A stretch of 64,000 nucleotides of DNA, taken from NCBI RefSeq assembly GCF_014201905.1, contig NZ_JACHFM010000005.1:1-64000 (forward strand). The letters are read 5' to 3'. The DNA comes from Amaricoccus macauensis. Lineage in GTDB: Bacteria; Pseudomonadota; Alphaproteobacteria; Rhodobacterales; Rhodobacteraceae. Within the stretch, counting starts at the first letter, position 1. Each line of letters opens with the position of its first letter. The position numbers and the translations under genes were made by a program. Below the pieces are notes generated by a model. That model had not been told where the DNA came from. It worked only from the letters and a program-made list of their open reading frames with translations, and did no database searches. This document shows positions 1 through 64,000 of the stretch, one piece after another.

Positions 1-93
1 GAGAACGACTACGGCGCCCTCGGCGACACCTCAACCCTCGCTGATCCCGGCGTCGTCGATGAACTCATCGACAACCGCATGAACCGGACCTGA
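1..93 (+). CDS. C-terminal end of an unidentified protein (partial)
   Basis: An open frame runs from the first base to a TGA at 91-93 and gives 30 residues ending DNRMNRT. The next gene starts two bases later, as is common inside an operon, which supports real coding. The visible tail is acidic and polar with no recognisable domain, so no function can be given. The rest of the gene lies to the left of the window. Confidence 0.4.
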
Positions 94-95
94 GC

Positions 96-386
96 ATGGG
101 TGGCCGCTGGCTCCTGCCCGCCGGGCTCCTCGTCGTCGGGCTCACCGGTTGCAACACCGGCGTGACCGACACCGAGGCGATTGCCGGGGCGGGGGCGGAC
201 ACCTGCGGGGCGGACCAGCTGCAGGCTCTCGTCGGCCAGGATGCAAGCGCCGCGAACGGCGCCGTCTTCACCGGCGAGTTCCGCGTGCTGGCGGCCGGCG
301 AGGCAGGCGGCGCCATGTTCAAGCCGCAGCGCACCACGGTGCGGCTCGACGAACAGAACCGCATCCTCCGGGTGCAGTGCGGCTGA
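96..386 (+). CDS. Peptidase inhibitor I78-like lipoprotein (divergent copy)
   Basis: A 96-residue protein with an N-terminal hydrophobic segment ending in a lipobox (LTGC, Cys about 19), so it is probably a lipid-anchored envelope protein. The mature part has the I78 layout: a DTCGADQLQ motif soon after the lipid anchor and a C-terminal RILRVQCG, the two Cys probably forming the family disulfide. I78 proteins are small inhibitors of serine proteases. The central loop is unusual: the RV-x-x-P and DYR-x-x-RLN-like segment seen in typical members, and in the next gene, is replaced by a Gly/Ala-rich stretch, so inhibitory activity is uncertain. It follows the preceding stop by 2 bp and lies about 100 bp upstream of a second I78 gene. 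Confidence 0.7.
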   Translation: MGGRWLLPAGLLVVGLTGCNTGVTDTEAIAGAGADTCGADQLQALVGQDASAANGAVFTGEFRVLAAGEAGGAMFKPQRTTVRLDEQNRILRVQCG

Positions 387-492
387 CGCGGCGTCGGGAG
401 AGCACCGGCCGGACGGCGTCGCGGGTTGCCAAGCTCGCGCCGCTGTGATTGCTTCCGTTCGTCCCGCCGCCGCGCAGAAGGATCCCGCGCCC

Positions 493-780
493 ATGCCTCG
501 CTTTCCTGTCGCCTGCCTCGGCGTCTTCGTCGCCCTCGGCGCCTGTGCCGAACTCCAGAACACGGGCACTGGCGGGACCCTCGCCGGTGGCGGCACTTGC
601 CCGGCCGACCAGCATCAGGACTGGGTCGGAAAACGCATCGACGTCCTGAACGACGTCGAGCTGCCGCAGGGCACCCGCGTGCTCTTCCCGACGACGCCGG
701 CCACGATGGATCACCGCGAGGACCGGATGAACGTCATCGTCGACAAGTCGGACCGGATCACCCGCGTCGACTGCGGCTGA
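493..780 (+). CDS. Peptidase inhibitor I78 family lipoprotein
   Basis: A 95-residue protein starting at the ATG at 493, chosen because it gives a compact signal peptide ending in a lipobox (LGAC). The body matches the I78 inhibitor pattern well: a GTCPADQ start, WVGK, then LPQGTRVLFP, ATMDHREDRMNVIVD and a final RVDCG. The conserved Cys pair, the RV-x-x-P reactive-loop region and the D-H-R-x-D-R-M-N segment are all present. This should be a periplasmic or outer-membrane-anchored serine protease inhibitor, perhaps protecting the cell from its own or foreign proteases. It is probably a duplicate of the preceding gene and the better conserved of the two. Confidence 0.8.
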   Translation: MPRFPVACLGVFVALGACAELQNTGTGGTLAGGGTCPADQHQDWVGKRIDVLNDVELPQGTRVLFPTTPATMDHREDRMNVIVDKSDRITRVDCG

Positions 781-837
781 GCTCGCCGGCGAGCCAGTCG
801 CCGCCGGAAATCACCGATCGGGGACACGCGAATCTGC

Positions 838-866
838 TTGCAACTTTAGCCATTGGACAGTATCAT
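838..866 (+). promoter_or_regulatory. Candidate sigma-70-type promoter
   Basis: TTGCAA (838-843), a 17-bp spacer, and TATCAT (861-866) lie in an unusually AT-rich stretch (about 835-935) within otherwise very GC-rich DNA. The -10 matches consensus at 5 of 6 positions and the -35 at 4 of 6. Transcription would begin near 873, giving a leader of about 80 nt before the start codon at 952. Prediction by eye only. Confidence 0.5.
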
Positions 867-884
867 TATCTAATAATAGAAGCG

Positions 885-907
885 CGAAGTAAGTTGTATT
901 TACTTCG
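885..907 (+). promoter_or_regulatory. 8-bp inverted repeat in the leader of the 952 gene
   Basis: CGAAGTAA (885-892) and TTACTTCG (900-907) are a perfect inverted repeat around a 7-nt centre, followed by ATTTTAAT. It falls just downstream of the predicted transcription start. It could be an operator overlapping the start site, a weak attenuator, or the terminator of the I78 genes. The sequence does not decide between these. Confidence 0.4.
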
Positions 908-951
908 ATTTTAATAGTCTTAAGCTAAATACTCCGGGGGGAGAAGCAAGC

Positions 952-1965
952 ATGGCGCAAACAACCTTCGTTATTGAGGGTGCAGTCAACGTGCGCGTCA
1001 CGGTGAATGACAGCGGCGGCAATCTCAGTTTCACGGTCGAAGTTCTGGACACGCAAGGTACGATCGGCGACCTTCGCGCGCTCTTCTTCGACATCGACGG
1101 GACCATCACCAACCCGGACTTCACGGGACCGCTGGTGACCGGGGAGGGAACCAACACCCTCAATCTCGGCAACGGCGCCAATATGAACGGCGCGACCAAC
1201 CAGCCGTTCGACCTCGGCGTCCGGCTCGGGTCGCCCGGCATCGGTCAGGGCGACGATGTCAGGCTCACGAGCTTCACGCTCGATGCCGACGAGACCCTGA
1301 GCATCGACATGCTGTCAGGCCAGCGCTTCGGCACCCGCCTCACCAGCGTCGGCTCCGAGGATGGTCCGCGCAACGATTCGCTCAAGATCATCGATGTCCC
1401 GGACGTACCGTGCGTCCCGGTCTGCGAGGAGGTGACCGTCGACTTCGAGCAGTTCAAGGCGGGTCAGAAGATGACCATGGCCGGCTTCGACGTGCTGGAC
1501 GGCGATCTGCATGTCCGCATCCGCGGTCTCGAGAACGGCGAGGGCAATCCCGACAACGATGCGATGATCTTCGACGCCGACCAGTCACCGCCAGTGTCAG
1601 GCCGCGACGACGACCTGCTCGCGGGCGATGGCAAGGTCCTGATCCTGAGCGAAGACGATGACTCGAGCGATCCCGACGACGCGAGCGCCGGCGGCGTTTT
1701 CCGCTTCTTCTTCTCAAAGGCGGTCGACCTGACGTCAGTCGATCTCGTCGACATCGAGGAGGGCGGCCAGATCCGCGCTCTCGACTCGAACGGCAATCTG
1801 ATCGGCTCCAAGGCAATCCCGAAGACGGCGGACGGGGTGCTTCAGACGGTCGATCTGTCCGAGTTCGACGACGTTGCCCAGATGCAGGTGCGCCTGAAAG
1901 GCTCGGGTGCTCTCGACGACCTCAAGCTCGAGGTCTGCACGCCCTGCATTGACGACCTTCTCTGA
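952..1965 (+). CDS. Acidic, probably extracellular two-domain protein of unknown function
   Basis: A 337-residue, strongly acidic protein with a clear Shine-Dalgarno (GGGGGGAG) before the ATG. Residues about 1-145 form a beta-rich domain (FDLGVRLGSPGIGQGDD, GQRFGTRLTSVG) of a kind I associate with RTX-type secreted proteins of Rhodobacterales. After a CVPVC linker, residues about 160-330 resemble the choice-of-anchor / carbohydrate-binding-like beta-sandwich region (VDFEQF, KVLILSEDDDSSDPDD, GGVFRFFF, SVDLVDIE). The protein ends with CTPC. There is no N-terminal signal peptide and no GGxGxD nonapeptide, so if exported it would need a C-terminal signal of the type I kind. Function is unknown; extracellular location is inferred from composition. 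Confidence 0.55.
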   Translation: MAQTTFVIEGAVNVRVTVNDSGGNLSFTVEVLDTQGTIGDLRALFFDIDGTITNPDFTGPLVTGEGTNTLNLGNGANMNGATNQPFDLGVRLGSPGIGQGDDVRLTSFTLDADETLSIDMLSGQRFGTRLTSVGSEDGPRNDSLKIIDVPDVPCVPVCEEVTVDFEQFKAGQKMTMAGFDVLDGDLHVRIRGLENGEGNPDNDAMIFDADQSPPVSGRDDDLLAGDGKVLILSEDDDSSDPDDASAGGVFRFFFSKAVDLTSVDLVDIEEGGQIRALDSNGNLIGSKAIPKTADGVLQTVDLSEFDDVAQMQVRLKGSGALDDLKLEVCTPCIDDLL

Positions 1966-1975
1966 CCCCGCACTT

Positions 1976-1997
1976 GAGGGCGGCCCCGGCCGCCCTC
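1976..1997. terminator. Perfect 10-bp GC-rich hairpin between convergent genes
   Basis: GAGGGCGGCC and GGCCGCCCTC are separated by only CC. The hairpin lies 11 bp after the stop of the acidic protein gene and 49 bp from the end of the convergent HAD gene. There is no T-tract on either side, so it is terminator-like rather than a canonical intrinsic terminator. Confidence 0.5.
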
Positions 1998-2046
1998 ACC
2001 CAGCAGGACCCGCGCACCGCCACCAAGCGCGGCGGCGCGGACGACT

Positions 2047-2925
2047 CTACCGCAGCATTCCGATGGTGTACTTCGGCTCCAGCCGCTCGACGCTCAGCCA
2101 CGCGGCGAGCCGTTCCGGGTCCGGCACGCCGAATTCCTGCGTCCCGGTCTCCTCCGCCGCCAGTCCGCCGGCGATGAAGAGCGCATCGAGCCCCTCGCCC
2201 ATCGCGCCGAGAATGTCCGTGGCGATGCCGTCGCCGATGCAGAGGATCTCGTCGTCCCGCGGCGCCTCGCCAAGCAATGCCGTCACCTTGCGCCGCGCCA
2301 GGGCATAGATCGGCGGATGCGGCTTGCCGAAGTAGAAGGCCCGGCCACCCGCCTCCTGATACGCCTTCGCGATCGCTCCGGCGCAGTAGATGCGCTGGTC
2401 ACCTACGTCCACCACGATGTCGGGGTTGGCGCAGAGCAGCTTCATGCCCTTGGTCTTGCCGTAGAGGATCGTCGCGCGATAGTCCTCGGCCGTCTCGGTC
2501 CGGTCGTCGAACAGCCCGGTGCAGACGATGCCCTCGGCCTCCTCCAGCGGGACCCGGGTGACGTCGAGCGGCCGCCCCTCGGCGTCGTTGAAGAACACCA
2601 GATCCCGCTCCGGCCCGATGTGATAGACCCGCCGGCCGAAAACTCCCGCCTGCATCGCCTCCTGAGCCGCATCGCCCGACGAGACGATCAGGTCCCAGCA
2701 CGAGCGCGGCGCGCCGAGCAGATCGAGTTGCCGCGCCACGTCGCCGGCCGGGCGCGGCGAGTTCGTCACGAGCGCCACGGTGCCGCCCCGCTCGCGGAAG
2801 CCCTCAAGTGCCGCCACAGCCGCCGGGAACGCCTTCACCCCATCGTGGAGGCAGCCCCAGAGGTCGCAGAACAGCGTCCGGTAGCCCGGCCCCACGTCCT
2901 CCAGCGACTGGATGATCTCGGTCAT
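2047..2925 (-). CDS. HAD-superfamily class IIA hydrolase
   Basis: A 292-residue cytosolic phosphatase-type protein. The motif I region is FCDLWGCLHDG, close to the usual DxDG-like start of NagD-type class IIA HADs (the second Asp position is Trp-Gly here). Motif II follows as VTNSPRP, then the IIA cap domain, then FYFGKPHPPIY with the motif III Lys and CIGDGIATDILGA as motif IV. This matches the subfamily (TIGR01459-type) found across alphaproteobacteria, whose substrate is not established. The start was set at MTEIIQ (ATG at 2925); the reading frame stays open further upstream, but that part overlaps the divergent VOC gene. Ordinary in length and residues. Confidence 0.85.
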   Translation of the reverse strand: MTEIIQSLEDVGPGYRTLFCDLWGCLHDGVKAFPAAVAALEGFRERGGTVALVTNSPRPAGDVARQLDLLGAPRSCWDLIVSSGDAAQEAMQAGVFGRRVYHIGPERDLVFFNDAEGRPLDVTRVPLEEAEGIVCTGLFDDRTETAEDYRATILYGKTKGMKLLCANPDIVVDVGDQRIYCAGAIAKAYQEAGGRAFYFGKPHPPIYALARRKVTALLGEAPRDDEILCIGDGIATDILGAMGEGLDALFIAGGLAAEETGTQEFGVPDPERLAAWLSVERLEPKYTIGMLR

Positions 2926-3033
2926 GTTGGCGCCTCCCTGTCCCACGGCGTCCGAGCTATCGCATTCCCGGACGAGACGCAAAACCCCGCTCGTCACCTT
3001 GCATCCCGATGCACAAGGCCCACTCTCAGGGAC

Positions 3034-3432
3034 ATGCGTGTGCTCGAAACATCCCTCTACGCCGCCGACCTCGACGCTGCCGAAGCGTTCTACGGCGGGC
3101 TTCTCGGCCTCGAGAAGGTCACGCGCGCCGGCGAGCGGCACGTGTTCTTCCGCCTCGACGGCTCGATGCTGCTGATCTTCAATCCCGCCGAGACCGCGCA
3201 CCCCCCGGCGCCCGGCGCGCTGCCGGTGCCGCCGCACGGCGCCAGCGGCCCGGGCCACATGGCCTTCGCCGCCGGCACCGGGGAAATCGACGCCCTCAAG
3301 GCGCGTCTCGAAGCCGCCGGTGTCGCGATCGAGGCGGACTTCACCTGGCCAAACGGCGCCCGATCGCTCTACATCCGCGACCCGGCCGGCAACTCGGTCG
3401 AATTCGCCGAGCCCCGGCTCTGGGGGTTCTGA
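3034..3432 (+). CDS. VOC (glyoxalase/bleomycin-resistance) family protein
   Basis: A 132-residue single VOC domain: VLETSLYAADLDAAEAFYGG forms the first beta-alpha-beta module and RSLYIRDPAGNSVEFAEP the second. Metal-ligand candidates include the His of GHMAF and the Glu of VEFAEP. Such proteins dimerise and include glyoxalase I-like isomerases, dioxygenases and antibiotic-binding proteins; the substrate cannot be told. It diverges from the HAD gene with a 108-bp spacer and ends 1 bp before the convergent aminotransferase gene. Confidence 0.8.
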   Translation: MRVLETSLYAADLDAAEAFYGGLLGLEKVTRAGERHVFFRLDGSMLLIFNPAETAHPPAPGALPVPPHGASGPGHMAFAAGTGEIDALKARLEAAGVAIEADFTWPNGARSLYIRDPAGNSVEFAEPRLWGF

Positions 3433-3433
3433 C

Positions 3434-4606
3434 CTACTGCAGGTCGGCGAACGCCGCCTGCAACCGGCCCACCGCCTCGTCGATGCGCGCGCGCGGCGTC
3501 GCGAGGTTGAAGCGCAGGAAGCCCTCGCCGCCCTGCCCGAAGGTGGCACCGTGGCTGGCGGCGATGCGCGCCTCGCGTTCCACCCGGGCCTGAACCTCCG
3601 GGTCGGTCATGCCGGTGCCCGCGAAGTCGACCCAGGCGAGATACGTCCCCTCCAGCCGCATGGAGCGCACGCCCGGGATGGCGTTGACGCCGGCATCGAA
3701 GGCGGCCGCGTTCGCCGCGAGATAGGCACAGAGCGCGTCCACCCAGGCATCGCCGTTCTCATAGGCGGCGGTCGAGGCGAGCACGCCGAACCGGTTCGGG
3801 CTGCCGCCGCTCGCCATCTGCACCGCCGCGAAGCGCTTTCTCAGCTCCCCGTCCGGGATGATGACATTGCCGGTCAGCGCGCCGGCGATGTTGAAGGTCT
3901 TGGTCGGCGCGGTCAGCATCACCAACCGGTTCACCACCTCCGGCGCCGCCAGGGGCATCGCCACGTGGCGCCCGCCCGGCATCACCAGATCGTGGTGGAT
4001 CTCGTCGGAGATGAGCAGGAGGTCATGCCGCTCGCAGAAGGCCGCCAGCGCCTGAAGCTCCTCACGCGACCAGACCCGCCCGCCCGGATTGTGCGGCGAG
4101 CAGAGCACCACCACCTTCTCCCGGCCGGTCAGCGCGGCTTCGAGCGCGTCGAGGTCCATCTCGTAGCGCCCGTCCCGCTCGACGAGCGGCGACTGGACGA
4201 GTTCGCGGCCATTCGCGCGGATGATCCGGTGGAACGCGTGATAGACCGGGGTGAAGAGGATCACCCCGTCGCCCGGCGCGGTGAACGCCTGCAGGCAGAG
4301 CGCGAACCCCGCGACGAGCCCGTGCGTCGTCGCGATCGAGGCCGGGTCCACCTCCCAGCCGTGGCGCCGCGCCATCCACCCCGCGACCGCCGCCTTCCAC
4401 CGGTGATCATCGCCGAAGTAGCCGTGGACCCCGTGGCGCAGCTCGGCCTCGAGCGCCTCCGTCACCGCCGCGGGCGGGCGAAAATCCATGTCGGCAACCC
4501 ACATGGCGAGCCCGTCGTCGGGCGCGACGCCATAGAGCGGCTGCATCATGTCCCACTTGGAGCAGTGCGTGCCGCGCCGGTCGATGATCTCGTCGAAGTC
4601 GAACAT
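3434..4606 (-). CDS. patB: PatB/MalY-type PLP-dependent C-S lyase (aminotransferase fold)
   Basis: A 390-residue PLP enzyme of fold type I. The N-terminus (FDEIIDRRGTHCSKWD, LPMWVADMDF-like LAMWVADMDF) is the hallmark of the MalY/PatB group of cystathionine beta-lyases, and PTKTFNIAG carries the PLP-binding Lys. CSPHNPGG and SDEIHHDLV provide the usual cofactor contacts. The expected reaction is beta-elimination from cystathionine or cysteine conjugates to give a thiol or homocysteine, pyruvate and ammonia in the cytosol. Its role could be methionine biosynthesis or sulfur scavenging; neighbours do not decide. Confidence 0.85.
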   Translation of the reverse strand: MFDFDEIIDRRGTHCSKWDMMQPLYGVAPDDGLAMWVADMDFRPPAAVTEALEAELRHGVHGYFGDDHRWKAAVAGWMARRHGWEVDPASIATTHGLVAGFALCLQAFTAPGDGVILFTPVYHAFHRIIRANGRELVQSPLVERDGRYEMDLDALEAALTGREKVVVLCSPHNPGGRVWSREELQALAAFCERHDLLLISDEIHHDLVMPGGRHVAMPLAAPEVVNRLVMLTAPTKTFNIAGALTGNVIIPDGELRKRFAAVQMASGGSPNRFGVLASTAAYENGDAWVDALCAYLAANAAAFDAGVNAIPGVRSMRLEGTYLAWVDFAGTGMTDPEVQARVEREARIAASHGATFGQGGEGFLRFNLATPRARIDEAVGRLQAAFADLQ

Positions 4607-4806
4607 GGGTGCCCCTCGCGCCTGACGGTCTTCCTTCGGCCCTACTGCGCCGGAGGCGATGCTTCAACCCCGGTCGGGGAACCGCTACGCCCGCCGAACA
4701 CCCCGCCGTGACAGGTCTGCGCGCCGTGTTGACCCTCACGAGGGGCCCTCCTAGGGTGGCCGCCCGCCGGGGCCCGTGGCTCCGACGCCTGTCAGGGAGC
4801 CTGCCC

Positions 4807-5289
4807 ATGCCGACCCGCCGCGACGGTCTGAAACTCCTCCTCGCGCTGAGCGCCCTGCCGCTCGCCGCCTGTGCCGGAGGATCGGGCGGTGGTTCCGCCG
4901 CCAGCGGCAATGTGCTCGACGTGGCCCGCGCCCACGGCGCGCGCAGCTTCGCCCGTGCCCTCGCCCAGGCCGGCCTCGCCGCGAAGCTTGCCGACTCCGG
5001 GCCCTACACCCTCTTCGCGCCCACCGACCGCGCGATCGCCGCCGCGGGCCTGCCCTCCGATCCGGCGGCGCTCTCGAAGCTCCTCGCCTACCACGTGGTC
5101 CCGGGCGACTTCACCGCCGCGTTCCTCTCCGGCGTCGATGTGAACTACACGACCCTCGCCGGGACCAGCGTCAATGTCGACGGCACCGGCCCCGGCCTCG
5201 TGGTGAACGGCGTCCCCGTCACCACCGCCGACCTCGGTGCCGCGAACGGCGTCGTGCACCTGATCGGCGGCGTCCTGAAGCCACGCTGA
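4807..5289 (+). CDS. Fasciclin (FAS1) domain lipoprotein
   Basis: A 160-residue protein beginning with a lipoprotein signal (LSALPLAAC, Cys about 22) and a Gly/Ser-rich linker. One FAS1 domain follows: a first motif around PYTLFAPTDRAIAA, the YH motif in LLAYHVVPGDF, and a final NGVVHLIGGVL. FAS1 domains mediate adhesion or protein-protein contact at the cell surface. The ATG at 4807 was chosen because it puts the signal peptide at the N-terminus. It is preceded by a 200-bp divergent spacer and followed convergently by the PAP2 gene 4 bp away. Confidence 0.85.
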   Translation: MPTRRDGLKLLLALSALPLAACAGGSGGGSAASGNVLDVARAHGARSFARALAQAGLAAKLADSGPYTLFAPTDRAIAAAGLPSDPAALSKLLAYHVVPGDFTAAFLSGVDVNYTTLAGTSVNVDGTGPGLVVNGVPVTTADLGAANGVVHLIGGVLKPR

Positions 5290-5293
5290 GCCC

Positions 5294-5809
5294 TCAGAAC
5301 TTCAGCTCGTACGCGAGCCCATAGCCGCTGCCACCCGGCGCGCGCGTCACCTGGATGCCGGTCGAGAAGAAGCCGAGCGCCGCGCCGGCCGCGACCTGCA
5401 GCAGGTCGTGCTCGTCGGCGTCGAGCCGCGAGGCCGCCACGACCACCGCCGCGCCGCCGGCCGCCGCCGCAACCCACGGGTTCCCCGGCGCGCAGTGCAT
5501 CATCAGATCGCCCGCGCCCGAGAACGCCGTCACCGCATGCCCGGAGGGAAATCCCTCGCTCTTGCCGTTCGGACGCTCGTTGATGCCGCCGTCGCCAAGA
5601 CCGCGCTTCAGCCCCTCGGTCACCACGACGGCGGTGCCGAGCCCGACCGCATAGCTCGTGAGCCGCTCCTGCTGCCACGCGCAGCCCGCCGCAGCGGCCG
5701 GCAGCACCCAGCGCAGCACGTCGCCCGCCTGCTCGAAACCGTCGCCCGCCGATCCCGGCCCCGCCGTCAGAGCCAACACCGCCGCAGCCGCCAGACCTGC
5801 CCGCCTCAT
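5294..5809 (-). CDS. PAP2-family phosphatase, periplasmic
   Basis: A 171-residue protein with an N-terminal signal sequence (MRRAGLAAAAVLALTAGPGSA). The phosphatase signature is readable: K-R-x-x-x-x-x-x-NERPNG, PSGHAVTAFSGA, and SRLDADEHDLLQV, so the catalytic His of PSGH and the His of the third motif are present. These enzymes dephosphorylate lipid phosphates or related substrates in or near the membrane. The start at 5809 has GAGGAG seven bases upstream. It ends the minus-strand cluster moxR - VWA - PAP2 and begins 12 bp after the VWA stop. Confidence 0.8.
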   Translation of the reverse strand: MRRAGLAAAAVLALTAGPGSAGDGFEQAGDVLRWVLPAAAAGCAWQQERLTSYAVGLGTAVVVTEGLKRGLGDGGINERPNGKSEGFPSGHAVTAFSGAGDLMMHCAPGNPWVAAAAGGAAVVVAASRLDADEHDLLQVAAGAALGFFSTGIQVTRAPGGSGYGLAYELKF

Positions 5810-5820
5810 GCCCGTTCTCC

Positions 5821-7077
5821 TCACTGCCTCTCGTCCAGCAACTGCCGGATGCGCATGATGTCAACCGGATCGTCCGGCCGGCTCAGCGTCGCCGAGAGGT
5901 CCTCCAGCGAAGCGATGGAGTGGCAGGCGCGAAAGCTGTCCACATGCGGCAGGATCGCCCGGATCCCGCGCGCCCGCGCCGAGAAGCCCTCCCAGCGCAG
6001 GAGCGGGTTCAGCCAGATCACCCGCCGCGCCGAGAGATGCAGCCGCTCCATCTCACGCGCCAGCCGGTCCGGGTCCCCCCGGTCCAGCCCGTCGGTGATG
6101 AGCAGCACCACCGCCCCCTGCCCCAGCACCCGGCGGGACCAGTCGCGGTTGAAGACATGCAGCGCCTCACCGATCCGCGTGCCGCCCTCCCAGTCCTCCG
6201 CCTCGCGCCCCGCCGCCGCCAGCGCCGCGTCGGCATCCCGCTGCCGCAGATGCCGCGTGACGTTGGTGAGCCGCGTGCCGAAGGTGAAGGCATGAACCTT
6301 CGCCCATCCGGCGCCGCGCGCGTTGGCCGCCGCGTGCAGGAAGTGCAGCAGCATCCGCGAATAGGCCGACATCGACCCGGAAATGTCGCAGAGCGCCACC
6401 AGATTGGGCCAGCGCTGCCGCCGGGCGCGGAAGACCAGCTGCTCCACATCCCCGCCGGAGCGCAGGCCCGCGCGCATGGTGCCGCGCCAGTCGGCAACGC
6501 GCCCCCGGGGGCTCGGCCGCGTCCGCCGGCTCGCCAGCGGCTGCACCGGCAGTGCGAGCTTCGCGATCGCCCGGCGCGCCTCGGCCTGCTCCGCGGCCGA
6601 CATCTGCTCGAAATCGAGCCGCTTCAGCCGCTCCTCGGCGGAGAAGGTGAGCGTGGCGTCGAACTCGACCTCCTCACCCTCGGTCTCGCGCGGCCCCGGC
6701 GGCTTCTCCGCGCCCTCGATGAGCGCCTCCGCCGCGCGCCGCTCCGCCGCCTTCGGCGCGGACGGCGGCACCGCGCCGCGCACGGCGGGCAGGAGCAGGC
6801 TCATCATCTGCTCCATGAACCGCGGATCACGCCAGAACAGCCGGAAAACCTGCGCGAACACCGCCCGATGCTCCGCCCGCGAGATCAGGCTCGCCTCGAG
6901 CGCCGCATAGAAGTCCCGCCGGTCGCTGAAGCCCACGGCCTCCACCGCCCGGATTGCGTCGATCACCCGGCCCGGTCCCGCCGGCACCCCGGCGGCCCGG
7001 AGCGCGCGCGCGAAATGCACGACGTTCTCGGCGAGCTTGCCGTCCGTCCGCACCGGCAGATCGGCGAGCCCGGCCAT
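5821..7077 (-). CDS. VWA domain protein, CoxE-like
   Basis: A 418-residue protein with a C-terminal von Willebrand A domain: MIDAS motif CDISGSMSAYS (DxSxS), the Thr of DWEGGTRIGEAL, and LLITDGLDRGD. The N-terminal half is helical and polar, as in CoxE/YeaD-type partners of MoxR ATPases. MoxR-VWA pairs act as metal-insertion or assembly chaperones, for example for CO dehydrogenase or methanol dehydrogenase. Here its ATG shares one base with the moxR stop (TGATG), so the two are translationally coupled. No cox, mox or nitric-oxide-reductase structural genes lie in the window, so the client is unknown. Confidence 0.85.
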   Translation of the reverse strand: MAGLADLPVRTDGKLAENVVHFARALRAAGVPAGPGRVIDAIRAVEAVGFSDRRDFYAALEASLISRAEHRAVFAQVFRLFWRDPRFMEQMMSLLLPAVRGAVPPSAPKAAERRAAEALIEGAEKPPGPRETEGEEVEFDATLTFSAEERLKRLDFEQMSAAEQAEARRAIAKLALPVQPLASRRTRPSPRGRVADWRGTMRAGLRSGGDVEQLVFRARRQRWPNLVALCDISGSMSAYSRMLLHFLHAAANARGAGWAKVHAFTFGTRLTNVTRHLRQRDADAALAAAGREAEDWEGGTRIGEALHVFNRDWSRRVLGQGAVVLLITDGLDRGDPDRLAREMERLHLSARRVIWLNPLLRWEGFSARARGIRAILPHVDSFRACHSIASLEDLSATLSRPDDPVDIMRIRQLLDERQ

Positions 7078-7988
7078 CAGCCGGCGAGCGCCGCCTCGGC
7101 CGCGTCCAGCACCCGCTTCGCCTCCGATCCCTGCAGGCGGGCGATGTCGTCCTGATACTTCAGGAGCGCGCCGAGCGTGTCGGCGATCACCTGCGGCGAC
7201 AGCGCGATGGCGTCGAGCGCCACGAGGCACTTCGCCCAGTCGATGGTCTCCGCCACCCCCGGCCGCTTGAAGAGGTCCTCCGAGCGCAACTGCTGCACGA
7301 AGGCCACAACCTGCCGGCTCAGCGTCTCACCCGCTTCCGGCGCCCGCGCCCGGAGGATCGCCAGCTCCCGGTCAAAGTCGGGATAGTCGACCCAGTGGTA
7401 GAGACAGCGCCGCTTCAGCGCGTCATGCACCTCACGCGTGCGGTTCGAGGTCAGGATGACGATCGGCGGCTCGGGCGCCCGGATCGTGCCAAGCTCGGGG
7501 ATCGTCACCTGAAAATCGCTCAGCGCCTCCAGCAGGAACGCCTCGAACGGCTCGTCGGTCCGGTCGAGCTCGTCGATGAGCAGCACCGGCGGGCCCTCGG
7601 CGTGCGGCTCCATCGCCTCGAGCAACGGCCGCCGGATCAGGTAGTCGCTCGAGAACAGCTCCTCGGTCAGCCCCTGCCGGTCCATGCCGCCCGAGGCCTC
7701 GGCGGTGCGGATCGCCACCATCTGCGCCGGGAAATTCCACTCGTAGACGGCGCTCGACGCGTCGAGCCCCTCATAGCACTGCAACCGGATCAGCCGCCGC
7801 CCGAGCCCCTTGGCCAGCGCCTTGGCGATCTCGGTCTTGCCGACCCCGGCCTCACCTTCCAGAAACAGCGGCCGCCCGAGCTTCAGCGCGAGGAACACCA
7901 CCGTGGAGAGGCCGCGTCCCGCGACATATCCCTCGCCCGCGAGCATCGCCTGCGCGCCGTCGATGTTCACCGGAACCGTACCAGCCAT
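7077..7988 (-). CDS. MoxR-family AAA+ ATPase
   Basis: A 303-residue AAA+ ATPase. Walker A is GEAGVGKT (residues 45-52), Walker B VLLIDELDR, sensor 1 ILTSNRTRE, and an arginine-finger region follows; the length is typical for MoxR. It would power remodelling of a client together with the VWA protein encoded directly downstream. The start is preceded by AAGGGG. A large imperfect hairpin ends about 40 bp upstream of this start codon (see the intergenic entry). Confidence 0.9.
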   Translation of the reverse strand: MAGTVPVNIDGAQAMLAGEGYVAGRGLSTVVFLALKLGRPLFLEGEAGVGKTEIAKALAKGLGRRLIRLQCYEGLDASSAVYEWNFPAQMVAIRTAEASGGMDRQGLTEELFSSDYLIRRPLLEAMEPHAEGPPVLLIDELDRTDEPFEAFLLEALSDFQVTIPELGTIRAPEPPIVILTSNRTREVHDALKRRCLYHWVDYPDFDRELAILRARAPEAGETLSRQVVAFVQQLRSEDLFKRPGVAETIDWAKCLVALDAIALSPQVIADTLGALLKYQDDIARLQGSEAKRVLDAAEAALAG

Positions 7989-8297
7989 GACTTCCCCTTG
8001 CCCGCACGCTGCCGCGCAGCCTTTCCCGCGAGTCGGGTCGGGGTCAAGGGCGGCGAAGCCGGGGCGGCTGGCCGCCCTTCACCCTTGACGCCGGCCCGAC
8101 TCGCAACACCAGCCTCGGAAAGGCGCCCTGAGGAAGCAGCCGCTTCATCAGGCGCCTCCCCGGCAGACTCTTGCGACACCGCCCAACCGACCCGCCAATC
8201 GGTCGGCTCGCGCCGGCCGAAACCCTCCCGTCGGCCAGTCCGCGGGCGGGCCGACGCCGCCGCTCTCGGGCGGCTGACGCACCGCCCTTGCGGGGCC
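7989..8297. repeat. Gene-free spacer packed with inverted repeats
   Basis: This 309-bp gap between homospermidine synthase and moxR (both minus strand) has no plausible gene but at least four inverted repeats. (a) 8029-8050 pairs with 8082-8103: 22-nt arms with one wobble and one mismatch, built on CGAGTCGGG and GTCAAGGG. (b) 8122-8137 pairs with 8142-8156 around GGCGCC / GGCGCC and GAAGC / GCTTC. (c) GTCGGCC...GGCCGAC lies near 8233-8260. (d) GCCGCC...GGCGGC follows near 8258-8275. They could terminate hss, structure the moxR leader, or be REP-like elements. Confidence 0.6.
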
Positions 8298-9722
8298 TCA
8301 GGTCGCGAGCACGTTCTGGAACTGCCAGGGATCGTCCTCGTCGATCTCTTCGGCGAACTGCGCCCAGCGCGTGGCGATCGGCGTCCAGTCGGTATAATGC
8401 GCCTCGATCCGGCCGAGGTAGCGGCGCATCACGTCGAGGCAGAAGGCGTGGTCCATCTCCTCGGTCTCGACGATGCCCGCGTTCGGGTTCCTGAGCGCCC
8501 ACGCCATGCCGGCGAGCACCGCGCTCGTCACCTGCAACCCGGTGGCGTTCTGGAAGGGCGCGAGCGCGCGCGCTTCCTGAATCGACAGGCGCGACCCGTA
8601 CCAGAGGGCATTGCGCTCGTGGCCGTAGATGAGCACCCCGAGGCAGTCCTCGCCCCAGAGGATTTCGTTCTCGTCGAGGATCTTCAGCGTCTCCTGCACC
8701 ACGCCCGAGCCCAGCATCTCGTGCAGGCTCAACACCGCCTGCCCGCAGGGGTGATAGGCATAGTGGCAGGTCGGACGGAACTCCGGCGCGGCCGGATCGC
8801 CCACGGTGAAGTAATCGGCGATCGAGATCGCCTCGTTGTGGGTCACGAGAAAGCCGTACTGCGGCCCGCCTTCCGGCGTCCAGGTGTGCACCTTGGTGAG
8901 CATTCCGGGCGTGTCTAGGTAGATCGCCGCGCGGCAGCCCTCGTCGTGGCGGTGGCCATTCGGCGGGAACCAGCGCTCGTGGGTGCCCCAGCCAAGCTCC
9001 GCCGGCTGGAAGCTCTCGGAGACAAACCCCTCCACCGACCAGGTGTTGACGAAGGTGTGAAGCGGCTTCGCGTCCCGTCCGGCCTGCGTGTCGCGTTCGG
9101 CGATGTGGACGCCCTTGACGCCGAGGCTCTGCATGAGCTTCGCCCAGCCCTCACGGTCCTTTGGCGGCGTCGCGTCGTGGCCGGTGTCCTTCGCGAGGCG
9201 CAGCAGCGCCTCCTTCAGCAGCCACGACACCATACCGGGGTTGGCGCCGCAGCAGGATACCGCAGTCGTCCCGCCGGGGTTTGCCCGCGTCTCCGCCAGC
9301 CGTGCCTCACGCAACGCGTAGTTCGTCCGTTCCGCCGGCGGCATGGAAAGATCGAAGTAGTGCCCGGCCCACGGCTCGACCACCGTGTCGATGTAGAGCA
9401 CGCCGATTTCACGGCAGAACTGCATGATTTCAATGGAACTCGTGTCGACCGAGAGGTTCACGCAGAACCCCTTGCCATCCTTGAAGAGCTGTCCGAGCAA
9501 CGCCCGGTAGTTCTCCCGGGTCACCGCGTGGTGGATGAAATGCACGCCCCGCTGCTCGAGGAAGGTCCGATGCGTGTCGGAGGGCTCGATGACGTGCACG
9601 TCATGCGGGTCATAGGTGAAATGCCGCTCGATCAGCGGCAGCGTTCCCTGACCGATCGAGCCGAAGCCGATCAGGACCACCGGCCCGTCGATCCGACCAT
9701 AGTTCGGGTAGCTTTGCGGCAT
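8298..9722 (-). CDS. hss: Homospermidine synthase
   Basis: A 474-residue enzyme of the long bacterial homospermidine synthase family. The N-terminus carries an NAD-binding Rossmann motif, VVLIGFGSIGQGTLPL. The body includes YIDTVVEPWAGHYFD, NPGGTTAVSCCGANPGMVSW and the C-terminal IVETEEMDHAF region. The reaction makes homospermidine from putrescine units (or putrescine plus spermidine) using NAD transiently as a hydride carrier. This polyamine route is common in alphaproteobacteria. It stands alone, diverging from the RTX gene with a 235-bp spacer. The start is MPQSYPNYG at 9722. Confidence 0.92.
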   Translation of the reverse strand: MPQSYPNYGRIDGPVVLIGFGSIGQGTLPLIERHFTYDPHDVHVIEPSDTHRTFLEQRGVHFIHHAVTRENYRALLGQLFKDGKGFCVNLSVDTSSIEIMQFCREIGVLYIDTVVEPWAGHYFDLSMPPAERTNYALREARLAETRANPGGTTAVSCCGANPGMVSWLLKEALLRLAKDTGHDATPPKDREGWAKLMQSLGVKGVHIAERDTQAGRDAKPLHTFVNTWSVEGFVSESFQPAELGWGTHERWFPPNGHRHDEGCRAAIYLDTPGMLTKVHTWTPEGGPQYGFLVTHNEAISIADYFTVGDPAAPEFRPTCHYAYHPCGQAVLSLHEMLGSGVVQETLKILDENEILWGEDCLGVLIYGHERNALWYGSRLSIQEARALAPFQNATGLQVTSAVLAGMAWALRNPNAGIVETEEMDHAFCLDVMRRYLGRIEAHYTDWTPIATRWAQFAEEIDEDDPWQFQNVLAT

Positions 9723-9922
9723 CTCGTGTCCTCCGGTCCCGGCTGAACGTCCTTCTAGCCGACGCGCCGGCTCGGGGACCACCCCCATCGCTCCCGCGGC
9801 TCCACTCTCGCGCACTGGTGGAATCTGGCGCCCGCCCCTCCCCGGAATCTGCCCGTGCCCGGTTTACACACTCGCCCCGAGAGCGCAGTCTGCCCGCATC
9901 AGCTTCCCTTGAAAGACCAGAC

Positions 9923-9950
9923 GCCGTCCGGCCCCCGGACGGCAGGAGGA
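9923..9950 (+). promoter_or_regulatory. Perfect hairpin abutting the Shine-Dalgarno of the RTX gene
   Basis: GCCGTCCGG (9923-9931) and CCGGACGGC (9935-9943) form a perfect 9-bp GC-rich stem with a 3-nt loop. The very next bases are AGGAGGA (9944-9950), the ribosome binding site of the gene starting at 9958. The arrangement could stabilise the mRNA 5' end, modulate ribosome access, or be a protein-binding palindrome. Confidence 0.55.
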
Positions 9951-9957
9951 TCATCGC

Positions 9958-11907
9958 ATGGCCAGGATCACCGGAGACGCCGGGAACAACCTGCTCCAGG
10001 GCACCAGCGCGGCCGACACGATAGAAGGCCTTGCGGGCGACGATACGCTCTTCGGGCTCGGCGGAGCCGACGTTCTCGACGGCGGACGCGGTGCCGATCA
10101 GCTCATCGGCGGCACCGGAAACGACACCCTCAACGGCCGGGGCGGGGTGGACGTCGCCCGATACGACGCAGTGTCCGCCGACCTCGTGGTGGTGCTGAAG
10201 GACGGCGGATCCGTCCGGTACGCGGGCTTTCCCGGCAACGATGACGTGCTCGGCACCATCGAGGCGATCCGGACCGGGTCGGGCAACGACATCATCGAGA
10301 TCAACGACGGCGTCGAGGTCCGGGCAGGCGGCGGCGACGACACCGTCCTGTCGCGGTTCGGCCCGACCGGGGTCAGTCTGTTTGGCGAGGCCGGCAATGA
10401 CGAGCTGACGGCCAACGCCAGCGACGGAGTGCATGACACCCTTTCCGGCGGCGCCGGTGACGACACGCTGGACGGCGGATACCGCGGCTACGTGGACTAC
10501 CGGACGGCAAGCGCGTTGCGCATCGACCTGGAACTTGGCCTCGCCGCGTCAGCGTCAGACGGCGACGACACGCTTCTGAACGTGTTCGGCATCCTCGGCA
10601 CCAGCGGCGGCGACGACATCACCGGCAACAGCTACGCGAACGACCTGCGCGGCCGCGCAGGCAATGACCTCATCGCCGGGGCCGGAGGCAACGACACCCT
10701 CGACGGCGGCGCCGGCAATGACACGCTCCTCGGCGGGACGGGGACCGATACGATCAGCTACAGCTCGCACCAGCGCGGCATGGTGATCGACCTCAAGGCC
10801 GGGACCGCCAGCGCCATTGACGGCACCATCTCCCTGCATGACGTCTTCGACTCGATCGAGAACGCCATCGGCGGTCGGGGCGGCGACAGCCTGATCGGCT
10901 CGGCCCTCGCCCAGAGCCTCGCGGGCGGGGCCGGCGACGATACCCTCGACGGCGACAGGGGCAATGACACCCTCGACGGCGGCACCGGCAACGACCTGCT
11001 CCTGGGAGGCGGGGGCCGGGATGATCTCGTCGGCGCCCTCCTCACGGCCGCCGGTACGCTGGCGAACGACGGCCGCGACACGCTCGACGGCGGCACCGGC
11101 ATCGACACGCTCCGCATCCCCAACGCGGCCGGCAGCCTCTACCGCGAAGGCCCGATCGACGTCCGCGTCGACCTCGCCGCCGGAACCCTGCGGGTGAACG
11201 CCCCCGGCGCCGCGACCGACAGGCTCGTCTCCATCGAGAACGTGACCAGCGGATCGGGCGACGACACCATCATCGGCAGCGGCATCGCCAACCGGATCAC
11301 GGCCGGCGACGGCAACAATCTCGTCCGTGCCGGCGCCGGAGACGACACCATCACCGGCGGTCGCCAGTTCGAGAAGGACTCCGCCGCCATCTGGCAGGAC
11401 GAACTCTACGGACAGCGGGGCAACGACCACCTCACCGCCGGCGGCAGCATCAACTTCTCCGGACATCCGACGGGGCGGGACTACCTGAACGGCGGCATGG
11501 GCGACGACACCCTCGTCGGCGGCCACGCCCCGACGACGGTCATGGTCGGCGGCGACGGCACCGACCGTTTCGAGGCGTCAAACGGCATCTACCGCGAACG
11601 CGGCCCGGACTCCCACGTGGAAGGCTGGGCCCAGAAGATCGAAATCCGCGACTTCACCCGCAGCGACGATGACCAGATCGTCATCCGCATCACCGACAAC
11701 CCGGAAAACGCCCGGGCGGTCTTCGTCGGGCAAGTGAACGATCTCGACGAACTCGAGGATTTCCAGTTCGGCTACATCGCCGACGGCAAGGAGCTCACCG
11801 CCCGCTTCGTCACCGCCCACGACGACGTCACGCAGGACGACGACCTCGAGTTCCACCTGCCGGACTACGCCGGCGGCCTCGTCACCAGCGACGTGCTCTT
11901 CGTCTGA
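9958..11907 (+). CDS. RTX (hemolysin-type calcium-binding repeat) protein
   Basis: A 649-residue acidic protein made largely of GGxGxDxLx nonapeptide arrays (for example GLAGDDTLFGLGGADVLDGG near the start, GGAGNDTLLGG and GGTGNDLLLGG further in). These bind Ca2+ as beta-rolls once outside the cell. The arrays are broken by recurrent beta-rich segments of the type YSSHQRGMVIDLKAGTA. No catalytic domain is recognised, so an adhesin, surface-layer or matrix role is more likely than an enzyme, but this is inference. There is no signal peptide; export would be by a type I secretion system, and no such genes lie in the window. The start has AGGAGGA eight bases upstream. Confidence 0.85.
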   Translation: MARITGDAGNNLLQGTSAADTIEGLAGDDTLFGLGGADVLDGGRGADQLIGGTGNDTLNGRGGVDVARYDAVSADLVVVLKDGGSVRYAGFPGNDDVLGTIEAIRTGSGNDIIEINDGVEVRAGGGDDTVLSRFGPTGVSLFGEAGNDELTANASDGVHDTLSGGAGDDTLDGGYRGYVDYRTASALRIDLELGLAASASDGDDTLLNVFGILGTSGGDDITGNSYANDLRGRAGNDLIAGAGGNDTLDGGAGNDTLLGGTGTDTISYSSHQRGMVIDLKAGTASAIDGTISLHDVFDSIENAIGGRGGDSLIGSALAQSLAGGAGDDTLDGDRGNDTLDGGTGNDLLLGGGGRDDLVGALLTAAGTLANDGRDTLDGGTGIDTLRIPNAAGSLYREGPIDVRVDLAAGTLRVNAPGAATDRLVSIENVTSGSGDDTIIGSGIANRITAGDGNNLVRAGAGDDTITGGRQFEKDSAAIWQDELYGQRGNDHLTAGGSINFSGHPTGRDYLNGGMGDDTLVGGHAPTTVMVGGDGTDRFEASNGIYRERGPDSHVEGWAQKIEIRDFTRSDDDQIVIRITDNPENARAVFVGQVNDLDELEDFQFGYIADGKELTARFVTAHDDVTQDDDLEFHLPDYAGGLVTSDVLFV

Positions 11908-11916
11908 CCTCGCCAG

Positions 11917-11940
11917 TCCTCCCCGCCATCTCGGGGAGGA
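11917..11940 (+). terminator. Hairpin after the RTX gene
   Basis: TCCTCCCC and GGGGAGGA form a perfect 8-bp stem with an 8-nt loop, starting 9 bp after the RTX stop and ending 10 bp before the convergent dioxygenase stop. It lacks a T-tract and could serve both directions. Confidence 0.5.
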
Positions 11941-11950
11941 CGGCTTCGCG

Positions 11951-12919
11951 TCAGCCGATCGGCTTCAGCCCGGCCTCGATCGCCGCCCGGTTGCCTTCGA
12001 GGAACGGCGGCAGGCTCAGCCGCTCGCCGAGGGACTCGAGCGGCTCGTCCACGGCAAAGCCCGGGCCGTCCGTGGCGATCTCGAAGAGATTGCCGCCCGG
12101 CTCGCGGAAGTAGAGCGAGCGGAAGTAATAGCGCTCGACCTCGCCGCTGGTCGGCACGCCGGAAGCGGCGAGATGCCGGGTCCAGTCGTGCATCAGCTCG
12201 ATGTTCGGGGTGCGGAACGCCACGTGATGCACCGCCCCCGAACCCTGCCGCGCCACCGGCAGGCCGGGTTGCACCGCCACATGCAGCTCCGACGCCGGGC
12301 CCGCGGCCGCCAGACCGCCCTCGCCCATGCCGAAGACCCGGACCTCGCCCTCGCCATCCGGCGAGGCATAGGCCCGGAGCTCCGCCATCCCGAGCACGCG
12401 CGTCAGCAGCGCCGCGGTCGGATCGAGCTTCGGCACGGAAATCGTCACCGGGCCGAGACCGCGGATCTGGTGCCCGGCCGGGACCGGGCTCTGCGCCCAA
12501 GGATGCGCGGGGCCGGCACCGCCGTCATCGGTCAGCCGCAGGCGCTGCCCCTCGGGATCCTCGAAGTCGAGGGTTGCGCGCCCGTCCACCTCGGCGATCT
12601 CGCCGACGCGCACGCCCGCAGTCCCGAGCCGCTCCTTCCACCAGAGCAGCCCCGGCTCGCCCGCGACCCGGAGGCCGGTCCGCGAGATCGCGTGCGTGCC
12701 GCGCTTCTCCGGCGGCGCCGGCCAGTCGAAGAACGTCAGGTCGGTGCCCGGCGAGGCCAGCCCGTCGGCGTAGAACAGGTGATAGGCGCTCGTGTCGTCC
12801 TGATTCACCGTCTTCTTCACCAGACGCAGGCCCAGCGTGTCGGTATAGAACCGCCGGTTTCCGGCCGCGTCAGCGGTGATCGCGGTGACGTGGTGCAGAC
12901 CGGTCAGGTTGAGGTCCAT
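11951..12919 (-). CDS. Ring-cleaving dioxygenase (MhqO/PcpA-like VOC family)
   Basis: A 322-residue protein with two tandem VOC modules (residues about 1-145 and 150-315). The opening [38 protein letters not shown] is the signature of the MhqO / PcpA / LinE group. Metal-ligand candidates are the His of LHHVT, the His of [10 protein letters not shown] and the Glu of [10 protein letters not shown]. Family members cleave hydroquinones with Fe(II) or handle quinone stress. It is a single gene without other aromatic-degradation genes nearby, which favours a detoxification role. Confidence 0.85.
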
Positions 12920-13014
12920 GATCTCTCCTCCGTTCGGGTGAGGTCTTCAGGGACCAATGTCAGGCCGGAATGCCCCGAGTGGAAGCCCCCGTCCCGGAAA
13001 CGGCCTGTTCGGCC

Positions 13015-13587
13015 TCAGGTCCGGTAGCCGCGCAACTTGAACGCGAGAAGGATGTGGTCGATGCCGAAGATGAGCGCAAAGAGCGCGATCATCCACACCG
13101 CCGCCAGTATGCCAGCGGCCGGCTGCGCCATGAGCACGATGCCCAGGATGATCGAGACGAGGCCGCTGAGGATCAGCAGCCACTCGCCCTCGATCTCCTT
13201 GCGCAGCCGGACGGCGCCCCAGATCTGCAGGACCCCGGTCGCAATCGCCCAGGCCGCGATGAAGAGCAGCAGGATGCCGGCCGTTCCCACTGGCCAGACG
13301 AAGGAAATGATGCCCGCAGCGATGCCGAGCAGGCCCACGAGCAGCAACCAGCCGCGCGACCCCGCGCCGCCGCCGGTGATCGCGGCCCAGAGCGACGCCA
13401 CGCCATCGACCAGCGCATAGGCGCCCCAGAGGAACGTCAGCGAAAGCGCCGTGATCCCCGGCCACATGAACGCGAGGATGGCAAACAGCACACCGGCTAT
13501 GCCGCGCAGCAGGATCAACCACCAGTTGGCAGCGAGCGCCGCCAGAAGCGGCTGGTTCGCCGGGTCGAACGTGGGAGTGGAAGCCAT
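13015..13587 (-). CDS. HdeD-family membrane protein
   Basis: A 190-residue integral membrane protein with about six hydrophobic helices (for example LLRGIAGVLFAILAFMWP, LLLVGLLGIAAGIISFVWP, GLVSIILGIVLMAQPAAG), the pattern of the HdeD / DUF308 family. E. coli HdeD is linked to acid resistance at high cell density; the biochemical role is unknown. The start at MASTPT is supported by GGAGG ten bases upstream; a longer in-frame start at 13635 is less likely. The spacer to the divergent EamA gene contains a short AT-rich patch (13610-13635) that may hold its promoter. Confidence 0.8.
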   Translation of the reverse strand: MASTPTFDPANQPLLAALAANWWLILLRGIAGVLFAILAFMWPGITALSLTFLWGAYALVDGVASLWAAITGGGAGSRGWLLLVGLLGIAAGIISFVWPVGTAGILLLFIAAWAIATGVLQIWGAVRLRKEIEGEWLLILSGLVSIILGIVLMAQPAAGILAAVWMIALFALIFGIDHILLAFKLRGYRT

Positions 13588-13729
13588 CTGCGACGTTCCT
13601 CCATATGGATAGAGAAATATCTTACACTGATTCACCCTCGCCGGTCACCGTATCGTGACGCCCGTTGACACGGACGTCCCCTCCGCGTGACATCGGACAG
13701 GTTGCCGCCGGGATTTCCATGTCTGCGTC

Positions 13730-14572
13730 ATGTCAGCGATAGTCTTCGCGGCGGTGCTCTGCGGGGCCGCGCTGCACGCGAGCTGGAATGCCATCGTCAA
13801 GGGCGGCAGCGACACGCTGCTCTCCACCGTGCTGGTCGCTGCCAGTTCGTCGCTGATCGCGCTGGCGGTCGTGCCGTTCCTGCCGCTGCCAGCGCCTGAA
13901 AGCTGGCCCTACCTCGTCACGTCCGCGGCGCTGCAACTGCTCTATTTCGCGCTCGTCGCCGCGGCCTACCGCGCCACGGACATGAGCCGGGCCTATCCGC
14001 TGATGCGCGGCCTCGCACCCACCCTCGTCGCGATCTTCGGGGCCACGTTCCTCGGTCAACATCTCTCCGCGATCGGCTGGGCCGGGATCGGCCTCGTCTC
14101 GACCGGCGTCTTCGCCATGGCATTCGCCGTCTCCGGCACCGGCGTCGCCACGAGCCGCCGCGGCACCGCATTCGCGCTCACGAACGCCGCCGTCATCGCG
14201 ACCTATACGCTGGTCGACGGCACCGGCGTCCGGCTCTCGGGCGCGCCGATCGCCTATTCCATGTGGCTCTTCGTTCTCGCGATGCCGATCCTCGTCTGGG
14301 CCATCGCCACAAGGGGGTGCGAGCTCCGGATCTATGCCCGAACCAATCTCTGGCGCGGCATCGTCGGCGGCCTTGGCACGCTCGGTTCCTACGGCATCAC
14401 CCTCTGGGCGATGACCCGCGCGCCGGTCGCCATGGTGGCGGCACTGCGCGAAACCGCGATCATCTTCGGCCTCGCAATCGCCGCGGTCGTGCTCGGCGAG
14501 CGGGTTGGCCCGATCCGGGTCGCCGCGGCCGGGCTCATCGTTCTCGGCGCGATCACGCTGCGGCTCGCCTGA
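13730..14572 (+). CDS. EamA/DMT-family transporter
   Basis: A 280-residue protein with ten predicted membrane helices in two EamA halves. LHASWNAIVKGG near the N-terminus and AYRATDMSRAYPLMRGLAPT are typical of this subgroup. DMT transporters export small metabolites such as amino acids or nucleosides; the substrate cannot be inferred. It converges on the beta-propeller gene 4 bp away, a tight convergent arrangement with no obvious terminator between them. Confidence 0.85.
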   Translation: MSAIVFAAVLCGAALHASWNAIVKGGSDTLLSTVLVAASSSLIALAVVPFLPLPAPESWPYLVTSAALQLLYFALVAAAYRATDMSRAYPLMRGLAPTLVAIFGATFLGQHLSAIGWAGIGLVSTGVFAMAFAVSGTGVATSRRGTAFALTNAAVIATYTLVDGTGVRLSGAPIAYSMWLFVLAMPILVWAIATRGCELRIYARTNLWRGIVGGLGTLGSYGITLWAMTRAPVAMVAALRETAIIFGLAIAAVVLGERVGPIRVAAAGLIVLGAITLRLA

Positions 14573-14576
14573 GGCG

Positions 14577-15500
14577 TCAGGGCACCGCCGCGACGAACGC
14601 CCCGAAGGCCCGTGGCCCCTCCGGCATCGTGATCTCGCGCACCACCTCGTGGCTGGCCGCGTCGATCACCATCACCGAGTCGGAGAACCAGTTGGCGACG
14701 ACCAGCGATCGCCCGTCTGACGTCGGCGCGATCCCTTCGGGGTATTCGCCCACGTCTATCGTGCCGGTCACTTCCAGCCGGCCCACGTCGAACACCGTCA
14801 CCGTCGAGCCGTACTGATCGGTCACGAACCCCTCGTCGAGGGCGAACGCGACAGCATAGGGCCGCTCCCCCGTCGGGATCGTCGCCACCGTCTTGCCCGT
14901 CGCCAGATCGACCACCGAGACGGTGTTGGCCAGCACGTCGGCGGTGAACGCCCGGCCCTCGTGCAGCGTCAACCCGAAGGGGTGCTCGCCCACCGGCACC
15001 GTCCGCGTGGCACCGCTCGAAAGCTCGATCAGGCTCAGGGCATTGGCATCCCGGTCCGCCGTCACCATCAGACCGTCCACGATGGCGATGCCCGAGGGCG
15101 TCGGCCCGGTGGCGATCTCACGCAGGATCGCGCCAGTCCCGGGATCGACCTCGAAGACCCGCGGCACCTCCCAGTCCGAGACATAGGCAAGGCCCGTCGC
15201 GGGATCGACCGCCAGCCCGAACGGCGCGCCCTCAAGCGCCACCTGCCGAAGCTCGCGGCCTGTCAGGTCAAAGATGTGCAGCCGCTTCGTCTCGACCGCC
15301 ACCGCGAGAATGCGCCCGCGCGCGGCATCGACACTCACCGCCGCCGGCTTGCCCGGCAGCGGCACCGTCGCCCGGATCTCGCCGGACGCCGGATCAAGCA
15401 GCGTCAGCGCCCCCGCCCCCTGCGAGGTGACGGCCGCCAGATCAGCCGCCCCCGCCATTCCCGCGCTGAGCGCGAGAAGGAAAAGGGCGGCGAGTTTCAT
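14577..15500 (-). CDS. Periplasmic YVTN-type beta-propeller protein
   Basis: A 307-residue protein with a signal peptide (FLLALSAGMAGAADL) followed by about seven ~42-residue blades with the recurring pattern 'V-x-L-A-T-G-K-x-V-A-T-I-P-T-G-x-x-P-Y-A-V'. This is the 40-residue YVTN / YncE beta-propeller family. Such proteins are periplasmic scaffolds; some accompany c-type cytochromes or alcohol oxidation systems. Its ATG overlaps the stop of the upstream SRPBCC gene by 4 bp (ATGA), so the two are translationally coupled and likely work together. Confidence 0.85.
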   Translation of the reverse strand: MKLAALFLLALSAGMAGAADLAAVTSQGAGALTLLDPASGEIRATVPLPGKPAAVSVDAARGRILAVAVETKRLHIFDLTGRELRQVALEGAPFGLAVDPATGLAYVSDWEVPRVFEVDPGTGAILREIATGPTPSGIAIVDGLMVTADRDANALSLIELSSGATRTVPVGEHPFGLTLHEGRAFTADVLANTVSVVDLATGKTVATIPTGERPYAVAFALDEGFVTDQYGSTVTVFDVGRLEVTGTIDVGEYPEGIAPTSDGRSLVVANWFSDSVMVIDAASHEVVREITMPEGPRAFGAFVAAVP

Positions 15501-16024
15501 CCGCCCGCGCCGAACCGGGTGGTGAGCGCGTCAAGGCCGCCCTGGATGAAGTCGGTCGCCGCCTTCATCGCCGCCTCGTCGCTCAGTTCTGCCGGCGGAT
15601 TGGCGTTCGGAAAACCACGATAGAACGCCGCCGACCACTTCACATGCGCCTTGCCGCCCTCGTCGCTCAGCACGATCGTGTTGGCGAAGTTCGTGACCGG
15701 GATCAGTTCCACGTCATCTTGGGTCCGCCGGAACGCGATCGTGTGCTTCTCCGCGTCGTACTTGCCGAGCTCTTCCGGCACCGACACATCGCCGAAGCTG
15801 ACGGTGCGGGTCTTGCCGTCCGCAGCCACCTCGGTCTTCGAGACGCCGGGATACCAGCTCATGTCGGCGAAATTGCCGACCACGGCCCAGACCTCGTCAA
15901 CGCTCGCCCCGAGAGTGGCCTCTTCGCTCGCCTTCTGCCGCGACGGCCCGTGCGCCTGTGCGACGCCGCCCGACAGCGCCACGGCCATGATGAACCCGAC
16001 CGCGACACTCCGCCATATCGGCAT
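15497..16024 (-). CDS. Exported SRPBCC (START-like) family protein
   Basis: A 175-residue protein with a cleavable signal peptide (GFIMAVALSGGVAQA) and one SRPBCC helix-grip domain: ATLGASVDEVWAVVGNFADMSWYPGV at the front and a long C-terminal helix AAMKAATDFIQGGLDAL. These domains hold hydrophobic ligands such as lipids or aromatics. Export to the periplasm is seen in some members. The start at 16024 has AGGAG seven bases upstream. It is the first gene of a two-gene operon with the beta-propeller protein and diverges from carB. Confidence 0.85.
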   Translation of the reverse strand: MPIWRSVAVGFIMAVALSGGVAQAHGPSRQKASEEATLGASVDEVWAVVGNFADMSWYPGVSKTEVAADGKTRTVSFGDVSVPEELGKYDAEKHTIAFRRTQDDVELIPVTNFANTIVLSDEGGKAHVKWSAAFYRGFPNANPPAELSDEAAMKAATDFIQGGLDALTTRFGAGG

Positions 16025-16154
16025 GGGCAATCTCCTTTCGATTATAAGAGCGACACGATAGCGGCCCGCAGCCCCAGGACCAAGCCAACGAAAGTCGAAA
16101 GCCGGACCTGGGCGGTTCCAGGCGCAATCCCGGGAACCTCCGCCGCTTATGCGC

Positions 16155-16182
16155 TTGCGCACCCTCCGCCTGCCTCTATAAC
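16155..16182 (+). promoter_or_regulatory. Candidate carB promoter
   Basis: TTGCGC (16155-16160), a 16-bp spacer, and TATAAC (16177-16182) form a reasonable sigma-70-type promoter about 70 bp upstream of the carB start. The -10 matches 5 of 6 consensus bases. Found by eye, not by a scored model. Confidence 0.5.
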
Positions 16183-16258
16183 CGCGACAATTTGCCGGCC
16201 ATGAGGAATCCGCCTCCGGCCACGGCGCACCACCACCCCCGACGTAAGGCCCTCCCCT

Positions 16259-19200
16259 ATGCCCAAGCGCACCGACATCCGCTCGATCATGATCATCGGC
16301 GCGGGTCCCATCGTCATCGGTCAGGCTTGCGAGTTCGACTACTCGGGAGCGCAGGCCTGCAAGGCGCTCCGCGAAGAGGGCTACCGGGTCATCCTCGTCA
16401 ACTCGAACCCCGCCACGATCATGACCGACCCGGAGATGGCCGACGCCACTTACGTCGAGCCGATCACCCCGGAGGTCGTCGCGAAGATCATCGAGAAGGA
16501 ACGCCCCGACGCGCTCCTGCCCACCATGGGCGGCCAGACCGGCCTCAACACCGCGCTCGCCCTCGCCGACATGGGCGTTCTCGACAAGTTCGGCGTCGAA
16601 CTGATCGGCGCCAAGCGCGACGCGATCGAGAAGGCGGAAGACCGCAAGCTCTTCCGCGAGGCGATGGACCGGATCGGCCTCGAGAATCCCAAGGCCACCA
16701 TCGTCACCACCATGGCCGAGGCCATGGACGCCATCGAATACGTGGGCCTGCCCGCGATCATCCGCCCCGCCTTCACCCTCGGCGGCACCGGCGGCGGCGT
16801 CGCCTACAACCGCGAGGACTACGAGCGCATCTGCAAGACCGGCCTCGACGCCTCGCCGGTCAGCCAGATCCTCATCGACGAGTCGTTGCTCGGCTGGAAG
16901 GAGTTCGAGATGGAGGTGGTCCGCGATAAGGCGGACAACTGCATCATCGTCTGCTCCATCGAGAACATCGACCCGATGGGCGTCCACACCGGCGACTCGA
17001 TCACCGTCGCGCCCGCGCTGACGCTGACCGACAAGGAATACCAGATGATGCGCAACGCCTCGATCGCGGTGCTGCGCGAGATCGGGGTCGAGACCGGCGG
17101 CTCGAACGTGCAGTTCGCCGTCCATCCGGAAACCGGCCGCCTCGTCGTCATCGAGATGAACCCGCGCGTCAGCCGCTCCTCGGCGCTGGCGTCGAAGGCC
17201 ACCGGCTTCCCCATCGCGAAGATCGCCGCCAAGCTCGCCGTGGGCTACACCCTCGACGAACTCGACAACGACATCACCCAGGTGACGCCGGCCTCGTTCG
17301 AGCCGACCATCGACTACGTGGTCACCAAGATCCCGCGCTTTGCCTTCGAGAAGTTCCCCGGCGCCGAGCCGCTGCTCACCACCGCGATGAAGTCGGTCGG
17401 CGAGGCGATGGCGATCGGCCGCACCTTCCACGAGTCGCTCCAGAAGGCGCTCTGCTCGCTCGAGACCGGCCTCACCGGCTTCGACGAGATCGAGATCGAG
17501 GGCGCCGAGGGGCCGGACGGCAAGGCGACGATCATCCGCGCCCTCTCGGCCCAGACCCCCGACCGCCTGCGCCTCGCCGCCCAGGCCATGCGCCACGGCC
17601 TCAGCGACGACGAGATCCACGCGGTGACGAAGTTCGACCCGTGGTTTCTCGCGCGTATCCGCGAGATCATCGACGAGGAAGCCCGCCTCATCCGCGACGG
17701 CCTGCCCCGCGAGCCGCACGGCCTGCGCCGCCTGAAGATGATGGGCTTCTCCGACGCCCGTCTCGCGACGCTCACCGCCCGAACCGAAACCTCGGTGCGC
17801 GCCGAGCGCCAGCGCCACGGCGTGCGCGCGGTCTTCAAGCGCATCGACACCTGCGGCGCAGAGTTCGAGGCCCAGACGCCCTACATGTATTCGACCTACG
17901 AGGTCGAGGCGATGGGCTCGGTCGAGGACGAGAGCCGCCCCAGCGGCAACCGCAAGGTCGTCATCCTCGGCGGCGGCCCCAACCGCATCGGTCAGGGCAT
18001 CGAGTTCGATTACTGCTGCTGCCATGCCTGCTTTGCGCTGACCAAGGCTGGCTATGAGACGATCATGATCAACTGCAACCCGGAGACCGTGTCGACCGAC
18101 TACGACACCTCCGACCGGCTCTACTTCGAGCCGCTGACGCTCGAGCACGTCCTCGAGATCCTCCGGGTCGAGCAGGAGAACGGCACGCTGCACGGCGTCA
18201 TCGTCCAGTTCGGCGGCCAGACGCCGCTGAAGCTCGCGAACGCGCTGCACGACGCCGGCATCCCGATCCTCGGCACCACGCCCGACGCCATCGACCTCGC
18301 CGAGGACCGCGAGCGCTTCCAGGCGCTCCTGAACCGCATCGGCCTGCGCCAGCCGCGCAATGGCATCGCCCGCTCGCCCGCGCAGGCGATGACCGTGGCG
18401 AAGGAGATCGGCTACCCGCTGGTCATCCGCCCGTCCTACGTGCTCGGCGGCCGGGCGATGGAGATCGTCCGCGACGACGCGCAGCTCCAGCGCTACATCT
18501 CGACCGCCGTGCAGGTCTCCGGCGACACGCCGGTGCTCCTCGACAGCTACCTCTCGAACGCCATCGAGGTCGATGTCGACGCGATCTGCGACGGCAAGGC
18601 GGTCCACGTCGCCGGCGTCATGGAGCACATCGAGGAAGCCGGCGTCCATTCCGGCGACTCCGCCTGCTCGCTGCCGCCGTGGTCGCTCGACGACGCAACG
18701 ATCGCCGAACTGAAGCGCCAGACCGAGGCGATGGCGCTCGCGCTCGGCGTCGTCGGCCTGATGAACGTGCAGTTCGCGATCCAGGACGGCGACATCTACG
18801 TCCTCGAGGTAAATCCGCGCGCCTCGCGCACCGTGCCGTTCGTGGCGAAGGCCACCGACAGCTCGATCGCCGCCATCGCCGCCCGCGTCATGGCCGGCGA
18901 GCCGCTCTCGAACTTTCCCCTGCGCGAGCCTTACCCGCAGGGCACGGGCCCGGACGACACGCTGCCCTATGCCGACCCGCTGACGCTCGCCGATCCCGAC
19001 ATGCCGTGGTTCTCGGTCAAGGAAGCGGTGATGCCGTTCAACCGCTTCCCCGGCGTCGACACCCTGCTCGGGCCGGAGATGCGCTCGACCGGCGAGGTGA
19101 TGGGCTGGGACCGCTCGTTCCCGCGCGCGTTCCTGAAGGCGCAGATGGGCGCGGGCACCGCCCTGCCGACAAGCGGCACGCTCTTCGTCTCGGTCAAGGA

Positions 19201-19561
19201 CAGCGACAAGACCGACGTGCTGCTGGAGGCCACCCGCATCCTGCACGAGCTCGGGTTCAAGGTGCTGGCGACCGCCGGAACCGCGAAGTTCCTGACCGAC
19301 GCCGGGATCCCGACCGTCCGGGTGAACAAGGTCTACGAAGGCCGGCCGCACATCGTCGACGTCCTGAAGGACGGCGGCGTGCAGATCGTCTTCAACACCA
19401 CCGAGGGCTCCCAGTCGATCAACGACAGCCGCGCCATCCGCTCGCTGACGCTCTCGGGCAAGATCCCGTACTACACGACGGCCGCCGGCGCGCGCGCGGC
19501 GGCGCTCGCCATGCGCGACCGTCTGGAGGGGGATCTGCGGGTGCGTTCGCTGCAGGGGTAA
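16259..19561 (+). CDS. carB: Carbamoyl-phosphate synthase large subunit
   Basis: A 1100-residue full-length CarB. Two homologous ATP-grasp halves are evident: the first starts [21 protein letters not shown] and the second, near residue 562, [22 protein letters not shown]. Both have the matching glycine-rich ATP loops ([12 protein letters not shown] and [13 protein letters not shown]). The final about 140 residues form the MGS-like allosteric domain ([27 protein letters not shown]). The enzyme makes carbamoyl phosphate from glutamine-derived ammonia, bicarbonate and two ATP for pyrimidine and arginine synthesis, together with CarA. carA is not adjacent here, a separation common in alphaproteobacteria. 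Confidence 0.97.
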
Positions 19562-19917
19562 GCGCCTGCGACTGGAGAATGGGCCCGCCGACCCATTGAG
19601 TGCCGGTCACTGGTCTCAACCGGTATCTCGCTCGCGGGTCTGGGTGGAGATCCTTTTCGCGCCGGGACTGCCTTTCGCCAGCCCCGGCGCGAAAAGCGAA
19701 AGCACTGCTTTCGCCGCGCCAGCGGCAGGGAGCGCGGAAGCCGTCAGGCGTGAAGATTTCTGCGGCAGCGCGCCATCCGGTCGTGATCGCCCCGGCGTGC
19801 GCGGAACGCGCTCGCCCCCCGCAGGGGCGATCGCGGACGGATCTGTCACCCGCCAAATCCGTCGGTCGTCGTCGCCTTGCGCGATGCCCCGCTCAGGCAC
19901 CCGCTCCGCCGGCCCCC
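19562..19917. other. Gene-free spacer between carB and pncB with strong hairpins
   Basis: No convincing gene is seen in this 356-bp convergent gap. It contains two adjacent perfect inverted repeats at 19653-19714 (listed separately) and a weaker TCGCCCC...GGGGCGA pair near 19810-19830. The rest is GC-rich sequence without clear structure. Confidence 0.6.
19653..19714. terminator. Two adjacent perfect hairpins between convergent carB and pncB
   Basis: CTTTTCGCGCCGGG (19653-19666) pairs perfectly with CCCGGCGCGAAAAG (19683-19696). GCGAAAGC (19696-19703) pairs perfectly with GCTTTCGC (19707-19714) around a 3-nt loop. The stems share one base, so they may compete or stack. The position between convergent genes suggests bidirectional termination, although only the arms themselves supply short T runs. 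Confidence 0.55.
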
Positions 19918-21210
19918 TCACACCAGAACCGGCTCCGCCTGCTGCGCGCCGACCGCGAAGACCCGCTTGTAGCGCTCGATTTCCTCGGCCGGCCCCAGAG
20001 CCTTCGCCGGGTTGTCCGAGAGCTTCACCGTCGGGCGGCCGTTGGCGCTGACCGCCTTGCAGACCAGGCTGAACGGCGCCAGCGCGTCGTGGGGCGCGAG
20101 GCCGCGGAAGTCGTTGGTGAGCAGCGTCCCCCAGCCGAAGGAGAGCTTCACCCGGTCGTGGAAGCGCGCGTAAAGCTCCTCGATCCGGTCGACGTCGAGC
20201 CCGTCGGAGAAGATCACCAGCTTCTCGCGCGGATCCTGGCCGTGGCGCTTCCACCAGTCGATCGCTACCTCGGCGTTCTCTTCCGGCGAGCCGGAATCAA
20301 CCCGGATGCCGGTCCAGGACGCGAGCCACTCCGGCGCATGCTCCAGAAAACCCCGGGTGCCATAGGTGTCCGGCAGGATCACCCGCAGGTTACCGTCGTA
20401 GTCCTGATGCCAGTTCTCCAGCACCCGGTACGGAGCCGTCGCGAGCGCCGCATCATCCTCCGCGAGGGCCGCGTAGACCATGGGCAGCTCATGGGCGTTG
20501 GTGCCGATCGCCTCCAGGTCGCGCCGCATCGCGATAAGACAGTTCGAGGTACCGGAGAACCGTTCCCCGAGCCCTTCCATCATTGCCTGCACCGCCCAGT
20601 CCTGCCACAGGAACGAGTGGCGGCGCCGGGTGCCGAAATCCGAGATCCGGAGGTCGGGCAACTGGCGCAGCCGCTCGATCTTCTCCCAGAGCCGGGTCAT
20701 GGCCCGGGCGTAGAGCACCTTCACCTCGAACTTGCCCATGCCGCGCGTCACGGCCCGCGACCGCAGCTCCATGAGCACCGCGAGGGCGGGGATCTCCCAC
20801 ATCATCACCTCGGGCCATGAGCCCTCGAACGTGAGCTCGTACTGGTCGCCCTTCCGCTCCAGCTGGTACTCCGGCATGCGGAAGTCCTCGAGCCAGGCCA
20901 TGAAGTCCGGCCCGAACATCCACCGCTTGCCGTAGAACGTGTTGCCCCGCAGCCAGGTCGACTCGCCCCGCGTCAGCCGCAGGCCACGGATGTGGTCGAG
21001 CTGCTGGCGGATCTCCACCTCGTCGATGAGCTCGGCCAGCGGCACGCTGGTCGTGCGATTGATGAGCGAGAACTTCACCCGCACGTCCGCATGACGGCGA
21101 TAGACCGTCTGCAGCATCAGGAGCTTGTAGAAATCGGTGTCGAGGATCGAGCGGACCACCGGGTCAATGCGCCAGGCATGGTCGTAGACGCGGGTTGCGA
21201 TATCAGTCAT
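19918..21210 (-). CDS. pncB: Nicotinate phosphoribosyltransferase
   Basis: A 430-residue enzyme of the PncB family: [33 protein letters not shown] at the N-terminus, [15 protein letters not shown], the FSGTSNC segment, and phosphate-binding FSDGLDVD and [11 protein letters not shown] regions. It converts nicotinate plus PRPP (with ATP) to nicotinate mononucleotide in the Preiss-Handler NAD salvage route. The start MTDIATR at 21210 was chosen over one four codons upstream because its ATG overlaps the pncA stop as ATGA, implying translational coupling with the preceding step of the same pathway. Confidence 0.95.
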
Positions 21211-21833
21211 GCGGGTTCGCACTCCTCGGCGACGGCGAAGCGGACGCCCTGATCGCGCATCGTCCCGGTCATCCGCGCAAGCGAACCGTCGAGGTCGATC
21301 GCCCGGCAGGCATCCTCGAGGAGCGTGGCGCGGAAGCCCAGCGCGATGGCGTCGAGCGCGGAATAGGCGACACAGAAGTCGGTGGCGAGACCGGCGAGCC
21401 AGACCTCGCCGACGCCCCGCTCGCGCAGGTAACCCGCGAGCCCGGTCGGCGTCGACCTGTCGTTCTCGAAGAACGCGGAATAGCTGTCGACCTGCGGCCG
21501 GAACCCCTTTCGCAGCACGAGGTCGGCCATGTCGGTCTCAAGCTCGGGATGGAATTCAGCGCCCGGGGTTCCCTGCACGCAGTGGACGGGCCAGAGCACC
21601 TGCGACCCGTAGGGCATCTCGGTCACCGAGAACGCCTCGGCGCCCGGATGGCTCGCGGCGAACGACTTGTGGTCCGGCGAGTGCCAGTCCTGCGTCAGCA
21701 CCCGGATCGGAAACCGCCGGGCGACCCGGTTCACGAGCGGCACCACCTCTTCACCGCCTGCGACGGCAAGCGCGCCGCCAGTGCAGAAATCGTTCTGGAC
21801 GTCGATGACGATCAGCGCCGCGTCCGGTGCCAT
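21207..21833 (-). CDS. pncA: Nicotinamidase
   Basis: A 208-residue cysteine hydrolase. The catalytic triad is visible: Asp of [10 protein letters not shown] (about residue 11), a central Lys in LRKGF, and Cys in [12 protein letters not shown]. The metal site is supplied by the Asp and His residues in [12 protein letters not shown]. It deamidates nicotinamide to nicotinate, the substrate of the next gene's product. First gene of the pncA-pncB operon. Confidence 0.95.
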
Positions 21834-21962
21834 GTCTGCCTCCCCTCCCTGCCCCCGCGGGGGATGCTTCCGTCCCGTGAGATTGGCAGCGAACCCGTGC
21901 CTTTACAACAGGGGTACGACAGCGCCAGAGGGCGCCTCATTCCCCGACTAAACGAATCGGGA

Positions 21963-21981
21963 TTGACTCATCCTGAGTGAA
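21963..21981 (+). promoter_or_regulatory. Near-palindrome overlapping a TTGACT box upstream of hemP
   Basis: TTGACTCA-TCC-TGAGTGAA is an inverted repeat with one mismatch per 8-nt arm. Its left arm contains TTGACT, a possible -35 element. It lies 76 bp upstream of the hemP start in a less GC-rich patch. Because hemP-type genes are iron-regulated in Rhodobacterales, this is a candidate iron-responsive operator. The -10 is not clear, and no match to a named regulator can be asserted from inspection. Confidence 0.45.
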
Positions 21982-22056
21982 TTGGTCATGTACTCCACAG
22001 CCAGTCCGTCGGGGCGAGCCACCGTCAGCAACCAATGTAATCTGGAGCCGATCGGC

Positions 22057-22293
22057 ATGTATCACGTGCGTTCGTCCGAGACCCGCAGGGCCACCCCGAT
22101 GGACCGCGACCACCGCCATGCGGACGGCTTCCTGCCGCCGCTTCCCCGCCGCGAACCGGCGCGCCAGTCGCCGCCGCCGGTGCATGATGCCCGCCTCCTG
22201 ACCGATGGCGGCAACGAGGCCGAAATCCGCCTCGACGGCGTGCGTTACGTCCTGCGCATCACGCGGCAGGGCAAGCTGATCCTCACCAAGTGA
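22057..22293 (+). CDS. hemP: HemP-family hemin uptake protein
   Basis: A 78-residue basic protein whose C-terminal about 35 residues carry the HemP pattern: ARLLTDGGNEAEIRLDGVRYVLRITRQGKLILTK, above all the ending Y-x-LRITRQGKLILTK. HemP/HmuP proteins are small cytosolic factors that help expression or function of haem uptake systems under iron limitation. The N-terminal half is polar and Pro/His-rich. The start at 22057 is preceded by GGAG nine bases upstream; a second ATG at 22099 is possible. No haem receptor or ABC transporter lies in the window. The stop overlaps the next gene's GTG start. Confidence 0.85.
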   Translation: MYHVRSSETRRATPMDRDHRHADGFLPPLPRREPARQSPPPVHDARLLTDGGNEAEIRLDGVRYVLRITRQGKLILTK

Positions 22294-22733
22294 GCGCCAT
22301 GCCGCGAAATCCGGGAGCGGCGGCAGTCAGCAGGCTCTCGGAGCTGCCGCCGCTCGAGCGGCAGGTGATCCGCTGCCTGCGCTTCTGGTGTTCCGGGCCG
22401 GCCGGTCAGGGGGCTCTGGGTCGCGAGCTGGCCCAGCGCCTCGGGCCGGACACGGCGGAGCGGGTGGCGGACGGGATTGCCGAGCTGCTGCATGTCACCG
22501 CCAGCCATGCCCGGCGGCCGCTCCTCGGCCATGCGCTCGACTGCCCCTGCGCGGGCGGTGACGAATGCGTCTTCGCCCGCTTCGTCTCGCTCGCCGCCGA
22601 GGGCGCGCGAGAGGAGGCGGTGCTCATGGCCTCGCTGATCGTGCGGCCCGACCTCGCGCTCTGCCTTGCCGGGCTTGCGGAGGACGTAGGCCTCGGACTC
22701 ATGCGCGGCCAGGAGCCCCGCATCCTGCAATAG
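22290..22733 (+). CDS. Hypothetical protein coupled to hemP
   Basis: A 147-residue protein of unknown family, read from a GTG overlapping the hemP stop (GTGA); an ATG nine bases on is an alternative. It is helical, with a Cys pair in DCPCAGGDEC (about residues 84-91) and further Cys in RCLRFWCSG and LALCLAG. The Cys spacing could suit metal or haem binding, but nothing proves it. Overlap with hemP suggests a role in iron or haem homeostasis. I do not recognise the family. Confidence 0.65.
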   Translation: MSAMPRNPGAAAVSRLSELPPLERQVIRCLRFWCSGPAGQGALGRELAQRLGPDTAERVADGIAELLHVTASHARRPLLGHALDCPCAGGDECVFARFVSLAAEGAREEAVLMASLIVRPDLALCLAGLAEDVGLGLMRGQEPRILQ

Positions 22734-22778
22734 GCTCACGCCCCGGCGGCATCAGCCGGTGGCGTGCCCAGCCATCCG

Positions 22779-23624
22779 CTAGGGCCGGCGGCGCGCCGTG
22801 ACGGGACCACCCCGCGCGGCGAGCACCCGCTCTTCCACATCCGCGAGCCGCTCCACCGCCACCGCCATGTGGTGCGCGTTGGCATGGATAAGCGTCTGGC
22901 CATCGATCATCAGAGCCACGTGGCCGCGCCAGAACACGAGGTCGCCGCGGGCAAGCGCCGCGTCAGGGGGCAGCGGCGCCCCTGCGAGCTCGACCTGCAT
23001 GTCGGTGTCGCGCGGCAATGCCACGCCGCACGCAAGATGCGCGATCTGCACCAGCCCCGAACAATCGATGCCGCGGATGCTGCGCCCGCCCCAGAGGTAG
23101 GGCGCGCCCACGAACCGCAGCGCCTGCGCCACCGGATCACCGGCCGACGGGGTGAGGTGCGGCAGCGGCACATGCCCGCCGTCGCGGAGCCGCGCGAAGC
23201 CACTGGTGCTGCCCGAGACCGGGACGTCGGCGAGGAGCGGCAATTCCCCCAGCACGCGGGCCTGAACCGAAGGCCGCTGGTAACTCTGCGACCAGATCGC
23301 CGTCACCGGCCGCCCCGCGCCGCGCTGCGGGCCGAGCCCGTCCCGCGCCACGTAGCCGACATAGCCGTCGAGTTGCGCCTGTCCCCAGACGAGCCCGTCC
23401 GGCCGCTCCTCATAGACGACGAAGACCTCGCCATGCAGCAACTGCGTCGCCCGTTCCCCTGTCGGATTGGGATCGAGCGTCAGGTCGAGCAACGACGGCG
23501 CCACGCGGGCGGGTCGCCCGGGTGCAAAGCGCTCGGCAGCCACCCGTCCTCGCAGGTGGGCAGCCGCGAGGTCGGGGCGGGCGGGGACCAGGCGCCGGTG
23601 GAACGGTCCGTTCACGTGCGGCAA
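22779..23624 (-). CDS. NlpC/P60 family peptidase with SH3-like domains
   Basis: A 281-residue protein. Residues about 30-150 form two SH3b-like segments (GERATQLLHGEVFVV, GYVGYVARDGL). The NlpC/P60 domain follows, with the catalytic Cys in RGIDCSGLVQ, His in RGHVALM, and a third polar residue in LIHANAHH. The domain cleaves gamma-D-glutamyl-diaminopimelate or similar bonds in cell-wall peptides. No signal peptide is evident, which fits a cytosolic peptide-recycling enzyme. It overlaps the upstream M17 aminopeptidase by 13 bp, a pairing that suggests joint muropeptide or peptide degradation. Confidence 0.88.
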   Translation of the reverse strand: MPHVNGPFHRRLVPARPDLAAAHLRGRVAAERFAPGRPARVAPSLLDLTLDPNPTGERATQLLHGEVFVVYEERPDGLVWGQAQLDGYVGYVARDGLGPQRGAGRPVTAIWSQSYQRPSVQARVLGELPLLADVPVSGSTSGFARLRDGGHVPLPHLTPSAGDPVAQALRFVGAPYLWGGRSIRGIDCSGLVQIAHLACGVALPRDTDMQVELAGAPLPPDAALARGDLVFWRGHVALMIDGQTLIHANAHHMAVAVERLADVEERVLAARGGPVTARRRP

Positions 23625-25000
23625 TAGCGGTTCTCCAGCAGCGCGAGGACCGCGCGTGCGGCCTGAAACGCAGCACCCTTCGGCCGGGCCGGTTTGGCCG
23701 CCGGGGTCCAGCCGTAGATGTCGAGATGCAGGTAACGCGGGCTCTCGGTGACGAAACGACGCAGAAATAGTGCTGCGGTGATCGCCCCGGCCATGCCCCC
23801 CGCCGGTGCGTTGTCCAGATCGGCAATTCCCGGCTCGATCAACGGCTCGTATGGAGTCCAGAATGGCAGCCGCCAGAGAGGGTCCGCGACCCTCAGGCTT
23901 GAGTCAACGAGGTCGGCGGCAAGTGCCTCGTCGTCGGTGAAGAAAGGCGGTACGTCCGGGCCGAGCGCAACGCGCGCCGCACCGGTCAGGGTCGCGAAGC
24001 TTACCACCAGTTCGGGCGCTTCCTCGTCGGCGAGCGCCAGCGCGTCGGCAAGGACCAGGCGGCCCTCGGCGTCAGTGTTGTTCACCTCGACCGTCAGCCC
24101 CTTGCGGCTCGGCAGGATATCCCCCGGCCGCATCGCCGCACTGGAAATCGCGTTCTCGACCGCCGGAACGAGAACACGGAGCCGGATGTCGAGCCCGAGG
24201 CTCATGATGATCTCGGAGAGGCCCATGACTGTCGCGGCGCCGCCCATGTCCTTCTTCATGTTGCCCATGGACGCACCGGGCTTGATGTTGAGCCCGCCGG
24301 TGTCGAAACAGACGCCCTTGCCGACCAGCGTCACCTTCGGCGCGTCCTCGCGGCCCCACACGAAATCGAGAAGGCGCGGCGCCTCGGCGGCGGCGGCGCC
24401 CACCGCCTCGATCATCGGCAGGTTCGCCGCCCGAAGCGCCGGGCCACCGCGCACCACGCTGAACGCCGCGCCGTGGCGCGCGGCAAGCGTCGCGAACGCC
24501 ACCTCCAGGGTTTCCGGCCCCATGTCACGCGCCGGGGTGTTGATGAGGTCCTGCGCGAGGGCGGCGCCGCGCGCCAGCGTCTCGACGCGCTCGATGTCGA
24601 CGCCCTCGGGGCAGACGAGTTCCACCTCGGACGCCTTGCCAGCCCGGTACCGCTGGAAGCGGTAGTCTGCGAGCCGCCAGCCAAGCACCTCGACGCTCAG
24701 GTCGATCGGCACGTCGCCGGGCTCCAGCACGTAGCGCCCGGGCGGAAGCTTCGCCGCAGCCGCGGCGAGCGGGAAGCGGTCGCGCGCCCGGGCGGCCGCA
24801 CTGCCCCAACCGACAAGGACCGCGGAAATCCCGGATTCTCCGGGCAATGCAAGGACCTCGCCGATCGCGGCGCCGAACCCCGACGCCTCGACCCACGCAC
24901 GTATTTCGGGCGTCTGAGTGCTTATCCAGGACGCCAGCGACGCGCCCTCAATCAGGCGGAGCGAGATTTTCCGGACGTCGGATTGGGCGACGATTGGCAT
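23612..25000 (-). CDS. M17 leucyl aminopeptidase family protein
   Basis: A 462-residue metallopeptidase. The C-terminal catalytic domain has the M17 signature NTDAEGRLVLADAL plus VGKGVCFDTGGLNIKPGASM and the metal-binding Lys and Asp residues of VTLVGKGVCFDTGG. The N-terminal about 150 residues are the less conserved oligomerisation domain. It removes N-terminal residues from peptides in the cytosol as a hexamer. The gene heads a two-gene unit with NlpC/P60 (13-bp overlap). Confidence 0.92.
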   Translation of the reverse strand: MPIVAQSDVRKISLRLIEGASLASWISTQTPEIRAWVEASGFGAAIGEVLALPGESGISAVLVGWGSAAARARDRFPLAAAAAKLPPGRYVLEPGDVPIDLSVEVLGWRLADYRFQRYRAGKASEVELVCPEGVDIERVETLARGAALAQDLINTPARDMGPETLEVAFATLAARHGAAFSVVRGGPALRAANLPMIEAVGAAAAEAPRLLDFVWGREDAPKVTLVGKGVCFDTGGLNIKPGASMGNMKKDMGGAATVMGLSEIIMSLGLDIRLRVLVPAVENAISSAAMRPGDILPSRKGLTVEVNNTDAEGRLVLADALALADEEAPELVVSFATLTGAARVALGPDVPPFFTDDEALAADLVDSSLRVADPLWRLPFWTPYEPLIEPGIADLDNAPAGGMAGAITAALFLRRFVTESPRYLHLDIYGWTPAAKPARPKGAAFQAARAVLALLENRYCRT

Positions 25001-25062
25001 TCGGTAGGCGCTCTTCGAATTGATACACCATCCTAGGGCGCGTCAGCCCAGTGTTACAAGAG

Positions 25063-25449
25063 TCACAAAGCGGACTGTTCAGTAAATACGATTACGGAAA
25101 GCAACGAATCCTCTCCGAGCCGCGCCAGCCGCGCCGAAACCGCAGCGGTGGCGATCTCGTCGCAGGTGGAAAGACAGCCCACGAGATCGCGGGCGACGCG
25201 GGCGAAATCGGAGAGTCCCACCTGCTCGGAAAGCCCGGCCAGGCGCGTGGCGAGCGCCCGGGCTTCCTCTGCATCGCCCTCGTCGAGGGCGGTCCGAAGC
25301 AGGCCGAGTCGGTCGGTCAGGTGGAACACCACCTCCGAGACCACCTCCCGGCAGCGCTGGTCGCCAAGCGACTGGCGCAGCAGATGAATCCGTGACCGGT
25401 CGAGTTCGGCGTCCTCGTATGCCGGTATGCTGTAAAGCTCGGCTCCCAT
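25063..25449 (-). CDS. Hpt-like helical protein lacking the phosphoacceptor histidine
   Basis: A 128-residue helical protein (start MGAELYS). Residues 50-90 read LRTALDEGDAEEARALA, then TRLAGLSEQVGLSDFARVARDL. This matches the spacing of histidine phosphotransfer (Hpt) domains (A-H-x-L-K-G-x-x-x-x-x-G), but with Thr68 in place of the phosphorylated His and Ala71 in place of Lys. It may be a pseudo-Hpt that binds a response regulator without phosphotransfer, or an unrelated four-helix protein. The gene stands alone between M17 and the divergent carbonic anhydrase; no kinase or regulator is nearby. Assignment is inference from motif spacing. Confidence 0.55.
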   Translation of the reverse strand: MGAELYSIPAYEDAELDRSRIHLLRQSLGDQRCREVVSEVVFHLTDRLGLLRTALDEGDAEEARALATRLAGLSEQVGLSDFARVARDLVGCLSTCDEIATAAVSARLARLGEDSLLSVIVFTEQSAL

Positions 25450-25596
25450 GGCAATCCCCCAAGTACCCGACGCAGGACATTGCCGGGAAGTGGTAAAGGC
25501 CATCCTGACGTCTGCGCTTGCCGCAGCGCGTCATAAGCCTGAAAGTCGCGCCGAGTTTAGCCAAATCGGACCTACGATTCGCCGGGGGGACAAGCG

Positions 25597-26250
25597 ATGG
25601 AACATGCAAAGCCACTGCCGGAGGACCTGATTGTCCGGTATCGCGCCTGGAAGGAGCGCCGCACCCCGGAGCAGACGGCGCATTCCGCCGAACTCGCCGA
25701 GAACGGCCAGAACCCGACGGCTATGATCATCACCTGCTGCGACAGCCGGGTGCTCATATCGGAGATCTTCGGCGAGGGGCCGGGTGATTTCTTCATCCAT
25801 CGCAACATCGCGAGCCTCGTCCCGCCCTATGAGCCGGACGGCGAGAGCCACGGCACCTCGGCGACGATCGAGTACGCGGTGATCGCGCTGAAGATCGAAC
25901 ACCTGATCGTCATGGGCCACCACGCCTGCGGTGGCGTGCGCGGTTGTCACGACATGCTGGCCGGGCTCGCGCCCGACCTCGACACGCCCACGAGCTTCGT
26001 CGGCACCTGGCTCCGGCTCCTGAAGCCCGGATACGAAGCGCTCGCCGGGCGCGGCCTCAGCTATGAGGAGCGCATTTCCGTGCTGGAAAAGCAGGCGGTG
26101 CTCGTCAGTCTGACCAACCTGATGACGTTTCCCTTCATCGCCGCGGGCGTCGAGTCGGGCCAACTGCAACTGCACGGGGTCTGGAAGGACATCCGCGACG
26201 GCGGGCTTGAGCTCTACGATGCCGAAACCGATCAGTTCGTTCCGCTTTAG
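25597..26250 (+). CDS. Beta-class carbonic anhydrase
   Basis: A 217-residue enzyme. The beta-CA motifs are clear: TCCDSRV (Zn-ligand Cys47, catalytic dyad Asp49 and Arg51) and GHHACGGV (His108, Cys111). It interconverts CO2 and bicarbonate in the cytosol, which supplies biotin carboxylases such as AccC and carbamoyl-phosphate synthase. SD-like GGGGGGA precedes the start. The gene is followed by a 13-bp direct repeat and then the cytochrome pair. Confidence 0.93.
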   Translation: MEHAKPLPEDLIVRYRAWKERRTPEQTAHSAELAENGQNPTAMIITCCDSRVLISEIFGEGPGDFFIHRNIASLVPPYEPDGESHGTSATIEYAVIALKIEHLIVMGHHACGGVRGCHDMLAGLAPDLDTPTSFVGTWLRLLKPGYEALAGRGLSYEERISVLEKQAVLVSLTNLMTFPFIAAGVESGQLQLHGVWKDIRDGGLELYDAETDQFVPL

Positions 26251-26275
26251 GGAATCAATTTCGGGAATCAATTTC
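26250..26275 (+). repeat. 13-bp tandem direct repeat at the end of the carbonic anhydrase gene
   Basis: GGGAATCAATTTC occurs twice head to tail (26250-26262 and 26263-26275), starting on the last base of the stop codon. It looks like a recent slippage duplication; no function is evident. Confidence 0.7.
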
Positions 26276-26367
26276 TGTTGATCACTTCCTGCTTGGCAGT
26301 GTTGCCGACACAATGGTTAGATCAACGCGCGTATTGGAATTGGATACCCAGATAGGAAGGAAGGCTG

Positions 26368-26817
26368 ATGCGGAAGCTGGCCGGCTTGCTCGGAGTGTTT
26401 GTGATCGCTGGTACCGTGGCGGTTGCGGCAGACGATCCCATCACCACTCGAATTTCACTCATGGATGCAAGCGGCGCCGCGACGGCGCTTGCCGGCGGAA
26501 TGCTGAAGGAGCAGGTCCCCTACTCGCCCGCAGCCGGCAAGGCTGCGATCGCCTCGTGGCACGCGGTTGCCGTCTCTTTCGGTGACTACCTCCCCGAAGG
26601 CAGCGAGGACGCCTCCCGCAGCCATGCCGCGCCGAAGATCTGGGAGGACCGCGCCGGTTTCGACGCAGAACTCGCCAAGTTCGAGGAGGCCTCGGACGCC
26701 GCGATGAAGGCGTCCGGCAAGGACGGCCCGCCAGATCTCGCCAGCTTCCAGAAGCTGGCGCAGCCGGTGATGGGCACCTGCAAGGGCTGTCACGAGAACT
26801 ACCGCCTCGAAGACTGA
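26368..26817 (+). CDS. Class II cytochrome c (c'/c-556 type)
   Basis: A 149-residue periplasmic protein with a signal peptide ending near VAVAADDP, then a four-helix body and a C-terminal haem motif CKGCH (about residues 138-142), the arrangement of cytochrome c' and c-556. The Met near MDASGAATALAGGM may be the axial ligand region. Start supported by AGGAAGG. A weak promoter-like pair TTGGCA (26293-26298) and TTAGAT (26317-26322) lies upstream. It is followed 9 bp later by a dihaem cytochrome, so the two likely form one electron-transfer unit. Confidence 0.88.
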   Translation: MRKLAGLLGVFVIAGTVAVAADDPITTRISLMDASGAATALAGGMLKEQVPYSPAAGKAAIASWHAVAVSFGDYLPEGSEDASRSHAAPKIWEDRAGFDAELAKFEEASDAAMKASGKDGPPDLASFQKLAQPVMGTCKGCHENYRLED

Positions 26818-26826
26818 GGCCGGGCC

Positions 26827-27756
26827 ATGCTTGTCCTGCGCATTCTCGGCTGGCTCGCGGTGCTCGGCCTCGTGGCCGGCGCCGGATTCTGGGTGCTGAC
26901 CATGCCCCGCGGCCTCTCGGCCGAAACGCTGGCCGCGATGCCGCCGGGCGACGCGGCTCGTGGCGAGTCCATCTTCTGGGTCGGCGGCTGTGCCTCTTGT
27001 CATGCGGCGGCCGGGGCAAAGGAGAACGACCGGCTGAAACTCGGCGGCGGGCGCGTGCTCGCCACCGAGTTCGGCAACTTCGCTCCGCCGAACATCTCGC
27101 CCGATCCCGAGCATGGCATCGGCAACTGGACGGCAGCGGACTTCGCGAACTCGATGCTGAAGGGCATCGGGCCGGGTGGCGAGCATCTGTATCCCGCCTT
27201 CCCCTACGCGTCGTACACCCGGATGGAGCTCGGCGACGTCGCCGACCTCTGGGCCTACATGCAGACGCTGCCGCCGATCCCGGAGACTGCGGCGGCGCAG
27301 ACGGACCTTCGCTTCCCGTTCAACATCCGGCGCGGCGTCGGTCTCTGGAAGCTCGCATTCCTCGACGACAGCCCGGCGGTCACGATCGCCGATGCGAGCC
27401 CGGAAGTTCTGCGCGGGCAATACCTGAGCGAGGGTCCGGGTCACTGCGGCGAGTGCCACACGCCCCGCAACTTCGCCGGCGCGGTCGATACGAGCCGCTG
27501 GCTCGCCGGCGCGCCGAACCCGGAGGGCAAGGGACGTATCCCCAACATCACGCCGGGCGGCCCGGTGGGCGACTGGTCACTGGCGGATATGGTCTATTTC
27601 TACCAGACCGGCTTCGACCCCGACTTTGACGCGGTCGGAGGGAGCATGGTGGACGTGCAGGAGAACCTTGCGATGCTGCCGGATGACGACCTGCACGCCA
27701 TCGCGGCCTATCTCGCGGCGGTGCCGCCACAGGCGAGCGCGCCAGCAGCACGCTGA
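26827..27756 (+). CDS. Membrane-anchored dihaem cytochrome c
   Basis: A 309-residue protein. An uncleaved N-terminal helix (residues 2-25) probably anchors it on the periplasmic face. Two class I haem domains follow: CASCH at 55-59 and CGECH at 207-211, with Met candidates in FANSML and DMVYFY regions. It resembles the cytochrome subunits of membrane-bound alcohol or aldehyde dehydrogenases, but no dehydrogenase gene is adjacent, so its electron donor is unknown. It forms an operon with the class II cytochrome upstream and ends at a strong hairpin. Confidence 0.88.
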   Translation: MLVLRILGWLAVLGLVAGAGFWVLTMPRGLSAETLAAMPPGDAARGESIFWVGGCASCHAAAGAKENDRLKLGGGRVLATEFGNFAPPNISPDPEHGIGNWTAADFANSMLKGIGPGGEHLYPAFPYASYTRMELGDVADLWAYMQTLPPIPETAAAQTDLRFPFNIRRGVGLWKLAFLDDSPAVTIADASPEVLRGQYLSEGPGHCGECHTPRNFAGAVDTSRWLAGAPNPEGKGRIPNITPGGPVGDWSLADMVYFYQTGFDPDFDAVGGSMVDVQENLAMLPDDDLHAIAAYLAAVPPQASAPAAR

Positions 27757-27776
27757 CCGCCGGCGCGCGCAGTTCC

Positions 27777-27803
27777 ATGAGCGGGACCGATGGTCCCGCT
27801 CAT
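27777..27803. terminator. Perfect 12-bp hairpin between convergent cytochrome and asd genes
   Basis: ATGAGCGGGACC and GGTCCCGCTCAT pair without mismatch around a GAT loop. It lies 21 bp after the cytochrome stop and 9 bp after the asd stop on the other strand. No T-tract, but the position favours a bidirectional terminator. Confidence 0.65.
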
Positions 27804-27811
27804 GACAGGCT

Positions 27812-28855
27812 TCAGGCGACCGTCGCCGGGACGTCGCCCTTCTTCAGGACCCGCCGACCAAGAAGCTCCGCGATCTGCACGGCGTTGAGCGCCGCGCCCT
27901 TGCGCAGGTTGTCGGAGACGATCCAGAGCACCAGCCCGTTCTCCACCGTCGGATCGGTGCGGATGCGGCTCACGTAGGTGGCATACTCGCCGACACACTC
28001 GATCGGCGTGACGTAGCCACCGGCCTCGCGCTTGTCGACGACGAGCAGCCCCGGGCTCTCGCGCAGGATCTCGCGGGCCTCGTCCTCGTCGAGCGGATCC
28101 TCGAACTCGACGTTCACCGCCTCGGAGTGGCCGACGAAGACCGGCACGCGGACGCAGGTGGCGACCACCTTGATCGCCGGATCGACGATCTTCTTGGTCT
28201 CCGCCACCATCTTCCACTCTTCCTTGGTGAAGCCGTCCTCCATGAAGGAGTCGATGTGCGGAATGACGTTGAAGGCGATCTGCTTCGGATAGACGCTCGG
28301 CTCCACTTCCTGACCGGGGACATAGAGGCCCTTGGTCTGGTTCCAGAGTTCGTCCATCGCGCCCTTGCCCGAGCCGGACACCGACTGGTAGGTCGAGACG
28401 ACGACGCGCTTGATCTTCGCCCGGTCATGCAGCGGCTTCAGCGCCACCACCATCTGCGCCGTGGAGCAGTTGGGATTGGCGATGATGTTCTTCCGGGAGT
28501 AACCGGTGATCGCGTCCGGGTTCACCTCGGGCACGATCAGCGGGACGTCCGGATCGTAGCGGTAGAGCGACGAGTTGTCGATCACGACGCATCCGGCCTT
28601 CGCCGCGATCGGCGCGTACTTCTTGGTCGCGTCGGACCCGATGGCAAAGAGCGCCATGTCCCACCCGGTGAAGTCGAACGTGTCGAGATCGAGGGTTTTC
28701 AGTGTGCGGTCGCCGAAGGAAACCTCGGTGCCGAGCGACTTTCGGGACGCAAGCGCCACGATTTCGTCCACGGGAAATTCCCGCTCGGCGAGGATGTTCA
28801 GCATTTCCCGACCCACGTTGCCCGTGGCGCCGACGACCGCAACGCGATAGCCCAT
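27812..28855 (-). CDS. asd: Aspartate-semialdehyde dehydrogenase
   Basis: A 347-residue enzyme. The NADP-binding loop is VVGATGNVGREML (residues 8-19), the catalytic Cys130 is in IIANPNCSTAQM, and the conserved His lies in the VPVFVGHSEAVNVE region. It reduces aspartyl phosphate to aspartate semialdehyde on the way to lysine, diaminopimelate, threonine and methionine. Stands alone; asd is convergent with the cytochrome operon. Confidence 0.96.
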   Translation of the reverse strand: MGYRVAVVGATGNVGREMLNILAEREFPVDEIVALASRKSLGTEVSFGDRTLKTLDLDTFDFTGWDMALFAIGSDATKKYAPIAAKAGCVVIDNSSLYRYDPDVPLIVPEVNPDAITGYSRKNIIANPNCSTAQMVVALKPLHDRAKIKRVVVSTYQSVSGSGKGAMDELWNQTKGLYVPGQEVEPSVYPKQIAFNVIPHIDSFMEDGFTKEEWKMVAETKKIVDPAIKVVATCVRVPVFVGHSEAVNVEFEDPLDEDEAREILRESPGLLVVDKREAGGYVTPIECVGEYATYVSRIRTDPTVENGLVLWIVSDNLRKGAALNAVQIAELLGRRVLKKGDVPATVA

Positions 28856-28949
28856 TGCCCTTCACTCCTGGTACAGTGCGGGGGCGCTTTTGCGCATATC
28901 CGGGGGAAAGTAAACCGGATTCGCCCGGGTCACGTTGTCCGGGTCACGG

Positions 28950-29378
28950 TCACTCCGGCATCGTCTCGCCCGAGCCGCCGAACTCCGCGGGGAAGTCCTT
29001 CAGCTTCGGCAGGCCGTCCCGGATCGGCAGCACGGCCTCGGAATAGTTGACGTGCACCACCGGCGCAAAGGCAAGTGTCGGAATTATCGCGGCATAGACG
29101 TCGACGAGCCCGAGGCCCGGATGATCTGTCATCACGTGGCCACCACAGACGGTGCAGAACTTGCGGTCGGACATCGCGGTCTTGGCGAAGTGTCCGAGCT
29201 TGTCATCACCCTTGGTCACCGTGACGTTCTCCGGCTTCCAGAGCGTGAAGGCGTTGACCGGCCCGGCCGACCACAACCGGCACGACGCGCAGTGGCAATA
29301 GCCCATGGCTTCCGGCGCGCCGGTCACCTCGACGGCGACAGCGCCACAGAAACAGGTTCCCTGGTGGGTCTCGGACAT
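28950..29378 (-). CDS. GFA family protein (Zn-binding, glutathione-dependent formaldehyde-activating enzyme-like)
   Basis: A 142-residue protein with the GFA zinc pattern: GTCFCGAVAVEVTG, then YCHCASCRLWS and FCTVCGGHV, giving the seven Cys used by the fold. Start MSETHQG chosen because the family begins this way and an SD-like AAGGAA precedes it. Founding member Gfa was proposed to speed S-hydroxymethylglutathione formation; most members are uncharacterised. No formaldehyde pathway genes are adjacent, so the specific reaction is unknown. Confidence 0.85.
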   Translation of the reverse strand: MSETHQGTCFCGAVAVEVTGAPEAMGYCHCASCRLWSAGPVNAFTLWKPENVTVTKGDDKLGHFAKTAMSDRKFCTVCGGHVMTDHPGLGLVDVYAAIIPTLAFAPVVHVNYSEAVLPIRDGLPKLKDFPAEFGGSGETMPE

Positions 29379-29665
29379 TGAGCGTTTCCTTCCTGTCAAG
29401 GAGAGCGCGAGCACTCCCGAGCGAGACCATGGACCCCGCGACCGCCGCGTGTCTAGGCGCTGCTCGGTTCCGCCAGCCAGCATGAAGCCGTCGGCAGACG
29501 CCGGCTTTCCCCGTCCGACGCGCGGCCAGAAGCGCGGCGCCGGCCTGCGGGAGCGATGCGATGGCGGTCCGTCCCGGGCCGTCGCGCGCCCCGCCACCTG
29601 ACCCGCCTGCGACCACGCGGGCCCTGCGCATGGAGTGTGTGACTGTCTGACAATGGAGGATCGGC

Positions 29666-30826
29666 ATGCGGGTTGCGGTCATCGGAGCGGGCATCATCGG
29701 AGTGACAATCGCGGCTCGGCTCGCCGAGCGGGGTGCGTCGGTGGTCGTCATCGACAAGGGTCACCCGGGGTGCGGAACGACGAGCACCTCGTATGCCTGG
29801 CTGAACTCGAACGGCAAACAGCCGAAGGCGTACTTCGACATCAACCGCGCCGGCCTCGACGCCCACAAGCGCCTCTCGCCGAAGGACGGCGCCGCGTGGC
29901 TCGATATTGGCGGCCACGTGGAATTCGCGATCGACGACCATCACCGCGACGACCTTGCCGCCCGGGCGGCGCGGCTCAGGTCCTGGGACTACCCGGCCGA
30001 GGAGATCACGGCGGCGGACGTCGCGCGGCTGCTGCCCGACGTCAGGTTGCCCGAGGGCGTGCAGCTCATCATCCGCTATCCCGGCGAGGCCCACGCCTAT
30101 CCCGCGCTCTACCTCGCGCATGTGCTCGGCGAGGCGCGCGCTGCCGGCGCTCGGATCAGGACCGGCGTCGAGGTGACCAGCCTCACCGGCAACGGCGAGA
30201 CGGCGTCGGTCGGGCTCTCGGACGGCAGCGTCGAGGACGTCGACCGGGTCGTGTCGGCGACCGGGCGCTGGACGTCGCGCTGCGCCGCGCTCGCCGGCGC
30301 CAACGTGCCCGTGCGTGAGTTCTCCGAGCCGGGCGACATCGTTGTGGGCTACCTCGCGGTGACCAATCCCCTGCCCGTGCGCCTCGCGTCCCTCGTCACC
30401 AGCCCGTGGCTGAACGTCCGGCCCGCCGGTGGTGGCCGGCTGATGCTGCAGGCGCTCGACCTCGATGCGACCGCCGATCCGCGCGAGGTGCCCGGGACGG
30501 ACTCGCCCCTCGCCCGGGAGCTGCTCACGCGACTTCGGGCGCTGCTCGACGGCACTGGCGGCGCGCGGATTGTCGAGCTGATGGTCGGTCAGCGGGCGAT
30601 GCCGGAGGATGGCCGCACGATCGCGGGCTTCGCTCCCGGCGTGCCGTGGTTCTACGTCGTCGCCACCCATTCCGGTGTGACCCTCGCGCCCTACCTTGGC
30701 GAGGCGGTCGCCGCCGAGCTGGGCGGTGAGCCGCAGGCGGCGCTCGACGAATTCAGGATCGAGCGTTTCGCGATCGACAAGACCTATGGGCAACCGTACA
30801 CGCCGCGAAAGCCCGGCGAGCAATAG
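29666..30826 (+). CDS. FAD-dependent oxidoreductase (DAO family)
   Basis: A 386-residue flavoenzyme. VAVIGAGIIGVTIAARLAERGASVVVIDKG is the N-terminal FAD Rossmann motif (GxGxxG), followed by the DAO-type substrate domain and a C-terminal FAD contact FAPGVPWFYVVATHSGVTLAPYLGEAVAAEL. It would oxidise an amine, amino acid or similar compound. The GntR-family gene 26 bp downstream, on the same strand, is probably its regulator. Transporter or further catabolic genes are absent. A 287-bp GC-rich spacer without clear structure precedes it. Confidence 0.88.
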   Translation: MRVAVIGAGIIGVTIAARLAERGASVVVIDKGHPGCGTTSTSYAWLNSNGKQPKAYFDINRAGLDAHKRLSPKDGAAWLDIGGHVEFAIDDHHRDDLAARAARLRSWDYPAEEITAADVARLLPDVRLPEGVQLIIRYPGEAHAYPALYLAHVLGEARAAGARIRTGVEVTSLTGNGETASVGLSDGSVEDVDRVVSATGRWTSRCAALAGANVPVREFSEPGDIVVGYLAVTNPLPVRLASLVTSPWLNVRPAGGGRLMLQALDLDATADPREVPGTDSPLARELLTRLRALLDGTGGARIVELMVGQRAMPEDGRTIAGFAPGVPWFYVVATHSGVTLAPYLGEAVAAELGGEPQAALDEFRIERFAIDKTYGQPYTPRKPGEQ

Positions 30827-30852
30827 CGGAACAACGGGGCAGAGACCCAACC

Positions 30853-31498
30853 ATGCGCATCAGGCGTGAGACCGTCGCGGAACAATGCGTGCAGCTGCTG
30901 CGCCGGCAGATCCTCGAGTGGCGGCTGGTTCCCGGAGAGGTCGTGACGGAGGAGAGCATCGCGCGCGACATGGGCGTTTCCCGCCCGACGGTTCGCGAGG
31001 TGCTGAACACCCTGATCGTCGAGGGCCTGCTCACCCGCAATCCCACCACGCGCTCGCTCTGCGTGACCCGGCTCGACTGCGGAGGGATCAACGAGATCTA
31101 CCGGGTCCGCCGCCTGCTCGAAGCCGCCGGAGTGAGGGCGTTCGGCGCCCTGGACGATGTGGCGCTCCAGCCGCTCGCCGCCGCGACGGCAACGCTCGCC
31201 GCGGGCCGTCGGGACCGGCGACACCCACGCGATCGTGCAGGATGACATCGCCTGCCACACCGAGATCGTCGCGCTGATCGGCTCTGGCGATCTCGTCGAG
31301 TTCTACGCGCGCCAGCTCGCCAAGCTGCAACTGGCGATGGCGGGCGCGACCCGATCCCGCAGCTACGACCTGCAGGCGCTTCGCGACGCGCACCTGAGGC
31401 TCCTCGACCTCATGCGGCAGCGGCGCATCGAGGAGGCGGTCGGGTTCATCGTCGCGAGGCTCGATGCGGCGGAGAAGCAGCTGCTCGACGCCGCCTGA
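30853..31498 (+). pseudogene. GntR-family (FCD) regulator interrupted by a frameshift
   Basis: The first frame (30853-about 31205) encodes a GntR winged helix (QLLRRQILEWRLVPGEVVTEESIARDMGVSRPTVREVLNTLIVEGLL) and the start of an FCD ligand domain. The second frame, +1 relative to it, continues the FCD domain with GDTHAIVQDDIACHTEIVALIGSGD and ends with RLDAAEKQLLDAA. Both halves belong to one ordinary about 215-residue regulator. Removing one G from the run at about 31210-31212 would restore a continuous product, so the lesion is a single-base insertion or a sequencing error. If real, the DNA-binding half would be made without an effector domain. Confidence 0.8.
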
Positions 31499-31530
31499 CC
31501 CCGGGCGGCGGAGACCCCGGCGCCGCACGT

Positions 31531-31552
31531 CACGGGCGGATCACGGGCGGAT
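31531..31552 (-). repeat. 11-bp tandem duplication at the btaB stop
   Basis: CACGGGCGGAT occurs twice head to tail (31531-31541 and 31542-31552, plus strand). It covers the last codons and the stop of btaB, so a second copy of the C-terminal codons and stop lies just beyond the real stop. Probably replication slippage. Confidence 0.65.
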
Positions 31553-32185
31553 CACGACACCATACTGGGCGTAGTCGCGAAACAGCGATCGCCAGCGCAC
31601 GCGGCCACCGAGCGACGTGGCGGCCCGCTCAAGCGCCGGGTGAAGATCAGCGCGCGGCGTCACGTGAAACTTGCCCAGCCATGCGCGCAGCCCGGTGCGG
31701 AACCAGCCCGGCAGGCGCGACTGCTCCGAAAAGTCGACGACGTGCAGCTCTCCCGCCGGCGCGAGGCAACGCGTCGCCATGTCGAGCGCGCGCTCCCAGT
31801 CCGGGATCATCGAGACGGAATAGGAGAGGACCACCCGATCGAACGTCGCGACACCGAACAGCGCCTGCGGATCGAAGTCGCAGGCGTCGGCGGCGGCAAG
31901 ACGCGCCCGGTCGCCGAGCTTGGCCCGCGCCGAGCGCAGCATTTCCTCGGAAATGTCGAGGCCGTGGAGCGACGCCCCGGGACAGGCCCGCGCGATATGG
32001 TGCAGGTTCCGCCCGGTGCCGCAGGCAATTTCCAGCACGCGCCCGCCCTGGGGCACGCGAAGCTCCCCGATCAGGTGATCGCGTCCGAGCAGGTACCACG
32101 CGCGGGTCAGGTCGTAGATCCGGCGCTGATGGCGGTAGATGCCGTCCATCAGCGCCGCGTGGCTCCGGGTCTCCGCGGCGATCAT
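31541..32185 (-). CDS. btaB: Betaine lipid N-methyltransferase BtaB
   Basis: A 214-residue class I SAM-dependent methyltransferase: YRHQRRIYDLTRAWYLLGRD at the N-terminus, SAM-binding LEIACGTGRN (51-60), then LHGLDISEEML and VVLSYSVSMIPDW. It matches BtaB, which trimethylates diacylglycerylhomoserine to the betaine lipid DGTS at the membrane. The ATG overlaps the btaA stop as ATGA, so the two are coupled. An 11-bp tandem repeat spans its stop codon. Confidence 0.92.
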   Translation of the reverse strand: MIAAETRSHAALMDGIYRHQRRIYDLTRAWYLLGRDHLIGELRVPQGGRVLEIACGTGRNLHHIARACPGASLHGLDISEEMLRSARAKLGDRARLAAADACDFDPQALFGVATFDRVVLSYSVSMIPDWERALDMATRCLAPAGELHVVDFSEQSRLPGWFRTGLRAWLGKFHVTPRADLHPALERAATSLGGRVRWRSLFRDYAQYGVVIRP

Positions 32186-33417
32186 GCGGTGCGCCTGTAG
32201 AGGTGGACGCCGCCGTAGATCGCCGAACGATCGGCGGCGAAGGCGGTGGCGGAAGCCTCCGAGTCATAGTGCCAGCGGTCGAGGATCGAGGGCGACACAC
32301 GGCCCGGCAGGATGTCGGGCGTGCCACCGGTGCGGAACAGAACCCGCGCGCCCGGTGCCGCCGTGCGGTCGATCTCGGCCCAGAGGGCGTTCAGCTGCGC
32401 GTCGCTCATCCAGTCCTGCGCGTCGAGCAGCACATAGGCGTCGAGCGATCCCGCCAGCATTCCGGCCAGCTGGTCGGTCAGGGAGCGGTTGACGATCGAA
32501 CCGCGATGCGCCGCCTCGCGCAGCGTCTCGAACTGCCCGGCCTGCAGATAGGGCGGCAGCGCGCCACCCGGCCGCTGATCGTAGTGGCGGGCGAACGCCT
32601 GCCACGCGAAGTAGTTCTCGCGGATCGGAAAGTCGCACATCAGCCGCCGCGTCCGCTCGCGCAGCACCGGCAGGACGGAACCCGCGCCATCGGCGGCGAG
32701 CTTGTCGTACTGGGCGGGCGGAATGCCGAGGCCGAAGAGCGACGCGCGCTGCGCCGCCAGCCCGCGCACCAGCCGCTTCTCGAAGAGCGGCGCGATCCGG
32801 GCGTCGAAGAACGCCGCCTGCGCTTCGAGGCTTTCCGCCTGGAGCAGCGGCCGGAAGTCCACGCCGGCCAGTCGGGTGATGCCGTGGAGCGTGCCGATAA
32901 AGCGTCCCAGCGCCCCGTGGCGGTAGAAGCCCCGGGCGAACATCTCGATCCGACGCCGGCGGAGCGGCCCGCGGCCCGCCCACCAGGCGCGGGACTCCGC
33001 GTCGAGGACGGGCGCGATCAGCTCGTCATAGCGCGCAACGTTCTCCCGGCGATCCGCCCGGGCAAAGAAGTCGTGGAACGCCGCATGATCGGGCAGCGCC
33101 CGCGCCGCCGCGAGCTTCAGCCGCCCGAGCGCGACATGCGCGGGCGAGAGGTCCACCGCCGTCACCGAGCCGGGGCCGGCGGTCAGATAGGACATCATGT
33201 TGCAGCCGCCGGAGGCGATGCAGATCACATGCTCATCGGGCGCGAGGCCCAGGGCGGCCATGTCCGCCACCGGGTCCTCCCAGATCTGCGGATAGACCAG
33301 CCCCTCGAACATGCGGGCGAAGACCGACTCGAGCACGCTCGTGGCGGTGAGACGACGGGTCTCGCTGACGGCGGTACGGATCTGCGCCGAGGGCGCCGGA
33401 CTTGCGATCTCGGTCAT
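32182..33417 (-). CDS. btaA: BtaA, SAM:diacylglycerol 3-amino-3-carboxypropyl transferase
   Basis: A 411-residue protein of the BtaA family: LVYPQIWEDPVADMAALGL, the SAM-binding CIASGGCNMMSYL (about 66-78) with VDLSPAHVALGRLK, and later MCDFPIRENYFAWQAFARHY and LLDAQDWMSDAQLNALW. It transfers the 3-amino-3-carboxypropyl group of SAM to diacylglycerol, giving diacylglycerylhomoserine, the first step to DGTS. Its ATG shares a base with the stop of the plcP-like gene (TGATG), coupling diacylglycerol release to its consumption. Typical family length and motifs; the start MTEIASP is fixed by the coupling. Confidence 0.93.
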   Translation of the reverse strand: MTEIASPAPSAQIRTAVSETRRLTATSVLESVFARMFEGLVYPQIWEDPVADMAALGLAPDEHVICIASGGCNMMSYLTAGPGSVTAVDLSPAHVALGRLKLAAARALPDHAAFHDFFARADRRENVARYDELIAPVLDAESRAWWAGRGPLRRRRIEMFARGFYRHGALGRFIGTLHGITRLAGVDFRPLLQAESLEAQAAFFDARIAPLFEKRLVRGLAAQRASLFGLGIPPAQYDKLAADGAGSVLPVLRERTRRLMCDFPIRENYFAWQAFARHYDQRPGGALPPYLQAGQFETLREAAHRGSIVNRSLTDQLAGMLAGSLDAYVLLDAQDWMSDAQLNALWAEIDRTAAPGARVLFRTGGTPDILPGRVSPSILDRWHYDSEASATAFAADRSAIYGGVHLYRRTA

Positions 33418-34220
33418 CACGCGGCCTCTGCGTTCTGGCGACGGCGGCGCATCAGGCGCGGGTGACTGTTCGCGAGGGCGCGGCGACGCCGGACCGCCGC
33501 CCAGTCGAGCAGGTGCAGCGAGCCATCCTCGCGCTCCACCACCGCCGTGCAACTCTCGACCCAGTCGCCGGTGTTGACGTACTGGATGCCTTCGATCTCA
33601 CGCAGCGCGGCGGTGTGGATGTGGCCGCAGACGATGCCGTCGTAGCCGTGCTCGCGCGCTTCCTTCGCGAGCGCCGCCTCGAAGGCGCTCACGTGGCTCA
33701 CCGCGCGCTTCACCTGCGCCTTCGCCCACTTCGAGAGCGACCAGTAGGGTCCGCCCCAGAGCCGGCGCACGCGGTTGAAGAGAATATTGGCCTGGATCGC
33801 GAGGTCGTAGGCCCGGTCGCCCACGTGCGCGAGCCACTTCGCGTGCACCACCACTGCGTCGAACTCATCGCCGTGCGTCACGAGATAGCGCCGGCCGTCG
33901 GCTGTCACATAGTCGGCGCGCGCCATGACCTCGATGCCACCGAAGTGCGCCCCGAGGCAGGAGCGGAACATCTCGTCGTGGTTTCCGGGCACGAACACCA
34001 TCCTGGCCCCCGCCGCAGCCTTGCCGAGCAGCGCGTGAACGACGGCGGTGTGACTCTCGGCCCAGTTCAGGCCGCGATGCATCTGCCAGCCATCGTAGAT
34101 GTCGCCGACGAGGTAGTAGGTCTCAGCCTCATGGCAGGACAGGAAATCGAGCAGCAACTCGGCCTGGCACCCGCGGGTACCGAGGTGCACGTCGGAAATC
34201 AGGATCGTCCGATACTTCAA
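33417..34220 (-). CDS. plcP: PlcP-like metallophosphoesterase (phospholipase C for lipid remodelling)
   Basis: A 267-residue calcineurin-fold phosphoesterase with all metal motifs: DVHLG (Asp10, His12), GDIYDGW (Asp40), GNHDE (Asn80, His81), THGDEFD (His116) and CGHIHT (His200, His202). Automatic pipelines usually label such proteins UDP-2,3-diacylglucosamine diphosphatase. In Sinorhizobium and marine bacteria a member of this group, PlcP, releases diacylglycerol from phospholipids during phosphate starvation. Its place directly before btaA supports PlcP here, by inference. The start codon is TTG, with GAGAGG eight bases upstream. A Pho-box-like array precedes it. Confidence 0.85.
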   Translation of the reverse strand: MKYRTILISDVHLGTRGCQAELLLDFLSCHEAETYYLVGDIYDGWQMHRGLNWAESHTAVVHALLGKAAAGARMVFVPGNHDEMFRSCLGAHFGGIEVMARADYVTADGRRYLVTHGDEFDAVVVHAKWLAHVGDRAYDLAIQANILFNRVRRLWGGPYWSLSKWAKAQVKRAVSHVSAFEAALAKEAREHGYDGIVCGHIHTAALREIEGIQYVNTGDWVESCTAVVEREDGSLHLLDWAAVRRRRALANSHPRLMRRRRQNAEAA

Positions 34221-34268
34221 GCCGCCAACCTCTCAACCGGGGTTCCGGATGCGGTCTAGCGACGGCTC

Positions 34269-34308
34269 TTGACCGATTTGTGATTGGAAGTTGACGGAAT
34301 TCTGAAGG
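34269..34308 (-). promoter_or_regulatory. Four-unit Pho-box-like direct repeat upstream of plcP-btaA-btaB
   Basis: Read on the minus strand, CCTTCAG (34308-34302), CCGTCAA (34297-34291), CAATCAC (34286-34280) and CGGTCAA (34275-34269) follow each other with 4-bp spacers, an exact 11-bp period. All share C-N-N-T-C-A-N, the core of the PhoB half-site CTGTCAT, which also repeats every 11 bp. The last unit is 10 bp from a weak -10 candidate TAGACC (34258-34253) and 49 bp from the TTG start. PhoB control is inferred from pattern and gene content. Confidence 0.6.
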
Positions 34309-34310
34309 TG

Positions 34311-35753
34311 TCAGCCCGGGAACCAGCAGCTCCGCGGCACCCGGTAGGCCGCGAAGTCGGTCGTCACGTAGCCTTCTGCCGGACGCCAGCGCGCAACCTC
34401 GGTTCCCGGGGTACCACCGGGGCGGCAGTCGGGCGGCTCTCCCCGACCGACAAACAGCACCTCGCCCGGGCCGGGCGGCAACGGATGCTTCTGGGCGTAG
34501 TGGTGCGGCGGAAAGCCGTCGACCGGCTCGGCGTAGATCGTGAGGTCGGAATCGCGCAGCGTGTAGAAGAGATCGGCGAGAATATCGCGATTGGTGGCGA
34601 CGATTGCCTCGAGCCCCTGTTCGCGGGCGAGGCGCTCGAACTCGTGGGTCGCGGCGGTCCGCCCCACGTAGCGATAGAGCGCGAGCTGGTCTCCGAGGCG
34701 GAAACTGTCGGCGACGGTGGTCGCGACCGGCAGCGCGAGGGCGATCGCGCCATTGAGGACAAGCCCGGCCGCGAGCCAGCGCGGCCGGGGCGCCAGAACG
34801 GCGCTGGCGAGCACCGCCGCGGCCACATGTCCCGCGGCCGCCCAGTTGCCGTGCGCCCCGGCGAGGATCGCCTGCACCGAGACAATGAGAAACGTCGGCA
34901 GCGACAGGAACGCCAGAAGCCGCGCCCGGCTGTCCGACACCACGCGCCCGAGACCGAGGATATAGGCGGCGAAGAACACCGGCCCCGCGACACCGAACTG
35001 GGCGCCGATGAAGTCGAGAAGCTTGATCGGATAGAAACCGGCACCGCCTTCAAGCTTGGTGTTGTCCGCGGTGTGCTGCAGCGTCGTGAAGCCGTTCTGC
35101 AGGTTCCAGAAGATGTTCGGAGAGAGGATCAGCAAGCCGACCACGAGGGCAATGACCGCGTCCCGGCGCGCGATCCGCGCCTGCGGCATCACCAGGGCGG
35201 CAAGGACCGCGGAGATCGGAAAGTAGATCATCGCGTACTTCGAGAGCATCCCGACGCCGACCGCCGCGCCGAGGACGATCGCCCAGCCGATCGACCGGCG
35301 CTCGGCGAGGGTGATGAACGCAAGGATCGCCAGCGCGAAGCACGCGAGCATGGGTGTATCGGTCGAGACAAGAAGACTCGCGACGGCAACCGCGGGAAAG
35401 AGCGAAAAGCCGAAGCCGGCGACGGCGCCCGCGCGCGCGCCGTAGAGGCGCCGGGCGATCAGCCCGACGACGACCGAGGTGAAGGCCCAGATCAGCGGCA
35501 GCGGCAGACGGATCCAGAATGGCGAGTCAGACCCGATCGACGTCGACAGCCGAAGGATCCAGGCGATCAGCGGCGGCTTCGAATAATAACCCCACGCGAG
35601 CTGCTGCCCCCAGAACCAGTATTGCGCATCATCGACGTAGAGATCCGCCCGATCGAACGGCAGAAACGCCATCCGCCAGAGGGTGATCGCCCCGATCGCG
35701 AAAAGGCTGAGCACAAAGGCCCGGTTTCCGTCACTCAGTTCGTTGCGGTGCAT
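34311..35753 (-). CDS. GT39-family membrane glycosyltransferase
   Basis: A 480-residue multi-pass membrane protein of the PMT/ArnT-like GT39 superfamily. The first periplasmic loop carries the acidic motif LYVDDAQYWFWGQQLAWGYYSKPPLIAW, with the DDAQY (D-E/D) pair typical of catalysis, followed by about ten helices and a C-terminal soluble tail. Such enzymes move a sugar from a polyprenyl-phosphate carrier to lipid A, lipids or proteins on the periplasmic side. The 3' end lies 2 bp before the Pho-box-like array, and its start overlaps the LAB_N gene by 23 bp. It forms an ArnC/ArnT-style set with the two genes upstream. Confidence 0.88.
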   Translation of the reverse strand: MHRNELSDGNRAFVLSLFAIGAITLWRMAFLPFDRADLYVDDAQYWFWGQQLAWGYYSKPPLIAWILRLSTSIGSDSPFWIRLPLPLIWAFTSVVVGLIARRLYGARAGAVAGFGFSLFPAVAVASLLVSTDTPMLACFALAILAFITLAERRSIGWAIVLGAAVGVGMLSKYAMIYFPISAVLAALVMPQARIARRDAVIALVVGLLILSPNIFWNLQNGFTTLQHTADNTKLEGGAGFYPIKLLDFIGAQFGVAGPVFFAAYILGLGRVVSDSRARLLAFLSLPTFLIVSVQAILAGAHGNWAAAGHVAAAVLASAVLAPRPRWLAAGLVLNGAIALALPVATTVADSFRLGDQLALYRYVGRTAATHEFERLAREQGLEAIVATNRDILADLFYTLRDSDLTIYAEPVDGFPPHHYAQKHPLPPGPGEVLFVGRGEPPDCRPGGTPGTEVARWRPAEGYVTTDFAAYRVPRSCWFPG

Positions 35754-36033
35754 GAATCAGCCAGAGATTGCGAGCGTAGACCATGAGACCCATGGCCTGC
35801 CCCAGCATGAACACCGGATCGCGGCGATAGATTGCGTAGGCGAGGAGCACGATCCCGCCACCGACCGAGAAGTACCAGAAGGCCACGGGCATGACCGACT
35901 GCCGCGCCCGCTCGGACATGATCCACTGGACCAGGAAGCGCATGGAAAACAGCGCCTGCCCGACGAAGCCGACCATCACCCACCAGAATTCGCCCCAATG
36001 GTCGACGTGGAAGATGGTAAAGACCGCCTCCAT
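35731..36033 (-). CDS. Lipid-A-disaccharide synthase N-terminal-domain protein (LAB_N)
   Basis: A 100-residue protein with three hydrophobic helices, matching the LAB_N family: WGEFWWVMVGFVGQALFSMRFLVQWIMSE then VMPVAFWYFSVGGGIVLLAYAIYRRDPVFMLGQ. The family is small and integral to the membrane; its sequence occurs fused to or beside lipid-A or polyprenyl-sugar genes. It may act like a small flippase partner (ArnE/F-like), by inference. It lies between GT2 (its ATG shares a base with the GT2 stop) and GT39 (23-bp overlap), so all three are tightly coupled. Confidence 0.85.
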   Translation of the reverse strand: MEAVFTIFHVDHWGEFWWVMVGFVGQALFSMRFLVQWIMSERARQSVMPVAFWYFSVGGGIVLLAYAIYRRDPVFMLGQAMGLMVYARNLWLIHAPQRTE

Positions 36034-36800
36034 CAGGCGTCGCCCTCGACCGGCGCGAGCTCCATGGGGCGGGCCTTCCGGCGCCGCTTGATCAGCCACA
36101 TGACGCCGAGCAGATCCCAGACGCCGGCGATCGCCCGGCTGATGTTGGCATAGTTCGATTTCCCCGCATGCCGGGCGTCATGCGCCACGTCCACGTGAAT
36201 CGTCCGCCACCCGTCACGCGCCACCAGCGCCGGCAGATAGCGGTGCATGTGATCGAAGTAGGGCAGGCCGAGGAACACGTCGCGTGGCAGAAGCTTCAGC
36301 CCGCAGCCGGTATCGCGGGTACCATCGTTCAGCAACCGCTGACGGATACCGTTGGCCCAGCGCGAGGCAATCCGCTTCGAGGCGGTGTCCTTCCGCCCGA
36401 CCCGCTGGCCCGCAACGAGACCGACGCCCTCCGGGAACGCGGTGCCTTCGAGGCGGGCGACGAGTTTGCGGATCTCCATGGGAGGGTTCTGCCCGTCGCC
36501 ATCGAGCGTGCAGATCACCCGGCCATGGGCGAAACTCACGCCGCTCGCGATCGCCGCGGACTGCCCGGCGCTGTTGCGGTGCTGCACCAGGCGCAGCATC
36601 GGCAATTCCTGACGCAACGCCAGCACCCGGTGAGCGGTGTCATCGGTCGAGCCGTCATCCACGAAGATTATCTCAAAGGGGGCGAGGTCGGCGCATGCAG
36701 CCGCAATGCCCTCAGCGACGAAGACGACGTTCTCAGCCTCGTTCTTGAGCGGCACCACCACGGAAAGCCAAGGCGCGACCCGATCCAGTTTCGACGCCAT
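36033..36800 (-). CDS. GT2-family glycosyltransferase (dolichol-phosphate mannose synthase-like)
   Basis: A 255-residue protein: WLSVVVPLKNEAENV and EIIFVDDGSTDDTAHRV are the nucleotide-sugar motifs, CTLDGDGQNPPMEI is the DxD metal site, and GCGLKLLPRDVFLGLPYFDHMHRY matches ArnC / DPM1-type synthases. It would load a sugar from a nucleotide donor onto undecaprenyl phosphate at the cytoplasmic face. GT39 would then transfer that sugar outside. First gene of the run GT2 - LAB_N - GT39. Confidence 0.9.
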   Translation of the reverse strand: MASKLDRVAPWLSVVVPLKNEAENVVFVAEGIAAACADLAPFEIIFVDDGSTDDTAHRVLALRQELPMLRLVQHRNSAGQSAAIASGVSFAHGRVICTLDGDGQNPPMEIRKLVARLEGTAFPEGVGLVAGQRVGRKDTASKRIASRWANGIRQRLLNDGTRDTGCGLKLLPRDVFLGLPYFDHMHRYLPALVARDGWRTIHVDVAHDARHAGKSNYANISRAIAGVWDLLGVMWLIKRRRKARPMELAPVEGDA

Positions 36801-37079
36801 CTGCCCTCGCTTCTTCTCCCGGCACCGGGCAACGATAATTTAGCCAACGGCCCGGGTAAACCGAGGATCCGCGAGGGTCAAGCCACGCTCCCCGAGTGGT
36901 GAAAACCGTCATCGCCGGAAGGGCCGTTGCGCGATCCGGGCGTCCCGGCGACACGCGAACCGCGGCCGGACCGGAAACCGATCCGCCCCGCCAGGTTCCC
37001 GAAGCACAAGGGGGCGCCCATGATCTCCGGCAGCCCGCGTCATCAAGGCGAGCAAAATGTCCATGGCAGGCCACCCCGC

Positions 37080-38636
37080 CTACAGCAACCATTCGACCGG
37101 CAGCAGCCCGATCACGGCGATGGCCGCCTGCCTGAACCAGCTTGCGCCGGGTTCCTGCTGGTAGATGCCAAGCTTGCCGTCGGGCATCTCCTCGGTCCAT
37201 GCCATCTGGCCATCGAGTGTCAGGACGGGCTGATAGGAGGCCCGTTTCAGCGGCCCGTCGAACCCCTCGGACACCCGGCGGGCCATGGTCGGGCTGTCGA
37301 TCAGAAAGCCCATCTCGCAATTCAGCAGCGCCGAGCGCGGGTCGAAATTGAACGATCCGATGAAGACGCGGCGATCGTCGACGGCGAAGGTCTTGGCGTG
37401 CAGCGCCGCGCCGGAAAGTCCAAGCCGCTTCAGCTCCTCGCGGCCCGGCTCCTGTTCCGCGCGAAGCTTCAGCTCGAAGAGCTCCGCGCCCGCCTTCAGC
37501 AGATCGCGACGGTATTTCGTGTAGCCGGCATGGACGATCAGCACGTCCGTCGTGTTCATCGCGTTCGTCAGGATCCGCACGCGCTTGCCTGAGCGCGCCA
37601 GATCCCCGAAGAGCCGCGTCCCCTGCTTGCCCGGCACGAAATAGGCCGAAACGACGTCGATCCCGGTGCGGACCTCGCCGAGGATGCCCGAGAGCCGGGT
37701 GATCATCAGCTGATCGCGGGACGCCTTGCCCTCCCCCTTCACCGGATCGTCGGCAACGACCTCGACCCGGGTAAACTCCGGCCTGACGGATCCGCCCCGG
37801 AAGCGGCTCGCGCTCGACTCGAGTTGGCCCACGAGTTTCCCTGCCGCCTCGCTGCGCGCGGACTCGGCGACGCTGGCCAGAAATGCGTCGAGATCGCCCT
37901 CACCCCTGATGATCTGGTCAACCGGGAAGGCCGAGGCGCTGTTCCAGTAGGCGTCAAAGACATCGGCGGTCTTGCCGACCACGTCACCAAAGGCCAGCAC
38001 GTCCATGTCGAGGTAGTAGTTCGCATCCCCGACCCGAAAATATTCGTCGCCGATGTTGCGCCCGCCAATGATCGCCGCCTCGCCGTCGACGATGAAGGAT
38101 TTGTTGTGCATCCTCCGGTTCATCCGCATGAAATCCAGCGCGTAGCCGGCCATCTTGGGCGTGCGGATAGTCGAGGGGTTGAAGAGCCGGATCTCGAAAT
38201 TGTCGAGCGCGTTCAGCGTGGCCATGACGCCGTCGAGCCCCGGCACGCCATTGTCGTCCAGCAGCAGGCGCACCCGCACGCCGCGCTTCGAGGCGTCGTA
38301 GAGCATCTTCAGCAGCAGCCGCCCCGACGTGTCGTCGTGCCAGATGTAATATTGTGCGTCGATCGAACGGTCAGCGATCTCCGACAGGGCAAGGCGGCTG
38401 CCCAGCGCGTCGTGGCCACCCGCCAGCGGGATGACGCCGCTCTCATGCTCATGCCCCGCCATCCCGGCGCGCACCCGCTCCGCGAGCCGCGTCGATGGAT
38501 CACGCGGCAGCGACACTTCCGGTGCGCGGCCCGAGATGTCCGGCAGTGGGAACAGCCATCGTCCGGCGAGGACGCCGACGACGGCAAGAAGCACCAGCCC
38601 CGCGAGAAAAACCCCGATCCGCACCAGCATTGGCAT
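37080..38636 (-). CDS. Phospholipase D family protein (cardiolipin synthase ClsC-like)
   Basis: A 518-residue protein with an N-terminal membrane helix (VRIGVFLAGLVLLAVVGVLAG) and two HKD motifs: MHNKSFIVDGEAAIIGGRN and LHAKTFAVDDRRVFIGSFNFD. This two-motif architecture with a long inter-domain segment and periplasmic placement matches ClsC-type cardiolipin synthases and related phosphatidyltransferases. Expected action is phosphatidyl transfer between phospholipids, or phospholipid hydrolysis. The start MPMLVRI was chosen to expose the anchor helix; the frame stays open upstream to 38807. It lies next to the lipid-remodelling locus but is separated by 279 bp without clear structure. Confidence 0.85.
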   Translation of the reverse strand: MPMLVRIGVFLAGLVLLAVVGVLAGRWLFPLPDISGRAPEVSLPRDPSTRLAERVRAGMAGHEHESGVIPLAGGHDALGSRLALSEIADRSIDAQYYIWHDDTSGRLLLKMLYDASKRGVRVRLLLDDNGVPGLDGVMATLNALDNFEIRLFNPSTIRTPKMAGYALDFMRMNRRMHNKSFIVDGEAAIIGGRNIGDEYFRVGDANYYLDMDVLAFGDVVGKTADVFDAYWNSASAFPVDQIIRGEGDLDAFLASVAESARSEAAGKLVGQLESSASRFRGGSVRPEFTRVEVVADDPVKGEGKASRDQLMITRLSGILGEVRTGIDVVSAYFVPGKQGTRLFGDLARSGKRVRILTNAMNTTDVLIVHAGYTKYRRDLLKAGAELFELKLRAEQEPGREELKRLGLSGAALHAKTFAVDDRRVFIGSFNFDPRSALLNCEMGFLIDSPTMARRVSEGFDGPLKRASYQPVLTLDGQMAWTEEMPDGKLGIYQQEPGASWFRQAAIAVIGLLPVEWLL

Positions 38637-39003
38637 GTTTCCCCTCGTGCCCGCCGAGGACCAACGCACTGACGGCGAAATCGACCGTCGGGAAGCGCAG
38701 GTCCATTGCTCGATCCATGGCCGCCGGTGAATGTCAGACCAGAGCCCGAACGCGACATGAAGGGCGCGGAAGGCGTCGACTTGCGACATGGTCATGCGGC
38801 CATGCAATCACGCCGCCCACGATGAAACAGACCAGACCAGGGCAGCCGCGCATCGCCCCCGGAGTGTCTTTTTTTCAACTTCCGATCCCCGCAGATGCCG
38901 TGGGGAATGCTACGGAATTTTCCCCCCCTTTTTGAGGGAGGAAGAACCATTTCAGCTGAGGTGACGATTTTCGACGGGTTTTCGCGACAGGCGAATTTCG
39001 TAC
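38637..39003. other. Gene-free spacer downstream of tRNA-Pro
   Basis: No gene is supported in this 367-bp stretch. It holds a T7 run at about 38869-38875 and, reading from the tRNA on the minus strand, a CCTCCCTC-AAAAA-GGGGGGG structure at about 38922-38942 followed by AAAATT. This may serve to end the tRNA transcript. The remainder shows nothing. Confidence 0.5.
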
Positions 39004-39080
39004 TGGTCGGAGTGAGAGGATTCGAACCTCCGACCCCCTGCTCCCGAAGCAGGTGCGCTACCAGGCTGCGCTACACTCCG
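39004..39080 (-). tRNA. tRNA-Pro, anticodon CGG
   Basis: A 77-nt cloverleaf on the minus strand beginning CGGAGTG and ending CACTCCG plus discriminator A and an encoded CCA (39006-39004). The acceptor stem is perfect. The anticodon arm is CCTGC-TTCGGGA-GCAGG, so positions 34-36 read CGG, for CCG proline codons, which are abundant in this genome. The T arm has GGTTCGAATCC. Confidence 0.95.
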
Positions 39081-39187
39081 ACTGGCGCGTCTCTTAATGC
39101 GGTTGCGGGGGGAGCGCAACGGCCTTCGTTCGGGGTTTCTCGCGACGTCCGCGCGCGCATCAGCGGCCCCGGCCGGAGGCGGTCGCG

Positions 39188-40144
39188 TCAGTCGGCATCC
39201 CGCCGCGCCAGCCGGCGGAGCAGGCTGATCCTCGGGTAGATGCCGGAGACATAACGGCTCTCGGTGCGGAGTACCGGACGGGTGCTCGACCGGCTGTCCT
39301 CGCGGAAGACCACGTAGATGCCGCTCAGGATGATGATCCCGGCCCCGAGCGCCGTCGGCCAATCCGGGCGCTCGTGGAAGAAGAACGCACCATAGACCAC
39401 GGCCCAGAGGATCTGGGAGTACTGCATGGGTGCCACGACGACCGCCCGCCCGGTCCGGTAGGCGGCGATCTGGCAGAGCGCCGCCGTGAAGCCGAGAAGC
39501 GCCATCAGCGCCACCCCGCCAAGGTGAAGCCCGGGCATCGGCTTGTAGACGAAGGGCAGGATGCACCCCATGACGAGGATGTTCGCCACCATCGGATAGA
39601 GCAGGAGCACGGCGCTGCGCTCCTCCGCGCCGATCTTGCGCACGACGACCGCCGCGACCGACGAGCAGACGGCTGCCGCGAGCGCCGCGAGATGCCCGGA
39701 CGAGAATTCGGTGGCGCCCGGGCGAAGCACCACAAGTACCCCGAGGAGGCCGACCATCACCGCGATCGAGCGATGCAGGCCCACCGTCTCGCCGAGAACC
39801 GGCACCGCGAGGACGGTGATGAGCAGCGGCGCCGCGAAGATCAGCGCATAGGTCTGGGCCAGCGGCAGCACCGAGAAGGCATAGAACGCCGAAGTGGTGC
39901 TGACGACCGCCGCCGCGGTGCGCAGCAGCGTCCACCACGGATGCCGGGGCCGCAGATCGCCCTGCATCCTGTCCCGGAGCAGCATGAGGGTGACAATCGG
40001 GAAGCCGAAGAGCGTCGAGAAGAAGACGATCTGGAACGGCGCGTAGACTTCGCCCAGAAACTTCACCACCACGTCGTGGGTGGAGTAGATGCCGAAGGCT
40101 GCGAGCGCGAACATCGCGCCGCGGGTATTCGAGGTCAGCGGCAT
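39188..40144 (-). CDS. EamA/DMT-family transporter
   Basis: A 318-residue, ten-helix protein with two EamA repeats: GAMFALAAFGIYSTHDVVVKFLGE starts the first, and AVVVAPMQYSQILWAVVYGAFFFHE lies in the second. The 30-residue tail is polar and Arg-rich. The substrate is unknown. The start at 40144 was preferred over open upstream sequence because the helix pattern begins there. Upstream, 40145-40443 is a 299-bp gap whose only clear structure is the leuB terminator. Confidence 0.85.
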   Translation of the reverse strand: MPLTSNTRGAMFALAAFGIYSTHDVVVKFLGEVYAPFQIVFFSTLFGFPIVTLMLLRDRMQGDLRPRHPWWTLLRTAAAVVSTTSAFYAFSVLPLAQTYALIFAAPLLITVLAVPVLGETVGLHRSIAVMVGLLGVLVVLRPGATEFSSGHLAALAAAVCSSVAAVVVRKIGAEERSAVLLLYPMVANILVMGCILPFVYKPMPGLHLGGVALMALLGFTAALCQIAAYRTGRAVVVAPMQYSQILWAVVYGAFFFHERPDWPTALGAGIIILSGIYVVFREDSRSSTRPVLRTESRYVSGIYPRISLLRRLARRDAD

Positions 40145-40386
40145 CCGTGCCGCCTCATGCCGTGTCGGGCGATCGCCATGGTCTTCCTCCGGGGGGCTTC
40201 CCGAAAGGCATAAGCGCGTATCGTGGAGAGAACAACCTTCCAGGTACCGAAAATACCCCCGGCTGATCAGCCTCAACAGACGGGCCCTCCGCCAAACGCC
40301 TTGCATGACGCCGAAGCGGAGGGATTTTGCGACCCCGGACATTCCCGGCTGCATCCTCAGCCCTGAGGACTGAAAATTCACTTTCG

Positions 40387-40422
40387 CGACCAGCGGGCGC
40401 AGTGCATCCGCCCGTCTGGTCG
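40387..40422 (-). terminator. Terminator downstream of leuB
   Basis: CGACCAG-CGGGCG and CGCCCG-T-CTGGTCG form a 13-bp stem with one bulged base and a short loop. On the leuB strand it is followed by CGAAAGTGAATTTTC, giving a modest T run. It begins 22 bp past the leuB stop. Confidence 0.6.
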
Positions 40423-40443
40423 GGGTACGCGCGCAGAGCGCGA

Positions 40444-41544
40444 CTAGCCGAGCGCCGCGACGATGGCGTCGCCCATTTCCGATGTCGTGACCGCCTTGCC
40501 GCCACCCGGGCCGATCAGATCGGCGGTGCGCAGGCCGTCGGCCAGCACCCGTTCCACCGCCGCTTCCAGCCGGTCGGCGTCGGCGCCTGCGTCAAAGGAG
40601 TAGCGCAGCGCCATGGCAAAGGAGAGGATGCAGGCGATCGGGTTCGCCTTGCCCTGACCGGCGATGTCGGGCGCCGAGCCATGGACCGGCTCGTAGAGCG
40701 CCTTGCGCCGTCCGGTCTTGGGGTCCGGCGCGCCGAGCGAGGCCGAGGGCAGCATCCCGAGCGATCCGGTGAGCATCGCCGCCACGTCCGAGAGCATGTC
40801 GCCAAAGAGGTTGTCGGTGACGATGACGTCGAACTGCTTCGGCGCGCGCACGAGCTGCATTCCGCCAGCGTCGGCCAGCATGTGGCTGAGTTCGACGTCG
40901 GGGAAGCGTGCGTCGTGGGTCTGCTGGACCACCTCGTTCCAGAGGACACCCGACTTCATCACGTTGCGCTTTTCCATCGAGCAGACGCGCTTGTCGCGGA
41001 CCCGCGCCATCTCGAAGGCGACCGCCGAGATCCGCTCGATCTCGAAGCTGTCGTAGACCTGCGTGTCGATCGCCCGCTTCTGGCCGTTGCCAAGGTCGGT
41101 GATCGTCTTGGGCTCGCCAAAGTAGACGCCGCCGGTCAGCTCGCGCACGATGAGGATGTCGAGGCCCTCGACCAGCTCGCGCTTCAGCGACGAGAAGTCC
41201 GCCAGCGCGTCGAAGCACTTCGCCGGCCGCAGGTTGGCGAAGAGCTCGAGATCCTTGCGCAGGCGCAGCAGGCCCGCCTCGGGGCGCACATCATAGGGCA
41301 CCTTGTCCCACTTCGGGCCGCCGACCGCGGCGAGCAACACCGCGTCCGCCGCCTGCGCCTTCTCCATGGCCGCGTCGCTGATCGCAGCACCATGGGCATC
41401 GTAGGCGCAGCCGCCGACCAGCTCCTCCTCGACGGTGAACGGGCGGCCGTTGGCGCCGAACCAGCCGATCACCTTGCGGACCTCGGCCATCACCTCCGGG
41501 CCGATGCCGTCGCCGGGCAGGATGAGAAGGGTCGGGGTGGCCAT
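40444..41544 (-). CDS. leuB: 3-isopropylmalate dehydrogenase
   Basis: A 366-residue enzyme: [17 protein letters not shown] at the N-terminus, the substrate motif [13 protein letters not shown], catalytic Tyr/Lys region around [10 protein letters not shown] and [12 protein letters not shown], metal Asp residues in [16 protein letters not shown], and the NAD adenosine loop [18 protein letters not shown]. It oxidatively decarboxylates 3-isopropylmalate in leucine synthesis. The start MATPTLL has GAGG six or seven bases upstream; an upstream in-frame codon at 41562 is less likely. leuC/leuD are not in the window. Confidence 0.96.
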
Positions 41545-41636
41545 GGCAAACCTCGGAGGCAAGGGAATGGGACGGAGATGTTCCCGCGGTATCGCCTCCC
41601 CTGCCGGGGGTCAAGCCGGGGGGCAAGGTGGGCGCC

Positions 41637-42749
41637 TCAGGGCAGAGCGATGTCGACCCAGACCAGCCGGTGCGCGGACGCCGCCGCCGCCGCGGCGGCG
41701 AACGGCTCGCCGGAAGCGGGCCAGAAGACGCCCGCGCCCGCGATTTCCAGATCAACGGACGGCAGCACGTAGTCCACCCGCAGGTTCCCCGGCCCCGCCT
41801 CGTCCCAGTCGGCGGTGTCGAGTTCGGGCGGCCCGGCGTGGCCCGGGCTTGCCGCCGCTCGGCCACCCTCGCTGGCAGGGCGCGGATCCTGCAGGCGCGG
41901 GTGCGCGAGCAACCCGGCGATCCCGTCGCGAAGCCCCGCGCCGTCGAACGGATCGGCGTTGAGGTTGCCGAGCACGACGAAGCCCGCGTGCGGGGCGGTT
42001 GCCGGCTGGCCGGTGTCGTCGGGCAGGACCGCTCCGCCGAGCCATGCGGTCCAGAAGCCGATCTCGTCGTGATTGCGCCGGCGGTTGAACCCTTCCGTCC
42101 CGTCGAACAGCGGCGGCGTCGGCGCGGCGGCGAGCAGGTGCAACCTGCCGCCCCCCGGAAGCACCACCGGCACGTCCCAGTGCGACCGCGACGACAGCCG
42201 AAGCTCGGCGGCCGCCACCGGGTCAGGAAAGGGCGTGCCGTCGTGCTTCGTCGGCAGCAGCGCGCCGGGCAGGTCGCGCCAGCGCAGCAGGCGGAAGCTG
42301 CGGGCCGCGGCGGAGTCGATTGGCAGGCGCGACAGGATCGCCATGCCGCCGTTGCCGGGAAACCGCCCCCAACCCCAGCCGTCCGCCCAGTCGGTGCGCT
42401 TGCCGTTGCCGTCGAGATCGAAGCCCGAGGGCTCGCCGGCGTTCACCGCCGCGCGGAAGCGATGGGGAAGGACGAGGCCGTCCGGACCCGACGCGAGGAG
42501 GTCGGCGAAGGCCGCAAGCGCCATCCCCTGATGGTCGTCGTCCATGCCGGAGAGCAGAAGCACATCGGGCCGGGCGGCGCGAAGCACCGTGGCGATGGCC
42601 GCGAGCTGCGGCGATGGCGGCCTCGCGAGGTCGCCGAGAAGTTCGCCCGCCGCGTCACGGGCGAGCCCCACGTCCCAGGTGGCGACGCGCAGCGTCTCGG
42701 CCGCCACCGGAGCAGAGAGACAGACCAAAGCGAGAAGTGGGCGCAGCAT
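41637..42749 (-). CDS. Exported endonuclease/exonuclease/phosphatase (EEP) family protein
   Basis: A 370-residue protein with a signal peptide (LLALVCLSAPVAAE) and the EEP fold: LRVATWDVGLA at the start, a metal or catalytic region DVLLLSGMDDDHQ, GGMAILSR, FVVLGNLNADPFDG and a final RLVWVDIAL. The usual final D-H pair of the family is not evident as SDH (here AHRLVW), and the first Asn is Asp (ATWDVG), so activity may differ from a nuclease. It could be a secreted nuclease or phosphodiesterase. A GTG nine bases upstream is an alternative start. Confidence 0.8.
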   Translation of the reverse strand: MLRPLLALVCLSAPVAAETLRVATWDVGLARDAAGELLGDLARPPSPQLAAIATVLRAARPDVLLLSGMDDDHQGMALAAFADLLASGPDGLVLPHRFRAAVNAGEPSGFDLDGNGKRTDWADGWGWGRFPGNGGMAILSRLPIDSAAARSFRLLRWRDLPGALLPTKHDGTPFPDPVAAAELRLSSRSHWDVPVVLPGGGRLHLLAAAPTPPLFDGTEGFNRRRNHDEIGFWTAWLGGAVLPDDTGQPATAPHAGFVVLGNLNADPFDGAGLRDGIAGLLAHPRLQDPRPASEGGRAAASPGHAGPPELDTADWDEAGPGNLRVDYVLPSVDLEIAGAGVFWPASGEPFAAAAAAASAHRLVWVDIALP

Positions 42750-42784
42750 GGGACGCACGCTCGGCGGTCAGGGTTGAGGGCGGG

Positions 42785-43663
42785 TTAATGCCGGCCCAGC
42801 AACTCGATGTATCGACGCGCGCCCAGACCGAGCGGCCGGTCACTGCGCCAGACCACGTCGACCCAGAGGCGAAGTTCGTTGCTCATGTCGGCAAGAGCTA
42901 CCTCCGCGAGACGCCCCTCGGCAATCAGCGGCTGCACCAGCGTGCGCGGCAGGTACGCCCAGCCGAGACCGGCCTCGACGAGCCCGAGCGTCGCGAGATG
43001 GCTGTCCGTGCGCCAGAGCTGGCGCGCAACCACGAGCCGGGGGTCGATGCGGCTGCGGTCCCGCCCGGCAACGGCGATCTGGCGGGCGCCGACGAGATCG
43101 ACAGCGCCCGGAGGCGCGCCGGCGACCAGCGGATGGCCGGGCGCCGCGACCGGCAGCAGCACCTCCTGCCCCACCTCGCGAAACGCCTCGTGGTCGCTCA
43201 TGAGCACCGGCCGCTCGAAGACGACCGCGAGCGCGGCTTCGCCGCCGTGCAGGCTGCGCAGCACCTCGTCCTGCGGCCCGGAGATCACTTCGACCTCGAG
43301 CGCCGGGAACTCGACGGCCAGCGCCGCCAGCGGATTGCGCCACGGCCCGACCAGAAGCTCGTCGGCGACCGCGAGACCGAGCCGCCGCTCGAGACCGGCG
43401 TGAAGCGAGAGTGCATGCGCCTCGATGCGGTGCAGGCTGTCGGCGATGGCGCGCGCCTCGGGCTCCAGCGCGCGGGCGGCAGCGGTGGGCACCGGCTCTC
43501 GTCCCGACCGGTCGAAGAGCTGGAGATCGAGTTCTGCCTCGAGATTGCCAATCGCCATGCTGACCGCCGACGGCGCGCGCCGGAGCGCCCGCGCCGCTGC
43601 GGAGAATGACCCGTGGTCGAGCACCGCGAGGAACAACCGGACTGACTCCGAGCTGAACGCCAT
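42785..43663 (-). CDS. LysR-family transcriptional regulator
   Basis: A 292-residue regulator: winged helix-turn-helix at residues about 5-60 (LFLAVLDHGSFSAAARALRRAPSAVSMAIGNLEAELDLQLFDRS) followed by a substrate-binding domain. It diverges from a PACE efflux gene 115 bp away, the classic LysR/target layout. Known LysR partners of PACE genes (AceR with AceI) activate the pump in response to biocides or polyamines, so the same is inferred here. The start MAFSSES has AGGTGG close upstream. Confidence 0.9.
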   Translation of the reverse strand: MAFSSESVRLFLAVLDHGSFSAAARALRRAPSAVSMAIGNLEAELDLQLFDRSGREPVPTAAARALEPEARAIADSLHRIEAHALSLHAGLERRLGLAVADELLVGPWRNPLAALAVEFPALEVEVISGPQDEVLRSLHGGEAALAVVFERPVLMSDHEAFREVGQEVLLPVAAPGHPLVAGAPPGAVDLVGARQIAVAGRDRSRIDPRLVVARQLWRTDSHLATLGLVEAGLGWAYLPRTLVQPLIAEGRLAEVALADMSNELRLWVDVVWRSDRPLGLGARRYIELLGRH

Positions 43664-43680
43664 CCGCCACCTGTCAGAAA

Positions 43681-43714
43681 GACTGATAGAACCTGTCTGG
43701 CACAATCAGCAGTC
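43681..43714. promoter_or_regulatory. Inverted repeat in the LysR/PACE intergenic region
   Basis: GACTGAT (43681-43687) is mirrored by ATCAG (43705-43709) and CAGTC (43710-43714). Such dyads between a LysR gene and its divergent target are typical LysR binding sites, though the spacing here is looser than the standard T-N11-A box. Candidate operator only. Confidence 0.4.
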
Positions 43715-43778
43715 GTGAGTATGTTGTCCACGGAATTTGGATGCAGGGGGACCGCCCGTTGGGGCGGCAAAATCGAGA

Positions 43779-44207
43779 ATGCACGGCTGGAAGCGGCGGG
43801 TGGTCTACGTGACCGCCTACGAGGCGATCGCCATCATTGTCACGACGATCGGGATCGCGACACTCTACGGGGTTGGCGGCGCACACGCCGGCGGGCTCTC
43901 GGTACTGTCCTCGGCGATCGCGATGGCGTGGAACGCGATCTACAACGCCGGCTTCGAGGCGTGGGAGGCGCGCCGCGCGGTCGCCGGGCGGCCGCTCTCC
44001 ATGCGCATCGCCCATGCCATCGGCTTCGAGGGCGGGCTTGCCCTTATCCTCGTGCCGGTCGTCGCGTGGTGGATGGGGATCGGCCTCATCGAGGCACTTT
44101 TGCTCGACCTCGGGCTGCTGACGTTCTTCCTCGTCTACACCTTCGTCTTCAATCTGGCGTTCGACCGCATCTTCGGGCTGCCGGCCTCGGCCGTCCGTGA
44201 GGCCTGA
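43779..44207 (+). CDS. PACE-family multidrug/biocide efflux protein
   Basis: A 142-residue protein with four helices and two bacterial transmembrane-pair domains: RRVVYVTAYEAIAIIVTTIG, then NAIYNAGFEAWEARR, RIAHAIGFEGGLALIL and YTFVFNLAFDRIFG. The N-x-x-F-E and H-x-x-x-FE/G signatures are those of the PACE family (AceI type), which exports chlorhexidine-like biocides and probably short diamines by proton antiport. Start MHGWKRR chosen to begin at the first helix. Divergent from a LysR regulator. Confidence 0.88.
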   Translation: MHGWKRRVVYVTAYEAIAIIVTTIGIATLYGVGGAHAGGLSVLSSAIAMAWNAIYNAGFEAWEARRAVAGRPLSMRIAHAIGFEGGLALILVPVVAWWMGIGLIEALLLDLGLLTFFLVYTFVFNLAFDRIFGLPASAVREA

Positions 44208-44319
44208 GCGGCGTCGCAAATAATTCGGTTGAACCAACGGCAAGGGCAGCGGATGGTTACGCGATGGCTGACCTCCGCCGCCCGTCCCGGCCCGCCGCGC
44301 CCTCCGAGTATCGAGCCCC

Positions 44320-45810
44320 ATGCACCATCGCGAACCGCTGACCGAGCTGCCGCTCGTCGTTCCGAAGTCTCACCCGGACACGATGTACACCGATGCCGCC
44401 GCCGCGGTCGCAGACCTGGAGCAGCGCTACAGCGCCGCGACCGGCTTCCTGCGCGACAACTTTACCCGCGTCATGGCGGGGACGAAGCCCGAGGGGCATT
44501 ATCGCGCGTTCTATCCCAACGTGAGCCTCACGACGGCGAGCTTTGCCAAGGTCGACTCACGGCTCTCGTTCGGCCACGTGACCGAGCCCGGGATCTACGA
44601 GGCGACGATCACCCGGCCCGACCTGTTCCGGGGCTATCTCACCCAGCAGCTCGGCCTGCTGATCCAGAACCACGGCATGCCCGTGCGGGTCGGCACCTCC
44701 GACACGCCGATCCCGCTGCACTTCGCCATGGGCGAGAACGCGCATGTGGAAGGCTCGATCGAGGACGTGCTGCATCGGCCGTTGCGTGATGTCTTCGACG
44801 TGCCGGACCTCAACAACACCGACGACCACATCGTGAACGGCTACGCCAGGCCCAACGCGGCCGGCGTGCGCGCGCTCGCGCCGTTCACCGCCCAGCGCAT
44901 CGACTACAGCCTCGCGCGCCTCGCGCACTACACCGCGACGAGCGCCGCGCACTTCCAGAACCACGTGCTCTTCACCAACTACCAGTTCTACATGGACGAG
45001 TTCGTGGACTACGCCCTCGCGGCGATCGCGGATCCGACCTCGGGCTATACCGCCTTCATCGAGCCCGGAAACGCCGTCGTCACCCGCGAGGGGCGGACCG
45101 GCGCGCCGACCGCGCGGCTGCCGCAGATGCCGGCGTTCCACCTGATCGGTCCGGACCACTCGGGCATCACCATGATCAACATCGGCGTCGGCCCGTCGAA
45201 CGCAAAGACCATCACCGACCACATCGCGGTGCTGCGGCCGCACGTGTGGCTGATGGTCGGGCATTGCGCCGGCCTCCGAAACTCCCAGTCGCTCGGCGAC
45301 TACGTGCTCGCCCATGCCTACATGCGCGAAGATCATGTGCTGGACGACGATCTTCCGGTCTGGGTGCCGATCCCGGCGCTGGCGGAGGTGCAGGTGGCGC
45401 TGGAAGACGCCGTCGCCGAGGTGACCGGGCTCGAAGGCTACGAGCTCAAGAAGGTGATGCGGACCGGTACGGTCGCGACGATCGACAACCGCAACTGGGA
45501 ACTCGACGATCAGTCCGGCCCGGTGGCCCGCCTCAGTCAGGCACGCGCAATCGCCCTCGACATGGAAAGTGCGACCATCGCCGCCAACGGCTTCCGCTTC
45601 CGCGTGCCCTACGGCACGCTGCTCTGCGTGTCGGACAAGCCGCTTCACGGCGAGCTGAAACTGCCCGGCATGGCAACGGCGTTCTACAAGCGTCAGGTGG
45701 CGCAACATCTGCGGATCGGCATTCGCGCCGTCGAATCGCTCCGCGACATGCCGCTGGAGAAGCTCCACTCCCGGAAACTGAGGAGTTTCGACGAGACGGC
45801 GTTCCTCTAG
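44320..45810 (+). CDS. amn: AMP nucleosidase
   Basis: A 496-residue enzyme of the Amn family: N-terminal regulatory domain through RPLRDVFDVPDLNNTDDHIVNGY, then the nucleoside-phosphorylase-like catalytic domain with MINIGVGPSNAKTITDHIAVLRPHVWLMVGHCAGLRNSQSLGDYVLAHAYMREDHVLDDDLPVW and the ribose-binding MESATIAANGFRF, with the catalytic Asp near LCVSDKPLHGE. It cleaves AMP to adenine and ribose 5-phosphate, helping set the adenylate pool. Stands alone; a 492-bp gap follows. Confidence 0.95.
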   Translation: MHHREPLTELPLVVPKSHPDTMYTDAAAAVADLEQRYSAATGFLRDNFTRVMAGTKPEGHYRAFYPNVSLTTASFAKVDSRLSFGHVTEPGIYEATITRPDLFRGYLTQQLGLLIQNHGMPVRVGTSDTPIPLHFAMGENAHVEGSIEDVLHRPLRDVFDVPDLNNTDDHIVNGYARPNAAGVRALAPFTAQRIDYSLARLAHYTATSAAHFQNHVLFTNYQFYMDEFVDYALAAIADPTSGYTAFIEPGNAVVTREGRTGAPTARLPQMPAFHLIGPDHSGITMINIGVGPSNAKTITDHIAVLRPHVWLMVGHCAGLRNSQSLGDYVLAHAYMREDHVLDDDLPVWVPIPALAEVQVALEDAVAEVTGLEGYELKKVMRTGTVATIDNRNWELDDQSGPVARLSQARAIALDMESATIAANGFRFRVPYGTLLCVSDKPLHGELKLPGMATAFYKRQVAQHLRIGIRAVESLRDMPLEKLHSRKLRSFDETAFL

Positions 45811-46302
45811 GTCTATGGGGCGACCCTGCCCACGGCGGCCGGCGCGGTCGCATCAGCACTTGCTGGGCAAACTACCCCATTCGTTGGCGCAGGCCCGCAG
45901 TGAGGCTTTGGTGCAACTTGACCGAGTGCCCGGTTTGGTACCGTAATCCGAAAGATGACGTGGTTCTCACGTCCTAAACGCAGGGTTCGAACTCAACTAG
46001 TCCGGCGACCTCTTCGGCACCGCGAGTCCCGCTTTGCCCGGCCAAAACCGGGATTGAGCATGGGAGGGGACTCCGTGCAGGGCCCCTGTTCTTTCGAAGT
46101 GGTCGTCTGATCCTCTGTCTCGATGCCGGTCGCGGCGCAAAACTGCAACACTCAACTCATGATTGAGCGTTTCTTGAGGCTTTCCAAGGGAACGTAACGA
46201 TCCACGGTTGAGTTTTCGAAAAGGCACCGCTTAAGTTCGGCCAAGTCGACGCCCGCCGCTGGCGTTTGACGACCACGGGAAACAATAAAACAGGAATCGG
46301 GG
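45811..46302. other. Long gene-free region upstream of the HU gene
   Basis: At 492 bp this is the longest gap in the window. GC content drops toward the HU gene. It holds a distal promoter-like pair TTGACC (45918-45923) and CGTAAT (45942-45947), 18 bp apart, a CCCGG-N6-CCGGG dyad near 46048-46063, a CTCAACTCATGATTGAGC stretch (about 46151-46168), and the proximal promoter candidate at 46208-46236. No coding sequence or known small RNA is recognised. Confidence 0.5.
46208..46236 (+). promoter_or_regulatory. Candidate proximal promoter of the HU gene
   Basis: TTGAGT (46208-46213), a 17-bp spacer, and TTAAGT (46231-46236), 67 bp before the HU start. Both hexamers are imperfect but the spacing is ideal and the surrounding DNA is AT-enriched. 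Confidence 0.4.
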
Positions 46303-46593
46303 ATGACCCAGAAGCCCATGACGAAGACGCAGCTGGTTGCGGCAATCGCTGAGACGGCCGCGCTCGACAAGGCCAGCGCCAACCGCGCCCTTGAGGCGCT
46401 GACCGAGATCGTGACGAAGCAGGTGGCTGACGGTGGCGCCGTCACCCTGCCCGGGCTCGGGAAGTTTGCCTGCCGCGCGCGCCCGGAGCGGACCGTGCGC
46501 AATCCCTCGACCGGCGAGCAGATGCTGAAGCCGGCCGACCGCGTGGCCAAGGTCACGATCGCGAAGCAGCTCAAGGATGTCATAAACGCGTGA
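46303..46593 (+). CDS. hup: HU-family nucleoid protein
   Basis: A 96-residue DNA-bending protein: MTKTQLVAAIAETAALDKASANRALEAL forms the helical body, VTLPGLGKFACRARPERTVRNPSTGEQM the beta-arm region with the Pro-containing tip, and ADRVAKVTIAKQLKDVI the C-terminal helix. HU organises the chromosome and aids replication and transcription. It has a long upstream regulatory region and a strong intrinsic terminator, so it is transcribed alone and probably abundantly. Two Met starts six codons apart (46303 or 46318) are possible. Confidence 0.93.
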   Translation: MTQKPMTKTQLVAAIAETAALDKASANRALEALTEIVTKQVADGGAVTLPGLGKFACRARPERTVRNPSTGEQMLKPADRVAKVTIAKQLKDVINA

Positions 46594-46645
46594 CGCCCGG
46601 CGCTGAGATCGACGCTTGATCCCGGCACCGATCCGGGTGAAGCGG

Positions 46646-46674
46646 AAAAGGCCGCGGCGAAACGCGGCCTTTTG
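46646..46674 (+). terminator. Intrinsic terminator of the HU gene
   Basis: AAAAGGCCGCG (46646-46656) pairs with CGCGGCCTTTT (46663-46673) around GCGAAA, giving an 11-bp stem that ends in a T run. This is the clearest rho-independent terminator in the window. It also shows that the downstream transporter starts after it. Confidence 0.9.
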
Positions 46675-46693
46675 CTTTCCGGGGGGCAGGGCA

Positions 46694-47599
46694 GTGTCTG
46701 AGGTGGATTGGAAGGGACTGAGCCTCGGCGTGCTCTTCGCGGCGATCTGGAGTTCGGCGTTCACCTCGTCGCACATCGTGGTGCAGTACTGGCCACCGTT
46801 TCTCGTGCTGTCGCTGCGCTTCCTCGTCTCGGGCGCCCTCGCCCTCGGCATCGGCTTCGCGCTCGGCCAGCGCATCCGCCTCACGGCGCAGGAATGGCGC
46901 CTCGTGGTGATCTTCGGCCTCTGCCAGAACGCGCTCTACCTCGGGCTTTTCCACTACGCGATGCAGACGGTCGAGGCCGGGGTTGCGTCGATCATCGCGA
47001 GCTCCATGCCGCTCGTCGTCGCGGCGCTGGGGCGGATCTTCCTCGGCCAGCGCCTGAAGCCCCTCGCGCTCGCCGGGCTTGCGGCGGGCTTCGTCGGAGT
47101 CCTCGTCATCATGCTCTCCCGCCTCGGCCACGGCCTCGACCTCCGCGGCACGGTGGTCTGCATGATCGGCGTTACGGCGCTGGCCATCGCGACGCTGACG
47201 CTGCGCGGCGCGGCCGCAGGCGGCAATCTCTGGATGGTAGTCGGCCTTCAGATGCTGGTCGGCTCCGCCGCGCTCCTGCCCGCGAGCCTGCTTTTCGAGA
47301 CATGGACCGTGAGCTCGCCACCGCGCTTCATCGTGGCGCTCGTCTATTCCGCGCTGATCTCGGGTGTCGTGGCGACGATGATCTGGTTCGTCCTTGTCCG
47401 CCGGATCGGCGCGACACGGGCCGCGACCTTCCATTTCCTGAACCCGTTCCTCGGGGTTGCCATCGCCGCGCTGATCCTCGGCGAGCACGTCACCGCCCGC
47501 GACTTCCTCGGCGTCGCGATCATCATGGCCGGCATCCTCGCGGTGCAGTTCTCCGGCGCCCGCGTCCGCGGGCGCGCGTCAGCGCCAGAGAAGGCCTGA
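46694..47599 (+). CDS. EamA/DMT-family transporter
   Basis: A 301-residue, ten-helix protein: SLGVLFAAIWSSAFTSSHIVVQYWPP at the N-terminus, LCQNALYLGLFHYAMQTVEAGVASIIASSMPL ending the first EamA half, and RAATFHFLNPFLGVAIAALILGE in the second. The GTG at 46694 was chosen because the open frame upstream passes through the HU terminator. Substrate unknown. Its 3' end overlaps the convergent hypothetical gene by 21 bp. Confidence 0.85.
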   Translation: MSEVDWKGLSLGVLFAAIWSSAFTSSHIVVQYWPPFLVLSLRFLVSGALALGIGFALGQRIRLTAQEWRLVVIFGLCQNALYLGLFHYAMQTVEAGVASIIASSMPLVVAALGRIFLGQRLKPLALAGLAAGFVGVLVIMLSRLGHGLDLRGTVVCMIGVTALAIATLTLRGAAAGGNLWMVVGLQMLVGSAALLPASLLFETWTVSSPPRFIVALVYSALISGVVATMIWFVLVRRIGATRAATFHFLNPFLGVAIAALILGEHVTARDFLGVAIIMAGILAVQFSGARVRGRASAPEKA

Positions 47600-48088
47600 C
47601 GCCCGCGCCCACGGCCCCACCACCACGTTCTGCTGCTCGAGCTCGGCGCGCGCCGTCGTCGAACCGGCCCGTGCCCGGTCGAGAAGCAGTGCCGCCTCCT
47701 CCGGCCGGTCGCTCGCGGCGGCAGAGGCCATCACGTCGCGCATGTGGACGAAACCGTAGGCCTGCTCGGTCAGCGCCGCGGCGTCATAGCTCATCTGACC
47801 GAGCCCGACATAGTGCCGGACGGAACCCGAGCGCCGCAGCCGGCGCTCGAAGAACGCGCAGGCAATGAGGCATTCGTCGGCAAGCGCCCGGAGGACATCG
47901 CGCGGCGCATTTCCGTCGAGCGCACGGGCGACCCGAATGGTCAGAAGATCGACGGTGACGTGGCGGCCGATGAAGCGGGCGAAGGTGAAGGAGAGATAGG
48001 CCTCAAGCGTGGTCGAAAGCGGGATGCCCGCCTTGTCGATGCCGGCCTTGACGAAGTCGGAGGCGATGCCGAGGGTCGCGTCGTTCAT
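47579..48088 (-). CDS. Hypothetical helical protein
   Basis: A 169-residue, mostly helical soluble protein. It opens MNDATLGIASDFVKAGIDKAG and has moderately hydrophobic helices (LSFTFARFIGRHVTVDLLTIRVARAL) and a C-terminal GPWARASGLLWR. No known domain is recognised. It is conserved-looking in codon use and start context but stands alone, convergent with the transporter (21-bp overlap). Confidence 0.65.
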   Translation of the reverse strand: MNDATLGIASDFVKAGIDKAGIPLSTTLEAYLSFTFARFIGRHVTVDLLTIRVARALDGNAPRDVLRALADECLIACAFFERRLRRSGSVRHYVGLGQMSYDAAALTEQAYGFVHMRDVMASAAASDRPEEAALLLDRARAGSTTARAELEQQNVVVGPWARASGLLWR

Positions 48089-48423
48089 CCCGGGCGCCTC
48101 CGACCGCGGTCGGCGGTCCGTGCCCGCCGGCCTGCCCGAGTGCTCCCCTGGACGCCCTGGACCATGGTCACCTCACTGGTTCCGCGGAACCTTTCGACTT
48201 GCGACTATGTATTGCAGTTCCTAACCTTTCCTGATCGAACGCGGGACCACTCCCCGCTGGCGCGGTGCATCACGGCAATGGCAAAAGGGAGGCGGTGGAC
48301 GCGGGCGCGCGAAGGACTGACCAAGGTCGTGCGTTGAGCCATCTGTCCGATCGACGAAAAGTCTTCTGAGGGTTACGATAGCATGAGCGGCCGACAAAAC
48401 CAACGGCACTGCCGCAGCGCGTC
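48089..48423. other. Divergent spacer with a 14-bp perfect palindrome
   Basis: This 335-bp gap has no convincing gene. GGTTCCGCGGAACC at 48178-48191 is a perfect palindrome, 87 bp from the start of the minus-strand hypothetical gene, and a less GC-rich patch follows at 48192-48236. These probably mark promoter and operator elements, which cannot be assigned further. Confidence 0.5.
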
Positions 48424-49977
48424 ATGATCGAGAGCGAGCTGAAAATCCTGATGGATCCCGACGGGATCCGCGCCATCGCGGCCCACCCCCGCCTCAACGC
48501 ATTGCGTGTCGGGGCGTCGCGGAGCGAGTCACTGGTATCAGTTTACCTTGACACTTCCGACGATCGCCTGCGGGCCGCAGGCATCGCGCTCCGCCTGCGC
48601 AAGATCGGCCGCCGCTGGGTCCAGACCGTGAAGCGCAAGGAGCAGACCGGCGACAGCGGGGGCCTCTTCTCCAATCACGAGGACGAGAGGGCCGCGCCCG
48701 GCGGCCGTCTGGTGCTCGACGGCACCGACCCCGACGGCGCGCTTGCGGCCGTGCGCGAGGCGCTCGACGGCGCCGAACTCGCTCCGGTCTTCGAAACCCG
48801 GGTGCAACGCACGACGACGCTGCTGCGGATCGAGGGTTTCGGCGAGGTGGAGCTGGCGCTGGACAACGGTGACGTCCGCGCCGGGGAGCTGTCCGAGCCG
48901 ATCTCGGAGGCGGAGTTCGAACTGAAGTCCGGCAGTGTCGGCGCGATCTTCGCCGTTGCCCGACAGCTCCTGGACGGCGCACCCTTCCAGCTCGGGACCA
49001 CGAACAAGGCGGCGCGTGGCTATCGGCTGCTGCGCAACGGCGCGGCGCCGGCACCGAAGGCGCGCAAGGCCGGCACCTTCGACTTCGGGCCGGAAACCGG
49101 CGCGGAACTGGTGGCGCGCGACGTGCTGCGCGACTGCCTCGGGCAGATCTCGGCCAACATTCCCGTGGTGCTCGACACTGACGACAGCGAAGGCCCACAT
49201 CAGCTTCGCATCGGCCTGCGCCGGCTTCGGACCGCGCTGCAGGTATTCGAGCCGACTCTCGGCGCAACCGGCATTGAACGGCTGAACGCCGCCGCGCAGC
49301 AACTCGGGCAGGACGTGGGCCACCTGCGCGATGCCGATGTGCTGATCGAGGAAGTGCTGGCCCATGCCGCGTCACACGGGCTCGATCCCGAGGCACACCA
49401 GCTGCTGGAAACCGCGCTCGCCACGCGCCGCGAGGCGATCCGCATCGAAGTCAGGGCCGCGCTGGCGGCACCCGAGACCGGGCGCTTCCTGCTCGACCTG
49501 CTGGAATACGTCGAGACCCGGGGCTGGCTCGCGCCCTCGGACTACGACCAGACGACCCGGCTGGCGCAGCCGATCGGGGAACTTGCCCCGAAGCTGCTGC
49601 GCAAGCGCTGGCGCAAGGTGAAGTCGCTGGGCGAGGATATCCGCGAGCTGGAGTCGGAAGAGCTGCACAGCCTGCGAAAGTCGCTGAAGAAGCTGCGCTA
49701 CGCGGGCGACATGGTGATCGGCATCTACCCCGGCAAGCGCTCCGCGGCGTTCCTCGCGGCGCTGAAGGACCTGCAGGACAGCTTCGGCAGCCTCAACGAC
49801 GCGGCGATGGCCGAGGCGAAGCTGGGCGGTCCCGATGCAGTGGCGAAGGACGATCCCACAGTGCAACGCGCCATCGGCTTCACTCTGGGTATCCTCGCCG
49901 GTGCCTCGGCGGCGGAGCGGCCGGAAATCTTTTCCCGGTGGGACGATCTGGCGGCGACGAAGCCATTCTGGACGTGA
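48424..49977 (+). CDS. CYTH and CHAD domain protein (triphosphatase-like)
   Basis: A 517-residue protein with two domains. CYTH (about 1-205) has the ExExK start ESELKI and the tunnel residues in VSVYLDTSDDRLRAAGIALRLRKIGRRWVQTVK, fitting a triphosphate tunnel enzyme that hydrolyses inorganic triphosphate. CHAD (about 225-510) is helical with conserved His and basic residues, HQLRIGLRRLRTALQVFEP and LHSLRKSLKKLRYAGDMV, known to bind polyphosphate. The fusion points to polyphosphate-linked metabolism. It is followed 7 bp later by a sugar isomerase gene. Confidence 0.9.
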   Translation: MIESELKILMDPDGIRAIAAHPRLNALRVGASRSESLVSVYLDTSDDRLRAAGIALRLRKIGRRWVQTVKRKEQTGDSGGLFSNHEDERAAPGGRLVLDGTDPDGALAAVREALDGAELAPVFETRVQRTTTLLRIEGFGEVELALDNGDVRAGELSEPISEAEFELKSGSVGAIFAVARQLLDGAPFQLGTTNKAARGYRLLRNGAAPAPKARKAGTFDFGPETGAELVARDVLRDCLGQISANIPVVLDTDDSEGPHQLRIGLRRLRTALQVFEPTLGATGIERLNAAAQQLGQDVGHLRDADVLIEEVLAHAASHGLDPEAHQLLETALATRREAIRIEVRAALAAPETGRFLLDLLEYVETRGWLAPSDYDQTTRLAQPIGELAPKLLRKRWRKVKSLGEDIRELESEELHSLRKSLKKLRYAGDMVIGIYPGKRSAAFLAALKDLQDSFGSLNDAAMAEAKLGGPDAVAKDDPTVQRAIGFTLGILAGASAAERPEIFSRWDDLAATKPFWT

Positions 49978-49984
49978 GGCAATC

Positions 49985-50671
49985 GTGAAGCGATCCGAGA
50001 TCAACGACATCCTGCGAGCGGGTGACGAGTTCATCCGCTCGTTCAACTTCCTGCTGCCGCCGTTCGCGGGCTGGACGCCGGACGACATGGAGGCGCGCCG
50101 GCCGGAAATCGGCGAGATCATCGGCTCGAACCTCGGCTGGGATATCACCGATTTCGGCTCCGGCGCATTCAAGGAGCGGGGGCTCTTCCTCTTCACGCTC
50201 CGGAATGGCCGGGAAGAGGATCTGCGGCGCGGCTCCGGCATGTGCTACGCCGAGAAGATCATGGTGGTGCGGCAGGATCAGGTCACGCCGATGCACCGCC
50301 ACGTGGTGAAGGCCGAGGACATCATCAACCGCGGTGGCGCGACGCTGGCGGTGAAGCTCTACGCCTCGAACGATGCGGGCGAGATCGACCAGGACCATGA
50401 TGTGACCGTGGCGAGCGACGGCATCCTGCGAGAGCTCGATGCCGGCTCGATCCTGAAGATCGCTCCCGGCGAGAGCGTGACGCTGCTTCCCGGAATCTGG
50501 CACGCGTTCTGGGCCGAGGGCGGCGACGCGCTGGTGGGCGAGGTCTCGACGGTGAACAACGACCTGACCGACAACGTCTTCGCCGAAGCGATCGGCCGCT
50601 TCCCCGAAATCGAGGAAGACGAGGCGCCGTGGCGGCTCATGGTGTCGGACTACGGCAAGTGGTTCGCGTGA
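49985..50671 (+). CDS. D-lyxose isomerase-like cupin protein
   Basis: A 228-residue protein of the D-lyxose isomerase family, starting GTG: MKRSEINDILRAGDEFIRSFNFLLPPFAGW. The cupin metal site is readable in MHRHVVKAEDI (His, His, Glu) and LLPGIWHAFW (His). It interconverts D-lyxose and D-xylulose, and often D-mannose and D-fructose, with Mn2+. It lies 7 bp after the CYTH-CHAD gene and is probably cotranscribed. No sugar kinase or transporter is nearby. Confidence 0.88.
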   Translation: MKRSEINDILRAGDEFIRSFNFLLPPFAGWTPDDMEARRPEIGEIIGSNLGWDITDFGSGAFKERGLFLFTLRNGREEDLRRGSGMCYAEKIMVVRQDQVTPMHRHVVKAEDIINRGGATLAVKLYASNDAGEIDQDHDVTVASDGILRELDAGSILKIAPGESVTLLPGIWHAFWAEGGDALVGEVSTVNNDLTDNVFAEAIGRFPEIEEDEAPWRLMVSDYGKWFA

Positions 50672-50734
50672 AACGGCCGCTGCGGGTGACCGGAGCGGAT
50701 TGATGCACGGAGGGGTGCGCGCGGCGCCCCCGCC

Positions 50735-52084
<1,350 letters not shown>

Positions 52085-52106
52085 GGGCGTCAGCTCCGCG
52101 CGTGGG

Positions 52107-52598
52107 TCATTCGAGGATCATCAGCGGCGCGCCGAACTCGACCGGCTGGCCGTCGGTGATCAGGATGCGCTTCACCCGACCGGAGCGGGGCGCCGCGATC
52201 TGGTTCATCGTCTTCATCGCCTCGATGATCAGGATCGTCTGGCCCTCGGCCACCTGGTCGCCGACCTTGACGAAGGACGGCGCGCCGGGCTCTGCCTGGA
52301 GATACGCGGTCCCCACCATCGGCGAGGGCACGACGCCCGGATCATCCGCCGGGTCGGGGGCGGCCTGCGGCGCACCAGAGGAAGTGGCCGCGGGCGCCGG
52401 GATCGCCACGGGCGCGGCCACCTGGACGGGCGCAGGCGCCGGGGCAACCGTCTGGAACTGGCGGGCAACCCGAACAGTCATGCTGTCGTCGTCGCCGAAC
52501 TCGCGGTTGACCTCGATTTCGGTGAGATCATTGTCGCGCAGCAACTCCGCCAGGGCCTTGATGAACTCGATGTCCTGCTCCTGGGGTCTCTTGCTCAT
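52107..52598 (-). CDS. accB: Acetyl-CoA carboxylase biotin carboxyl carrier protein
   Basis: A 163-residue carrier. The N-terminal helix [20 protein letters not shown] matches AccB, a Pro/Ala-rich flexible linker spans about 55-90, and the C-terminal biotinyl domain has the biotin-Lys motif EAMKTMN with the protruding thumb [21 protein letters not shown]. First gene of accB-accC for fatty acid synthesis. The start MSKRPQE was chosen as the family start. Confidence 0.96.
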
Positions 52599-52658
52599 GG
52601 ATGCGCCCTGCTGCCTTCCGCGGACTTCGCCGCCTGTCCCTCCCTCGCGGGGTTCCCC

Positions 52659-52687
52659 TATATAGGCGGCTGACACGGCGGTTAAAA
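52659..52687 (-). promoter_or_regulatory. Candidate accB-accC promoter
   Basis: On the minus strand TTTTAA (52687-52682) and TATATA (52664-52659) are 17 bp apart, about 60 bp upstream of the accB start. The -10 is good, the -35 weak. Confidence 0.45.
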
Positions 52688-52776
52688 GCGGAAAGCGGTT
52701 GACAGCGGCTGTGGGGCGGAACCCCCGCAGCGCGCTAGAACAATTGATTAATTGCGCTTCTCCCGGGGCTTCGCGG

Positions 52777-53556
52777 TCACTCCGCCGTGCGCGCCTGCTC
52801 GAGCAACCCTTCGATCTGCGCCCGCGGCACGTAGCCGCGAACCATGGTGTCGGCGACGACGAAGGTCGGAGTCCCCGCAATTCCCAGCGTTTCCGCGAGG
52901 GCATGGGTCGCGTCGATGCGCCGCGTCACCTCGGGGTCTTCCATGGCGGCGCGCGCCTTGTCGGCGTCGACTCCCGCCTTGGAGAAGGCGCGATCAAGGC
53001 TCGCGTCGGTGATCTCGCCCTTCATCGTCATCAATTGCTCGTGCAGCCGGGCATAGGCCTCCGGCCCCTCGGCGACCATGGTGGCGACCGCCGCGCGCGC
53101 CGCGAGGTCCGAGCCGGGGCCGAGGATCGGCATTTCCTTCACGATCAGCCGCACGTCGTCGTTGTCCTCGAGCAGCGCGAGGATCTCGGGCTGCGCCTTG
53201 CGGCAATAACCGCACTGGTAGTCGAGAAATTCGACGATGGTGAGCTTGCCGTCGGGATTGCCGCCGACCCAGGAAAATCCGTCGTCAAAGATCGCCGCCG
53301 CGTTGGCGGCGACCAGCGCCTTGTCGTCGGTGGCCGCGGCAACCTGCTGCTTCTGCTCGAGGATCTTCACCATTTCCATGACGATCTCGGGATTCGCCAG
53401 CAGATAGGCGCGGATCTCGGCGTGCAGCGCCTCACGCTGGTCCGCGGTGAAGGGTGACGACTGCTCCGGCACCGGGGCGGCGTCCTGTGCAAACGCGGCG
53501 CCGGCGGTGACCAGGCAGAGGCCGGCGACGGCGGCTCGGGCAAGACGGGTGATCAT
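52777..53556 (-). CDS. Periplasmic DsbA-family thiol:disulfide protein
   Basis: A 259-residue protein with a signal peptide ending AGAAFAQ, an N-terminal helical extension (about 35-75), and a DsbA thioredoxin fold with active site FLDYQCGYCRKAQPE and cis-Pro loop GTPTFVV. The extension plus CxxC arrangement matches Com1/ScsC/BdbD-like members, which oxidise or isomerise disulfides in exported proteins. Its ATG overlaps the M48 protease stop (ATGA), so the two are coupled and may act together in envelope protein quality control. Confidence 0.9.
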   Translation of the reverse strand: MITRLARAAVAGLCLVTAGAAFAQDAAPVPEQSSPFTADQREALHAEIRAYLLANPEIVMEMVKILEQKQQVAAATDDKALVAANAAAIFDDGFSWVGGNPDGKLTIVEFLDYQCGYCRKAQPEILALLEDNDDVRLIVKEMPILGPGSDLAARAAVATMVAEGPEAYARLHEQLMTMKGEITDASLDRAFSKAGVDADKARAAMEDPEVTRRIDATHALAETLGIAGTPTFVVADTMVRGYVPRAQIEGLLEQARTAE

Positions 53557-54935
53557 GGCTTTCTCGAACTCTTCAACGCGCGGGTGGAAATGGTAACGAG
53601 ATCCTGCGCCCGCTGCCACCCCGGCGAGCCGTAGGGCAGGAGGTCCGAAGCGCGCTGGGCATTGCGCGCAGCGTCGCGCCAGTCGCTCATCAGGGAGAAT
53701 CTTTCGGCGGTTGCCAGTGCGGCGGCACCATCGTTGCCAAGGCGGGCCTCGGCAAGGGCAAGGTCGCGCAACATTCCGGGATCGCCGACCCGGTCGAGCG
53801 ACTGGGCGCGGGCGAGCACCTTCCGGGCTTCCGTCGCGGCATCGGGTCCGTCCTCGTTCAGGAGCGCCCGGCCGAGCCCGGCGAGGACGAGCGGCTCGTC
53901 AGGCGCAAGCTCGGCGGCGCGACGATAGGCCGCAGCCGCCGGAGCGGCCCGGCCAGTCTCCAGCAGGAACTGGCCCTTCAGCTCATTGTACCACGGATCG
54001 TCCGGGCGGATCGCGATCAGCGCGTCGATGGCCGCCACGGCTTTCGCGGGGTCCGGGCGCCGATGCCAGGCGACGGCCCGCGCCAGACGGGCGGCCTCGC
54101 TCGTGTCGCCGTCGGGATAGGCCCGCAGAGTCGTCGCCGGGCTCGACAGGAAGGCCTCGAGCTTCGCCACCATGCGGCGATACCAGTAGTCGTCTTCCGG
54201 CGAGGGTGGCTTGCCCTTCGGGAGCTTCGCCACCCGCTCCTCGATGAGCGAAATGCGCTCGCTCCAGAGCGGATGGCTTCGGGCATAGGCGTCGACGTTG
54301 TAGCCGCCAAGCATGGCGTCTTGCCCGCGGAAGTGGTCGAGCACGCGGAGCATGGCGTCGGGATCAGCCCCGGCCGCCGACAGGTAGCGCAGGCCCGACT
54401 GGTCGGCGGCGGCCTCCTCGGCGCGGGTGTGGGCGAGCAGGTTGCGCATCGCCGCCTGCGAAGAGCCGGCCATGATCGCAAGACCCGCCTCCGGGCTGCC
54501 CGCCACCGTCGCGGCGGCCGCGCCGATCATGCCGAGCACGCCGAAGGTCTTGGCGCCGGCGAGAGATTCGCCCCGCGTCACCTGATGGCCGCCGGTCAGG
54601 TGGCCGAGCTCGTGGGCAATGACCGCCTGCACCTCGTCCATCGAGCCGAGCTCGGTCAGAAGGCCGGTGTTGACGAAGATGTTGGACCCGCCCGCCACGA
54701 AGGCATTCGGTTCGGGGTCATTGACGATGTAGATGCGCACGGTCGACGGGCTGACGGCAGCGGCCCGGAACAGCGGATAGGCGAGGCGCTGCAGGGTCTG
54801 CTCGATCTCGGCGTCACGGATCAGGCTCTGGGCCGCGGCCGGCAGGGCAACGACGATCGCGGCAAGCAGCACGAGGCCGCCCATCAGCCAGCGGCGGAGG
54901 GCCTCGGTTGCACGGGATCGGATTTCATGGCTCAT
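53553..54935 (-). CDS. M48 metalloprotease with TPR repeats (BepA/YfgC-like)
   Basis: A 460-residue exported protein: a signal segment (GGLVLLAAIVVALPAAAQ), an M48 catalytic domain with AVIAHELGHLTGGH (HExxH-type zinc site) and the distal Glu in HTRAEEAAADQSGLRYL, then a C-terminal TPR region from about residue 290. This is the layout of BepA, a periplasmic protease/chaperone for outer-membrane proteins. Start MSHEIRSR at 54935; a TTG at 54962 is possible. Upstream of and coupled to the DsbA-family gene. Confidence 0.92.
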   Translation of the reverse strand: MSHEIRSRATEALRRWLMGGLVLLAAIVVALPAAAQSLIRDAEIEQTLQRLAYPLFRAAAVSPSTVRIYIVNDPEPNAFVAGGSNIFVNTGLLTELGSMDEVQAVIAHELGHLTGGHQVTRGESLAGAKTFGVLGMIGAAAATVAGSPEAGLAIMAGSSQAAMRNLLAHTRAEEAAADQSGLRYLSAAGADPDAMLRVLDHFRGQDAMLGGYNVDAYARSHPLWSERISLIEERVAKLPKGKPPSPEDDYWYRRMVAKLEAFLSSPATTLRAYPDGDTSEAARLARAVAWHRRPDPAKAVAAIDALIAIRPDDPWYNELKGQFLLETGRAAPAAAAYRRAAELAPDEPLVLAGLGRALLNEDGPDAATEARKVLARAQSLDRVGDPGMLRDLALAEARLGNDGAAALATAERFSLMSDWRDAARNAQRASDLLPYGSPGWQRAQDLVTISTRALKSSRKP

Positions 54936-54974
54936 GGGCCCCGTCGAGCTGGATAGAGCCAAGCTAGGAGAGGC

Positions 54975-56147
54975 ATGGTGCGGAGTTCAAGGCGGGGTGA
55001 GGTCGATCCCTTCATCGTGATGGACGTCATGGAAGCGGCGCGGGCCGAGGAAGCGGCCGGCCGGTCGGTGATCCACATGGAAGTGGGCCAACCCGGCACG
55101 CCGGCGCCGCGCCGCGCGCGAGAGGCGCTGGCCGAGGCGATGAACGCCGGACCGCTCGGCTACACCGTGGCCCTTGGCCTACCGGCCCTGCGCGCGCGGA
55201 TCGCGAAGCTCTACGGCGAGTGGTACAATGTCGATCTCGACCCGAACCGGGTGGTGGTGACCGCGGGCTCGTCGGCCGCGTTCATCCTGACCTTCACCGC
55301 GCTTTTCGACCGCGGCGACCGCGTGGCGATCGGCGATCCGGGATATCCGAGCTATCGCAACATCTTGCGTGCCCTCGACCTTGAGCCGGTCGGCATCCCG
55401 GCCGGGCCGGAGAGCCGTTACCAGCCGCGCCCGGAGGACCTGACGCCAGACCTCGCCGGCGCGCTGGTGGCGAGCCCGGCGAACCCGACCGGCACCATGC
55501 TCGGCACCACGGAGCTTGCCGCGCTGATCGAGCGCGCGGCGGACCTCGGCCTCGGGTTCATCTCGGACGAGATCTACCACGGCATCCAGTACGGTAGCCG
55601 CGCGGTGACGGCGCTCGAGATCTCCGATGACGTCTACGTCATCAACTCGTTCTCGAAGTACTTCTCCATGACCGGCTGGCGCATCGGCTGGATGGTGGTG
55701 CCCGAGTCGCACGTCCGCCGGGTGGAGCGGCTGGTGCAGAACATGTTCATCTGCGCCCCGCACGCGAGCCAGGTCGCAGCGCTGGCCGCGCTCGACGCCA
55801 GCGAAGAGCTTGACGCCAACCTCACGGTCTATGCCGAGAACCGCCGCTTGCTGCTCGAAGGTCTGCCGAAGGCCGGCTTCACGAAGATCGCTCCCCCGGA
55901 CGGCGCCTTCTACATCTACGCCGATGTCAGCGACATGACCGAGGACAGCCGGGAACTCTGCACCCGGATCCTGCAGGAGGCCGGTGTCGCCGTGACGCCG
56001 GGGCTCGATTTCGATCCGGCGCGCGGCGCGCAGACGCTGCGCTTCTCCTACGCCAGATCGACCGCCGACATGGCCGAGGCCCTGCGCCGGCTGGAAGCAT
56101 GGGCCGGCGCGTCGCCGGCCCATGCGGGATTGCTCAAGAGCCGCTGA
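54975..56147 (+). CDS. Class I/II pyridoxal-phosphate aminotransferase
   Basis: A 390-residue PLP enzyme: IHMEVGQPGTPAPRRAREAL, GYTVALGLPALR, ASPANPTGTM, FISDEIYHGIQYG and the PLP-Lys motif INSFSKYFSMTGWRIGW. It belongs with aspartate/alanine-type aminotransferases; substrate not certain. It diverges from the M48 gene with a 39-bp spacer. Its 3' end overlaps the convergent rne gene by 14 bp. Confidence 0.92.
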   Translation: MVRSSRRGEVDPFIVMDVMEAARAEEAAGRSVIHMEVGQPGTPAPRRAREALAEAMNAGPLGYTVALGLPALRARIAKLYGEWYNVDLDPNRVVVTAGSSAAFILTFTALFDRGDRVAIGDPGYPSYRNILRALDLEPVGIPAGPESRYQPRPEDLTPDLAGALVASPANPTGTMLGTTELAALIERAADLGLGFISDEIYHGIQYGSRAVTALEISDDVYVINSFSKYFSMTGWRIGWMVVPESHVRRVERLVQNMFICAPHASQVAALAALDASEELDANLTVYAENRRLLLEGLPKAGFTKIAPPDGAFYIYADVSDMTEDSRELCTRILQEAGVAVTPGLDFDPARGAQTLRFSYARSTADMAEALRRLEAWAGASPAHAGLLKSR

Positions 56148-59100
56148 TCGCCCGCGACCACCAGCCGCGGCGCTTCGGCTCCTGCGGCTTGTCGTCTTCG
56201 GCCGGGGCCTCAGCTTCGGCCGAAGCCTCCGCCTCGGCGGCCGCTCCGGGCTCGGCAGCCGCCTCGGGTGCAGCAGTCGCCTCCGCCAGCGCGGCCTCGG
56301 CTTCCACGGCAACCGCCGCCACGGGCGTTGCTTCAGCCGCCGGTTCAGCTTCAGCCGCCGGTTCGGCTTCAGCCTCGGCAGCAACCGCCGCCACGGGCTC
56401 GCCCTCTGAAGCTTCGACCTCCAGCGGTGCGGCCTCGGCCACGGGTGCCTCTGCCGGGGCGTCATCCGACCCGACCGCTTCAGGTGCAGCCTCGGGCGCA
56501 TCCGCTGCCGGGCCCTCCCCGGCTTCGGCCACGTCCGGCGTCGGCGCAACTGCAGCGTCGGCCCCGCTCAGCACCTCGGCAAGAACCGCCGTCGCAGGCT
56601 TTCTCACCCGCTCACGCGATTTGCGCTGCGGCGCATTGGCCTCCGGCACTTCGACGATCTGCGACACCGCCTCGTCACCGAGCTCGATCACGTCGTCAAA
56701 TGGCGACGCCGGGGCCGTGGCTGGGGCCGTGGCTGCCGTCGTGGCCGCGGGCTCCGCAGGCGTGGCCGGCTCGTCAGCGGGACGGTTGCGCGAGCGACGA
56801 CGCGACCGGGGCTTCGGCGCGGCCTCCGCCTCCGCCGCGGGCGCCGCCTCGGCGGCTGCCGGCTCGGAGGCCGGCGTCCCGGTCACCTCGGATGCGGCGA
56901 ACTCCGCCTCCGGCGCGGGGGCAGGCTCGGCCGTTGCCGGCTCGGATACCGGCTCGGCCGTGCCCTCCGCGGGTGTTCCGGCGTCGCTGTCGTCGCCCTC
57001 ACCCGCTTCGTACTCGTGGGACTCGTGCCCGTTTTCGCCGTTGAGCTTGCCGCCGCGCCGACGCCGGCGCCGCTTGCGCTTGCCGTTCGCCTTGTCGCCG
57101 CCAGCGGCATCACCCGCCTTGTCGCCGCCAGCGGCCTCAACCGCCTCAGGCGCCTCGGCCTCGACGACCTCTTCCTCGTCCTCGATCTCATCGGGATAGG
57201 CGACAACCGGCAGGACCGCGCTGGCGGCCGGCACGATGCGCGACGCGGTCTTGAACCGCTCCACCCGGTAATCCGGTGAAATCAGTGAGGAATCGCCCTC
57301 GATGCGCACCGACAGCCCAAACCGGCCCTCGATCATCGCGATGTGCTCGCGCTTCTGGTTCAGGAGGTAGTTGGCGATCTCGACGGGGGCGACGATCAGC
57401 ACCTCCTTCGAGCGCTGCTTCACGCCCTCTTCCTCGATCTCGCGCAGCATCGCGAGCGCCATCGAGTCGTCCGAGCGCACCCGGCCGGTGCCGTGGCAGT
57501 GCGGGCAGGCCTTGGTAGTCGCCTCGATCATGCCCGGGCGCAGCCGCTGCCGGCTCATTTCCAGCAGGCCGAACGCCGAGATCCGACCGACCTGGATGCG
57601 CGCCCGGTCGCTTTTCAGCTTCTCCTTGAGGCGCTTCTCGACCGCGGCGTTGTTGCGCCGGTCTTCCATGTCGATGAAGTCGATGACGATGAGGCCCGCG
57701 AGATCGCGCAGCCGCATCTGCCGCGCCGCCTCTTCCGCCGCCTCGAGGTTGGTCTTGACCGCGGTCTCCTCGATGGACGCCTCGCGGGTGGCACGCCCGG
57801 AGTTCACGTCGATCGCGACGAGCGCCTCGGTCACGTCGATGACGATGTAGCCGCCGCTTTTCAGTTGCACGACCGGATTGAACATCGCCGAGAGATAGCT
57901 TTCGACCTGGAACCGCGAGAACAGCGGCGCCGGATCGGCGTAATGCTTCACGTTCTTCGCGTGCGAAGGCATGAGCATCTTCATGTAGTCCTTGGCCTCG
58001 CGGTAACCGCGCTCGCCATCGACGAGGATCTCGTCCATCTCCCGGCTGTAAAGGTCCCGGATCGCCCGCTTGATCAGGCTCCCTTCCTCATAGATCGGCG
58101 CCGGAGCGATGGACTTCAGGGTCAGATCCCGGATCTGCTCCCACTGACGCAGGAGATACTCGTAGTCACGCCGGATCTCGGTCTTGGTCCGGCTCGCCCC
58201 GGCGGTCCGGATGATGAGCCCCGCGCCCTCGGGCACGGTGATCGAGCTCGAGATCTCCTTGAGCTTCTTGCGATCCGCGGCGTTGGTGATCTTGCGGCTG
58301 ATGCCGCCGCCCCGCGCCGTGTTCGGCATCAGCACGCAGTAGCGGCCGGCGAGCGAGAGATAGGTGGTGAGCGCCGCGCCCTTGTTGCCGCGCTCTTCCT
58401 TCACGACCTGCACGAGCAGGATCTGCCGGACCTTGATGACTTCCTGGATCTTGTAGCGGCGCAGCTTCGGCCGGCGCGGCGCAGACCGTTCCTCGTGAAC
58501 GTCATCGCCGCCGAGCGACTCATACCCCTCCGGCGCATCGCCGTTGGAGTCGTGCTCGTGGTCGTCGCCGTGGTCACCGTGGTCGTCGTGTCCATCGTCT
58601 CCGTGGGCTGCGTCGGCCTCGAGGTGCGGGTCCGCCGCGACGGGATCGATCGCCGCGGCCTCGGCCATGGCGTCCATGACCGGCGGCGCGGCCGGCTCGT
58701 CCGAACGGCGCTCCGGCTCGAAAGGCACGCTGATGTCGATCTCGCCACCAGCGGCCGACGGCGGCGGCACGTCCGAGAGTTCCGGCGACCGGGTGACCTC
58801 GCCCACGATCTCTTCGGACGCGATCACCGCATCCTCGACCTGCGCGTCCGCCGGCGCCGGGCGCTTGCGGCTGCGCGAGCGGGTGCGCGGCTTGGGCTTT
58901 TCGCGAGCAGGCTCTTCCTCGGCCTGGCGGGCGTACTCCGCCTCCTCACGCAGCAGTGCCTCGCGATCGGCCTTGGGGATCTGGTAGTAGTCGGGATGGA
59001 TTTCCGAGAACGCGAGGAACCCGTGGCGATTGCCGCCGTAATCGACGAACGCCGCCTGCAGCGACGGCTCGACCCGGGTAACCTTCGCGAGGTAGATGTT

Positions 59101-59220
59101 GCCGGCGAGCTGCCGCTTGTTCAGTGACTCAAAGTCGAAGTCCTCGACCTTGTTTCCGTCCACCACCACAACGCGGGTTTCTTCCGCGTGGGTGGCGTCG
59201 ATCAGCATTTTCTTTGTCAT
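56134..59220 (-). CDS. rne: Ribonuclease E (RNase E/G family)
   Basis: A 1028-residue endonuclease organising the RNA degradosome. The N-terminal S1 domain (MLIDATHAEETRVVVVDGNKVEDFDFES, residues about 35-80 and 250-310) is split by a long insert. The RNase H-like and DNase I-like core carries IVIDFIDMEDRRN with catalytic Asp. The Zn-link is CPHCHGTGRV. The C-terminal about 350 residues are disordered and Ala/Pro/Glu-rich with Arg-rich RNA-binding patches ([24 protein letters not shown]). The insert includes an acidic stretch with an unusual His/Asp run at residues about 206-224. It diverges from the amidase gene. Confidence 0.95.
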   Translation of the reverse strand: MTKKMLIDATHAEETRVVVVDGNKVEDFDFESLNKRQLAGNIYLAKVTRVEPSLQAAFVDYGGNRHGFLAFSEIHPDYYQIPKADREALLREEAEYARQAEEEPAREKPKPRTRSRSRKRPAPADAQVEDAVIASEEIVGEVTRSPELSDVPPPSAAGGEIDISVPFEPERRSDEPAAPPVMDAMAEAAAIDPVAADPHLEADAAHGDDGHDDHGDHGDDHEHDSNGDAPEGYESLGGDDVHEERSAPRRPKLRRYKIQEVIKVRQILLVQVVKEERGNKGAALTTYLSLAGRYCVLMPNTARGGGISRKITNAADRKKLKEISSSITVPEGAGLIIRTAGASRTKTEIRRDYEYLLRQWEQIRDLTLKSIAPAPIYEEGSLIKRAIRDLYSREMDEILVDGERGYREAKDYMKMLMPSHAKNVKHYADPAPLFSRFQVESYLSAMFNPVVQLKSGGYIVIDVTEALVAIDVNSGRATREASIEETAVKTNLEAAEEAARQMRLRDLAGLIVIDFIDMEDRRNNAAVEKRLKEKLKSDRARIQVGRISAFGLLEMSRQRLRPGMIEATTKACPHCHGTGRVRSDDSMALAMLREIEEEGVKQRSKEVLIVAPVEIANYLLNQKREHIAMIEGRFGLSVRIEGDSSLISPDYRVERFKTASRIVPAASAVLPVVAYPDEIEDEEEVVEAEAPEAVEAAGGDKAGDAAGGDKANGKRKRRRRRRGGKLNGENGHESHEYEAGEGDDSDAGTPAEGTAEPVSEPATAEPAPAPEAEFAASEVTGTPASEPAAAEAAPAAEAEAAPKPRSRRRSRNRPADEPATPAEPAATTAATAPATAPASPFDDVIELGDEAVSQIVEVPEANAPQRKSRERVRKPATAVLAEVLSGADAAVAPTPDVAEAGEGPAADAPEAAPEAVGSDDAPAEAPVAEAAPLEVEASEGEPVAAVAAEAEAEPAAEAEPAAEATPVAAVAVEAEAALAEATAAPEAAAEPGAAAEAEASAEAEAPAEDDKPQEPKRRGWWSRAISGS

Positions 59221-59563
59221 GGCTTCTTTCGCGAACGCGCACGGCGGCCGACGCTTGGGGGCGCGGGGCAGCTGGCGTTCCAGGGGGTTGTACAGCGGGA
59301 CGCGAAAGCGAAGCCGGACCGCCCTGCTCAGGGGAGGGGGTCATGGCCAGTGCTCTTCCTGCGCGCTTCACCGCGGATCGTCTCCGGCCCGGGGCGGATC
59401 AATCGTCCCGAGCCCATTACGTGGTGGACCTTGCGGCCCGGGGATGGCTGTCGCAGGTATGCCGGGATCATCCAAGACGACGTCAGCGGTCTTGCAATGC
59501 CGCGAGCGTGCGACGAATACGTGAGCGGACGGAAGCGCATGCAACCGTGCCGCAGGGCACCTT
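59221..59563. other. Divergent spacer between rne and the amidase gene
   Basis: This 343-bp region is GC-rich and gene-free. It should include the rne leader (in other bacteria the site of RNase E autoregulation) and the amidase promoter. I see short inverted segments but no clear -10/-35 pair or family motif. Confidence 0.5.
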
Positions 59564-60802
59564 ATGCACGCGGACGGCAAAATGACAAATGGTTTTTCCA
59601 CAGGCAGTCGGCGGGTTATCCGGCCCATTCTCGCGACAATCGTGCTCGCGACCGCGCTGTTGCTGCCTGTTCCCGGGCAATCCGAACCGCCTGCCCAAGC
59701 CGACGCCAGCGCGTCGTCGCTGCGCGAAGGCTGGTTCGGCCGCAGCCTCGATGTGGAAATCGCCCTCGACCGGCCGGTGCCATTTCGCGTCTTCACGCTC
59801 GACGCTCCGCCGCGACTGGTGCTCGACTTCGCCGGCCTCGACTGGGCGGGGTTCGACGCCCGCGACATCCGCCGCGACGGAGGCGAGGCACCGCTCCGGG
59901 TTGGCCGGATCGGGCCGGGATGGTCACGCCTCGTCCTCGATCTCGCCTCGCCGCAGGCCCTCGCGACCGCCGAGATGCGCCCGGACGGCTCCGGCGCGCG
60001 GCTGTTCGTCTCGCTGCACCAGACCGACGCGGCGGAGTTTGCCGCCGCTTCGGGAGCGCCGCCCGGCGTCTGGCCCTCCGGCGGCCTGCCGCCGCCCCGC
60101 GTGCAGGGCACGGGAGATGTGGTGGTGGCGATCGACCCGGGCCACGGTGGCATCGACCCCGGCGCCGTGCGCGACGGCGCGGAGGAGAAGTCACTGGTGC
60201 TTGCCTTCGGGTTCGCGCTTCGCGCCGCGCTGATCGATCGTGGCTTTCAGGTCCTGATGACGCGCGAGGACGACGATTTCGTGCCTTTGGCCGACCGAGT
60301 GGTTCGGGCGCGGCAGGCGGGCGCGGACGTGTTCCTGTCGCTGCATGCCAACGTGGAGTCGACCCCCACCGTCGCTGGTGCCATCGCCTTCACCCGCGCC
60401 GATCGCGGGTCGAGCCCCCGCGCGGCGGCGCGGGCGCGCGCTGAGAACGCCGCCGACAGTCTCGCCGGGCTTGCGCCGGGCGATCCGGTCAGCGAGGTCC
60501 TCGCAGGCCTCGCCCGGGTCGAGACCGACGCCCGGGCCGGTGTCCTTGCCGACACGCTCGTCTCCGCCCTCAGGCCGGTCAGCACGATCTGGACCGAGCC
60601 ACGGCAGGCGGCGAACTTCGAGGTGCTGACGGCCCCGGACATGCCCTCGGTCCTGCTGGAACTCGGGTTCCTGTCCAACCCCGACGACCGCGCGGCGCTG
60701 CAGTCGCCGGAGTGGCGCGCAACGACGGCAAGAGCGCTGGCGGACGGTCTCGCCGAATGGCTCGTCCACGACCACGAACTCACCGAAGGGTTGCGCCGCT
60801 GA
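59564..60802 (+). CDS. N-acetylmuramoyl-L-alanine amidase (AmiC-like)
   Basis: A 412-residue exported enzyme. After a signal sequence (RPILATIVLATALLLPVPGQS), an AMIN domain (about 55-150) should bring it to peptidoglycan at the division site. The Amidase_3 domain (about 185-405) has VVAIDPGHGGIDPGAV (Zn His and downstream Glu), LSLHANV (Zn His) and VLLELGFLSN (catalytic Glu). It cleaves the bond between MurNAc and L-Ala, helping daughter-cell separation. The start could also be MTNGF at 59582. Divergent from rne, as in many alphaproteobacteria. Confidence 0.93.
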   Translation: MHADGKMTNGFSTGSRRVIRPILATIVLATALLLPVPGQSEPPAQADASASSLREGWFGRSLDVEIALDRPVPFRVFTLDAPPRLVLDFAGLDWAGFDARDIRRDGGEAPLRVGRIGPGWSRLVLDLASPQALATAEMRPDGSGARLFVSLHQTDAAEFAAASGAPPGVWPSGGLPPPRVQGTGDVVVAIDPGHGGIDPGAVRDGAEEKSLVLAFGFALRAALIDRGFQVLMTREDDDFVPLADRVVRARQAGADVFLSLHANVESTPTVAGAIAFTRADRGSSPRAAARARAENAADSLAGLAPGDPVSEVLAGLARVETDARAGVLADTLVSALRPVSTIWTEPRQAANFEVLTAPDMPSVLLELGFLSNPDDRAALQSPEWRATTARALADGLAEWLVHDHELTEGLRR

Positions 60803-60839
60803 GACTCCGCACGTTCACTATGCGTTATTGCACATTTGC

Positions 60840-60867
60840 TTGCTGACGGGCCCGAATCGCCGATAAT
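60840..60867 (+). promoter_or_regulatory. Weak candidate promoter of the GAP-family gene
   Basis: TTGCTG (60840-60845), a 16-bp spacer, and GATAAT (60862-60867), 27 bp before the start codon at 60894. The -10 is good, the -35 poor. Confidence 0.35.
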
Positions 60868-60893
60868 TGCGCCCAAACCGGCGTGGAAATGCG

Positions 60894-61580
60894 ATGTTTC
60901 AGGTTCTCGGCGATCTCGTCCCCTATGCCATTCCGGTGGCGCTTTGCCCCTTCCCGATCCTCGTCGTCATCATGCCGCTCCTCGGCCGCGGCGGCGTCGC
61001 GGGGGGCGCCGGGTTCGCGGCGGGACGGGTTGCGATCGTCGCGGCGCTGACCGTGATCGCCGCCTTCCTCGCCGGCTGGATCGAGGGCGAGGCGATGGCC
61101 GACATCTTCGACCGTGGCAGCTGGTTGCGGATCGCCTTCGGGGTCATCCTCGTCATCGCGGCGATCGTGCTCTGGTGGCGGCGCCCGCCGGCGGGCGCGA
61201 CGCCGGGTGCAACGGCGGGCGAGTTGCCGGGCTGGATCCGCGCCATCGAGAGCGCGGGACCGGCGCGGGCGTTCTGGCTCGGCATGTTCCTGACCGTCGC
61301 GGAGATGAAGGAACTGGTCTTCGTCCTCGGCGCGGGCCTGCTCATCGGGCAGGCGACGCTGACCGGCGGCGAGACACTGGCGCTCTCGCTGACCTACGCC
61401 ATCCTCGCCGGGCTCGGGCCGGCGGTTCCCGTCGTCTGGGTGGCACTCGCCGGTCGACGCGAGGGCGGCAGCCTCGAGGCGGCGCGTGACTGGCTCGCGC
61501 GCTACCAGACCATCGTGGTGGCGGCGGTGCTCCTCGTCATCGGCGCCATGCTGATCGGCAGCGGCATCGAGGCGCTCTGA
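60894..61580 (+). CDS. GAP-family membrane protein (LysE-like fold)
   Basis: A 228-residue protein with six hydrophobic helices. LGDLVPYAIPVALCPFPILVVIMPLLG and FWLGMFLTVAEMKELVFVLGAGLLIG match the GAP / sulfolipid-addressing-like family (PF11139), distant from LysE exporters. Family members are implicated in lipid or small-molecule export in actinobacteria; the role in proteobacteria is unknown. Start MFQVLGD chosen to begin at the first helix. Convergent with valS (19-bp gap). Confidence 0.78.
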   Translation: MFQVLGDLVPYAIPVALCPFPILVVIMPLLGRGGVAGGAGFAAGRVAIVAALTVIAAFLAGWIEGEAMADIFDRGSWLRIAFGVILVIAAIVLWWRRPPAGATPGATAGELPGWIRAIESAGPARAFWLGMFLTVAEMKELVFVLGAGLLIGQATLTGGETLALSLTYAILAGLGPAVPVVWVALAGRREGGSLEAARDWLARYQTIVVAAVLLVIGAMLIGSGIEAL

Positions 61581-61599
61581 GCCGCAGCCGAAGGCGGGG

Positions 61600-64000
61600 T
61601 CAGAGCCCCGCCAGCCGCGCCTCGGCGGCCTTGAGGATCGCCATCTCCTCCTCGGCGGCCTCGAGACGCGCGCGCTGCTCGTCCACCACTTCCTCCGGGG
61701 CACGCGCGACGAAGGCCTCGTTCGAGAGCTTGGCGCGCAGGCCCTTCGCCTCCTTGCCGAGCTTGTCGAGCGCCTTCGCCAGACGGTCCCGCTCGGCGGC
61801 AACGTCGATCACGCCCGCAAGCGGCAGGCAGAACGTGCCCTCGGGCACGGTGATCGTCACCGCCCCCTTCGGCGCCTCGGCCGCGCTCTCGAACGTCTCG
61901 ATCCGCGCGAGCCGCGCCACCAGCGCGCGATTGCGCTCCAGCGCCTCCGCCCGCGCCGGCGCGAGGTCGAGTTCCACCAGCGTCACCTTTGCCCCGGCGG
62001 GCACCCGCATCTGCGCCCGGACGGAGCGGATCTCCTCGATGAGCCCGATCACCCAGTTCATCTCGGTGTCCGCGTCCGTCTCGACGAGTTCGGCGCCGTA
62101 GGTCGGCCAGTCGGCATGAGCGAGCAGCGTCGCCCGCTCCCCGTCGGCGGCCCACAGCGTCTCGGTGATGAACGGCATGAACGGGTGCATCAGGATCAGG
62201 CACTGGTCGAGCACCCAGGCCATCGTCGCCCGCGTCTCGGCCGCGCCCTCGCTCTGGAAGAGCGGCTTCGCGAGCTCGACGTACCAGTCACAGACCTTGC
62301 CCCAGACGTGGGCATAGAGCGCGTTCGCCGCGTCATTGTAGCGATAGGCCCCGATCGCCGCGTCGAGCGCCTCGCGGAGCTTGCCGGTCTCGCCGACGAT
62401 CCAGCGGTTCGCGGTCAGGGTCACTGCCTTCGGATCGAACGCCGGATCGGCCACGCAGCCGTTCATCTCGGCGAAGCGCGCGGCATTCCAGAGCTTCGTC
62501 CCGAAGTTGCGGTAGCCCGCGATCCGCTCCTTGGAGAGTTTCAGGTCGCGCCCCATCGCCGCCATGGCCGCGAGGGTGAAGCGCACCGCGTCCGCGCCGT
62601 ACTCGTCGATGAGTTCGATCGGGTCGAGCACGTTGCCGAGCGACTTCGACATCTTCTTGCCCTTTTCGTCACGGACGAGGGCATGGATGTAGACGTCGCG
62701 GAACGGCACCTCGCCGACGATCGCGAGCTGCATCATCATCATCCGGGCGACCCAGAAGAAGATGATGTCGAAGCCGGTCACAAGGACGCTGGTCGGGTAG
62801 TACCGCTTCAGCTCCGCGGTATCCTCTGGCCAGCCGAGCGTGCCGAGCGGCCAGATGCCGGACGAGAACCACGTGTCGAGCACGTCCGCGTCGCGGCCAA
62901 GCGTGATGACGACGCTATCCGCCTCCTCGGGGAACGCGCCGCTCTCGGCCTCCGGCTCGCCCTCGAAGCGGACGACGACCCGCTCGCCGAGACGGGCGCG
63001 ATACCAGTTCTCCGCATCCTCGCGCACCGCGTCGGCGGTGGCGCCGCAGAACGCCCGGACCCGCCGGCCCTGCTCCACGTAGACATGCGGCTCGTCGGAC
63101 GCGGCCGGCGCCCCGGCGTCGTGCTGGATCCGCCCCTCTGGATCAACGTAGTCGCCGTACCAGACCGGGATCTGATGGCCCCACCAGAGCTGACGCGAGA
63201 TGCACCAGGGCTCGATGTTCTCGAGCCAGTGGAAATAGGTCTTCTCGTCGCGCTCCGGCAGGATCCGCGTGCGGCCATCGCGCACCGCGTCGAGCGCTTG
63301 TCGGGCGAGATCGGAGGTGTCCACGAACCACTGGTCGGTCAGCATAGGCTCGATCACCACCTTCGAGCGGTCGCCGAACGGCTGGGTGATCGGCTTCGCC
63401 TCGACATACGGCACCGCTTCGCCGTCGGCGTTCGTCACCGTGACGGCGAGACCGGCGGCGTTGATGTCGGCGATGACCGCCTTGCGCGCGTCGAAGCGGT
63501 CAAGGCCGCGATAAGCCTCCGGCACCAGGTTCAGGGTATCGACCTCGGCCCCGTTCGTGGGCGACCCGGCGGCGATCTCGCGCGCCCGGGCAACGGCCTC
63601 GGCGTAAGGCGTGCCGTCCGCCCGCATCCGCCCCCGGGTGTCCATCAGGCGGTACATGGGCAGGCCGTTGCGCTCCGCGACCTTGTAGTCGTTGAAGTCG
63701 TGCGCGCCGGTGATCTTCACCGCGCCCGATCCGAAGTCCGGATCCGGGTACTCGTCGGTGACGATCGGGATCAGCCGGTCGCAGAGCGGCAGCTGCACCA
63801 TCTTGCCGACGATCGGCGCGTAGCGCTCGTCCGAGGGATGCACGGCAACCGCACCGTCGCCGAGCATGGTCTCGGGCCGGGTGGTCGCGATCGAGATATA
63901 GTCCCGCGTCTCGCGCAGCGTGACGTTGCCGTCCGCGTCCTTCTCCACGTACTCGTAGGTCTCGCCCCCCGCGAGGCGGTACTTGAAGTGCCACATGTGG
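61600..64000 (-). CDS. valS: Valyl-tRNA synthetase (partial, N-terminus beyond window)
   Basis: The C-terminal about 800 residues of ValS; the N-terminus and HIGH motif lie beyond the right edge. Present are the editing domain ([32 protein letters not shown]), the catalytic [18 protein letters not shown], the KMSKS loop KKMSKSLGN, the tRNA-binding helical domain ([11 protein letters not shown]), and the C-terminal coiled coil ([21 protein letters not shown]). It charges tRNA-Val and hydrolyses mischarged threonine. Essential housekeeping gene. Confidence 0.96.

Follow-up and report, generated by a model that had tools for sequence, protein, structure and literature searches.

A tandem array of four half-sites ahead of plcP-btaA-btaB in Amaricoccus macauensis, a probable PhoB-dependent promoter

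We describe an array of four tandem half-sites lying ahead of the plcP-btaA-btaB operon of Amaricoccus macauensis, in a stretch of 64,000 nucleotides that was analysed as a whole (hereafter the ‘window’), and propose that this array is highly likely to be a PhoB-dependent promoter of the operon. The array itself is real; the proposal draws its support from it, from its spacing to a predicted -10 element, from the conservation of such sites at plcP in relatives, and from the presence in the genome of a phoB gene and of similar sites at pstS and phoU. The sequence-only reading that had first drawn attention to the region is right in fact, and its interpretation is very probably right too. Putative Pho boxes have already been published for plcP gene clusters, as has the gene order plcP-btaA-btaB (PMC4796936), such that the window represents a further example, with a fourfold layout that is unusual.

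The array and its genomic setting

An array of four half-sites fitting C-N-N-T-C-A-N with an 11-bp period had been described from the letters alone, and it is indeed present on the minus strand, at precisely 34269-34308 (running from 34308 to 34269 as CCTTCAG, CCGTCAA, CAATCAC and CGGTCAA, with a period of exactly 11 bp). The position claimed for it, between the stop codon of the preceding gene and plcP-btaA-btaB, is borne out both by the gap and by the gene order; the array is housed in a 90-bp intergenic gap, with the neighbour's stop codon at 34311-34313 and the TTG start of plcP at 34220-34218. Read toward plcP, the sequence runs CCTTCAG aatt CCGTCAA cttc CAATCAC aaat CGGTCAA, followed by gagccgtcgc and then by TAGACC. 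The features of the region are as follows:

34311..35753, minus strand: upstream neighbour, PMT_2 glycosyltransferase (PF13231, 104.4 bits); stops 2 bp short of the array and lies outside the unit
34302..34308, minus strand: half-site 1, CCTTCAG, distal pair (1.8 bits)
34291..34297, minus strand: half-site 2, CCGTCAA, distal pair (6.5 bits, the highest of the four)
34280..34286, minus strand: half-site 3, CAATCAC, proximal pair (1.6 bits)
34269..34275, minus strand: half-site 4, CGGTCAA, proximal pair (3.6 bits); would stand in for a -35 element
34253..34258, minus strand: predicted -10 element, TAGACC, exactly 10 bp past half-site 4
33417..34220, minus strand: plcP-like metallophosphoesterase of the phospholipase C type, TTG start (PF00149, 46.7 bits)
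32182..33417, minus strand: btaA (DUF3419), diacylglyceryl-homoserine synthase (PF11899, 340 bits)
31541..32185, minus strand: btaB, N-methyltransferase (methyltransferase domains)

Taken one by one, the half-sites are poor matches: each has one or two mismatches to the six letters of CTGTCA, and the seventh position of the four units reads G, A, C and A, whereas C or T is almost always found there in the first half-site of relatives. As a set they are rare. In the whole 4.83 Mb genome the CNNTCA pattern in four units is seen a single time (reversed-pattern control, none), and 40,000 dinucleotide shuffles of the 90-bp gap never produced it; a looser criterion, formulated post hoc (any period from 9 to 13, four units, no fewer than four of the seven columns invariant), was satisfied by 11 of the 40,000.

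In gene order and domains the operon fits the type 1 plcP-btaA-btaB cluster, and relatives likewise have a btaB match after btaA, except at L030, where the locus ends. The name PlcP for the first gene rests on this order and on 64.7% identity to the counterpart in the Roseobacter sp. MED193 record (L092); the LpxH equivalog models of NCBIfam give it 48.7 of 134 and 45 of 190.35 bits, far under their cut-offs. Upstream on the same strand, 34311-36800 encodes a GT2 glycosyltransferase, a LAB_N (lipid A biosynthesis N-terminal domain) protein and the PMT_2 glycosyltransferase, a set that we take to resemble lipid A modification of the ArnC/ArnT type; the lipid-replacement operon comes directly after it.

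PhoB is encoded in the genome at equivalog level (TIGR02154, 349 bits against a cut-off of 296.2), and its DNA-binding domain aligns with that of Escherichia coli PhoB (1gxp) over 93 residues; 14 stretches in the genome match the OmpR-type DNA-binding domain. The phoB gene adjoins phoU, whilst two pst operons are located elsewhere; at L065:4173-5634, where phoU and phoB lie away from both pst operons, the promoter has three in-register half-sites.

A Pho promoter motif at plcP and btaA in relatives

We assembled 110 btaA loci besides that of the window, namely 29 of the best 30 matches in the family, one match in the genus, and the best 80 of at least 579 from named genomes; the family search matched 57 of 394 genomes at all, many of them weakly. 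Three loci were left out before training (L003 and L131, for want of a usable plcP start, and L162, which is short), and the remaining 107 upstream regions came to 100 once near-copies had been removed, 49 of them plcP-first and 51 btaA-first, with the window excluded. By record title the btaA-first loci belong mostly to other taxonomic orders, and they take in L105, with a distant plcP-like upstream neighbour (33.6% identity); the start codons of relatives are estimates from tblastn ends.

Expectation maximisation from the seed CTGTCAT-N4-CTGTCAT yielded CCGTCAC-N4-CTGTCAC for the plcP promoters (n=49; endpoint cCGTCACAttaCTGTcAC), and a like motif with the same spacing for the btaA-first set (n=51; endpoint CCGTCATCAaACCGTCAC). 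The log likelihood ratio was 258.6 for the plcP set, where none of 30 shuffled sets exceeded 83.0, and 294.9 for the btaA set, against 90.2 for shuffled sequence. A reversed seed reached 226.5 and 226.7 respectively, and random seeds exceeded the Pho seed in five of 12 runs on the plcP set and none of 12 on the btaA set, so that these ratios constitute a test against shuffled sequence and not one of the motif's uniqueness; the higher scores of the random seeds are likely to stem from related sequences and from the start-codon region.

Scored with each promoter left out in turn, 46 of the 49 plcP promoters and 43 of the 51 btaA-first promoters reach 10 bits or more, and in 48 of the 49 the best plcP site starts 59-90 nt ahead of the estimated start codon. 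The dinucleotide TA follows the pair at exactly 10 bp in 31 of these 46 and 28 of these 43 promoters, against a background of 2.3%; this spacing played no part in the motif search, and is as expected if the box replaces a -35 element. The conservation looked for ahead of orthologous plcP genes is thereby found, as this type of site in 46 of 49 promoters and as a fixed -10 spacing that the window has as well. An independent training set built from pst promoters was attempted and abandoned: the PstS query matched eight of 120 family genomes, its own included, with only three others at E <1e-40.

The window's own match to this model is weak. Its distal pair (units 1-2) reaches 8.3 bits (p 0.025 with 5,000 shuffles, 0.018 with 1,000), and 47 of the 49 relatives score higher when left out; a score above shuffled sequence, as would be required of a PhoB site, is thus obtained with a matrix from 49 other plcP promoters, if only weakly. 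The proximal pair (units 3-4) has 5.1 bits by the same plcP-trained matrix. With the window's own base composition as background, the distal pair ranks 8th of 127,966 positions. The proximal pair alone is at the standard position, with TAGACC exactly 10 bp on, and is the top pair-plus-TA site on both strands of the 64 kb (127,966 positions) at 9.6 bits, with just one other at 4 bits or more (5.3 bits); since these two values were computed with the window background, they should not be set against the 5.1 bits given above.

Elsewhere in the genome, the plcP matrix finds one strong pair at pstS (13.5 bits, p 0.003, with TAAAGC at +10), a site at phoU (11.9 bits, p 0.006, no TA at +10) and another at the second pstS (6.9 bits, p 0.049, no TA at +10). 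A stricter pattern, GTCA/YGTCA with TA, has two matches in the genome, at pstS and within a long open frame (L172), against none for the control. Matching CTGTCANNNNNCTGTCA with two mismatches was rejected as too loose for defining a regulon: the pattern gave 151 matches and its reversed control 122.

Four-unit promoters in the genus and the family

To count four-unit promoters we scanned all promoter positions for four in-register units each scoring above zero. Single pairs predominate outside the genus, where 42 of 47 promoters lack a four-unit chain; the other five are L025, L135, L099, L103 and L096, the chain in the last lying away from the main site. Nor do the 46 plcP promoters in general carry extra in-register half-sites (two at -11, two at -22 and four at +22, with up to six off-register), whereas the 43 btaA-first promoters have ten at -11, seven at -22 and nine at +22 (other offsets, 0-5).

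Within the genus, plcP is present in four of 11 genomes, and three of the four have four units ahead of it (the window, G394 and G395; G130 has two). Both G394 and G395 retain four units despite differing half-site sequences: in G394 the array reads CGGTCAT, CCGTCGC, TCGTCGG and CCGTCGC, followed by TAGACA at the window's spacing. The gene upstream of plcP also differs, being PMT_2 in the window and pyrF-like (named by eye) in G394.

A pattern of four TCA units spaced 11 bp apart, together with TA, was run against all 11 genomes of the genus with up to one mismatch and returned seven matches against four for the reversed control, a small raw excess, so that weight falls on the genes downstream. 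The seven precede plcP (the window and G395), a DSP/PTP phosphatase (G000), phoD (G394), phoX (G396), a DUF900 hydrolase (G130) and no obvious target (G401); five of them are therefore ahead of plcP, phoD, phoX or a phosphatase. The G394 plcP array was missed by this pattern and came from the promoter comparison. As TA formed part of the pattern searched, it counts as independent support only at the plcP sites of the window and G394, and not at those of phoD, phoX, the phosphatase and G395.

In five of six four-unit promoters of the genus the distal pair outscores the proximal pair by the plcP-trained matrix. Besides the window (8.3 against 5.1 bits), this holds for phoD (G394; 12.1 and 2.1 bits), G395 plcP (9.3 and 6.3 bits), G394 plcP (12.7 and 2.1 bits, in a promoter that belonged to the training set) and the phosphatase promoter (G000; 12.0 and 5.0 bits, with the middle pair on top at 16.6). 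The exception is phoX (G396), at 1.0 and 5.9 bits.

Across the 394 family genomes there are 13 exact matches in 11 genomes, against two for the control. The 11 outside the window's genome comprise one ugpB, two tctC, four of GTCATAY type, one hydrolase related to that of G130 (L192) and three others (L187, L188, L190). In another genus, L186 has a four-unit array with TA at +10 ahead of ugpB (NCBIfam equivalog, 571 bits, cut-off 411). Without gene context the four-repeat pattern is not specific to PhoB and is no proof of it, since it also stands ahead of the two tctC genes (L185 and L191, around position 1500), there as four 11-bp TCA repeats, mostly GTCAG, which are perhaps the site of a TctD-type regulator and a look-alike of the Pho box. 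More generally, 11-bp repeats are not PhoB-specific.

Several further arrays were seen in passing. Repeats of TCATAY type with an 11-bp period occur in other genera of the family (L183, L184, L189 and L193, around 1500). At L178:1600-2610 and L192:498-1469, in two genera, lie homologous DUF900 alpha/beta hydrolases (36% identity over 322 positions), each preceded by a four-unit array, that of L178 with one mismatch; these could possibly be Pho-regulated lipases. A four-unit array at L176:1498-1549 (G000:C1:692917-692968; also in L074), with TA at +10 and a better match than the window's, sits between a PmrA/QseB-like regulator-kinase pair, the regulator gene of which reads in two frames, and the DSP/PTP-type phosphatase gene. 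Finally, L076 has a four-unit-like array with TA at +10 on the minus strand, from 2099 to about 2045, 3' of a frame resembling DNA polymerase I (by eye).

Alternative readings and a proposed mechanism

More than one Pho box, that is, more than two half-sites in tandem, is found at the pst and ugp promoters of E. coli. Putative Pho boxes are described in plcP clusters of marine bacteria, with plcP-btaA-btaB (type 1) in Phaeobacter sp. MED193 (PMC4796936); that cluster has the window's gene order, and its site (L092) scores 18.2 bits when left out, with TA at +10, but it consists of one strong pair at the standard position where the window has four weaker half-sites. In Sinorhizobium, expression of btaA and btaB is PhoB regulated, and PhoB activates the genes for DGTS synthesis and PlcP (PMC3972451); regulator and pathway are those that we propose for the window, although rhizobia belong to a different order. 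Among titles and the starts of abstracts, with partial coverage of the literature, we found no tandem or multiple Pho-box arrays at plcP or btaA, and make no claim to priority.

A PhoB site consists of two tandem half-sites with a TGTCA tract (PMC6194859), and the array might accordingly be an ordinary single Pho box in which one pair is functional, the other two half-sites being remnants or chance. The layout of most relatives outside the genus, with one pair ahead of the -10 element (42 of 47 lack a four-unit chain), lends this some weight; set against it are the failure of 40,000 shuffles to produce four units, the persistence of four units at plcP in G394 and G395 while their sequences differ, and the fact that neither of the window's pairs is strong by itself, and we consider it unlikely, if well worth keeping in mind. 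The unequal strength of the two pairs, and the 14 OmpR-type DNA-binding-domain stretches in the genome, could also be taken to indicate a composite site, with one pair bound by PhoB and the other by a second OmpR-family regulator such that two signals are combined. There is a precedent in the quadripartite PhoB/TctD boxes of Pseudomonas aeruginosa, where a PhoB box extended by 22 nt takes in a TctD motif at six promoters (PMC4513871); the second box there likewise falls within the 22-nt extension, but the two regulators are different ones. In the window the units look like versions of a single motif, with no second regulator's motif assignable, and TCAC recurs in all four units at the phosphatase promoter of L176, which makes a composite site improbable.

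More improbable still is that PhoB has no part in the site, which would then be entirely that of a different OmpR-family regulator (TctD-like or PmrA/QseB-like). This reading would accommodate the 11-bp TCA repeats ahead of two tctC genes (L185 and L191) and beside the PmrA/QseB-like pair (L074), but has to contend with sites of the plcP matrix at the phosphate genes pstS, phoU, phoD and phoX, with a site in 46 of 49 plcP promoters, and with PhoB control of rhizobial plcP, btaA and btaB (PMC3972451). As for chance resemblance, which the matrix p-value on its own (just ~0.02) might invite, it can scarcely explain a pattern that is unique in the genome, that shares its -10 spacing with relatives and that is conserved upstream of orthologues. 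A PhoB site is thus the reading we prefer, and the matrix, the conservation at orthologues and the shared -10 spacing all speak for the regulator named in the sequence-only reading.

Synthesising these observations, we propose a scheme for the action of PhoB at this promoter. Upon phosphate starvation, phosphorylated PhoB is predicted to bind the direct repeats as dimers, with units 3-4, which end 10 bp before TAGACC, replacing a -35 element; PhoB bound there could recruit RNA polymerase. We suggest that the distal pair (units 1-2) loads first and aids the binding of a second dimer, an order proposed on the grounds that the proximal pair is a poor match and the distal pair a better one. PlcP would then strip phosphate head groups from phospholipids, with BtaA and BtaB making the phosphorus-free betaine lipid DGTS from the resulting diacylglycerol. 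In this scheme we infer PhoB binding, a contribution from all four units, their loading order, cooperative binding across them and the phosphate response.

We also venture a wider, rather doubtful suggestion for the genus: that some of its Pho promoters (plcP, phoD, phoX, phosphatase) form a four-half-site class, with a stronger distal pair in five of six and a weaker proximal pair directly next to the -10 element, as opposed to the strong single pair at pstS of the same genome. Membrane-lipid replacement and the phosphatases might then respond late, steeply and cooperatively (or to two regulators), once phosphate uptake is already on. The sequences suggest, without proving, that lipid replacement may require more active PhoB than phosphate uptake does. 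Within this one genome a strong single box at pstS stands beside a weak double box at plcP, a contrast that makes a division into early and late Pho genes directly testable.

Finally, the sharp alphaproteobacterial Pho promoter model that emerges (CCGTCAC-N4-CTGTCAC, 10 bp, TA) could serve in the search for Pho regulons, and the predicted control of betaine-lipid replacement by phosphate starvation would now extend to this genus.
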